From Ectothiorhodospiraceae bacterium (GTDB taxonomy: Bacteria > Pseudomonadota > Gammaproteobacteria > Nitrococcales > Aquisalimonadaceae): DNA of 44,466 nt. The notes under the pieces were generated by a model. It was not told the DNA's origin, did no database searches, and was given only the letters and a program-made list of their open reading frames with translations. A program made the translations under genes and the position numbers. The stretch spans positions 1 to 44,466 of the forward strand of contig SLSJ01000067.1 of assembly GCA_007130525.1 (NCBI GenBank). The letters are read 5' to 3'. This document shows, in pieces, positions 1 to 44,466 of the stretch. Position 1 is the first letter of the stretch, and every line of letters starts with the position of its first letter.

Positions 1-7
1 ATGCGGG

Positions 8-3000
8 CTAGTATTCCACCCGCACCGCTCCCTCGCCGGACAGATCGTCGAGCCGCTGGATAAGTTCGTCGGTAGGCCGCACCCGCCAGGCGTCGCCAAA
101 ACGCAGCACGGCACTGGCGCCCTCTGCCGTGTACTCAAGCCAGACGGGGCAACGACCGTCGCGGAACGGTGCCAGGGTCTGCCGTAGCGAATCCAGGTGA
201 CCATTGGCAAGCTGTTGCCGATCCATCCGCATCACCAGGCGCTTGGCGTAGGCCTCACGTACTTCGCCTATGTCCAGCACCCGATCGGCGTTGATGCGCC
301 AGCCGTCAGAGAAATCGTCGAACCCCAGGTTGCCCTCCACCACCAGCAATTGATCCTTGTTGACGAGATGCCCGAACTTGCGGAACGCCTCGGTGAACAG
401 GGTCACCTCGATCCGCCCGGTGCGGTCGTCCAGCAGCAGCATCGCAATGCGGTTGCCGGACTGGGTGTTACGTACGCGTATGGACATCACAAGCCCGGCG
501 GCGATCACCCGTTTTTCCGCACCGGCACGCCCGGCTCCGGATTCGTCGCCGGCTCCGCCTCCGGAAATGAGCGTGTTGATGCGCCCCGTAACCACGCGCT
601 CCAGCTCTTTCTCGTAGCGGCTGATGGGGTGGCCGGTGAGATACAGTCCCAGCGTTTCCTTTTCCGCCTGCAGTCGTTCGTCGTCGTCCCATTCCGGCAA
701 GGCGGGCTGGCAGCTCCCGGCCGCGTCCTCGGCGGGCGTGGCGGCTTCCAGCCCGAACATGTCGTTCTGCCCGATCTCGGCATCACGGACGCGCTGCTCC
801 GCGGCCTTGAGGGCGGGACCGACCTGGGACATCAGGGTGGCGCGATTGGTACCGATGCTGTCCAGGCATCCGGCACGAACCAGTGCCTCCATCACGCGGC
901 GGTTCAGCCGGCGGACATCAATCCGGCGGCAGAGATCGAAGATGCCCGTGAATTCACCATTTGTCTCACGCTCGGAGACCACGGCTTCGATGGCGGCCTG
1001 TCCCACACCCTTCACCGCCCCCATTCCGTAGACCACCGTGGTCTCGTCCGCGGCGCGGAAACGGAACCCGGAGCGGTTGATGTCCGGCGGCAGCACGGTG
1101 AGCCCCATGTCCCGGCATTCCTCTATCAGCGTTACCACCTTGTCCGTGTGATCCATGTCCGAGGACAGTACGGCGGCCATGAACGGCGCGGGATAGTGGG
1201 TCTTGAGCCAGGCGGTCTGGTAGGAAAGCAGTGCATAGGCTGCCGAGTGCGACTTGTTGAAGCCGTAACCGGCAAACTTCTCCATGAGGTCGAAAATACC
1301 GGCGGCATGGGCCTCGCTGAGCCCCCGTCCGGTTGCTCCCTTGAGGAAAATTTCCCGCTGCTTGGCCATCTCCTCCGGTTTCTTCTTGCCCATGGCGCGG
1401 CGCAGGAGATCGGCACCCCCCAGGGAGTAACCAGCCAGTACCTGTGCAATGCGCTGAACCTGCTCCTGGTAGAGAATGACGCCGTAGGTCGGGCGCAGGA
1501 CGGGTTCCAGGTCCTGATGGTGGAGTTCGCGGTTCGGATAGGCGACCGCCGCCCGTCCCTGCTTGCGATCGATGAAATCGTCCACCATGCCAGATTGCAA
1601 CGGACCCGGCCGGAACAGCGCCACCAGCGCGATGATGTCCTCGAAGGAGTCCGGCTGCAGCCGCCGGATCAGATCCTTCATGCCCCGGGATTCGAGCTGA
1701 AAGACGGCCGTTGTCGCACAGCGTTTGAGCAGAGCGAAAGTCTGTCGGTCATCCAGCGGAACATCGGCAATGTCCAGGGCGGGTTCGCCCCGCTCCTCGC
1801 GTATCGCGTTCACCGCCTTCACGGTCCAGTCGATGATCGTGAGCGTGCGCAGCCCGAGAAAATCGAACTTCACCAGCCCCACGGCCTCGACGTCATCCTT
1901 GTCGTACTGGGTGGCCAGCGAGGCTCCGGACGGTTCGCAGTAGAGCGGCGAGAAATCGGTTAGCGCCGATGGCGCAATCACCACCCCGCCGGCGTGCTTG
2001 CCGACATTGCGCGCAAGCCCCTCCAGCTTCATGGCCAGGTCCAGCAGCGTGGCGATGTCCTCGTCGTTTTCATACAGCTCGCGGAGATCGGGCTCCTGTT
2101 CCAGCGCCTTGTCCAGTGTCATGCCGATTTCGAAGGGAATCAGCTTGGCAATGCGGTCGACAAAGCCATAGGGGTGGCCGAGCACGCGGCCCACGTCGCG
2201 CACCACGGCACGCGCAGCCATGGTGCCGTGAGTACAGATCTGGGACACCTTTTCGCGGCCGTACTTGGCGGCCACGTAATCGATGACGCGATCACGCCCT
2301 TCCATGCAGAAATCGATATCGAAATCCGGCATGGACACGCGTTCCGGATTGAGAAAGCGCTCGAACAGGAGGTCGTAGCGCAGAGGGTCCAGGTCGGTGA
2401 TGTCCAGTGCGTAGGCGACCAGGGAGCCGGCACCCGAACCACGTCCCGGACCCACCGGTATACCGTTCTCCTTGGCCCAACGGATGAAGTCGGCCACGAT
2501 CAGGAAGTAGCCGGGGAAGCCCATCTGGATTATCACGTCCAGCTCTTGGTTGAGCCGCTCCACGTACTGCTCATGCGTTTCCGTGACGTTGTCTGCCTGG
2601 GTGGCGGCCGGTTTTCGCAGGCGACGTTCAAGCCCGGCATGGGCCTCGCGGCGCAGGTACTCGTCGATGGTCAGGCCGTCAGGTACGGGAAACTCGGGGA
2701 GGAAGTTCTCGCCCAGACGGATATCCAGGTTGCAGCGACGGGCGATTTCCAGCGTGTTCTCGATCGCTTCCGGGATATCGGAAAACAGCTCCGCCATCTC
2801 GGTAGCGCTGCGCAGGTACTGTTGATCGCTGTAGTTTCTTGGCCGACGAGGGTCGGCAAGGGTACGTCCCTCATGAATGCAGACACGGGCCTCGTGGGCG
2901 TCGAAATCCTCGGGTCGGAGGAAGCGCACGGCGTTGGTCGCGACCACCGGCGCCTGCCGCTCGGCAGCCAGTGCAACCGCCGCATGGAGGTGATCCTCGT

Positions 3001-3529
3001 CCCCGGCCCGCCCGGTTCGCTGCAATTCCAGGTAGTAATCATCCGGCAATAACCGGAGCCAGAAATCGAGCCGTCTTGCCGCCGCTTCCGTGTCGCCGGC
3101 AAGCAGCGTCTGGCCCACGTCGCCCTCCCGGGCCCCGGAGAGGACGATCAGGCCCTCGTGGTCCTCGCGCAACCAGTCCCGGGATACCGTCGGGCGATCG
3201 CCCTGCTGACCCTCCAGGTAACTGCGCGAGATGAGCCGGGTGAGTGTCGTGTAACCGGAGGTATTGCGGACCAGGGCCGTTATCCGTGAGCGGCCCAGGG
3301 GCAACTCCGGATCATCCACCCACAGATCCGCGCCCACGATGGGCTTGATCCCTGCCGCGAGCGCCGCGCGATAAAACTTCACCATCCCGTACAGATTGGC
3401 CTGGTCGGTGATGGCGACTGCCGGCATTCCCTGTTCCGCCAACGTGCGCATCAGCGGCCTGATGCGGACAATGCCGTCCACAAGCGAGAACTCGGTATGC
3501 AGATTCAGATGTACGAATGCTGTGGGCAT
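8..3529 (-). CDS. dnaE: DNA polymerase III alpha subunit
   Basis: This is the catalytic subunit of the replicative DNA polymerase III. The 1173-residue protein matches the usual length of about 1160 for DnaE. An N-terminal PHP domain (about residues 1-280) starts with the HLNLHTEFS motif. The polymerase core carries GPGRGSGAGS and then PDFDIDF, with the first two catalytic aspartates at about 402 and 404. KFDFLG supplies the third at about 556. A helix-hairpin-helix region and an OB fold (around residues 1000-1080) follow. The ATG at 3527-3529 fits the family N-terminus. In E. coli dnaE directly follows rnhB in the lpx operon. Here a plus-strand three-gene module separates it from rnhB, so dnaE probably has its own promoter in the 161-base divergent gap. 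The stop codon lies within the first 10 bases of the window. Confidence 0.98.
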   Translation of the reverse strand: MPTAFVHLNLHTEFSLVDGIVRIRPLMRTLAEQGMPAVAITDQANLYGMVKFYRAALAAGIKPIVGADLWVDDPELPLGRSRITALVRNTSGYTTLTRLISRSYLEGQQGDRPTVSRDWLREDHEGLIVLSGAREGDVGQTLLAGDTEAAARRLDFWLRLLPDDYYLELQRTGRAGDEDHLHAAVALAAERQAPVVATNAVRFLRPEDFDAHEARVCIHEGRTLADPRRPRNYSDQQYLRSATEMAELFSDIPEAIENTLEIARRCNLDIRLGENFLPEFPVPDGLTIDEYLRREAHAGLERRLRKPAATQADNVTETHEQYVERLNQELDVIIQMGFPGYFLIVADFIRWAKENGIPVGPGRGSGAGSLVAYALDITDLDPLRYDLLFERFLNPERVSMPDFDIDFCMEGRDRVIDYVAAKYGREKVSQICTHGTMAARAVVRDVGRVLGHPYGFVDRIAKLIPFEIGMTLDKALEQEPDLRELYENDEDIATLLDLAMKLEGLARNVGKHAGGVVIAPSALTDFSPLYCEPSGASLATQYDKDDVEAVGLVKFDFLGLRTLTIIDWTVKAVNAIREERGEPALDIADVPLDDRQTFALLKRCATTAVFQLESRGMKDLIRRLQPDSFEDIIALVALFRPGPLQSGMVDDFIDRKQGRAAVAYPNRELHHQDLEPVLRPTYGVILYQEQVQRIAQVLAGYSLGGADLLRRAMGKKKPEEMAKQREIFLKGATGRGLSEAHAAGIFDLMEKFAGYGFNKSHSAAYALLSYQTAWLKTHYPAPFMAAVLSSDMDHTDKVVTLIEECRDMGLTVLPPDINRSGFRFRAADETTVVYGMGAVKGVGQAAIEAVVSERETNGEFTGIFDLCRRIDVRRLNRRVMEALVRAGCLDSIGTNRATLMSQVGPALKAAEQRVRDAEIGQNDMFGLEAATPAEDAAGSCQPALPEWDDDERLQAEKETLGLYLTGHPISRYEKELERVVTGRINTLISGGGAGDESGAGRAGAEKRVIAAGLVMSIRVRNTQSGNRIAMLLLDDRTGRIEVTLFTEAFRKFGHLVNKDQLLVVEGNLGFDDFSDGWRINADRVLDIGEVREAYAKRLVMRMDRQQLANGHLDSLRQTLAPFRDGRCPVWLEYTAEGASAVLRFGDAWRVRPTDELIQRLDDLSGEGAVRVEY

Positions 3530-3690
3530 GCTCGACTTCGTAGTGGCCTTGCTTCATCCTTGCCGGTTGCAGCGCCGCCGGAGCCGGGGAAGCAACCGCG
3601 CGTTGGTGGCAGGTATTATGAACAACCCGCTCCGTCACAGGAACCGGCCAATTGCTCCGGTAACCGCGGCGGGGACCGGACCCGCGATCC
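3530..3690. promoter_or_regulatory. Divergent intergenic region between dnaE and second lpxA
   Basis: This 161-base spacer lies between divergently read dnaE and the lpxA-gnnA-gnnB module, so promoters for both are expected here. The AT-rich patch at 3614-3620 reads TATTAT on the plus strand and CATAAT on the minus strand, so it could act as a -10 for either direction. No convincing -35 is visible for either. The assignment is positional and weak. Confidence 0.3.
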
Positions 3691-4464
3691 ATGATTCATG
3701 ACACGGCCACCGTAGACCCCGATGCGTACCTCGGCGAGCGCGTTCGCGTGGATGCCCATGCCGTAATCGGCGCCGGTGTGCGGATCGGTGACGACTGCGA
3801 GATCGGACCCCATGCAGTGCTCCAGGGCCCCATGACCATGGGCCGCGGCAACAGCGTTGCCGCCCATGCGGTGCTTGGTGGCCCACCCCAGGATCGCGGC
3901 TACGCCGGCGAACCGACCAGGCTCGAAATCGGTGAGCGCAATGTGCTGCGCGAGTTCGTCACCATCCACCGTGCCACCACCAAGGATACCTGGGTGACAC
4001 GGGTTGGCGACGACAACTACATCATGGCCTATGCCCATATCGGTCACGACTGCATCGTCGGCAACCATGTCACCATGGCCAACGGGGCCACGCTGGCAGG
4101 TCATGTCACGGTTGGCGATCATGTCAATATCGCCGGGCTTTGCGCCATTCACCAGTTCGCCCGGATCGGTAGCCACGCCATGCTCGGGGGCGGCACCATG
4201 GCGCCCATGGACATTCCTCCCTATGCCATGGCCTCGGGCAATCACGCCAGACTGTACGGTCTTAACCGCCGCGGCCTGAAACGCAACGGTTTCAGCGCCG
4301 AGGAAATCAGCCAGATCCGCCATGCATACCGCCTGCTGTTCGATTCCGGGCTCCGTCTGGAGCAGGCGTTGCAGGCCATAGAGGCCGCTCCCGAGCTGAC
4401 CTGCCAAAGGATTGCCGACCTGGTGACTTTCATCCGTGGAAGCAAGCGAGGCCTGACTCGATGA
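3691..4464 (+). CDS. Second LpxA-type acyl-ACP--UDP-sugar acyltransferase
   Basis: A 257-residue left-handed beta-helix acyltransferase closely resembling LpxA, the first enzyme of lipid A synthesis, which moves a 3-hydroxyacyl chain from ACP to position 3 of UDP-GlcNAc. Hexapeptide repeats run to about residue 185. TIHR (91-94) and AHIGHD with catalytic His119 are present, and the helical C-terminal domain typical of LpxA is complete. The acyl chain ruler position (E. coli Gly173) is Gly167 here, which predicts long chains. It overlaps gnnA by four bases (ATGA), so the two are translationally coupled. From that context I infer that its substrate is UDP-GlcNAc3N, giving an amide-linked chain. 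This is a paralogue of the lpxA at 8386-9156, which has Met at the ruler position. A sugar O- or N-acyltransferase outside lipid A is a less likely alternative. Confidence 0.88.
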   Translation: MIHDTATVDPDAYLGERVRVDAHAVIGAGVRIGDDCEIGPHAVLQGPMTMGRGNSVAAHAVLGGPPQDRGYAGEPTRLEIGERNVLREFVTIHRATTKDTWVTRVGDDNYIMAYAHIGHDCIVGNHVTMANGATLAGHVTVGDHVNIAGLCAIHQFARIGSHAMLGGGTMAPMDIPPYAMASGNHARLYGLNRRGLKRNGFSAEEISQIRHAYRLLFDSGLRLEQALQAIEAAPELTCQRIADLVTFIRGSKRGLTR

Positions 4465-5429
4465 AACCACTGCGCGCCGCCGTTATCGGAACCGGTTATC
4501 TGGGCCAGTTTCACGCCGAAAAGTACGCCGCCCTCCCCGACACGGAACTGGTAGCCGTGGTCGATGCGGATATGGGCCGGGCCAACGAAACGGCGAAGCG
4601 GCTCGGCTGCCAGGCGCTGAGTAGTCATGCCGACCTGGCGGGGCGCGTTGATGCCGTCAGCATCGTGGTACCGACACGGCTGCACCATGCTGTGGCCATG
4701 GACATGCTCACAGCCGGCATCCACGTGCTGGTGGAGAAACCCATCACGGTCACCACCGCAGAGGCCGCCGAACTCGTTGATCTTGCCAGCGCCCGCGATC
4801 TGCGGCTGCAGGTGGGCCACCTGGAACGTTTCAACCCCGCGGTGCTTGCACTGTCGGAGATGGTGACGGAACCGATGTTCATCGAATCCCATAGGCTTGC
4901 TCCGTTCAATCCCCGCGGCGCCGACGTAAGCGTGGTGCTGGACCTGATGATTCACGATATCGACATCATCCTCAACCTGGTGGGGCGTCCGGTGACACGC
5001 ATCGACGCCAACGGGGTTCCGGTGATTTCGAACGACATCGACATCGCCAACGCCCGCATCCAGTTCGACAACGGCTGCGTCGCCAACGTCACCGCCAGCC
5101 GCGTCAGCCTCAAGAGCGAACGCAAGATGCGCCTGTTTCAATCCAACGCCTATATCGCGCTTGATTTCCAGAACCGCAGCCTGGACGTGCGCCGAAAGGG
5201 CGAGGGCGAGACGCATCCCGGCATCCCCGACATACACAGCGAACAGGTGGCATGCGATTCCGGCGATGCGCTGATGAGCGAGATCAAGGCCTTCCTGGGC
5301 AGCATCCGTCGCGGAGAGCGGCCCATCGTCAGCGGTGAGGACGGGATGCGGGCACTGGCCACGGCAATCGAAATCGGCCGCCAGTTACGGGAAAATCCGC
5401 TGCCCGGACAGGCGGCACCGGATGCGTAG
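4461..5429 (+). CDS. gnnA: GnnA-type UDP-GlcNAc 3-dehydrogenase (Gfo/Idh/MocA family)
   Basis: A 322-residue NAD-dependent sugar dehydrogenase of the Gfo/Idh/MocA family. The N-terminal Rossmann fold has GTGYLG (10-15), and the family EKP motif is at 92-94. GHLERFNP (119-126) and the HDID motif (165-168) follow in the substrate domain. GnnA of Acidithiobacillus ferrooxidans oxidises the 3-hydroxyl of UDP-GlcNAc to a ketone, which GnnB then aminates. The assignment rests on the adjacent aminotransferase and on the LpxA-like gene it overlaps by four bases upstream, since the family alone does not fix the substrate. A WbpB-like dehydrogenase acting on UDP-GlcNAcA is an alternative, but no other O-antigen genes are nearby. 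Confidence 0.82.
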   Translation: MKPLRAAVIGTGYLGQFHAEKYAALPDTELVAVVDADMGRANETAKRLGCQALSSHADLAGRVDAVSIVVPTRLHHAVAMDMLTAGIHVLVEKPITVTTAEAAELVDLASARDLRLQVGHLERFNPAVLALSEMVTEPMFIESHRLAPFNPRGADVSVVLDLMIHDIDIILNLVGRPVTRIDANGVPVISNDIDIANARIQFDNGCVANVTASRVSLKSERKMRLFQSNAYIALDFQNRSLDVRRKGEGETHPGIPDIHSEQVACDSGDALMSEIKAFLGSIRRGERPIVSGEDGMRALATAIEIGRQLRENPLPGQAAPDA

Positions 5430-5434
5430 TTTGC

Positions 5435-5441
5435 AAGGAGG
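5435..5441 (+). promoter_or_regulatory. Strong Shine-Dalgarno of gnnB
   Basis: AAGGAGG lies 10 bases before the ATG at 5452 and fixes the start of the aminotransferase gene. It is an almost complete anti-16S match, stronger than most in this window. Confidence 0.75.
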
Positions 5442-5451
5442 GGTTTGAAAA

Positions 5452-6549
5452 ATGATTCCGATGGTCGACCTGAAGGCCCAGTACGCGGATCTGCGTCCGG
5501 AAATCGATCAGGCACTCGCCGAAGTCCTCGATAGCGCCCAGTTCATCCTGGGTCCCAACGTGAAGGCGTTCGAACAGGAAGCCGCCAGGTACCTCGGCGT
5601 GGATCACGCAGTGGCCTGTGCCTCGGGGACCGACGCGCTTCACCTGGCACTGGCGGCCACCGGCATCGGCCCGGGTGACGAGGTGATCACCACCCCGTTC
5701 ACGTTCATTGCCACCGCCGAGGCCATCTGCTATGTCGGCGCCACCCCGGTATTCGTCGATATCGACCCGCGCAGCTTCAACCTCGACCTGGAGCGAGTGG
5801 CCGCGGCTATAACCGAGCGCACGCGCGCGGTCATGCCGGTGCACCTGTTCGGTCAGGCGGTGGACATGCCCGCGCTGCGGAAGCTTGCAGACAACCATGG
5901 CCTGTTGCTCATCGAGGACTGCGCCCAGTCCTGGGGCGCGACCCGCGATGGCGGGCAAACGGGAAGTTTCGGAGCGGCGGGATGCTACAGTTTCTTTCCG
6001 AGCAAGAACCTGGGCTGCTACGGCGACGGCGGCCTGGTCGCCACCGGCTCTCCCACGATTGCGGAGGAACTGAAGGTACTGCGCAACCACGGCAGCCGCG
6101 AGCGCTATCACCATCACGTGATCGGTTACAACAGCCGCCTGGACGAGATGCAGGCCGTGATACTGCGCGCAAAGCTTCGTCGCATAGACCGTTACAACGA
6201 CGGCAGGCGCCGGGCAGCCCGGGCCTACAACGACGCGCTGAAGGATGTACCCGGAATCACCACACCCTGGGAGGATCCGGCGGGTCAGCATGTCTACCAC
6301 CAGTACACGCTGCTGTCGGACTGCCGCGACGCCATCGTCAAGGCCCTGCAGGCGGAGCAGATCGGCTGCGCCGTCTACTACCCCATACCGCTTCACCAGC
6401 AGGAAGTATTCAGGAAACGGCACGGCCATTTGTCGCTTCCCGTGACCGAGGACGTGTCGCGACGCTGCCTGTCACTGCCGATGTTCCCGGAACTGGGCGA
6501 TGACCAGATCGCCAGGATCGTCGAGGTGATACGCAAGGCGGCTGAATAG
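5452..6549 (+). CDS. gnnB: GnnB-type PLP sugar aminotransferase (DegT/DnrJ/EryC1/StrS family)
   Basis: A 365-residue PLP-dependent sugar aminotransferase. Family marks include ASGTDALHLAL (57-67), TPFTFIATAE (81-90), EDCAQ with the PLP-binding Asp156, and SFFPSKNLG with the Schiff-base Lys185. In the GnnA/GnnB pathway it transfers an amino group from glutamate to the 3-keto sugar, giving UDP-GlcNAc3N, the donor for 3-amide-linked lipid A. The gene follows gnnA after 22 bases with its own strong ribosome binding site. It ends 62 bases before the convergent rnhB stop. The family is certain. The sugar specificity is inferred from the LpxA-like gene and gnnA beside it. Confidence 0.83.
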   Translation: MIPMVDLKAQYADLRPEIDQALAEVLDSAQFILGPNVKAFEQEAARYLGVDHAVACASGTDALHLALAATGIGPGDEVITTPFTFIATAEAICYVGATPVFVDIDPRSFNLDLERVAAAITERTRAVMPVHLFGQAVDMPALRKLADNHGLLLIEDCAQSWGATRDGGQTGSFGAAGCYSFFPSKNLGCYGDGGLVATGSPTIAEELKVLRNHGSRERYHHHVIGYNSRLDEMQAVILRAKLRRIDRYNDGRRRAARAYNDALKDVPGITTPWEDPAGQHVYHQYTLLSDCRDAIVKALQAEQIGCAVYYPIPLHQQEVFRKRHGHLSLPVTEDVSRRCLSLPMFPELGDDQIARIVEVIRKAAE

Positions 6550-6611
6550 GGGGAGTGCGTTCAGCCTCGATCGGCGCGGCAAGAACTCGGTGCGGACCGA
6601 TGGGGAAGGCA

Positions 6612-7232
6612 TCACGTCGCCCGTGATGCCGCCTCCCTGACCGGGGCAAAGCTCAGCCGATGCTCCGGGGTTGGCCCGTAACGTCTCAGCGCCGCCACAT
6701 GCTGCGGCGTCGGATAGCCCTTGTGACGGTCGAAGCCATAGTCCGGATAGCGATCATGGAGCACGAGCATGTCGGCATCCCGTGCCACTTTGGCGAGGAT
6801 CGACGCGGCGCCGATGACCTCCACGGAACCATCTCCACCGACCACGGCTTCCGCCGAGCACGGCAACCCCTGCGGGCAGCAATTGCCGTCGATCAGCGCA
6901 CTGGTCGCGGGCACTGGCAGGGCTTCCAGCGCCCGACGCATGGCAAGCATGGACGCCTGCAGGATATTCATGGCGTCGATTTCCGCGGCTGTAGCCCACG
7001 CCACCGCCCACGCCAGCGACCGCTCTCTCAGGGTCCTCGCCAGGGATTCCCGCCGTCGCGCCGTCAATCGCTTGGAATCACCGATGCCGGAAACACCGCA
7101 CGCGGGGTCGAGAATCACGGCCGCGGCAACCACGGGACCAGCCAGCGGTCCCCTGCCGGCCTCGTCCACACCGGCGATTGATGCACCGGAGATGCGCGCG
7201 TCGAGATAACGACCGCCCCATTCCACGCGCAT
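6612..7232 (-). CDS. rnhB: Ribonuclease HII
   Basis: RNase HII cleaves the RNA strand of RNA-DNA hybrids and removes misincorporated ribonucleotides. [14 protein letters not shown] carries the catalytic Asp-Glu pair near residues 23-24. ALIDGN and the C-terminal [11 protein letters not shown] are also typical. I set the start at the ATG at 7230-7232, which overlaps the lpxB stop as TGATG. This gives 206 residues and a family-like N-terminus. The open frame extends upstream to 7292 but that part lies inside lpxB. The gene closes the long minus-strand envelope cluster and converges on gnnB. Confidence 0.95.
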
Positions 7233-8374
7233 CAGTGACGTTGCTCCAGCAAGCGGACTACAGCGGCTGCGGCCTCGTGGTCGGCATTGCACCTGAGCTG
7301 TTCGTGCATTGCACGGAACGCCTCCATCAGGGCCTTTCGCTCTTCAACATCATCGAGCAATCGAAGCATTGCGGGTCCGAGCGTGTCCACCTTCGCGTCG
7401 TCCTGGGCGAACTCGTCCACCAGCTTGCGACCTGCTATCAGGTTGGGCATGGCGAAATACGGCACCTTGATCAGACGCCTGGCGAGCCACCCCGTCAGGG
7501 CCGATACCCTGTAGGCAACCACCATCGGCCGCTGATGCAGCATGGTCTCCAGGGTTGCGGTACCGGATGCGAGCAACACGGCGTTGGCCGCCGTCATGCA
7601 TTCCCGCGCCCGGCCCGATACCAGTTGCACCGGCAAGTCGGCGTGTTGAGCGGCCAGAATGGATTCCAGATAGGCCCGGATGCGCTCCGTTGCGCAGGGC
7701 AGGATGAACCGCACCGAGGGCCGCTGCTGCCGGAGCCAGGCGGCGGTGTCGAGGAACACCGGGCCGAGTGCCTGCGCCTCGCTCATGCGGCTGCCCGGGA
7801 GTATGGCGACGACCAGGGCCGGAGGCGGTGGGAGATCCAACGCCCGCCGCCCCGCCTCACGATCAGGGTCAAGCGGTATCTCGTCCGCCAGCGGGTGACC
7901 CACGAACGTAACCGGCACGCCGTGACGGGCAAAGAAATCACGCTCGAAGGGAAAGATGCTCAGCATCAGATCGACGGCCCGCCGGATTTTCTTCACCCGC
8001 CCCTGCCGCCAGGCCCAGACCGTGGGGCTGACATAATGCACCGTTGGAATACCCGCTTGCCGGAGCCGTTGTTCCAGACCGAGATTGAAATCCGGTGCGT
8101 CGATGCCGATGAACACGTCCGGCGGGTCACGCAGCATGCGACGAACGAGATCCCGGCGAATTCGCAATAATTCGGGCAGATGGCGCAGGACCTCCACCAG
8201 CCCCATCACTGACAGGCGTTCCATCGGATAATACGATTGCACGCCCTCGGCCAGCATCCGCTCGCCGCCTATGCCTTCAAACGCCACCTCGGGATGCAGG
8301 GCCCTGAGTTCACGCATCAGGCCTGCGCCCAGCAGATCTCCCGACAGCTCACCGGCGACGATGCCAACGCGCAT
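7232..8374 (-). CDS. lpxB: Lipid-A-disaccharide synthase
   Basis: LpxB joins 2,3-diacylglucosamine-1-phosphate to UDP-2,3-diacylglucosamine to form the lipid A disaccharide at the inner membrane. The 380-residue length is typical. Recognisable motifs are GELSGD near the start, [28 protein letters not shown] and ASGTATLE. It lies 11 bases after lpxA and overlaps rnhB by one base, so it belongs to the lpx operon. If the gnn module works as inferred, this LpxB must also accept precursors with an amide at position 3. Confidence 0.97.
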
Positions 8375-8385
8375 GCCGGCCGCCC

Positions 8386-9156
8386 TCAGCGAACGATGCC
8401 GCGTTCGGACGCGCGCAGAAACTGGAGCAACGGTTCCACGGCAGGGGTTGCTTCGGCGATGTGCGCCACGTTCTCAATGGCCTGCTCCAGGCGCAGTCCC
8501 GACTTGTACACGCTGCGGTAGGCGCGGCGGATCGCCTGGATCTCGGTTCGCCCAAAATTTCGGCGCTTGAGCCCTTCGGCATTGATTCCGTGTGGCTGGG
8601 CAGGATTGCCGGCAACCGTCACGAAGGGAGGCACGTCCTGCTTGACGCAGCTGCCCATGGAGGTGAACGCGTGGGCACCGACGCGACAGAATTGATGCAC
8701 GAGGGTGAATCCGCCCAGGATCGCGTCATGATCCACCAGCACATGCCCGGCCAGGGAAGCACCATTGGCGAACACGGTCCGGTCACCGATCACGCAGTCA
8801 TGCGCAATATGGACATAGGCCATGATCCAGTTGTCGTCACCAATGGTGGTAACGCCGCGATCCTGCGCGGTCCCGCGATGGATGGTCACGAACTCGCGAA
8901 TGGTGTTGCGATCGCCGATTTCAAGGCATGTCGCCTCTCCACCGTACTTCTTGTCCTGGGGCTCCTCGCCTACGGACGCGTACTGATAGATCCGGTTTTC
9001 CCTGCCCAGTCGCGCCGGCCCCCGCAGCGTGACGTGAGGACCTATGACGCAATCATCGCCGATGTCCACGTCAGGCCCGATCAGGGTATACGGACCTACA
9101 CGCACATTCGCACCCAGCCGGGCCGCCGGATCGACTAGGGCCGTGGGGTGAATCAA
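8386..9156 (-). CDS. lpxA: UDP-N-acetylglucosamine O-acyltransferase, cluster copy
   Basis: This is the LpxA of the conserved lpxD-fabZ-lpxA-lpxB cluster. It has hexapeptide-repeat beta-helix motifs, TIHRG at 91-95, VHIAHD with catalytic His119, and a helical C-terminus. The chain-length ruler (E. coli Gly173) is Met167, in TSMGS. In Pseudomonas aeruginosa a Met at this site restricts the enzyme to 10-carbon chains, so a short-chain preference is predicted. I chose the TTG at 9154-9156 because it gives MIHPTA, the family N-terminus, and overlaps the fabZ stop as TTGA. A GTG at 9180 would add eight unlikely residues inside fabZ. It is a paralogue of the gnn-linked copy at 3691-4464. Confidence 0.94.
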
Positions 9157-9590
9157 GACGACATATCCCGCATTGTGCACATGATCTCAGCTTCGGCTAC
9201 GAGTTTGCGATCCACTGTTGCCCGCGCGTCAAACATCCAGATGCCGCGCTTTCGCCGGGCGAGTCGCGATTCCAGGGTGACCTGGTCGCCGGGTTCCACC
9301 GGCCGCTTGAAACGCGCGTTATCCACGCCCACGAGGTAGAAGATGGTGCTGCCGGGCGCCTCGCCATCGGTGGCGAACGCGAGCAGCCCGCAGGACTGTG
9401 CCATGGCCTCGAGTATCAGCACGCCGGGCATGACCGGCCGTTGCGGGAAGTGACCCTCGAAAAAAGGCTCGTTGATGGTAACGTTCTTCACGGCAACAAG
9501 GTATTCGCCGGGAACCGCTTCCACCACGCGGTCCACCAGCAGAAACGGGTATCGGTGGGGCAGGTGCTTGAGTATCCAGTGAATATCCAT
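9153..9590 (-). CDS. fabZ: 3-hydroxyacyl-ACP dehydratase FabZ
   Basis: FabZ dehydrates 3-hydroxyacyl-ACP during fatty acid elongation. It competes with LpxA and LpxD for the same 3-hydroxyacyl-ACP pool, which explains its conserved place between them. The 145-residue hot-dog-fold protein carries FFEGHFP with catalytic His47 and [10 protein letters not shown] with Glu61. It follows lpxD after 20 bases. Confidence 0.97.
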
Positions 9591-9610
9591 ATTTCGTCTT
9601 CTTTTCTTGA

Positions 9611-10651
9611 TCAGACGTCGACGTCATCGCCGTCTTCGTTGAGCCGCTGCTCCAGCTGCCGCAGCCTGCGAGCCATGTCATCCAGTTGGTGGAAACGCGC
9701 CGCATTTCGGCGCCACTGCCGGTTCGGCTCCACACCCGTTCCCGAAGAATAGATACCGGGCTGGGTAAGGCTCTTGGTCACCTGTGTCATGCCGGTGATC
9801 TGGACGCCGTCGGCGATACTGATGTGCCCGGCCATGCCCACCGCACCCCCAATGGCGCAGTGCTTTCCAATTCGTGTGCTGCCGGCTATGCCTGAACAGG
9901 CAACAATGATCGTGTGCTCGCCGATCTCGACGTTGTGGCCGATCTGCACCAGGTTATCGAGCTTGACGCCATCCCCGATCAGGGTATCCCCCATGGCGCC
10001 GCGGTCGATGGCCGTGTTGCACCCCACATCGACATCGTCGCCGAGCACCACCCGCCCCACCTGCGGCACCTTCTCCCAGCGCCCCTGGTCATTGGCGTAG
10101 CCGAAACCATCGGCTCCGATGACGGCGCCTGGATGGATCTGGCAGCGGGAACCGATAATACAACCATCCCAAATCGTGACGCGCGCAACGAGGCGGGTGT
10201 AACTGCCAATTCTTGCATTTTCGGCCACGATGCAGCCCGGCCCGATGCTGACCCCGTCTCCGATGCGGGTGCCGGGACCAATGTACACATGCGCTCCAAT
10301 GGCCACATCCCGGCCCAGGCTGGCATCGGGATGGATCCATGCCGTGGGATGCACCCCGGGGGGCTCTCCGCGTGCCTTGCACAGGCGCTGCGCCGCCAGG
10401 GCAAAGGACAGGTGGGGGTTTTCCGAGAGAAGCACGGGAACCGGACTGGAATCGGCCAGATCGGGGTGCAGCACCACCGCACCGGCACGAGTCTCGGCAA
10501 GGTGCTGGCGATGCTTGTGGTGGGATAGAAAACTCAGGGCGCCGTGCCGCGCATCCTTCAGGGAGGCGATATGGTCCAGGACGCTGGCGCCGTCACCGCG
10601 ATAGGGCAGGCCCAGCTCCCTGGCCAACTCTGCCAGTGTGATCTGCGACAC
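9611..10651 (-). CDS. lpxD: UDP-3-O-acylglucosamine N-acyltransferase
   Basis: LpxD adds the second 3-hydroxyacyl chain, at the 2-amine, in lipid A synthesis. The N-terminal uridine-binding domain is followed by a left-handed beta-helix of hexapeptide repeats, with the catalytic histidine motif QIGHNVEIG, and a C-terminal helix. The open frame begins at 10675, but I favour the GTG at 10649-10651. It is preceded by GGAGGT at 10656-10661, and the resulting [10 protein letters not shown] matches the usual short LpxD N-terminus, giving 346 residues. The ATG at 10663 is the main alternative. The acidic C-terminal tail (EDGDDVDV) is typical of a halotolerant lineage but not diagnostic. Confidence 0.95.
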
Positions 10652-10742
10652 GTATACCTCCATGCTGTATGGCATCCCGCCGTCACTGCAGCCAGCGCGG
10701 GACAGACTGCCCCGGACTAAGCCGGCAGCCGACCGTTCCGTG

Positions 10743-11279
10743 TCAGCGGCGACCCGCCTCGTGGTCCTCCCGCAGACGGTCGATCACCCGATCTGTCAGG
10801 TCGACCTTCTCGCTCGCGTAAATGACACCCTCGCTCAGAATGAGATCAAACTCCATTTCCGAGGCCAATTGATTGATGGTGTCCACGATCCGGCGTTGCA
10901 GTCTACCGAGCTCTTCGTTGCGACGCAGGTTGAAATCCTCGCGAAACTCTTCCTGCACGCGGCGCAACTCACGCTTGCGCGTCACCACCATGCGCTGCAG
11001 CTCGCGCTGCTCGTCGTCGCTCATCACCGCCCCTTCGCGGGACAGTCGCTCCTCCATCCGCCGGATCTCCGACTGCTGCTCCGCGATCTCCCGGTCACGG
11101 GGCGAGAATTCGCGTTCCAGCTTCGCCCGTGCCTCTTCAGCCTGGGGTGCCTCGGAAGAAACCCGGGCGGCGTTCACGAATCCGATCTTGCTGTCGGCGA
11201 ACACGAGCCCGTGGCTACCGACAAGCATGAGGGCAACAATAGCCGGCAACACTACTGCACGGGAAAGGTGTCTCAGCAT
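10743..11279 (-). CDS. skp: Periplasmic chaperone Skp/OmpH
   Basis: Skp holds unfolded outer membrane proteins on their way to the Bam complex. The 178-residue product starts with a signal peptide that probably ends at GLVFA, before DSKIGFVNAARV, the usual Skp beginning. A long, highly charged coiled-coil (about residues 50-130) forms the tentacles. I use the ATG at 11279; a GTG at 11288 would add three residues. Its place between bamA and lpxD is conserved. Confidence 0.93.
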   Translation of the reverse strand: MLRHLSRAVVLPAIVALMLVGSHGLVFADSKIGFVNAARVSSEAPQAEEARAKLEREFSPRDREIAEQQSEIRRMEERLSREGAVMSDDEQRELQRMVVTRKRELRRVQEEFREDFNLRRNEELGRLQRRIVDTINQLASEMEFDLILSEGVIYASEKVDLTDRVIDRLREDHEAGRR

Positions 11280-11321
11280 GCTGTCCACGATCGGTAGCGG
11301 TCCGGGCCTGTGCGCGCGTAC

Positions 11322-13613
11322 TCAGAAGAAGGAGCCAAGCGTGAACTGGAAGCGATCCAGCTCGTCTCCGCGCTCGTCATTTAACGGGTTTGCCCAACTC
11401 ATTGTCAATGCGCCAATTGGCGACATCCAGGTGAAGCCGACGCCCGCCGAATAACGCAACTCGTTGAGATCGATGCTGCTCTCTTCCCGGGTGTTGTACA
11501 CCTGGCCGGCATCGACGAACGTTGACAGGCGAACCGAGTCCCCGCCCACGAACGGCACCGGGAAGAAATACTCCACGCTGGCATTCATCCGGAAGTTGCC
11601 TCCTCTGGGGCGGTCGTCCTCCTCGAAGCGGGGGCCGAGCGAACTGGCACGGTAACCGCGCACGGAGTTGACGCCACCGAGGAAAAAGTTCTGGAAGAAC
11701 GGCAATTCGCTGGTATCGCCGTAGCCGGCGCCGTAACCAACCCGTCCCAGCACGGATAGAGATGTGTTTTCGGTGACCGGAAGATAGCGGCGGTTGCTGT
11801 AACTGAGCTTGTAGTAACGCAGGTCGCTGCCGGGAACCGCCACCTCGGCGCCCAGGGACTGGCTGCCCCCGCGGGTCGGAAAAATGCGTCGATCGGTGGT
11901 TATCCGGCTCCAGCTCAGACCCAGCTTGTAGTTCAGGTAATCATCGCCGAATTCGTCAACGAAGTCCTGCAGTTCCTGGGGAGTATCGTCCCGCAGGGTC
12001 AACCGCAGGTCCTCGAGTCCCACATCAATTCGGACCCGGTCCTCCTCGTTCAGCGGAATACCGAAACCGATATCCAGCGCGCCCGTGCGCAGACTGTAGT
12101 CGGACAACCGTTGCCTTGCCGCATCCGTCTCCCGCAGCAATGCCGAGAAGGAGCGCGATACGCCGTCCACCGTGTAATACCGCTGGGTGTACGTGAACTG
12201 ATAGAGCCGACTGAAACGGCTGTTGTTCGCGGCAAGCACCGCGCGATCGCCGGTGCCGAGCACATTGTCCTGCGAGACCGAGAAGTTCAGCAGGAGACCC
12301 TGGCCGCTACCGTAACCGATACCGGCCTGCAGGCTGCCGGACAACCCTTCGCGGACGCGGAAATTGACGTCCAGTTGATCGGGCTGACCCGGCACCTGGG
12401 GCGTGTCCACTTCCACGGATTCGAAGAAGCCGAGACGATTCAGGCGCGTCCGCGAAAGCGCCACCTTCTCGCTGCTGAACCAACCTCCCTCCATCTGGCG
12501 GATCTCGCGACGGATGACTTCATCGTCCGTGCGGTAGTTGCCATAGATATTGATCCGTCGCACGTAGGCGCGTTGACCCGGGTCGACGTAGAACACCAGA
12601 TTGACGATACGCTCGTCGCGATCCATCTCCGGTACCGCGTTCACGGTGGCGAAGGCGTAACCCTCGACGCCCAGCCGATCGCGGATGTTTCCGCTCGTCT
12701 CGGTGACCCTGGCATCGGAGTAGGTATCGCCCTCTTCCACCACCAGCAGTTCTCGCAGTTCCTCCTCGCCTACGACCAGGTCGCCCGCCAGTCTCACGTC
12801 TCCGATACGGTAGCGCTCGCCCTCGGAAACGTTGACGGTAATGTAGATTCCACGACGGTCCGGTGTCAGCGATACCTGGGTGGAGGTCACCGCGAAATCG
12901 GCAAAGCCGCGGTTCAGATAGTGCGTCCGGAGAGTTTCCAGATCGCCGCTGAGGCGCTCCCGGGAGTAACGGTCACGGCGGGAGAACGGCAGATACCAGG
13001 GCTTGGGTCCGAGTTCGAAGAGCGCATTGAGTTCCTTGTCGCTGAACGCCTCGTTGCCGACGAAATTGATCTCCTGGAGACGGGCGACGGCACCTTCATC
13101 GACGTCAATACGGATGCCGACACGGTTACGCGGCAGGGGCGACACGGTGCTGGATATCTTGACGTCGTAATTGCCGCGGGCGAAATACTGCCGCTCCAGT
13201 TCCCGTTCCACGTTCTCGAGCAGCGAGCGGTTGAAGGTTTCCCCCTCGGTGAACCCGATCTCGCGCAGCGCGTCCTGCAGGGGGTCCGTGGGGATGGCGT
13301 CGTTGCCGAAGATCTCCACCCGGGCAATCGCGGGTCGCTCCACCACATTCACCACCAGAACGTTGCCGTCCCGCTCCAGGGATACATCGTGGAAGAAACC
13401 GGTGGCGTAAAGCGCGCGAATGGCCTCCGCCGAGCGTTCGACATCAATGCGGTCGTCGACTTCAACAGGCAGGTAGTTGAATACCGTTCCGGGTGCGATG
13501 CGTCTCAATCCCTCAACGCGGATGTCCGAGACCACGAACGGTTCGAAGGCGAGAACGGGGAAAGGCGCCATCCAGACCAGGCATAGCAGCACCGTGAGAA
13601 GCAGTTTCCGCAT
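11322..13613 (-). CDS. bamA: Outer membrane protein assembly factor BamA
   Basis: BamA is the core of the machine that folds beta-barrel proteins into the outer membrane. The 763-residue protein has a signal peptide ending near residue 22, five POTRA domains to about residue 420, and a C-terminal Omp85 barrel. The barrel has the conserved VRGY loop motif (SVRGYRASSLGPR) and ends in phenylalanine, as expected for an outer membrane protein. It is slightly shorter than the E. coli protein (810). It lies between rseP and skp, the usual order. Confidence 0.97.
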   Translation of the reverse strand: MRKLLLTVLLCLVWMAPFPVLAFEPFVVSDIRVEGLRRIAPGTVFNYLPVEVDDRIDVERSAEAIRALYATGFFHDVSLERDGNVLVVNVVERPAIARVEIFGNDAIPTDPLQDALREIGFTEGETFNRSLLENVERELERQYFARGNYDVKISSTVSPLPRNRVGIRIDVDEGAVARLQEINFVGNEAFSDKELNALFELGPKPWYLPFSRRDRYSRERLSGDLETLRTHYLNRGFADFAVTSTQVSLTPDRRGIYITVNVSEGERYRIGDVRLAGDLVVGEEELRELLVVEEGDTYSDARVTETSGNIRDRLGVEGYAFATVNAVPEMDRDERIVNLVFYVDPGQRAYVRRINIYGNYRTDDEVIRREIRQMEGGWFSSEKVALSRTRLNRLGFFESVEVDTPQVPGQPDQLDVNFRVREGLSGSLQAGIGYGSGQGLLLNFSVSQDNVLGTGDRAVLAANNSRFSRLYQFTYTQRYYTVDGVSRSFSALLRETDAARQRLSDYSLRTGALDIGFGIPLNEEDRVRIDVGLEDLRLTLRDDTPQELQDFVDEFGDDYLNYKLGLSWSRITTDRRIFPTRGGSQSLGAEVAVPGSDLRYYKLSYSNRRYLPVTENTSLSVLGRVGYGAGYGDTSELPFFQNFFLGGVNSVRGYRASSLGPRFEEDDRPRGGNFRMNASVEYFFPVPFVGGDSVRLSTFVDAGQVYNTREESSIDLNELRYSAGVGFTWMSPIGALTMSWANPLNDERGDELDRFQFTLGSFF

Positions 13614-13631
13614 ACAGTTGTCGATTCTTGG

Positions 13632-14987
13632 TCAGCCCAGAAGTCGGGCGATATCGTTGTAGAAGGCGAGTGTCATGAGCAGCAGCAACATCAGTATTCC
13701 CACCTGCTGCCCAATCAGCTGGGCCTTTTCCGACGGCGGACTCCCCTTCACTGCTTCCACCAGGAAATACATCAGATGCCCCCCGTCCAGAATCGGGATA
13801 GGGAGCAGGTTGAGCACCCCCAGGCTGATACTCACAATGGCCAGAAACTTGAGAAACGGCACGATCCCCGTGGAAGCCGTGTCCCCCGCATACTGCGCTA
13901 TGTTGATGGGTCCACTCAGATTCTTCAGCGAAGCTTCCCCGATCACCATGCGCCAGAGCACCCGCAACGTCAGCACACTCGCCTGCCAGGTCCCCTTCAC
14001 CGCTTCCGCCATGGACTCGATGGGCCCATAGCGTACGGTCTGACGCATGTGCTCGTATAGTCCCTCGGGAACATCGGGACGAACGCCGAGCACTCCGCGA
14101 TCGCTTCCCATCTCCGCCAGATCCACGGACACGGTGCGAGTGTGCGAATTTGCGCGTACATCGAGATCGACGGTCCGGCCGGCCCTGGCGGATACGGCCT
14201 CCACCAGCTCCTGCCAGTTCTCCACGGATTCCCCATCGACGGCCAGCACGACATCGCCCGGCTGCAACCCGGCCGCCTCCGCGGCGCCGCCCGGTACGGT
14301 TTCACCGACCGCCGCGCTTATATGCGGCTGCCAGGGACGGAACCCCGCCAGACGCAGCAGATCCGGATCATCGCCGAGTGTCGGCACCGCCGAGAGATCC
14401 AGACCCCGGGTTACCTCCCTTCCGGTCTCGGTACGGACATCCACGTCCACGGCATCACGCCGCATGCCGGTTTCGAGCATGGAAATCAGGACCCGGTCCC
14501 AGGTTGGCGTCCGGCGCCCCCCCACCGCAAGAAACTCGTCACCCGATTCGAACCCCGCCTCGGCCGCCGGCGATTCGGGAATCACCTCACCGATGACGGG
14601 CCGCAATTCCGTGGTACCCGCGACGAAAAGCAGCCAGTAGACCACAATGGCGAAAATGAAGTTGAACGCGGGGCCGGCGACAACGATGGCGGTGCGTTTC
14701 CAGAGCGCCTGCCGGTTGAAGGCCCTGTCCAGGTCCTGCTCCGGCACGTCACCTTCACGCTCGTCGAGCATTTTGACGTAACCACCCAGAGGGATTGCGG
14801 AAATGCAGTACTCAGTACGGTCCGCACCGCGCACCCACGTGACCAGGGGCTTGCCGAAACCAATGGAGTAACGGAGGACTTTCACGCCCAGCCGTCGCGC
14901 CACCCAGTAATGGCCGTACTCGTGGAATGCCACCAGTACGCCGATGGCCACGACGAAGGCGATGATGCTGGTACCGATTCCGCTCAT
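13632..14987 (-). CDS. rseP: Sigma-E pathway intramembrane protease RseP
   Basis: RseP is the site-2 zinc metalloprotease that cuts the anti-sigma factor RseA in the inner membrane after DegS. The 451-residue protein has HEYGH at residues 22-26 as metal ligands and catalytic base. Two periplasmic PDZ domains occupy the middle (about 115-300). [13 protein letters not shown] near residue 390 supplies the third metal ligand. The start overlaps the dxr stop by four bases. Confidence 0.96.
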
Positions 14988-16189
14988 GCGTGACCACCCA
15001 CAAGCGCATCGAGCAAGCTTCCGGCAAGACGCCGGGCTTCGCGGTCAGCCAGGAGAACGTCGTCGACCGATGACACGGGGCAAGCACCGAAGCCCTCCAC
15101 CGTGTCCGCAATCAGTCCGGCAATGTCCGTGAAACCGAGCCGCCCCTGGAGAAAGGCGTCCACCGCCACTTCGTTGGCGGCATTGAGGGCGATACAGGCG
15201 CCGCCACCTTCGGCAAGCGCTTCATAGGCCAGACGCAGGCAAGGAAAGCGGTCCTGATCGGCGGCCTGAAAGTCCAGACGCCCAACGCGGAACAGATCCA
15301 GCGGCTCGACCCCGGACTCGATGCGGGCCGGATAATCAAGCGCATGGGCAATGGGCGTACGCATGTCCGGATTGCCCAGCTGCGCCAATACCGACCCGTC
15401 CACGTACTCGACCATGGAATGAATGACGCTCTGGGGATGCACCACTACCTCCACACGGCTTCCCGGCAGACCGAATAGCCGGCAGGCCTCGATCAGTTCC
15501 AGTCCCTTGTTCATCATGGTGGCGGAGTCCACCGATATCTTGCGACCCATGCTCCAGTTCGGATGAGCGCAGGCCTGATCAGGCGTCACCGCGGACAGTG
15601 TCTCCACAGGCAAGTCACGAAAGGGCCCGCCGGACGCCGTCAGCAAAATTCGGCGTACTCCGAGTTCGGTCAGTCCGTCCCGGGAAAAGTTCCCCGGGAG
15701 GCACTGGAAAACCGCATTGTGTTCACTGTCCAGCGGCAGCAACTCGGCACCATTCTCGCGTACCGCATCCATGAACAGGGACCCTGCCATGACCAAGGGC
15801 TCCTTGTTGGCAAGCAAGACGCGCTTGCCGGCCTGAACTGCCGCCAAGGTAGGCAACAGACCGGCACCGCCGACGATACCTGCCACAACGGTGTCGGATT
15901 CCGGATCGGTTGCCACCTGCAACAGCCCCTGCAGACCCTCCAGCACCTCGGTGCGACATCCCTCCGCCCGGAACACCCGTTGCACCTCGCGGGCCGCATC
16001 CCCGCCCTCGACCACGGCAAAGCGGGGCGCAATGCGTAGACACAGGCTGATCAGCCGCTCACTGTTGCGATGCGCCGTAAGGGCATGAATCCTGAAGCGA
16101 TCAGGGTGCCGGGCTACGACATCCAGTGTGCTCTTGCCAATCGACCCCGTGGCGCCAAGCAGAGTTAGAGAACGCACACTCCGGATCAT
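14984..16189 (-). CDS. dxr: 1-deoxy-D-xylulose 5-phosphate reductoisomerase
   Basis: Dxr (IspC) converts 1-deoxy-D-xylulose 5-phosphate to 2-C-methylerythritol 4-phosphate with NADPH, in the MEP isoprenoid pathway. The 401-residue length is standard. It has the NADPH-binding [14 protein letters not shown] near residue 12, the metal-site stretch [13 protein letters not shown], and [17 protein letters not shown]. It supplies isoprenoid precursors for UppS, encoded two genes upstream. It overlaps cdsA and rseP by four bases each. Confidence 0.97.
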
Positions 16190-16998
16190 AGCCAGTAGAT
16201 TCCCGCGGCAAACACCGTGGCCGCCGCCGTAACGCTGTCAATACGGTCAAGGATACCGCCGTGACCGGGCAGCAGGGTACCACTGTCCTTCATGCCGGCA
16301 CGTCGTTTGACCATGCTCTCGTAGAGATCGCCGCAAATCGAAGCCATAACCGTCAGCACGACCAGTGCGGAAAAAGCGGTTCCGGATATAACCGGAAGCG
16401 GTGCCAACTCGCGCATGAGAAATGCCGCCGCCAGCGTCAGCAGCAGCCCGCCGGCCACCCCTTCCAGTGTCTTGCCCGGGCTGATGCGCGGAGCAAGCCT
16501 GTGACGACCCAACGAACGACCGCTGAAATAGGCACCGATGTCCGCGGCCCAGATCAGCACCAGAACCAGCACGACCAGCCACTGCCCGCCGGGCAGCGTA
16601 TGCAGCCACACCAGGCCGGTCCAGGCGGGTACCAGCACAAACAGGCCGACCCAGATACCCACCGCCGGCTTCATCGGCTCAGCGGGTCCGTGCCCGCTAC
16701 CGAAGCGTATCAACTGCGGCACCGCCGACAGCCACCATGCCAGACCGGCGACCAGGACCAGCAGTGTCACGCCGGCACCAATGCCACCTCCGATCCAGGC
16801 CAGGAGCAGGGTCAACAGGGCCAGGTAGGCCCAGCGCGCCGAGTCGCGCCGCATGCCCGCCAATGCTGTCCACTCCCAGCCGGCCATCAGGGTAACGGCG
16901 CCAAGCACCACCGCGAACCAGCCGGTGGGCAACGCGAATACGCAGACCAGCACCACCGGCACAAGCAGCAGCGCGGTAGCAACCCGCGATCTAAGCAC
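16186..16998 (-). CDS. cdsA: Phosphatidate cytidylyltransferase
   Basis: CdsA makes CDP-diacylglycerol from phosphatidate and CTP for phospholipid synthesis. The 270-residue polytopic membrane protein has several hydrophobic segments, [10 protein letters not shown], and the C-terminal family signature around [17 protein letters not shown]. It overlaps uppS by eight bases and dxr by four. Confidence 0.95.
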
Positions 16999-17761
16999 GG
17001 TTTACTTTGCTTAACTGCTCGCTGGTGCGCCCGAAGCGTCGCTCCCGGCCCGCGTACCATTCCAGGGCCTGTCGCAGGTCGTCCGCGCGGAAATCGGGCC
17101 ACAAGACGTCGGTGAAGTAGAGTTCGGCGTAGGCCAGTTGCCATATCAGGAAGTTGCTGATCCGACGCTCGCCACCGGTACGGATCAGCAGGTCGGGCGG
17201 AGGCAGATCGGACAGGCTGAGGTGGGATGATACCAGTTCGGAATCGATCTGCTCGGGGAGCAGGCGGCCCTCGAGGACGGCTTCGGCGATGTGACGGGCA
17301 GCCTGCGCGATGTCCCATCGGCCACCATAACTCGCCGCGATCACCAGCGTGAGCCCGCTGTTAGACGCCGTGAGATTTTCTACCCGCGCCAGTTGCCTGC
17401 GCAGTTTCGGCTCGAAACGCGTGCGATCCCCGATGATGCGTATCCGGACCCGGTTCTCATGCAGTCGCTGGGCCTCCCGGTCCAGCGTTCGCAGGAACAG
17501 GTCCAGGAGCACCGACACCTCTTCCCGCGGCCTGCGCCAGTTCTCGCTGCTGAACGCGAACAGGGTAAGCACTTCGATGCCGAGCCGCCCCGCCTGTTCG
17601 ACAAGCGTGCGAACCGACTCCACGCCTGCCCTGTGCCCGGCGGGACGCGGCATCATCCGGGCGCTGGCCCAGCGGCCGTTGCCGTCCATGACCACGGCCA
17701 GATGACGGGGCAAGGGTTCCAGCCCGGTCATGCTCATCTTGTTGCCGATCGCGTTTTTCAT
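16991..17761 (-). CDS. uppS: Undecaprenyl diphosphate synthase
   Basis: UppS condenses isopentenyl diphosphate units with farnesyl diphosphate into the C55 carrier used for peptidoglycan and O-antigen. HLAVVMDGNGRWA holds catalytic Asp26, and AGHRAG and FAFSSENWRRP follow. LLIRTGGERRISNFL near the C-terminus is the second family signature. The 256-residue form starts at 17761. In-frame ATGs 24 and 30 bases later would give shorter products that also keep the catalytic region. Confidence 0.96.
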   Translation of the reverse strand: MKNAIGNKMSMTGLEPLPRHLAVVMDGNGRWASARMMPRPAGHRAGVESVRTLVEQAGRLGIEVLTLFAFSSENWRRPREEVSVLLDLFLRTLDREAQRLHENRVRIRIIGDRTRFEPKLRRQLARVENLTASNSGLTLVIAASYGGRWDIAQAARHIAEAVLEGRLLPEQIDSELVSSHLSLSDLPPPDLLIRTGGERRISNFLIWQLAYAELYFTDVLWPDFRADDLRQALEWYAGRERRFGRTSEQLSKVNRA

Positions 17762-17795
17762 GGCGCGGGAGAAAGCCCCTTGATTGATACGACAA

Positions 17796-17814
17796 GGGAC
17801 GCCTTGGGCGTCCC
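17796..17814 (-). other. Hairpin in the frr-uppS gap
   Basis: A perfect 8-base stem (GGGACGCC against GGCGTCCC) with a 3-base loop lies in the 124-base space between frr and uppS. No T-run follows on the minus strand, so a full rho-independent terminator is unlikely. A processing or attenuation structure is possible. The rest of the gap shows nothing else I can name. Confidence 0.4.
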
Positions 17815-17885
17815 GCTACACATCGCCCGCTGCACCCTTGGCACGCCGCGGACATATCCTGGCCGGGCCTGTCGGAGGCCAGCGG

Positions 17886-18443
17886 TCACAGCGCCATCAG
17901 GTCCTTTTCCTTGGCTTCCAGTGCAGCATCCACTTCGGCGATGTACTTGTCCGTGAGCTTCTGCACACGTTCCTCCGCTCGCCGCATTTCATCCTCGGAT
18001 ATCTCCTTTTCCTTGAGCAGCGACTTCACGTCTCCATTGGCGTCCCGACGCACATTCCGGATGGCCACACGGGCATGCTCCGCCTCATTGCGCACGACAC
18101 GCACCAGATCGCGACGCCGCTCCTCGGTCAGTGCGGGCATGGGCACGCGGATGACGGTGCCGGCAGAGGCCGGATTGAGGCCCAGATCCGATGTCATGAT
18201 CGCCTTTTCCACCGGGCCTACCATCTGTTTTTCATAGGGGGTCACGGTCAGCATGCGGGCATCGGCCGCAACCACGCTGGCAACCTGCGAGATGGGAACC
18301 TGCGAACCATAGTACTCGACGGTAACGTGATCCAGCAGGCTGGGATGGGCGCGCCCGGTGCGAACCTTCATCAGTTCCCCGGCAAGCGCAGCCACGGATT
18401 TCTTCATCCGTTGCTCCGCGTCTTTGCAGATATCGTCGATCAC
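17886..18443 (-). CDS. frr: Ribosome recycling factor
   Basis: RRF splits post-termination ribosomes together with EF-G. The 185-residue length is typical, and it has the N-terminal [11 protein letters not shown] helix, the [12 protein letters not shown] region and the C-terminal helices. It follows pyrH after four bases. The order pyrH-frr is conserved across bacteria. Confidence 0.97.
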
Positions 18444-18447
18444 GTTC

Positions 18448-19167
18448 TCAACCTCTCTCTACCAGGGTTCCAAGATCACCGCCGCATACCACTTCCAGCA
18501 GGGCGCCGGGGCGAGTCATGTCGAACACCCGAATGGGCAGGTTGTTGTCACGACACATGACGATCGCGGTGGCATCCATGACGCCGAGCCGACGTTCCAG
18601 CACCTCGTCGAAGGTAAGGCGGCGATAACGCCGGGCATCAGGATTCTCTGCCGGATCGGCAGAATATACACCATCCACCTTGGTCGCCTTGATAACCACG
18701 TCGGCATTGATCTCCACGGCGCGAAGACTGGCAGCGGTATCCGTGGTGAAGAAGGGATTGCCGGTACCCGCCGCGAAAACGACCACGCGCCCCTTTTCAA
18801 GATGGCGCATGGCCCTGCGGCGAATGTAGTCTTCGCACACCTGGTTGATCTTGATCGCCGACATCACCCGGGTGAAGACGCCCTCGCGCTCCAGCGCATC
18901 CTGGAGCGCGAGGGCGTTCATGACGGTCGCCAGCATACCCATGTGATCAGCCGAGACCCGATCCATCCCCGCTGCGGCCAGGCCGGCCCCGCGGAAAATG
19001 TTACCGCCCCCGACCACCAGTGCCACTTCGACACCCAGGCTGCGCACTTCGCGTATTTCTCTCGCCAGCCGGCGAATCACGGCCGGGTCGATTCCATACT
19101 CGCCCTCGCCCAGCAGCCCTTCGCCGCTGAGCTTGAGGAGTATACGTCGATAGACAGCGCTGCTCAT
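18448..19167 (-). CDS. pyrH: Uridylate kinase
   Basis: PyrH phosphorylates UMP to UDP in pyrimidine nucleotide synthesis and is a hexameric amino-acid-kinase-fold enzyme. [15 protein letters not shown] begins the fold. GGGNIFRG, the [13 protein letters not shown] segment and the [13 protein letters not shown] nucleotide-binding loop are all present. I chose the ATG at 19165-19167 (239 residues) because it matches the family N-terminus. The frame extends to 19200 but that would run into tsf. Confidence 0.96.
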
Positions 19168-19189
19168 AAGCAGGGATCCCGGTCGTTGT

Positions 19190-20068
19190 TCAGGAGCCAC
19201 GCACCTGAGCCATCACTTCCTCGGCAAAATTGCCCTGTTCCTTCTCGATGCCTTCGCCCACCTCGAGACGGGCAAAACCATTGACCCGGGCTCCGGCTGC
19301 CTTCAGCAGATCCCCGACTGTCTGATCGGGATCCTTCACGAACGGCTGGCCAACGAGGGTGATCTCCTTCAGAAATTTCTTCATCCGACCCTCGATCATC
19401 CTGTCGACGATATCGGCCGGCTTGCCGCTCTCCAGGGCCTGGGCGCGCAGAATCTCGCGCTCCTTCTCCAGCACTTCGGCCGGCATCCCGCGCTCGTCGA
19501 CGCTTACCGGGCTGGTGGCGGCCACATGCATGGCCAGATCACGCCCCAGTTGTTCGTCTCCGCCCTGCAGGTCGACCATTACGCCGATGCGGGCGCCATG
19601 CAGATAATAATGCAGGCTACCCTCGGTGCTGAAGCTCACGAAACGCCGAACCTGGATATTCTCGCCGATGCGGGCAACCAGTTCCTGACGGACCGTGTTG
19701 ACGTTCTTCTCGCCTTCCAGCGGCAGCTCGAGCAGCGCGTTCACGTCAGCCGGCTGCTCCCGCAGTATGAGCCTGGCGACGGCGTCCGCGAACTCCCGGA
19801 AGGCGTCGCCACCGGAGACGAAATCCGTTTCGCAGTTCACTTCCGCCAGCACGCCCTGCCGTTTGTCATCGGATACGGCAGCGACGATGCGACCCTCGGC
19901 GGCGACGCGATCGGCCTTCTTGTCGGCCTTGGCAAGCCCTTTCTTGCGCATGAGTTCGACGGCGGCCTCGATGTCGCCGTCGACCTCCACCAGTGCCTTC
20001 TTGCATTCCATCATTCCGGAGCCGGTACGCTCGCGCAGCTCCTTGACCAGTGCAGCAGTGATTGCCAT
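19190..20068 (-). CDS. tsf: Translation elongation factor Ts
   Basis: EF-Ts is the guanine nucleotide exchange factor for EF-Tu. The 292-residue protein has the N-terminal [16 protein letters not shown] motif, the core VNCETDFV motif, and the C-terminal coiled-coil and LEVGEGIE segment. It is co-transcribed with rpsB, as in nearly all bacteria. Confidence 0.97.
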
Positions 20069-20102
20069 GGGTACAGTCCTCTGAATTCCTCGCTGTCTGA
20101 AT

Positions 20103-20138
20103 CGGCGCCCCGGGCACAGGCGGGAACCCGGGACGCCG
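20103..20138 (-). other. GC-rich hairpin between rpsB and tsf
   Basis: An imperfect stem pairs CGGCG at 20103-20107 with CGCCG at 20134-20138, and CCCGGG at 20109-20114 with CCCGGG at 20127-20132. It fills the rpsB-tsf gap. E. coli is known to have partial termination between these genes. No T-run follows here, so attenuation or RNA processing is inferred. Confidence 0.4.
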
Positions 20139-20164
20139 CAGGATCGGAAACGCGGGGGCGGACC

Positions 20165-20947
20165 TCAGCTCGAGGCCTGCGCCTCGGAGTCTTCCGGCTT
20201 GCCCGACTCGGCGTTCTCGCGCACCTCGACAAACTCGTCCTTTTCGCTGGCGCCGGGCTGCACGGACGATGCGCGCGCGTCGAGAATTGCATCGGCGGCA
20301 CCGCGAAGGTAGAGACGAATGGCGCGAATGGCGTCGTCGTTGCCGGGGATCACGTAATCGACGCCACGCACATGGTTATTGGTGTCCACCACGCCAGCAA
20401 CCGGTATGCCGAGCTTGCGCGCCTCCTGAACCGCGATCTTCTCGTAGCCCACGTCAATCACGAACAGGGCATCGGGCAGACGCTCCATGTCCTTGATCCC
20501 GCCCAGCGAGCGGTTCAGCTTCTCAAGCTCACGGTGCACCATCAGCGCCTCTTTCTTCACCAGTTTGCGCGTGGTGCCGTCCTGCTCCTGGGCTTCGAGG
20601 TCCTTGAGACGGCGGATGGATTGCTTGACCGTGCGGAAATTGGTCAGCATCCCACCCAGCCAGCGGTGGTCAACATAGGGCATGCCGCAGCGGACCGCTT
20701 CTTCACGGACGGCGTCACGGGCGGCGCGCTTGGTGCCCACGAAGAGCACACGGCCACCGTTGGCGACCAGCTTGCCCATGAAGTTCAGGGCGTCCTGGTA
20801 CAGCGGCAGGGTTTTTTCGAGGTTGATGATGTGGATCTTGTTACGCTCGCCGAAGATATAGGGAGCCATCTTCGGGTTCCAGTAACGGGTCTGGTGGCCG
20901 AAATGCACACCGGCCTCCAGCATTTCACGCATGGATACGTTAGCCAT
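20165..20947 (-). CDS. rpsB: 30S ribosomal protein S2
   Basis: S2 is a late-assembling protein of the small ribosomal subunit. The protein beginning [19 protein letters not shown] is a textbook S2 start and gives 260 residues. The open frame runs upstream to 21151, but that extension is the leader and is not S2-like. GGAGAT lies nine bases before this ATG. GTKRAAR and the VDTNNH motif support the family. An acidic C-terminal tail follows. It heads the minus-strand cluster. Confidence 0.97.
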
Positions 20948-21115
20948 TTCTATGTCATCTCCAAACGGGTTTGGGCCTCCATGCACCCGCATGCAAAAAC
21001 CCGTTCCACGGGCAACCCAATGCATGTGTCGGTGCATGTGCGGATTTACGCGGCCTCGGGGACGCGCATGTGAGCCGGGCGTCGGCGAACAACGCTCCGG
21101 CATTTGCCTGAAAGG
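20948..21115 (-). promoter_or_regulatory. Structured rpsB leader, probable S2 autoregulatory site
   Basis: The transcript from the predicted promoter has a leader of about 168 bases. It contains a nested hairpin, with an outer ATGCA/TGCAT pairing (20991-20995 with 21021-21025) and an inner CCCGT/ACGGG stem (21000-21004 with 21008-21012). A second stem, CCAAA/TTTGG (20961-20974), lies beside the ribosome binding site. Gammaproteobacterial rpsB-tsf is known to be repressed by S2 binding to its leader. That this leader does the same is inferred from position and folding potential. TGCATGTG also occurs twice in direct repeat at 21021 and 21033. Confidence 0.5.
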
Positions 21116-21122
21116 CGCGCGA

Positions 21123-21151
21123 TTTATACCATACTCGCCTTGCTGCGACAA
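21123..21151 (-). promoter_or_regulatory. Sigma70-type promoter for rpsB and the downstream cluster
   Basis: On the minus strand TTGTCG (21146-21151) and TATAAA (21123-21128) are separated by exactly 17 bases, with TGG directly before the -10, an extended -10 element. The predicted start is near 21115. This is the best vegetative promoter in the window and drives one of its most highly expressed gene sets. Confidence 0.75.
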
Positions 21152-21249
21152 TTTTGCGGCGCACTGTCAGCCGTGTCTGCAGCCCCCCTCCGGATCTCCG
21201 TTTCGGAGCCACCCGTTCAGCAACAGCGACCACGAGGTCTGAGTAGTCC

Positions 21250-22032
21250 ATGGCGGTAACCATAAAGACGCCCGAGGAAATCGAGAAAATGCGGGTGGCC
21301 GGCAGGCTCGCATCCGACGTGCTTCAGATGATCGAGAACTACGTGGAGCCCGGCATTACCACGGAGGAACTGGATCGGATCTGCCACGACTACATCACCG
21401 GCGAACAGCAGGCCATACCGGCGCCGCTGAACTACCGCGGCTTTCCGAAGTCCATCTGCACGTCCGTCAACCACGTGATCTGCCACGGTATTCCCGGACC
21501 GAAGAAGCTGCGCAAGGGAGACCTGCTGAACATCGACATAACGGTGATCAAGGATGGCTACCACGGTGACACCAGTCGCATGTTTCACGTGGGCGGCCCC
21601 ACCATAAAGGGCAAGCGACTTGCCGATGTTGCCCACGCCTGCATGTGGGAAGGCATCAATGTGGTCCGGCCCGGCGCTCGCCTCGGCGACATCGGCCACG
21701 CCATCCAGACCTTGGCCGAGCGTCATGGCTACTCGGTGGTCCGGGAATACTGCGGGCACGGCATCGGGCGGGAATTTCACGAGGATCCCCAGATTCTGCA
21801 CTACGGCAAGCCGGGTACCGGCCTGGAACTGCAGGAAGGCCTGACATTCACCATCGAACCCATGATCAATGCCGGCAAGAAGGAAACGCGGCTGCTTCCG
21901 GACGACTGGACAGTCGTAACACGCGACCACAGTCTGTCCGCGCAGTGGGAGCATACTATCCTGGTCACCGCGGAAGGCTTCGAGGTGCTGACCTTGCGCC
22001 GTGACGAAACCCCCGGCGTCCCCCCGGAGTGA
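21250..22032 (+). CDS. map: Methionine aminopeptidase, type I
   Basis: MetAP removes the initiator methionine from nascent proteins. The 260-residue protein has the five metal ligands of the pita-bread fold: Asp96, Asp107, His170, Glu203 and Glu234. His79, in NHVICHG, is the conserved substrate-contact histidine. It is divergent from rpsB, as in E. coli, and its stop overlaps the glnD start. Confidence 0.97.
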   Translation: MAVTIKTPEEIEKMRVAGRLASDVLQMIENYVEPGITTEELDRICHDYITGEQQAIPAPLNYRGFPKSICTSVNHVICHGIPGPKKLRKGDLLNIDITVIKDGYHGDTSRMFHVGGPTIKGKRLADVAHACMWEGINVVRPGARLGDIGHAIQTLAERHGYSVVREYCGHGIGREFHEDPQILHYGKPGTGLELQEGLTFTIEPMINAGKKETRLLPDDWTVVTRDHSLSAQWEHTILVTAEGFEVLTLRRDETPGVPPE

Positions 22033-24737
22033 TGCCCATGCCCGCGACCCCGGCAGCGAGCGATCAGACCGACACGCTGCTCTTCGACCCGGATGAACTC
22101 GACAGTCGGCTTTCCGCTGGCGAGAACCCACTCCAGGTCTTCCGCGAGGCGCGCGAACACGGCGACGCCATGCTCACGGGACGCTTCCGCGACGGGGCCC
22201 CGGCACGGGAACTCGTGCCATTGCGTGCCTGGCTCATCGATGAGCTGCTGGTCAGAGTCTGGACCCGGGTCATCGGCGATGACCCGGGCCTCGCCCTGGT
22301 CGCCGTTGGCGGATACGGGCGTGGCGAACTGCATCCCGGCTCCGACATCGATCTCATGATCCTCACCGAGAACGCGTGCGACGGAGAACGTGCAGAGAGA
22401 GTGGAGCGTTTCCTGGCGTTCCTGTGGGACATCGGTCTCGAGGTGGGGCACAGCGTACGCACGGTGGATGACTGCGTGAACGAGGCCCGGCAGGATATCA
22501 CCATCGCCACCAACCTGATGGAATCAAGACTGCTCACCGGCCCCGACGCGCTCTATCAGCGCATGTGCGACAGCACCGGACCCGCCGTACTCTGGCCCAG
22601 CCGCCGTTTTTTCGAGGCCAAACTGCAGGAACAGGTGGCACGGCACCTGAAGTACCACGACACCGCCCACAACCTGGAGCCCAATCTCAAGGAAAGCCCC
22701 GGCGGGTTGCGTGATATCCACATGGTGGGCTGGGTGGCCAAGCGGCATTTCGGCGCGGATACGCTGCACGACCTGGTGAACGAGGATTTCCTCACCGAAG
22801 ACGAGTACCAGGACCTGATCGCCGGCCAGAATTTCCTCTGGGACATCCGCTTCGCCCTGCACGTGCTCACCGGGCGCCGGGAAGATCGCCTGCTGTTCGA
22901 TCATCAGGCAACGCTGGCCAAGGAATTCGGTTACGTAGACCAGCCGCATACGCTGGCTGTAGAACAGTTGATGCAACGCTACTTCCGCACGGTAATGGAG
23001 CTGAACCGGCTCAATGAGATGCTGCTGCAGTTGTTCCAGGAAGTCATTCTTTACGCCGACCATCGCGAACCGCCTCAACTCATAAACAAGCGCTTCCAGA
23101 TGCGAAAGGGCTTTATCGAGGTCACGCACGCGAACGTCTTCCGGCGCTACCCGTTCGCGCTGCTCGAGGTGTTTCTCCTCATGCAGCAGCATCCGGAACT
23201 CAAGGGCGTTCGCGCGTCGACCATTCGCCTGATCCGCAATCATCGCAACCTCGTGGACGAGAGTTTCCGGAGCGACCTGCGTTGCCGCAGCCTGTTCATG
23301 GAAATTCTCCGCCAGCCGCGCGGCATCACCCATGAAATGCGCCGCATGCACCGCTACGGCATACTCGGCCGCTACATACCGGCCTTCGGCGCCATCACGG
23401 GCCGTATGCAATACGACCTGTTTCACGTCTACACGGTCGACTCACACACACTGTTCGTGCTTCGCAACCTGCGGCGGCTGTCAATGCCGGAACATGCCGG
23501 TGAACTGCCGTTCTGCAGCACCATCATGCAGCGCCTGCCAAAGCCCGAGCTTTTGTACCTCGCCGCCCTCTTCCACGACATCGCCAAGGGCCGGGGCGGC
23601 GATCATTCCGAACTGGGGGCCGAGGACGCCTACCAGTTCTGCACCGAGCACGGGCTGAGCGGCTATGACGCACGCCTGGTTTCATGGCTGGTGCGCGAGC
23701 ACCTGCTTATGTCCATGACCGCCCAGCGAAAGGACATCTCCGACCCGGAGGTCATCAATGCGTTTGCCGACAAGGTTGGCGATCGGACCCGGCTGGACTA
23801 CCTGTACCTGCTGACCGTGGCGGACATCCGCGGCACCAACCCGGCCATGTGGAACGCGTGGAAGGATTCCCTGCTGCTGGAGCTTTACGCACTTGCAAAC
23901 CGGGCACTGCGCCGCGGCCCGGAACATCCGATGGACGCCGGCGAACTGATCCTGGAGACGCAGCAGCAGGCGCGCCGGCGCCTGAAGGCCCACGGGTTGC
24001 ACCACATGAGCGTGAAGTCCATCTGGCGACACTTCACGGATGACTATTTCCTTCGTTATTCGGCGGCGGAAATTGTCTGGCACACCGCCGCCATTGCACG
24101 AACCGACCCTTCGGATCTGCCCCTTGTGTTGATAGAACCTCACAGCAGCCGCGGCGGTACCGAGATCTTCGTCTATGCGCGCGACCGCGACTACCTGTTC
24201 GCGCTCTCGGCATCGGCTATGGATCAGCTCAACCTCAATATCCAGGACGCGCGCATCATCACCACGGAAGACGGCCACACCCTTGACAGTTACCTGGTGC
24301 TTGAAGACGACGGGCGACCGGTAAGCGACGCGCGTCGGCAGGACGAGATCCACACCCGTCTGCGAAAGACTCTGGCGAGCGAAAGCGTATCGCCCCCGAG
24401 CAGGCGACCGGTGCCGCGGCAGCTACGGCACTTCAACATCGATACGGAAATCAACTTTGTGCAGGACGAAACAAACAACAGGACCGCGGTCGAGCTGATT
24501 ACCAGCGACCGTCCCGGCCTGCTTGCCAGGGTCGGTTTTGCCTTCGCCCGCTGCGGCTTGCGGCTTCAGAACGCGAAGATCGCCACCATCGGCGCGCGCG
24601 CGGAAGACGTGTTTTTCATAACGGACGAGCATAACGCGCCGATCCGGGATCCGGCGCAGTTCAGGCGAATCCGTGAAACCCTGCTGGACCTGCTGGAGGA
24701 GCGTTCCGACCTGGCGGAGCGTGCCAACGGCCTGTAA
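22032..24737 (+). CDS. glnD: Bifunctional PII uridylyltransferase / uridylyl-removing enzyme
   Basis: GlnD senses glutamine, adding UMP to PII proteins when nitrogen is short and removing it when glutamine is plentiful. The nucleotidyltransferase motif GGYGRGELHPGSDID lies near residue 95. The HD-type uridylyl-removing site FHDIAKGRGGDHSE includes His515 and Asp516. Two C-terminal ACT domains (about 710-760 and 817-875) bind glutamine. I use the ATG at 22032, which overlaps the map stop as TGATG; GTG 22029 is also possible. The order map-glnD is conserved. Confidence 0.97.
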   Translation: MPMPATPAASDQTDTLLFDPDELDSRLSAGENPLQVFREAREHGDAMLTGRFRDGAPARELVPLRAWLIDELLVRVWTRVIGDDPGLALVAVGGYGRGELHPGSDIDLMILTENACDGERAERVERFLAFLWDIGLEVGHSVRTVDDCVNEARQDITIATNLMESRLLTGPDALYQRMCDSTGPAVLWPSRRFFEAKLQEQVARHLKYHDTAHNLEPNLKESPGGLRDIHMVGWVAKRHFGADTLHDLVNEDFLTEDEYQDLIAGQNFLWDIRFALHVLTGRREDRLLFDHQATLAKEFGYVDQPHTLAVEQLMQRYFRTVMELNRLNEMLLQLFQEVILYADHREPPQLINKRFQMRKGFIEVTHANVFRRYPFALLEVFLLMQQHPELKGVRASTIRLIRNHRNLVDESFRSDLRCRSLFMEILRQPRGITHEMRRMHRYGILGRYIPAFGAITGRMQYDLFHVYTVDSHTLFVLRNLRRLSMPEHAGELPFCSTIMQRLPKPELLYLAALFHDIAKGRGGDHSELGAEDAYQFCTEHGLSGYDARLVSWLVREHLLMSMTAQRKDISDPEVINAFADKVGDRTRLDYLYLLTVADIRGTNPAMWNAWKDSLLLELYALANRALRRGPEHPMDAGELILETQQQARRRLKAHGLHHMSVKSIWRHFTDDYFLRYSAAEIVWHTAAIARTDPSDLPLVLIEPHSSRGGTEIFVYARDRDYLFALSASAMDQLNLNIQDARIITTEDGHTLDSYLVLEDDGRPVSDARRQDEIHTRLRKTLASESVSPPSRRPVPRQLRHFNIDTEINFVQDETNNRTAVELITSDRPGLLARVGFAFARCGLRLQNAKIATIGARAEDVFFITDEHNAPIRDPAQFRRIRETLLDLLEERSDLAERANGL

Positions 24738-24834
24738 CCCAGCGAACGATCCGGAAATCACGGCACGCGTCATTGGACCCTGCGGACAGACAGCGCTGTC
24801 GCCGCAGGCGCACCATTTCCTCATGCCGGCCCGG

Positions 24835-24840
24835 TATAAT
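24835..24840 (+). promoter_or_regulatory. Possible -10 element upstream of dapC
   Basis: A perfect TATAAT lies 30 bases before the dapC ATG, within the 133-base glnD-dapC gap. A transcript starting near 24847 would have a short leader. No good -35 is visible 16-18 bases upstream, so this is tentative. Confidence 0.4.
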
Positions 24841-24870
24841 GTCGCGCTTCACCCGGCGGACACCGTGACC

Positions 24871-26067
24871 ATGAACCCCGATCTGGAGCGCCTGCAGCCC
24901 TACCCGTTCGAGCGCCTGCATTCCCTGCTTGAGGGATGCTCACCGCCCGCTGATCGCAGCCCGATCAATCTGGGTATCGGCGAGCCGCGCCATCCGACAC
25001 CCCAGGTGATCCTCGACGCCCTGATCAGTCACGCCCACGGCCTCGGCACCTATCCGGCTACCCGCGGACTGCCGGAACTGCGAGGTGCAATCTGCGACTG
25101 GATCGAACGCCGTTTCCGCGTGCCCCGGGACTGGATTGATCCCGATCGCCATGTGATCCCCGTGGCCGGCACCCGCGAAGCCCTGTTCGCGATTGCGCAG
25201 GCAACGGTGGACCGCACACGCGAGCCGCTGGTGTGCATGCCGAACCCGTTCTATCAGATCTACGAGGGCGCGGCTCTGCTGGCCGGCGCCGAACCCCGGT
25301 TCCTCAATTGCACCCGCGAGACCGGGTACCTGCCCGATCCCGGCAGCGTGCCTGCCGCCGACTGGACACGCTGCCAGCTCCTCTATATCTGTTCGCCGGG
25401 CAATCCATCCGGCGCCGTCATGCCTCCCGACCTCCTGCGGCATCTGCTTGCGCTGGCCGATGAGCACGACTTCATCATCGCGGCCGATGAGTGCTATTCG
25501 GAACTATACCCGGACGAGAACGCGCCGCCGAAAGGCCTGCTGGAGATCTGCGCCGAGACCGGACGCGATGATTTTCGCCGTTGCCTCGTATTCCACAGCC
25601 TGTCCAAGCGCTCCAATGCACCGGGCCTGCGCTCGGGTTTCGTGGCCGGTGATGCCGGCATCATCCGGCGCTTCCTGCGCTATCGCACCTACCAGGGCTG
25701 TGCATTGCCCGAGCAGGTACAGGCAGCAAGCATCGCAGCCTGGAAGGATGAAACGCACGTGCGGGAGAATCGGCGGCTGTACCGGGAGAAGTTCGATCGG
25801 GTGCTGGACATTCTCGGCGACAGCCTTGATGTGCAACGGCCCCAGGCGGGTTTCTACCTGTGGCCGCGCACCCCGGGGTCGGATCAGGAGTTCGCGCGGG
25901 CGTTGTATGATCGCGAAAACGTCCGCGCACTGCCGGGAAGTTACCTGTCCCGTGAGGCCGGCGGCATCAACCCCGGCACAGGTCACCTGCGTATGGCGCT
26001 GGTAGCGGGGCTGGACGAATGCACGGATGCCGCCAGTCGCATCCGCCGGCTGCTGGAATATTACTGA
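24871..26067 (+). CDS. dapC: N-succinyl-L,L-diaminopimelate aminotransferase
   Basis: A 398-residue class I/II PLP aminotransferase. It has [12 protein letters not shown], the [10 protein letters not shown] segment and [15 protein letters not shown] with the PLP lysine at Lys246. DapC makes N-succinyl-LL-diaminopimelate in the succinylase branch of lysine and peptidoglycan precursor synthesis, and the next genes are dapD and dapE. The same map-glnD-dapC order occurs in Pseudomonas. The ATG at 24871 gives [16 protein letters not shown], the family start. The open frame extends upstream to 24673, overlapping glnD, but that part is not family-like. Confidence 0.94.
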
Positions 26068-26095
26068 GGCGCCGCACCGATCATCGCGTTCATGG

Positions 26096-26103
26096 AAAGG
26101 AGG
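26096..26103 (+). promoter_or_regulatory. Strong Shine-Dalgarno of dapD
   Basis: AAAGGAGG ends five bases before the ATG at 26109 and settles the start, although the open frame continues upstream to 26019. Confidence 0.75.
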
Positions 26104-26108
26104 AACAA

Positions 26109-26927
26109 ATGCAGGAAATTCGGAGAGTTATTGAGCAAGCTTTTGAAAAACGTGCGGAAATAACGCCGCATACGGCTGCCCCGGAGATTCGTGACGCCGT
26201 TGAACAGGCCATGCGGTTGCTCGACAGCGGACAGGCGCGCGTGGCGGAGAAGACATCCGGCGAATGGGTGGTTAACCAGTGGCTGAAAATGGCCGTGCTG
26301 CTGTCCTTTCGCCTGCACGACAACCAGGTCATGCGCACCGGAGCGATCAACTACTACGACAAGGTGCCGCTCAAGTACACCGACTACAACAGCACGCAGT
26401 TTCGCGAAGGCGGCGTGCGGGTGGTGCCGCCGGCCACCGCGCGCCGCGGCTCCTACATTGCACCCGGCGCCGTACTCATGCCTTCTTATGTAAATATCGG
26501 CGCCTATGTGGATTCCGGCACCATGGTGGATACATGGGCCACCGTCGGGTCCTGCGCCCAGATCGGCAAGAACGTGCACCTGTCGGGCGGTGTTGGCATC
26601 GGCGGCGTGCTGGAGCCGCTGCAGGCGGGACCGGTGATCATCGAGGACAACTGCTTCATCGGCGCCCGATCCGAGGTGGTGGAAGGCGTGATCGTGGAAG
26701 AGGGAGCGGTGATATCCATGGGCGTATACATCGGCCAGAGCACCAAGATCTACAACCGCGAAACCGGCGAGGTGACGTATGGTCGGGTGCCCAGGGGAGC
26801 CGTGGTAGTACCGGGTAACCTGCCATCCAAAGATGGAAAGTACAGCCTTTACTGCGCCGTGATCATCAAGCAGGTCGATGAGAAGACCCGCAGCAAGGTC
26901 GGCATCAACGAACTGCTTCGGCCGTGA
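26109..26927 (+). CDS. dapD: Tetrahydrodipicolinate N-succinyltransferase
   Basis: DapD transfers succinyl from succinyl-CoA to tetrahydrodipicolinate. The 272-residue length is nearly the same as E. coli (274). An N-terminal helical domain is followed by hexapeptide beta-helix repeats with [36 protein letters not shown] and the [14 protein letters not shown] region. It lies between dapC and dapE and is preceded by a strong ribosome binding site. Confidence 0.97.
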
Positions 26928-26994
26928 CGCCCGCCGAAAGCTTCACGTTCCGCCGATTCCCGGTCAGGCACCGAATCCTACGGGAGTATCTCTC

Positions 26995-28486
<1,492 letters not shown>

Positions 28487-28634
28487 CCGGCGGCGGGTGC
28501 GCCGACGGCGGCGCAGATCACATGCCGCCCCGGGTCCGCGGACCCGGTCTCGCACCATCCGCTGCGCGTGAAACCGGTCAGCGGGTCCATGCAGCAACAC
28601 TGCAGGGGCTAACCGAGCACATTGCGCCCACGCG
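28487..28634. terminator. Convergent intergenic region with two GC-rich hairpins
   Basis: dapE and the minus-strand lipoprotein gene converge on this 148-base gap. It holds a stem of GCGCCG against CGGCGC at 28499-28514, and a perfect 18-base palindrome, CCGGGTCC-GC-GGACCCGG, at 28530-28547. The symmetry could stop transcription from both sides, but neither hairpin is followed by a T-run. The terminator role is inferred from position. Confidence 0.4.
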
Positions 28635-29528
28635 TCATCCGCCCTCCTCCCTGGCGAGCTCGGTCATTGATCCACGCATCGCCCTTTCCAGCACGTCCGC
28701 ATCGAGATCCGTGTCCCGTCGAAGCTGCTCCCAGGCACAGCGTTCCCGCTCACTGATGGCCAATTCCAGTTCATGCCGCTCCCCGGTGTCGGTATCCACC
28801 AGAGCCAGCGTTGGCTTAGGACCGTTCTCTTCAAACCAGCGGGGGGAAAGCAGAACCCGGTTGATGAGGGCGTCCAGCGTCTCGGGCAGGACACCCGCCA
28901 CCGGCTCTCCGAGCTCGTAACGACCACGGAACACCAGCTCACCGTCAGGATTCCAGCCCTCGGCATCACCGTGCGGCCGGCCCTCGCGCCAGCCGATCCT
29001 GAACCCGGGACTTCCGGTCGCGTAATATGCCTGCCAGTCGCCGTGCAGGCTCTGTTGCCGCAGTTCCACCACCGAGCGCGGACGCTCGGGACCCCACCAC
29101 AGGCGCTCGACACCTACTGTTCCGTCGGTGACATGATCTCTCAGCAGGATATCCCCCGCCAGATACTGGAGAGGCCCGATGTCAGTACCGTCACGGTATC
29201 GGGTACGCACACGCACCGGTACGCGGGCATCGGTGGGGAAGCGGAGTTCCAGCATACCGGTGAATGCTTCGTATTCGGCCGACATCAGCCTTTCCGGCAA
29301 CCCCGGGTCGGCCAGCAGTTCCTGTTCCGGCAGTTCCCATGCCAGGGAGCCGCCCACCTCCGGTTCCAGCAGAATCTCCACCTTGTCCGGTTCCGGGGGT
29401 TCCGGAGACGGCTCGGCGGAGTTGCCGTCCGGGTCACCACAGCCGGCGAGCAACAGCACCGCGAGAAAGAGCAGCCGGTGGCCGCAGCGGCCCGCATGGC
29501 GACCCCTCATGAACCTGAAACCCGACAT
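28635..29528 (-). CDS. Lipoprotein with MORN-like strand repeats, unknown function
   Basis: I do not recognise this gene. The 297-residue product starts with a lipoprotein signal peptide ending in the lipobox LLAGC, with the lipidated Cys30. An acidic, proline-rich stretch follows (about 31-50). The middle (about 165-215) has GWREGRPHGDAEGW and FRGRYELGEPVAG, the pattern of MORN/YwqK-type beta-hairpin repeats. The C-terminal 60 residues are charged and helical. The ATG at 29526-29528 overlaps the tmcA stop (TGATG), so it is translationally coupled to tmcA. The reading frame continues upstream to 29855 inside tmcA, which is an artefact. Confidence 0.75.
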   Translation of the reverse strand: MSGFRFMRGRHAGRCGHRLLFLAVLLLAGCGDPDGNSAEPSPEPPEPDKVEILLEPEVGGSLAWELPEQELLADPGLPERLMSAEYEAFTGMLELRFPTDARVPVRVRTRYRDGTDIGPLQYLAGDILLRDHVTDGTVGVERLWWGPERPRSVVELRQQSLHGDWQAYYATGSPGFRIGWREGRPHGDAEGWNPDGELVFRGRYELGEPVAGVLPETLDALINRVLLSPRWFEENGPKPTLALVDTDTGERHELELAISERERCAWEQLRRDTDLDADVLERAMRGSMTELAREEGG

Positions 29529-31705
29529 CAATCGCAACTCCCGGTATTGTTCTGGTCGCTGCGGAATGCGCTGTCCTCGAGCACGGCCGCCGGCGCACCC
29601 TGCCGCAGCAGGCGGACGAAGGCCTGGCGCAGCGACCGTATGATCGCGGCACGCCCCGCCAGCCCCCGCGTTCGCGCGACTTCGTGCCATGGCCGCCCCT
29701 GCAGCACCCGCTGAACAAGCAGTTCGGACTCCTCGTCGGGAAGCCCCCCGTTTCCCGTTCCGCCACTCAATCCCCAGAGCGCCACGGGGCGCAGGGCATG
29801 CAGGCAAACCGCATACTCGCGCCGTCCGAGGGCAAATGCCGCCACCTCCAGCCATTTGTCCGTAGTCGGCGGTGATGGCTGCCGTTCGGCAAGCAGCGCG
29901 CGCGCGACGGCCACGTCCAGCTTCGCCAGCGGTTCGAGCAGTTGCACGGGGAAACTCTCGGCGTGGCGCATGAGTGCCTCTTTCACGACCGCGTCTGCGA
30001 CCGTATCCAGGGGCCGGATCATGAGCACCGACTGGGTTCCGCTGGCCGAGTCACGCCTGCTGCCGACCCGAACGCTGTGCAGCCCGCATGCGCGCCAGAA
30101 GGCCAGCAGCGCTGGGGTCGCACCAAAGCTGGTTCCGATCACGGACATACCGTCCGCCGCGGCCCCGGTGACCGCGTGATCGATCAATGCGCGACCAATA
30201 CCGCGACGGCGCAGTTGCGGATGCACGGCGATCCGCATGACCCGGGCACAGCGCAACAAGGGCGCGGTACGGACGCCGACATGGGCGGCCAGAGACTGAG
30301 GCAACAGGTGGCCGTGCGGGCGCCGCCGCCCCGTCCAGATGGCATCCGCGCTCCGTGGCCCGAACCCGCCCTCGTCCGCCACCAGTGCCGCACCCACAAC
30401 CGCGTCATCGATCATGGCGGCATGAACGGCCAGCCGGGGACCTTCCAGCAGGTTGCGAAGGTCCAGGGGACGGGTCCGGTAATGGGCCTGGACAAGCAAA
30501 CCGAAGAGCTGCCGCAGCCAGTCCTCCCGGTCCAGCAGCGCATCCTGGCCAATGCGGTGAACCACGGGCCGGGGCGTGATCGCCGACGGCTCCGCCACGA
30601 TCGCCGGTTCCGCGTCCAGCAACAGCGCTTGAAAGGTGAAGCGCTCCACCGGGTCGTTCTCCGCCCAGCGGATTGGCGTCGTGAGGTGCAGCGCCCGCCA
30701 CCCGGGAGTCAGGGTATCGAGGTGTTCACGGAAGCGCAGACTGAAGCCGCGGCCGGTTCCTTCGTAACCGTGAACCGTCGACGAGAAGACCACCCGTTTA
30801 TAGGATCGCAGCAGCTCCGCCAGCATGGGCACCGGAATACCGGCCGCCTCGTCCACCAGCAACAGACCGGCCCGGGGCTGCTCCTCGAGCAGACGCCGGG
30901 GCGGGACATATCGCAGCTGCGCGGACGTCCCCGCATGTCGGACCACCGCTTCCACTGCCCGCTCGTCCGGGGCCGTCAGCACTACCTCAAGGGAGCGCCG
31001 TTGGGTCAGACGTGCGACTGCCAGCCCCAGTGCGGCGGACTTGCCCCGGCCGCGATCGGCGGTCAGCACCAGTGGTCGCCGTCGATGCCCCGTCACAACG
31101 CGGACAACGGCCTCCACCGCTTCCGCCTGGTCGGCCGTCAGACAGTCATCCGGAAGCGGAGCTCGCGCCGCCGCCGGTCGTCCCGGGTTGATGGCGGGCA
31201 AGGCAGTCCCCTGCTCGACAACAACCGCATCCGGGTCCGTATCCAGCACACCGGTCAGGCGCCGGATGAACCGTCCCGAGAGTTCCGACGGATCCGTCCC
31301 GTCGACGCTGATACGACACCGCTGTGGGTCCACGTACGCGGGCCAGGCCATCAATGGCGGCGTCACCAGTACCACCAGGCCGCCGGCACATACCGTCCCG
31401 GCGCCGGCGCCGAAGGCATCGGCATCGAAACCCGACCAGGCATCCATGACCAGCAGCTCGGACTCCGTCCCCAGCAACCGCAGCACCTCCTCCCCCCGCA
31501 TGGGCGTTATGCCGTTCGGTGCATCGCTGCCGACCCAGAACACGGATTCCGCGGGTCTGTCCCGCGTGATGGCAGCGGCCGCGGCAAGCCCCCAGCCACG
31601 CTCTCCGGCGAGCACCAGCAGCCGCCGATGGGACGAGCGATCGGCGATCAGCGAGAGTTGTGCAGCGAACCCGGCTATGAGCCGTGGCTCGGTGGACTCA
31701 GTCAC
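29528..31705 (-). CDS. tmcA: tRNA(Met) cytidine acetyltransferase
   Basis: TmcA acetylates the wobble cytidine of elongator tRNA-Met using acetyl-CoA and ATP. The protein has an N-terminal region, an RNA-helicase-like ATPase with Walker A TADRGRGKS (215-223) and Walker B LLLVDEAAG (281-289), STVHGYEGTGRGF, and a GNAT domain with IAVHPQLRRRGIGRAL. I chose the GTG at 31703-31705, giving 725 residues (E. coli has 671). It overlaps the upstream cysteine-cluster gene by eight bases. The open frame extends to 31897 but that part reads through the neighbouring gene. Confidence 0.93.
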   Translation of the reverse strand: MTESTEPRLIAGFAAQLSLIADRSSHRRLLVLAGERGWGLAAAAAITRDRPAESVFWVGSDAPNGITPMRGEEVLRLLGTESELLVMDAWSGFDADAFGAGAGTVCAGGLVVLVTPPLMAWPAYVDPQRCRISVDGTDPSELSGRFIRRLTGVLDTDPDAVVVEQGTALPAINPGRPAAARAPLPDDCLTADQAEAVEAVVRVVTGHRRRPLVLTADRGRGKSAALGLAVARLTQRRSLEVVLTAPDERAVEAVVRHAGTSAQLRYVPPRRLLEEQPRAGLLLVDEAAGIPVPMLAELLRSYKRVVFSSTVHGYEGTGRGFSLRFREHLDTLTPGWRALHLTTPIRWAENDPVERFTFQALLLDAEPAIVAEPSAITPRPVVHRIGQDALLDREDWLRQLFGLLVQAHYRTRPLDLRNLLEGPRLAVHAAMIDDAVVGAALVADEGGFGPRSADAIWTGRRRPHGHLLPQSLAAHVGVRTAPLLRCARVMRIAVHPQLRRRGIGRALIDHAVTGAAADGMSVIGTSFGATPALLAFWRACGLHSVRVGSRRDSASGTQSVLMIRPLDTVADAVVKEALMRHAESFPVQLLEPLAKLDVAVARALLAERQPSPPTTDKWLEVAAFALGRREYAVCLHALRPVALWGLSGGTGNGGLPDEESELLVQRVLQGRPWHEVARTRGLAGRAAIIRSLRQAFVRLLRQGAPAAVLEDSAFRSDQNNTGSCD

Positions 31706-31970
31706 GATCGGAATCCCCGGGCCGGGTCGAAAGTTCAAGCCGGCGAAGCCGGGCGGAGGCATCCTTCGGGTCGACGCCGCACATGTCCGCGGCGGGACGC
31801 AGCGCGGAGCGAACCCGGGCGCGCGTCGGCTCGCCGAACAGCCTGCAGCGTAAACCGGCATCCAGTTGAACACACGGGACACCGGCCGCCTTGCCATCGG
31901 GCATACCGGGTATGGGAGAACTAATAGAGGGAACGACGCAGCATGCGCCGCATCCTGAACGGCAATTCAT
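31698..31970 (-). CDS. YkgJ-family cysteine cluster protein
   Basis: A 90-residue protein of the YkgJ/CxxCxxCC family. It begins MNCRSGCGACC and continues SISSPIPGMPDGKAAG, which is very close to what I recall of E. coli YkgJ. Further cysteines in GVPCVQL, LRCRLF and DMCGV could complete a zinc or iron-sulphur site. The biochemical role of this family is unknown. The ATG at 31968-31970 gives the family N-terminus; a TTG at 31988 would add six residues. It overlaps tmcA by eight bases, which makes it the first gene of a three-gene unit. Confidence 0.85.
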   Translation of the reverse strand: MNCRSGCGACCVVPSISSPIPGMPDGKAAGVPCVQLDAGLRCRLFGEPTRARVRSALRPAADMCGVDPKDASARLRRLELSTRPGDSDRD

Positions 31971-32477
31971 GGCAGTCCTGAAGCGCAAGCGCGTGAGCCA
32001 TGCCCTATCCCCGCGCCGAGACAGGGTACAGACACCCGGGCGCCCGTACCAGCCCGCTTATCTCACCACCCTTCTACTACGCACGCCGATCTGCTCGCTG
32101 TGTCGGGGCGCACTCCCTGTAGCCGGCTCGACTTAGTGTCAGCCACGCCTTCGCCGTCTTCCGGCCGTGCCGCCTGTCACAGCGGCATCCCGACGCCCTC
32201 GCGACGAACGGCGGTGAGATATGCGGGCTAGACTTGAACAACCGGGGCAATGCCCTGATGTCCACACTGTACAGATCCAACTGATCGCTTGGTTGGTTGG
32301 GAGTGGTTAGCAGCCCCTCAGAGAGGTGAACCGTCACGCTCGACGCTAACTCGGTCCTGGCAGGAGCAAGGTGGGACGGGCGTTGCCCAGGTCCGTGACG
32401 AGGTTCGATGCTGCCCGGGACGGAACAAGAGCTCCCCGACAGCCCGGGCCCACGGCTAGACGAGAGGAGGAATAACA
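31971..32477. other. Gene-poor region with repeat element and structured leader
   Basis: No credible gene lies in these 507 bases. It holds the 179-base inverted-repeat element (32051-32229). A hairpin of GCCCGGG (32413-32419) pairing with CCCGGGC (32443-32449) lies just before the ribosome binding site of the secreted acidic protein. The region must also carry the promoters for the divergent genes on either side, but I cannot identify them with confidence. Confidence 0.5.
32051..32229. mobile_element. Putative MITE or IS remnant with 24-bp inverted repeats
   Basis: The ends form an imperfect terminal inverted repeat of 24 bases with 21 identities, left 32051-32074 and right 32206-32229. Both ends start AGCCCGC, and they share TATCTCACC. 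The 179-base body has no open reading frame that looks real. No target-site duplication is visible. Terminal repeats, small size and lack of coding sequence suggest a miniature element mobilised by another transposase, or the deletion remnant of an IS. I cannot name the family from sequence alone. Confidence 0.5.
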
Positions 32478-32861
32478 ATGAACCGCTGGTCGATTGTCGC
32501 TGTTGTTGCCGCCGGACTGATGTTTGCGCATTCGGGCCTGCATGCCGAGGAGACGGAGGCGGAGCCGGAAGACCCGGAGCTGGAAATCGAGACCGAGGCA
32601 GAACCGGATGAGGATGAGGATATCCGGGTTGAGGAGGTCACGGTTTATGAAGTCCAGGTGCGCGGCCTTCCATCCGGTGGTCGGGCCTGGCTTGCCACAC
32701 GGCCCATCCGGAACCTGGACAATGTGCGCCTGCAGAACATCGATATGAACCGCAGTCGACTTGTGATCCGGGTATCCGGCGAGCTGGACATGGACACGCT
32801 CGAGCAGGCGTTGCAGGAGTCCGGCCTCATGATGGTCTATATCACGGAGCGCGGAAGCTGA
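32478..32861 (+). CDS. Small secreted acidic protein, unknown function
   Basis: I do not recognise this 127-residue protein. It has a signal peptide (residues 1-23, ending in LHA), then a strongly acidic linker of Glu, Asp and Pro (24-53). A compact alpha/beta domain follows (about 54-124), with LVIRVSGELDMDTLEQALQE suggesting a strand-helix-strand fold. AGAGGAGG at 32463-32470 is a strong ribosome binding site and supports a real gene. The product is probably periplasmic or exported. No operon partner is evident, since glcB starts more than 300 bases downstream. Confidence 0.72.
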   Translation: MNRWSIVAVVAAGLMFAHSGLHAEETEAEPEDPELEIETEAEPDEDEDIRVEEVTVYEVQVRGLPSGGRAWLATRPIRNLDNVRLQNIDMNRSRLVIRVSGELDMDTLEQALQESGLMMVYITERGS

Positions 32862-33195
32862 AGGCTTCGGAAGTCGGCCGCCCGGCCGCCCGGGCTCGAG
32901 TCCGGGCTGTCGGGGCGTACCGAGGCGGTCGTCGATCGCACCGCGTATGACCCCGATAACGGGCAGTTCCACCCGCGAGCGGCCGTGCTCCCCATTCACG
33001 CTGTAGTCTCCCCCTTTCTTGCTGCGTCTTGCCGCCGCGAGCAGCGCGTCGCGGCCACCGCGGATTAATGGAAACGGTCTCCATGCGCGGGATGAATCAG
33101 CCCGGTACGTACGGTAGAATCCTGCACCCTGCTCCACACTATCGTCACGGCACGGGAGCCGTGGCGAGCTTGTCCGAAACCGCGGAGGATACCCC
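32862..33195. other. Intergenic region upstream of glcB
   Basis: This 334-base stretch has no gene I can support. An 80-codon minus-strand frame (32842-33084) is arginine-rich and has the look of a GC-rich shadow frame. TAGAAT at 33115-33120 could be a -10 for glcB, but no matching -35 is seen. Confidence 0.4.
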
Positions 33196-35367
33196 ATGAC
33201 GCAGCGTGTCGACGTCGGTGGCCTGAAAGTCGCCAAAGAACTCCACGATCTGGTCGCCAACGAGATCGTTCCGGGCCTCGGTATCGAGGCTGACCACGTC
33301 TGGGGCGAACTGGGCAGACTGGTCCGTGATCTCGGCCCCCGCAACCGGTCGCTGCTCGAGAAACGCGACGCAATCCAGGCGCAGATTGACCGCTGGCATC
33401 TGGACCATCGCGGCAAACCGCATGTTCACTCCGCCTACAAGGCGTTTCTCGAAGAAATCGGATACCTCCTGCCGGAAGGCGACGCGTTCCGCGTGAGCAC
33501 CAGCAACGTCGACGACGAAATCGCCGCCATCGCCGGCCCACAACTGGTGGTGCCAACCAGCAACGCGCGCTTCGCCCTCAACGCCGGCAACGCGCGCTGG
33601 GGCAGTCTCTATGACGCCCTCTACGGCACCGACCTCATTGCCGAGGACGGCGGACTCGAGAAAGGAACCAGCTACAACCCGAAACGCGGCGCCGAGGTGG
33701 TGCGGCGGGCCGCGGACATTCTCGATCAGGCGGCACCGCTGTCTGAAGGCGGTCACTCGGATGCCACCGGATACAGGGTTGTCGATGGCAGCCTGGTGGT
33801 GAGCGTACCCGGCGGTGAGACGGGGCTCCGGGATCCCGCCCAGTTCGTGGGTTACAACGGTGATGCACTTGCCCCCGACGCCATTCTGCTGCGTCGCCAT
33901 GGCATGCACCTGGAAATCCAGATCGACAGGGACGATCCGATCGGCCGCGACCACGCCGCCGGTGTGAAGGACGTGCTGCTGGAATCCGCGGTCACGGCGA
34001 TCATGGACTGCGAGGACTCCGTCGCCGCGGTCGATGCCGCGGACAAGACCCTGGTCTACCGCAACTGGCTCGGACTGATGAAGGGCGACCTCGAGGAAAC
34101 GGTCAGCAAGGGCGGCAAGACGTTCACCCGCCGCCTGAACCCGGACCGCGAATACACCACCCCCGACGGCGACAGCCTGACCCTGCATGGCCGGGCGCTG
34201 ATGCTGGTGCGCAACGTGGGACATCTCATGACCACGCCGGCGGTGCTGGATGCCGACGGCAACGAGATTCCCGAGGGCATGCTCGACGGCATGATCACGT
34301 CGCTGTGCGCGCTCCACGATCTCAAGGGTCTGGGCAGGTTCCGCAACTCCCGTACCGGCAGCGTCTATATCGTCAAGCCGAAGATGCACGGCCCCGAGGA
34401 AGTGGCCTTCGGCTGCGAGATGCTCGATCGCGTGGAAGACGCCCTGGGGCTGGCGCGGAACACCCTGAAGATCGGGGTCATGGACGAGGAACGCCGTACG
34501 ACGGTAAACCTCAAGGAATGCCTGCGCGCCGCCCGCGAGCGGGTGATCTTCATCAATACCGGGTTTCTCGACCGTACCGGTGACGAGATACACACCTCCA
34601 TGGAACTGGGTCCGTTCAAGCGCAAGGAGGCCATCAAGGGTGAACCCTGGATCAAGGCCTACGAGGACTGGAACGTCGACATCGGCCTGGAGTGCGGCCT
34701 CCAGGGGCACGCCCAGATCGGCAAGGGCATGTGGCCGAAGCCAGACAGGATGAAGGAGATGGTGGACACCAAGATCGGGCATCCCAGGGCCGGTGCCAAC
34801 ACCGCGTGGGTACCCTCCCCCACGGCCGCCACCCTCCATGCCATTCACTACCACCAGGTTGATGTCCATGCGGTACAGGAGGAACTCAGGAGTCGGGAGC
34901 GGGCGAGTCTCGACGACATCCTCACCATACCGGTGGAGACCAGCCCGAACTGGTCCGCGGATGAGATCCAGCAGGAACTGGACAACAATGCCCAGGGCAT
35001 CCTCGGCTACGTGGTGCGCTGGGTCGACCAGGGTGTGGGCTGCTCGAAGGTCCCCGATATCAATGATGTGGGTCTTATGGAAGACCGGGCCACCCTGCGC
35101 ATCTCCAGCCAGCATATCGCCAACTGGCTGCATCACGGGATCGCCAGCGAGGAGCAGGTGATGGAGACCATGAAACGCATGGCGGAGGTGGTGGACCGTC
35201 AGAATGCCGGCGACCCCGACTACCGCAACATGGCGCCTGACTTCGACAGCAGCGTGGCCTTCCAGGCTGCCTGCGACCTCGTGTTCAAGGGTCGCGAACA
35301 GCCCAATGGCTACACCGAACCGGTGCTGCACCGGCGCCGGCAGGAAGCCAAGGCAAGACACGGATAG
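33196..35367 (+). CDS. glcB: Malate synthase G
   Basis: Malate synthase condenses glyoxylate with acetyl-CoA to malate, for growth on acetate or glycolate. The 723-residue length equals that of E. coli GlcB, the large monomeric G form. [15 protein letters not shown], the [14 protein letters not shown] segment, [27 protein letters not shown] and the [16 protein letters not shown] region are family hallmarks. No isocitrate lyase or glycolate oxidase gene is in the window, so it appears to be a stand-alone gene here. Confidence 0.97.
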
Positions 35368-35421
35368 GGGCATTCGGGCCTGATCGGAAGCCCGGCGCCC
35401 ACCGGAGTTTTCCTATCCGCG

Positions 35422-35442
35422 ACAAACCGGCCGGCGGTTTGT
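35422..35442 (+). terminator. Hairpin downstream of glcB
   Basis: A perfect 8-base stem, ACAAACCG against CGGTTTGT, with a GCCGG loop lies 55 bases after the glcB stop. It is not followed by a T-run, so it is a weak rho-independent terminator candidate. Confidence 0.4.
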
Positions 35443-35504
35443 GATGCCGCCGGCGCTGCGCCAATATGCGGGCAACAGACGCGCAGCATACAGGAGCCAT
35501 GGCC

Positions 35505-35849
35505 ATGATCGCGGTGATCTTCGAGGTTTATCCCAAGCCCGAGCACAGGCAGCAGTATCTGGATATTGCCGCCCGCCTGCGTCCCTTGCTGGACGACATG
35601 GATGGCTTCATTTCAATAGAACGCTTCGAGAGCCTGACGGAACCGGGGAAGATACTGTCCCTGTCATTCTGGCAGGACGAAGCGGCAATCTCCCGCTGGC
35701 GTGAACTCGCGGAGCACCGCACGGCCCAGAGCATGGGACGCGAACAGGTGTTTGCCGATTACCGTCTCAGGGTCGCCGGCATCATCAGGGACTACGGCAT
35801 GCATGATCGCACCCAGGCGCCCGCGGACAGCCGCGCGCTGCACGGTTGA
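35505..35849 (+). CDS. Antibiotic biosynthesis monooxygenase (ABM) domain protein
   Basis: A small dimeric alpha/beta-barrel protein of the ABM family, with 114 residues beginning MIAVIFEVYPKPEHRQQYLD. GFISIERFESLTEPGKILSLSFWQDE and the SRWRELAEHR helix fit the fold. Members include quinol monooxygenases and haem-degrading enzymes, but most are uncharacterised, and nothing here fixes a substrate. AGGAG at 35492-35496 is eight bases before this ATG; an ATG at 35499 is too close to it. The gene lies between glcB and the cbb3 operon. Confidence 0.82.
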   Translation: MIAVIFEVYPKPEHRQQYLDIAARLRPLLDDMDGFISIERFESLTEPGKILSLSFWQDEAAISRWRELAEHRTAQSMGREQVFADYRLRVAGIIRDYGMHDRTQAPADSRALHG

Positions 35850-36090
35850 GTGCGCGGAACCGGAAGTCGGCAAGTCTGGCATCCCGCCGCACGGCAGGGA
35901 CGGCCTCGGACAGCGCCGCAGACCGGCCGCTCCGTGGCAGCACGGATTTCGGTACGGCGCCGGCAATGACCTTGTATTACCATCCATAGAAGAGGCGGAC
36001 TTCGTTCGTGCATGCGTACGTACAGGTCCGCCCTGACCGGAGGGAGGCTTGCCATGCTTCGGCGGCCGACGCGTGCCCCGTGCCCCGAAA
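35850..36090. other. Region upstream of the cbb3 operon promoter
   Basis: These 241 bases have no supported gene. A 7-base stem, GGCGGAC (35994-36000) with GTCCGCC (36026-36032), encloses 25 bases that include the palindromes TGCATGCG and GTACGTAC. It could be a terminator for the ABM gene or an operator, but there is no direct evidence for either. Confidence 0.35.
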
Positions 36091-36132
36091 TTGATCCAAA
36101 TCAAAAGCCGAACCATTCGACTCTCCGATAAT
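36091..36132 (+). promoter_or_regulatory. FNR/Anr-dependent promoter of the cco operon
   Basis: TTGATCCAAATCAA at 36091-36104 matches the FNR consensus TTGAT-N4-ATCAA exactly. GATAAT at 36127-36132 is the -10. If transcription starts at about 36139, the box is centred at -41.5, the class II activation position. This predicts induction of the cbb3 oxidase under low oxygen, as established for ccoNOQP in Pseudomonas and relatives. Confidence 0.88.
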
Positions 36133-36187
36133 TCGCGCCGAAACGTATTTTTCCAAACCCGCTCACCTGTAAGACGGATCCGAATCC

Positions 36188-37606
36188 ATGGACTCAGCAA
36201 TCAAGTACAACGAAAACGTGGTGCGTCAGTTCGCGCTGATGACGGTCGTCTGGGGTGTCGTCGGCATGGCCGTCGGCGTGCTGATTGCCGCACAGCTCAT
36301 CTGGCCGGCGCTGAACTTCGACGTGCCCTGGCTCAGCTATGGCCGGCTCAGGCCCCTGCACACCAATGCGGTGATCTTCGCCTTCGGCGGCAGTGCCCTG
36401 TTCGCAACCTCGTACTGGGTGGTACAGCGCACCTGTCACACCCCGCTGTTCCTGCCGCGGCTTGCCTCGTTCACCTTCTGGGGCTGGCAGACCGTGATCG
36501 TGCTGGCAGCGATCACCCTGCCGCTGGGCATCACCCAGAGCAAGGAATATGCGGAGCTGGAATGGCCCATTGCCGTACTCATCGCGGTGGTCTGGATTTC
36601 GTACGCGATCGTGTTCTTCGGCACCATCGTCAAACGCAATGTCAAGCATATCTACGTGGCCAACTGGTTCTATGGCGCGTTCATCATCACCATCGCGGTG
36701 CTGCACATCGTCAACAACCTGGCCATTCCGGTATCCCTGACCAAGTCCTATCCGGTGTACGCCGGCGCCGTGGACGCCATGGTGCAGTGGTGGTATGGAC
36801 ACAACGCGGTGGGATTCTTCCTGACTGCCGGCTTCCTGGGGATGATGTACTACTTCATCCCCAAGCAGGCCAACCGGCCGATCTACTCCTACCGGCTGTC
36901 CATCGTTCACTTCTGGGCACTGATCTCCACCTACATGTGGGCAGGCCCCCACCACTTGCATTACACCGCGCTGCCGGAGTGGGCACAGTCCCTGGGCATG
37001 GTGTTTTCCCTGATCCTGCTGGCGCCAAGCTGGGGCGGCATGATCAACGGCATCATGACCCTCTCGGGTGCCTGGCATAAGCTGCGCACGGATCCGATTC
37101 TGAAGTTCCTGATCGTGTCGCTGTCCTTCTATGGCATGGCCACATTCGAAGGGCCGATGATGTCGATCAAGACCGTCAACGCGCTGTCCCACTACACGGA
37201 CTGGACTATCGGCCACGTACACGCCGGGGCGCTTGGCTGGGTCGCCTTCATCACGTTCGGCGCCATCTATGCGCTGATCCCGAAACTGTATGGCCGTGAA
37301 GTCATGCACAGCGTCAAGGCCATCGAGCTGCACTTCTGGATTGCCACCATCGGCGTGGTGCTCTACATCGCCGCGATGTGGATAGCCGGCGTAATGCAGG
37401 GGCTGATGTGGCGGGCCGTGAACCCGGACGGCACGCTCACCTACACCTTCATCGAATCGCTGGTGGCTACCTATCCGTACTACATGGTGCGGCTGCTGGG
37501 CGGCATCCTGTTCCTGATCGGAATGCTCATCATGGCCTGGAACGTGTGGATGACCACCCGGCCGGTCAAGGCCGGCGAGACCGTGACCGCGGCACAGGAG
37601 GCCTGA
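36188..37606 (+). CDS. ccoN: cbb3-type cytochrome c oxidase subunit I
   Basis: CcoN is the catalytic membrane subunit of the high-affinity cbb3 oxidase and carries haem b, haem b3 and CuB. The 472-residue polytopic protein has His58 (RPLHTN), His205 in [10 protein letters not shown], Tyr249, His255 and His256 (GPHHLHY), and His343 and His345 (IGHVHAG), the expected metal and haem ligands. It is the first gene after the FNR-type promoter, with a leader of about 50 bases. Confidence 0.98.
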
Positions 37607-37608
37607 AC

Positions 37609-38220
37609 ATGAATCATTCCGTTATCGAGAAGAATATCGGCCTGATGGCGGTCCTGATTGCGGTGGTGATCAGCGTGGCGGGTCTGGTGCAGATCGTGCC
37701 GATGCTGTTCCTGAGCGAAACCACGGAACCCATGGAGGGGGTCGAGCCCTACCCCCCGCTGGAGTTTGCCGGACGCGATATCTACGTGCGGGAAGGATGC
37801 TACAACTGCCACTCGCAGATGATCCGTCCTTTCCGCGCCGAAACCGAGCGCTACGGGCACTACTCGGTGGCCGGGGAATTCGTCTATGACCGACCGTTCC
37901 AGTGGGGTTCCAAACGCACCGGCCCTGACCTGGCCCGGGTAGGCGGTCGCTACACCGATCTCTGGCACGAGATCCACATGCTGAATCCGCGGGACGTGGT
38001 GCCGGAATCCAACATGCCGGCCTACCCCTGGCTGGCCGAGCGCACCCTGGACGGAGATTCCGTGGCAAGGCGAATGCGGGCGCAGCGGCGCTGGCTCAAC
38101 GTGCCCTACACCGATGAGCAACTGGAGGAAGCCGCGGAACTGGTGGATGGCAAGACGGAGATGGAAGCCATCATCGCCTACCTCCAATCCCTGGGCACGG
38201 CGATCGAGCGCAATCGCTAG
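37609..38220 (+). CDS. ccoO: cbb3-type cytochrome c oxidase subunit II
   Basis: CcoO is the membrane-anchored monohaem cytochrome c subunit that feeds electrons to CcoN. The 203-residue protein has one N-terminal transmembrane helix (about 12-34), the haem motif CYNCH (64-68) and Met136 in ESNMPAYPW as the likely axial ligand. It follows ccoN by two bases. Confidence 0.97.
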
Positions 38221-38234
38221 AGAGGCAGATTCAC

Positions 38235-38417
38235 ATGGATATCAACACTTTTTACGGACTGATCACGCTGGTGCTGATGATCATCTTCGTGGCAATCGTT
38301 TTCTGGGCATACAGCAGCAAGCGCAAGGAAAGCTTCGACGAAGCGGCCCGCCTGCCGCTGGAGGAAAACCGCGAACATTCCGGACACGACCGGCGCGAGG
38401 ACAAGGGACATGAGTAG
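38235..38417 (+). CDS. ccoQ: cbb3-type cytochrome oxidase small subunit
   Basis: CcoQ is a small single-helix protein that stabilises the assembled oxidase. The 60-residue product has one transmembrane segment (about 6-26) and a charged cytoplasmic tail. It lies between ccoO and ccoP and overlaps ccoP by eight bases. Confidence 0.92.
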   Translation: MDINTFYGLITLVLMIIFVAIVFWAYSSKRKESFDEAARLPLEENREHSGHDRREDKGHE

Positions 38418-39327
38418 CTTCTGGAGCTGGTATATAGCCATCATCTCGCTGGCGAATATTCTCGCCTGCGTCTGGCTGATCCGCTGGACGGCGAAGAAAC
38501 GCCCGGGCGAGGCCGCGGAGCACGAAACCACAGGTCACGAGTGGGACGGCTTGCGGGAGTACAACAACCCGATGCCCCGCTGGTGGTTGTGGCTGTTCTA
38601 CATCTCGATCGTCTTCGGCCTGATCTACCTGGTCCTGTACCCGGGACTGGGCAACTTCCAGGGCGTGCTCGGATGGTCCCAGTACAGCGCCTGGGAGGAC
38701 GAGGTGGAACGCGTCGAGGAACAGGTATCCCCGCTGTTCGCGAGCTATGCGGAAATGCCGATCCCGGAACTGGCGGAAAATGATGAGGCCATGCAGACCG
38801 GGCGGCGGCTGTTCGGCAACAACTGCGCGGTCTGTCACGGCGCCGATGGCGGCGGACGACCCGGCTTTCCCAATATCGCCAACAACGTCTGGCAATGGGG
38901 TGGCGAACCCGACGAGATCCGCAAGTCCGTTATGGATGGCCGTCAGGCGGTCATGCCGCCCATGGGCGCCGCCCTTGGCGAGGACGGTGTCGAGGAGGTG
39001 GCTGCCTACGTCTTCAGCCTCAGCGGACGTGATGCACCGGAAGACCTGGTAAGCCGCGGTGCCGAGCGGTTCGCGGCGCAGTGCGCCGCCTGTCATGGCC
39101 CGGACGGCCAAGGCAACAAGGCGCTCGGGGCGCCCAATCTCACCGACGACAACTGGACCTATGGCGGCGGGCTGGAGGCGATCAAGACCTCGATCCGCGA
39201 CGGCCGTCGCGGCCGCATGCCCGCCCAGAAAGAGCTGCTGGGCGAAGATCGCGTTCACGTGCTGGCCGCCTACGTCTACAGCCTTTCCGCGCATGAACGG
39301 GAACAGGAGGCGGGATCCGATGACTAA
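38410..39327 (+). CDS. ccoP: cbb3-type cytochrome c oxidase subunit III
   Basis: CcoP is the dihaem cytochrome c subunit. The 305-residue protein has two N-terminal transmembrane helices (about 6-26 and 59-79), as in the Pseudomonas type. Two periplasmic cytochrome c domains follow, with haem motifs CAVCH (139-143) and CAACH (225-229). Its final bases overlap the small membrane protein gene by eight bases. Confidence 0.97.
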   Translation: MSSFWSWYIAIISLANILACVWLIRWTAKKRPGEAAEHETTGHEWDGLREYNNPMPRWWLWLFYISIVFGLIYLVLYPGLGNFQGVLGWSQYSAWEDEVERVEEQVSPLFASYAEMPIPELAENDEAMQTGRRLFGNNCAVCHGADGGGRPGFPNIANNVWQWGGEPDEIRKSVMDGRQAVMPPMGAALGEDGVEEVAAYVFSLSGRDAPEDLVSRGAERFAAQCAACHGPDGQGNKALGAPNLTDDNWTYGGGLEAIKTSIRDGRRGRMPAQKELLGEDRVHVLAAYVYSLSAHEREQEAGSDD

Positions 39328-39571
39328 GAAACGCCTCCTCCGAAGCGTGGGGGGCACGCTCTGGCCATCGTTTCTGACGGCGGCGTTCGCCTCCGTGGTG
39401 TTTTTCGCCAACATCGATCCGGAGACGCTGCATATGCAAACCCTGCCGGACTGGCGGATCAGCCGCATGACGGGCTATGCCATCGGCTTTTTCATGTTCT
39501 GGGGTGTGGGACTGGCGTCCAGCATCATCACGTTCGTGCTCACGGACGGCGGCCCACGGGAGTCGACATGA
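39320..39571 (+). CDS. Small two-helix membrane protein in the cco operon, unknown function
   Basis: I do not recognise this 83-residue protein. Hydrophobic segments at about 13-31 and 49-75 predict two transmembrane helices with a short polar loop between them (about 32-48). AGGAGG at 39305-39310 lies nine bases before the ATG. The start overlaps ccoP by eight bases and the stop overlaps ccoG by four, so translation is coupled on both sides and it should be made together with the oxidase. An assembly or accessory role for cbb3 is inferred from context only. Confidence 0.82.
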   Translation: MTKKRLLRSVGGTLWPSFLTAAFASVVFFANIDPETLHMQTLPDWRISRMTGYAIGFFMFWGVGLASSIITFVLTDGGPREST

Positions 39572-40956
39572 CACGACCGGAAATGCCGGCGGAAGACGCC
39601 GGCATGTATGTTGCCCGGGAAAAGATTCATCCGCGCGAGGTCAAGGGCAGGTTCCAGAACCTGCGCAACCTGGCGGTAATCGTGCTGCTCGGCATCTTCT
39701 ACGGACTTCCCTGGGTGCAATGGGACGGGCGTCAGGCAGTCCTGTTCGATCTGCCGGTACGCCAGTTCCATATCTTCGGTCTGACTTTCTGGCCACAGGA
39801 CTTCCTGTATCTGGCGCTGCTGCTGATCATCGCCGCCCTGACCCTGTTCTTCTTCACCGCGCTCGCAGGCCGGCTCTGGTGCGGCTATGCCTGCCCGCAG
39901 ACCGTGTGGACCGAAGCATTCATCTGGATGGAGCGCTGGACCGAGGGCAACCGCCAGAAACGCATCAAGCTGGACAAGTCGCCCTGGAACCGGGAGAAGG
40001 TCGTTCGACGAGGCAGCAAGCATCTGCTGTGGGTGCTTTTTGCCCTGTTCACCGGGGTCACATTCGTCGGCTACTTCACGCCCATCACCGAGCTGGTCGG
40101 GAGGGCCGTCAGCCTCGATCTGGGACCGTGGGAAACCTTCTGGCTGCTGTTCTACGGCTTTGCCACCTGGGGCAATGCCGGATTCCTGCGCGAGCAGGTC
40201 TGCATTTACATGTGTCCCTACGCACGCTTCCAGAGCGCCATGTTCGACCGCAACACGCTGATCATCTCCTACGACGAGAAGCGCGGCGAACCGCGTGGCG
40301 GGCGGCCCCGCGGGGTGGAGCCCCGGAAACGCGGGCTTGGCGACTGTATCGACTGCAATCTCTGCGTCCAGGCCTGCCCCACCGGGATCGATATCCGGGA
40401 GGGACTGCAGTACGAGTGCATTGCCTGCGCGGCGTGCATCGATGCCTGCGACAGCGTCATGGACAAGATGAACTATCCGCGGGGGCTGATCCGCTACTCC
40501 ACCGAAAACGCCATGGAGGGCAAGAAGGTCCGGACCCTGAGGCCGCGGGTACTGGTCTACGGTTTTCTTCTGCTGGCGCTCATCACCGGAGTTCTGGTCA
40601 GCCTCACCCAGCGCACGCCGCTGGCGGTTGAAGTGCTGGCCGACCGCAACGTCATATACCGCGAGGTGGACTGGGAAACCATAGAGAATGTCTACACGGT
40701 GCGCATCCTGAACAAGGATCGCGTCAGCCACGCGTACACGCTGACGGTTGAGGGCCTGCCCGGTATCGAGGTCATTACGCGCTCGGAACAGATTCGCGTC
40801 GGACCGGGCAGCACCGCCAGCGAGGTGGCCCGGGTCCGGGTCCCACGGGACGCCGTGGAGGGAGTGGGCAATCCGTTTCGCCTGATCATGCAGTCGGTGG
40901 ATGACCCGAGCATCCGCACCGTAAACAACGCGCGGTTCAACGCGCCCTCTGAATGA
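39568..40956 (+). CDS. ccoG: Cytochrome c oxidase accessory protein CcoG (FixG/RdxA)
   Basis: CcoG is a membrane polyferredoxin thought to reduce Cu(II) for cbb3 assembly. The 462-residue protein has several transmembrane segments, the GYACPQTVW and CIYMCPYARFQ motifs, and a ferredoxin domain with CIDCNLCVQACP and CIACAACIDAC, which can hold two 4Fe-4S clusters. A C-terminal immunoglobulin-like domain (about 350-460) follows. It overlaps the small membrane protein by four bases. Confidence 0.96.
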   Translation: MTRPEMPAEDAGMYVAREKIHPREVKGRFQNLRNLAVIVLLGIFYGLPWVQWDGRQAVLFDLPVRQFHIFGLTFWPQDFLYLALLLIIAALTLFFFTALAGRLWCGYACPQTVWTEAFIWMERWTEGNRQKRIKLDKSPWNREKVVRRGSKHLLWVLFALFTGVTFVGYFTPITELVGRAVSLDLGPWETFWLLFYGFATWGNAGFLREQVCIYMCPYARFQSAMFDRNTLIISYDEKRGEPRGGRPRGVEPRKRGLGDCIDCNLCVQACPTGIDIREGLQYECIACAACIDACDSVMDKMNYPRGLIRYSTENAMEGKKVRTLRPRVLVYGFLLLALITGVLVSLTQRTPLAVEVLADRNVIYREVDWETIENVYTVRILNKDRVSHAYTLTVEGLPGIEVITRSEQIRVGPGSTASEVARVRVPRDAVEGVGNPFRLIMQSVDDPSIRTVNNARFNAPSE

Positions 40957-41050
40957 GGTTCATGTCCGTGAGCGGGTTGAAGTCCAGGAAGTTACCCGGA
41001 ACCGGCAGAGCCGCCTCACGGCGACCGTGCACTGAAAGGAGTCCCTTGCG

Positions 41051-41560
41051 ATGAACGATGAACAGACTGGGCCCTGGTACCGTCAATTCTGGTTCTGGTT
41101 CGTTATGGCTCCACCCATGGCCTCCATCGTTGTGGGCCTGAGCCTGGTTGGCATAGCCATAACACACGGTGACAGCCTCGTTGCGGACGACTACTCGCAG
41201 GCCGGACGTGCGCTGCACAAGAGTCTTGAGCGCGAACGCGCAGCGGCGGAACTGGGTCTGGACGGCACCATGATAGTGGACCGCGAAGCGGGCGTGGTAA
41301 CCATCCACCTGCAGGGGCTGGAAGAAATGCCGGAACGCCTGCAACTCCTGCTTGCGCATCCGACCCACGCGGAGCGGGACGTGGACCTGGAACTGGAGCG
41401 TAACAGCGCCGGGCTGTACCGGGCGAGCGCGCGCCGCCCGGTGGACGGCCGCCACTACATTCGCCTCCAGCCCGATGACGGCGGCTGGTTGCTGGCCGCG
41501 GAACTTGGCGGGACCGACGCCGAAATGTCACTGGCGCCTCGCAACCGGAACGCCGAATGA
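41051..41560 (+). CDS. ccoH: cbb3 oxidase assembly protein CcoH (FixH)
   Basis: CcoH is a single-span membrane protein needed for cbb3 assembly. The 169-residue product begins [15 protein letters not shown], the usual FixH signature, with one transmembrane helix (about 12-37) and a periplasmic domain. A GAAAGGAG-type ribosome binding site lies upstream. It overlaps ccoI by four bases. The 94-base gap from ccoG is the longest inside the operon. Confidence 0.94.
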
Positions 41561-44040
41561 CACAGGCCTGCAGCTGCTTTCATTGCGGTGAACCAGTCCC
41601 GCCGGACCTCGGGCTTGCGGTCACTGTCGACGGTGAACCGCGCCCGGTCTGCTGTGTTGGCTGCCACGCCGTCGCCAGCACCATTATCGGTGCCGGCCTC
41701 GATGCCTTTTACCAGTTCCGGCCCGAACCCGCCGGCCGTCCGGAAGAAACACCGGAGTACGATCCGGGGCGTTACGCAAGCTTCGACGAACCACGCGTTC
41801 AGAGGGACTTTGTCTACCGCAACGAGGGCGGTCCATGCGAGGCCACCCTGCTGGTGGACGGACTCTATTGCGCCGCCTGCGGCTGGCTGATCGAACGCAG
41901 CCTCGCCGATGCGCCCGGCGTTGATGAAGTGCGCGTCAACCCGGCCACCGGCCGCGCACTGTTACGCTGGGATCCGGCCAGAGTGCAGCTGAGCCGTTTG
42001 ATGGCCCACATGGGCAGACTCGGCTACAAGCCGCACCCGGTGTTGCCCGAAGCCGCTGATTCCCAGGCGATGAAGGAGCGGCGCGGTGCCCTGCGCCGCC
42101 TCATCGTGGCCGGCCTGGGCATGATGCAGGCCATGATGTTCGCTGTCGCGCTGTATTTCGGCCAGTACTACGGCATGGACCCGTCCCATGAGCAGTTCCT
42201 GCGGCTGGTCAGCCTGCTGGTGGCCACGCCGGTGGTCCTCTACGCGGGACTGCCGATATTCCTCGGTGCCGTCCGTGACTTGAGCAACCTGCGTCCGGGA
42301 ATGGATGTTCCGGTGGCGCTCGCAATAGGTACGGGCTACGGCGCCAGCGTCTGGGTCACCTTCATGGGTGGACCGGAAATCTATTTCGACTCGATCACCA
42401 TGTTCACGTTCTTCCTGCTGATTGCCCGGTACGTGGAAATGGGGGCCCGCCATCGCGCCAATGCCACCACCGACGCACTGTCGCGGCTGGTGCCTGCAAC
42501 CGCGATACGGCTACGGGATGACGGCTACGAGGAGGAAGTTCCGTCACGCGACCTGCGGGTCGGCGATCGCGTTCTGGTGCGCCCCGGCGCCACCATCCCC
42601 GCCGACGGCGTTGTACTGCGCGGGCGCAGCAGCGTGGATGAATCCATGCTCACGGGCGAGTCGGATCCATGCAGACGGAGTGTGGGAAACCGGGTGGTGG
42701 GGGGCAGCGTCAACATTCACGACAGCCTTGAAATTCGCATCGAGCAGGTCGGTCAGGACACCATGGTCTCCCATATCGGCCGCCTCCTGCGCCGGGCCCA
42801 GTCGCAGCGTCCCTCGCTCGCGCGGCTTGCCGATACCGTCGGTCGCTGGTTCGTCACCGTGGTGCTGATCGCCGCGGCAACCGTGTTCGCCGTCTGGTGG
42901 CATGTGGATCCGGCCATGGCCTTTCCGGTCACACTGGCCATGCTGGTGGCCACCTGCCCCTGCGCCCTGTCGCTGGCCACGCCAACGGCGCTGGCCGCCG
43001 GCACCAACCGGCTCGCCGGAGACGGTCTTCTTGTCACCCGCGCCGACGCCGTGGAGACGCTGGCCCGGGTCAACCACATGGTGTTCGACAAGACCGGCAC
43101 GCTCACGGAGGGTCGCCTGAGCGTCGTCGAGACTCAGGTTCTGGATTCGCTGACCAAGTCCCGGGCGCGTGAGATTGCCGCCGCCCTGGAACACCATTCC
43201 GAACATCCCATTGCCCGCGCCTTCAGGCAGCAGCCCGCGGTCGCGCCCGCCGAGAACGCGGCGGTCATCCGTGGCGCCGGCATTGAGGGCGAGGTTGACG
43301 ATCGTTGCTATCGGATCGGACGCCCCGACTGGGTGGCGGAACTCTCGGGCAACGCTCCCGATCCGCGCTTCAGCGAAGGCGCATGGATCCTGCTCGGTGA
43401 CAGCGCCAGCCTGCTCGCCGCATTCCGGGTCGCCGATCAGTTGCGACCCGAGGCTGCGGCAAGCATCGCCGCCCTGCAGGCACGGGGTATTTCGGTTGAA
43501 ATCGCCAGCGGTGATGCGCCCGGACCGGTGGCGGATGCCGCAAAGCGGCTTGGAATAAGCGCCTGGCGCGCGCGCATGTCTCCCGAAGACAAGCTGGCCC
43601 GCCTGCAGGATCTGCAGGCGGACAACGCCGTCGTGCTGATGGTGGGGGACGGAATCAATGACGCACCGGTGCTCGCCGGCGCCAATGTGTCCGCCGCCCT
43701 GAATGAAGGGACCGCACTGGCGCAGACCAGCGCCGGCATGATCCTGCTCGGCGGCCGGCTGGATCGCATCACTACCGGCTTGGGCACAGCGCGGCGCACC
43801 CTGCGTGTCATCCGTCAGAATCTCGCCATGTCCGCGTGTTACAACGCCAGCATGCTGCCATTGGCGGCCGCGGGCCTGGTTCCACCTTGGCTCGCCGCCA
43901 TCGGGATGACGCTGAGTTCGCTGGTGGTCGTGCTCAACGCGCGCCGCCTCAACCGCAGGGGCCGGGGAAAGATCACCGGCCCTGGGGCGCAACACGTCCC
44001 GGGATCCGGAAAACCCGTGGAGGGAGGTTCGACCGCATGA
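41557..44040 (+). CDS. ccoI: Copper-translocating P1B-type ATPase CcoI (FixI)
   Basis: CcoI exports copper across the inner membrane for insertion into cbb3 oxidase. The 827-residue protein has an N-terminal cysteine-rich zinc-ribbon-like segment (CSCFHC and CCVGCH, 6-37), a heavy-metal-associated domain with CAAC at 105-108, the transmembrane CPC at 467-469, phosphorylation site DKTGT from Asp511, the EHP motif of the nucleotide domain and GDGINDAP from 697. Together these define the CopA2/FixI group. It overlaps ccoS by four bases. Confidence 0.97.
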
Positions 44041-44231
44041 ACATCATCTTCGTCTCCATACCCATCAGCCTGCTGCTGCTGGCGATCGCCATCTGGGCCT
44101 TTTTCTGGGCGGTCCGCAGTGGCCAGTACGACGATCTTGACTCACCCGCCTACTCGATCCTGCTGGACGAGGAAACCGACCGCAGGAAGCGGCAGCGGGA
44201 TGAAACCGGTGTGGAGCGGAACGAGGATTGA
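44037..44231 (+). CDS. ccoS: cbb3 oxidase maturation protein CcoS
   Basis: CcoS is a small membrane protein needed for haem and copper insertion into cbb3. The 64-residue product begins [15 protein letters not shown], with one transmembrane helix, followed by [19 protein letters not shown], the diagnostic CcoS motif, and a charged tail. Confidence 0.96.
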
Positions 44232-44248
44232 CCCCGGAAATCACGTTA

Positions 44249-44466
44249 ATGGCCGCTTTCGCCATCGGGCTGGCGGGGAGTCCTCATTGTCTGGGTATGT
44301 GCGGAGGCATTGCAGGCAGCCTCGGAGTCGCCACCGTGCCGGGCAGGCGACCTGTTCGCGGCCTCTACGCGCTGTGCTACAACCTGGGACGGCTGGGCAG
44401 CTATGCCCTGATGGGCGCGGTGTTCGCGCTGCTGGTCGCGCTCCTGGGCATTGGTATTTCCCGTCC
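44249..44466 (+). CDS. TauE/SafE-like membrane transporter, partial
   Basis: The first 72 residues are visible and the gene runs off the window end. It begins MAAFAIGLAGSPHCLGMCGG, the HCxGMCGG motif found in the urease-accessory-like/SafE transporter proteins that often follow ccoS. Two hydrophobic segments are already seen. A TTG at 44228 overlapping the ccoS stop is an alternative start. Metal transport linked to cbb3 maturation is inferred from position. Confidence 0.85.
   Translation, partial: MAAFAIGLAGSPHCLGMCGGIAGSLGVATVPGRRPVRGLYALCYNLGRLGSYALMGAVFALLVALLGIGISR

Follow-up and report, generated by a model that had tools for sequence, protein, structure and literature searches.

The window, that is, the whole stretch of DNA that was analysed (44,466 nucleotides), carries a cbb3 oxidase operon on the + strand with the gene order ccoN-ccoO-ccoQ-ccoP-X-ccoG-ccoH-ccoI-ccoS-like (Table 1), and the small gene X between ccoP and ccoG is the subject of this study. 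A first-pass annotation had described X as encoding a two-helix membrane protein with a strong ribosome binding site and overlaps with both neighbours, and this description proved accurate: AGGAGG lies 9 nt before the ATG, 8 nt are shared with ccoP, whose stop is at 39327, and 4 nt (ATGA) with ccoG, whose start is at 39568. The CcoG of the window has two CX2CX2CX3C motifs and a FixG_C domain. Upstream of ccoN stands a perfect FNR/ANR-type box, judged against the consensus for such sites, and sites with at most one mismatch number 3 in the window versus a mean of 0.4 in 20 mononucleotide shuffles. From the place of this box before ccoN we presume that the operon, and X with it, is expressed at low oxygen.

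Table 1. Features of the cco operon and of gene X, in coordinates of the window
Feature	Position	Strand	Basis
Perfect FNR/ANR-type box TTGATNNNNATCAA	36091-36104	.	0 mismatches; 83 nt before ccoN
ccoN	36188-37606	+	TIGR00780 match at 36203-37585, 764.7 bits
ccoO	37609-38220	+	ORF, served as tblastn query; assigned without family model
ccoQ	38235-38417	+	FixQ PF05545, E 2.6e-12
ccoP	38410-39327	+	TIGR00782, E 4.9e-86, 288.6 bits
Shine-Dalgarno of X, AGGAGG	39305-39310	+	9 nt 5' of ATG, read from sequence
X, small two-helix gene (family X)	39320-39571	+	ORF, 83 aa plus stop
Predicted helix 1 of X, residues 3-31, with W15 P16 S17 F18	39326-39412	+	AlphaFold2
D33-P34 of X, start of predicted short helix 34-41	39416-39421	+	D in 111/123, P in 122/123 members
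Predicted helix 2 of X, residues 49-75, with R49, Y53, G56-F57, W61	39464-39544	+	AlphaFold2; R49 in 103/123 members
ccoG, cupric-reductase type assembly factor	39568-40956	+	TIGR02745, 539.2 bits; FixG_C, E 1e-24
ccoH	41051-41560	+	FixH, E 9.6e-34
ccoI, P1B-type ATPase	41557-44040	+	TIGR01525, E 1.2e-153
ccoS-like small protein	44037-44231	+	ORF judged by eye, without FixS model

The product of X has hydropathy peaks at residues 9-33 and 51-78, and AlphaFold2 predicts two long helices with a short one between them (mean pLDDT 80.5, pTM 0.63). In an alignment of 123 members, which were collected by similarity to X of the window and are hence biased towards its residues, W15, F18, Y53, F57 and W61 are invariant, and A21, F29, D33, P34 and G56 are nearly so. 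No column of that alignment holds a conserved His, Cys or Met, the maxima being 12 of 120, 46 of 123 and 35 of 123 members respectively, which makes copper or haem binding by X itself unlikely. The loop between the helices is acidic, with K and R exceeding D and E in only 4 of 123 members, and each end of the protein is basic in 77 of 123; by the positive-inside rule this suggests a hairpin whose two ends are cytoplasmic and whose short acidic turn is periplasmic. Cysteines are seen at two sites near the presumed cytoplasmic end of helix 2, corresponding to positions 72 and 78 of the window protein (46 and 44 of 123 members), which itself has neither.

Comparison with known structures gave a best E of 0.22 in a sequence search of the PDB, no Foldseek match to the model at E<=0.001, and VIA-align Z values no higher than 5.6, reached by a plain hairpin. 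No model of Pfam or NCBIfam covers the family, window X and all 123 members having been scanned. The sole Pfam match of window X, to 7tm_6 (E 0.034), lies below its cut-off, and matches of one or two of the 123 members to unrelated membrane families were treated as chance. As to the accessory proteins of cbb3 oxidases, FixH (PF05751) matches neither window X at E<=10 nor the 123 members at E<=0.01, FixQ (PF05545) does not match window X at E<=10, and FixS (PF03597) matches neither window X nor the members. The initial view that X differs from CcoG, CcoH, CcoI, CcoS and CcoQ is therefore supported by the models tried. There is likewise no Pfam match of window X or the members to DUF4006, the family of CcoX of Campylobacter jejuni, which is assumed to be in the Pfam set. 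C. jejuni belongs to another phylum than the X carriers. Copies of X in plasmid records are annotated as hypothetical protein in two of three cases, the third record having no gene table there. A literature search found no such gene named among the matches listed, with most subscription papers outside reach, so absence from print is not established. Judged by sequence, X is a new, so far unnamed family within a known functional kind.

A sequence search with X of the window gave matches in 101 of the 369 sampled genomes of its class, the gammaproteobacteria, and in 25 of 40 relatives (own genome included in both), and relatives are also present at 14 loci of named genomes, which range from Ectothiorhodospiraceae to Thiohalophilus and Massilia. 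Two weak matches of the class search, in G148 and G334 (loci L136 and L137; G and L are our labels for genomes and loci), had no profile match and were dropped. The profile of the 123 members matched 113 class genomes at E<=0.01. Six of these (G098, G218, G239, G244, G317 and G340) were taken out of the counts, as their sole matches lie inside frames of about 510 aa and were taken as chance; two of these frames (L249, L250) resemble NuoM by eye. The remaining 107 genomes comprise 100 of 369 with X proper, own included, and 7 with a distant branch. Frames of 391-393 aa at X in G147, G355 and G259 were considered as gene fusions and rejected: X is there an ORF of 94-95 aa between ccoP and ccoG, and the long frames are taken as a by-product of GC-rich DNA. 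Among 200 genomes sampled from the phylum the profile matched 9, own included, all of them own or of the same class; the share of other classes in that sample is not stated, and a limit of X to its class is thus only indicated.

These counts bear on what had been supposed at the outset. Lack of conservation in relatives with the same operon had been named as an outcome that would refute the initial interpretation, and X turned out to be conserved. X is a genuine member of the cbb3 operon, and that its frame exceeds chance is borne out both by its homologues in 100 of 369 class genomes and by the dN/dS of 0.12-0.42 between window X and 12 same-family genes; among the 78 pairs which this set forms, pN/pS has a median of 0.44 and a maximum of 0.71. 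The further idea of a lineage-specific protein is too narrow, X with its 100 of 369 class genomes being confined to no single lineage.

For the gene neighbourhoods we fetched 100 loci of the 102 sequence matches, which leaves aside the window itself and G150, for which the short locus L006 was used; two of the 100 were without profile support, and 98 loci were counted. X adjoins ccoG in 95 of the 98, or in 97 of 100 copies when the window and L006 are included. It lies upstream of ccoG in 79, mostly with ccoP just before it (L127 was counted here by hand label), and downstream in 16, with ccoH in between in 15 of them and not in L077. No ccoG is near X in the other three (L104, L150, L161), detached copies whose fetched stretches hold no cco gene; in two genomes with a detached copy (G156, G123) CcoG and CcoN are encoded elsewhere, so that X has parted from ccoG there. 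The picture of X as locked between ccoP and ccoG thus describes the prevalent arrangement and fails for the 16 downstream and 3 detached copies. A ccoP match is absent at 7 of the 95 ccoG-adjacent loci, two at contig ends (L075, L100) and five others (L085, L116, L144, L166, L149). At L149 (G285), X and ccoH follow just a piece of ccoG on a stretch without ccoP, and another CcoG and a CcoN are encoded elsewhere on the contig. Two members found by the profile only lie exactly between ccoP and ccoG; that of G013 (E 1e-7) was counted and that of G025 (E 3e-3) was not.

Co-occurrence is similarly close: among the 100 genomes with X, 99 have a CcoG match and 97 a CcoN match (E<=1e-20, relatedness uncorrected). 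The exceptions are G238, which is 55% complete and has neither, and G165 and G274, which have no CcoN match. A cbb3 biogenesis factor is expected to be encoded with cco genes and to co-occur with them, and X is so found, with 97 of 100 copies adjoining ccoG and 97 of 100 genomes having CcoN.

Several genomes separate X from the oxidase genes. In G284 and G154, X stands with ccoG-ccoH while ccoN and ccoO are on another contig, a ccoQ-like match remaining beside X in G154. In G165 and G274, both 100% complete, X lies directly before a CcoG core which is 41-43% identical to the window CcoG and has both CX2CX2CX3C (4Fe-4S) motifs, with a TIGR02745 score under the curated cut-off; these genomes gave no match to ccoN (E<=1e-20), ccoO or FixH (E<=1e-3), and the G165 protein, the only one of the two scanned for it, none to FixG_C at E<=1e-5. 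We call G165 and G274 Xanthomonas-like because their locus resembles a plasmid region of X. sacchari (L167), where the same pair of X and CcoG core is found. In each of the two, the interval between X and a divergently oriented neighbour holds a perfect FNR-type box, some 115 nt from X on its upstream side, and the box may therefore serve that neighbour too. In L167 the box, roughly 160 nt before X, falls within the start of an opposite-strand globin gene as annotated. The Xanthomonas-like loci L144, L166 and L167 combine X and a CcoG core with perfect FNR-type boxes, and have hemN or globin alongside; hemN adjoins X in Variovorax (annotated) and in L166 (by eye), and on the X. sacchari plasmid it is found two genes from X. 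Homologues of CcoG, such as YccM of E. coli, were already known from bacteria that lack cbb3 (available text of PMC7558416), and a lone CcoG is thus not special in itself.

Conversely, many cco genes are found without X. CcoG and CcoN matches with no X occur in 109 of 369 class genomes (E<=1e-20, which includes weak matches under the curated cut-offs), and the CcoG tree has one X-less clade of 17 among 152 rows (support 98), with a matching CcoN clade of 18 rows (support 95). Both trees were made by FastTree with midpoint rooting, L127 and L188 being labelled by hand, and they give no frequencies because the X-less rows were chosen by hand. CcoG therefore does not depend on X in general. Among genomes with two cco copies, G035, G124 and G205 are examples that have X at one copy only, and the rows L190-L203 belong to a cco-operon clade without X in any row examined, several of them being the second copy of an X-carrying genome. 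The X profile found no X in 31 X-less loci, and inspection by eye of the ORFs of 12 such loci found no X-like replacement in the gap from ccoP to ccoG (or ccoH). Long gaps between ccoP and ccoG were seen in two X-less operons, at L180:1962-2487 (~525 nt) and L209:3685-4056 (~370 nt), the latter with a hydrophobic ORF of 45 aa, unlike X by eye.

From the distance matrices of 58 complete operons, the partial correlation of X with each Cco protein was 0.25 for G, 0.17 for O, 0.16 for N, 0.05 for H and -0.04 for P. When column numbers were made equal, the protein that X tracked best in 200 draws was G 84 times, O 63 times, N 48 times, H 4 times and P once, which makes a weak case for a link between X and CcoG. 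In the same equal-column test H most often favoured P (43 of 100) and P most often favoured H (44 of 100), in agreement with the binding of CcoH to CcoP reported in the available text of PMC8267372.

On balance we favour the reading that X is a biogenesis factor in the form of a membrane hairpin, which works together with the cupric reductase CcoG in the assembly of CcoN and its CuB site, and not an obligate subunit of the oxidase. It is built on the gene, the family, its conservation, its linkage to ccoG and its persistence with a CcoG core where cbb3 was not found. In Rhodobacter capsulatus CcoG is a cupric reductase, Cu(II) being reduced in the cytosol; without it both CcoN and oxidase activity are severely lowered, and its electron donor is described as unknown in the accessible parts of these sources (PMC7558416, PMC8475189). 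With the topology suggested above, the hairpin of X would pair with CcoG in the membrane and would help it to act on a CcoN(-O) intermediate during CuB loading. As it has no conserved His, Cys or Met, X should work through docking or stabilisation, with no binding of copper or haem of its own; a ligand-free hairpin that goes with CcoG and neighbours N and O fits such a factor. CcoG (RdxA, FixG) itself, the genetic partner of X, is a ferredoxin-type reductase, whereas X has no cofactor motif, and both occur without cbb3 in some genomes. CcoH (FixH) is, like X, a membrane protein of the assembly module, and X comes after it in 15 of the 98 fetched loci; however, the operon has its own ccoH, and X distances do not track H. 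Since cbb3 oxidases serve respiration at very low oxygen and the copper route to the active site of CcoN is only partly understood, a family present in about a quarter of the sampled class genomes, nearly always beside ccoG and covered by no Pfam or NCBIfam model, is a concrete candidate for a CcoG partner, and genomes in which X and a CcoG core stand alone would allow X to be studied in a simple setting apart from the oxidase.

The best-placed rival, though we hold it unlikely, makes X a small subunit, structural or stabilising, which is held in the mature CcoNOP oxidase like CcoM or CcoQ. The prevalent position upstream of ccoG, mostly just after ccoP, the overlap with ccoP in the window and the modest distance correlation with N and O agree with a subunit, as do precedents for small single-helix proteins with oxidase roles, at least in the text available from the sources. 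CcoM of Pseudomonas stutzeri, required for oxidase stability and not for activity (PMC8267372), is like X a small hydrophobic accessory protein outside the N-O-Q-P-G-H-I-S set; it is set apart by its 36 aa (PMC10433244) and one helix, against 83 aa, two helices and a place beside ccoG for X. CcoX (Cj1486, DUF4006) and CcoY of C. jejuni are small membrane proteins encoded just after ccoP, whose role was obscure until mutants were made, and deletion of ccoX abolishes oxidase activity while a CcoY mutant has it lowered (PMC8267372); they too have a single helix where X has two, and CcoX exemplifies a small membrane protein near ccoP that proved essential. Yet X is kept in two complete genomes without a CcoN or CcoO match, goes with ccoG-ccoH apart from ccoN-ccoO in two others, has no partial correlation with P, and is missing from related cbb3 operons. 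An accessory role, which the first-pass annotation had left between subunit and assembly factor, is still the best reading, and the occurrence of X beyond the slot between ccoP and ccoG and beyond cbb3 favours the assembly factor. Bolder, and doubtful, is a closer bond with the reductase: X would be the second, so far missing component of a cupric reductase of the CcoG type, its hairpin would complete or gate CcoG, for example on the electron-entry side, and the two proteins would form a low-oxygen unit serving cbb3 in most hosts and free of cbb3 in xanthomonads.

The distant branch of 7 among the 107 family genomes matches X in profile-profile comparison with probability 98.9 and E 1.3e-17. 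Three of its members are near aa3 genes (L175:1314-1589, L176:3917-4213 and L171:3840-4142), none of them beside ccoG. The member of G219 begins 21 nt after ctaB (haem O synthase) in a Pfam-confirmed cluster ctaG-COX3-DUF2909-SURF1-SCO1-ctaB, where the DUF2909 protein, likewise a small membrane protein of an oxidase assembly cluster, is a separate gene; in G319 it lies 29 nt after ctaB in the same layout by eye, with COX15 confirmed nearby; and in G083 it shares its strand with coxB and coxA, from which an opposite-strand gene separates it, coxB being confirmed. As for the others, the member of G233 is divergent from ccoNOQP, those of G137 and G350 stand alone, and that of G346 is at a contig end. 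The tie of X to cbb3 that had been asserted therefore stands as operon membership and is not strict, given these aa3 relatives and the two complete genomes with X and a CcoG core only.

The aa3-linked relatives raise the prospect that the family may be a general helper of haem-copper oxidases, for instance in inserting haem or in stabilising the catalytic subunit early on; it would then have a cbb3 and an aa3 branch, and the link to CcoG would be incidental. The hemN genes at or near X would suit this as well, but it is improbable, because the distant type is found in only 7 of 107 family genomes, three of them near aa3 genes, all seven also have CcoG and CcoN matches, and X has no conserved haem ligand. 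We hold it very improbable that X, as a membrane protein of low-oxygen stress or regulation, merely travels in the FNR regulon. The FNR-type boxes before the operon and before the Xanthomonas-like pair, and the three detached copies, might hint at this, but X adjoins ccoG in 97 of 100 copies, Pfam and NCBIfam scans recognised no signalling domain, and the detached locus L104 has no FNR-type box at <=2 mismatches.

Apart from X, the CcoP of the window has an extra hydrophobic N-terminal stretch (38410-38520) ahead of its FixP_N domain, which begins at residue 37, and this suggests a CcoP with two membrane helices.
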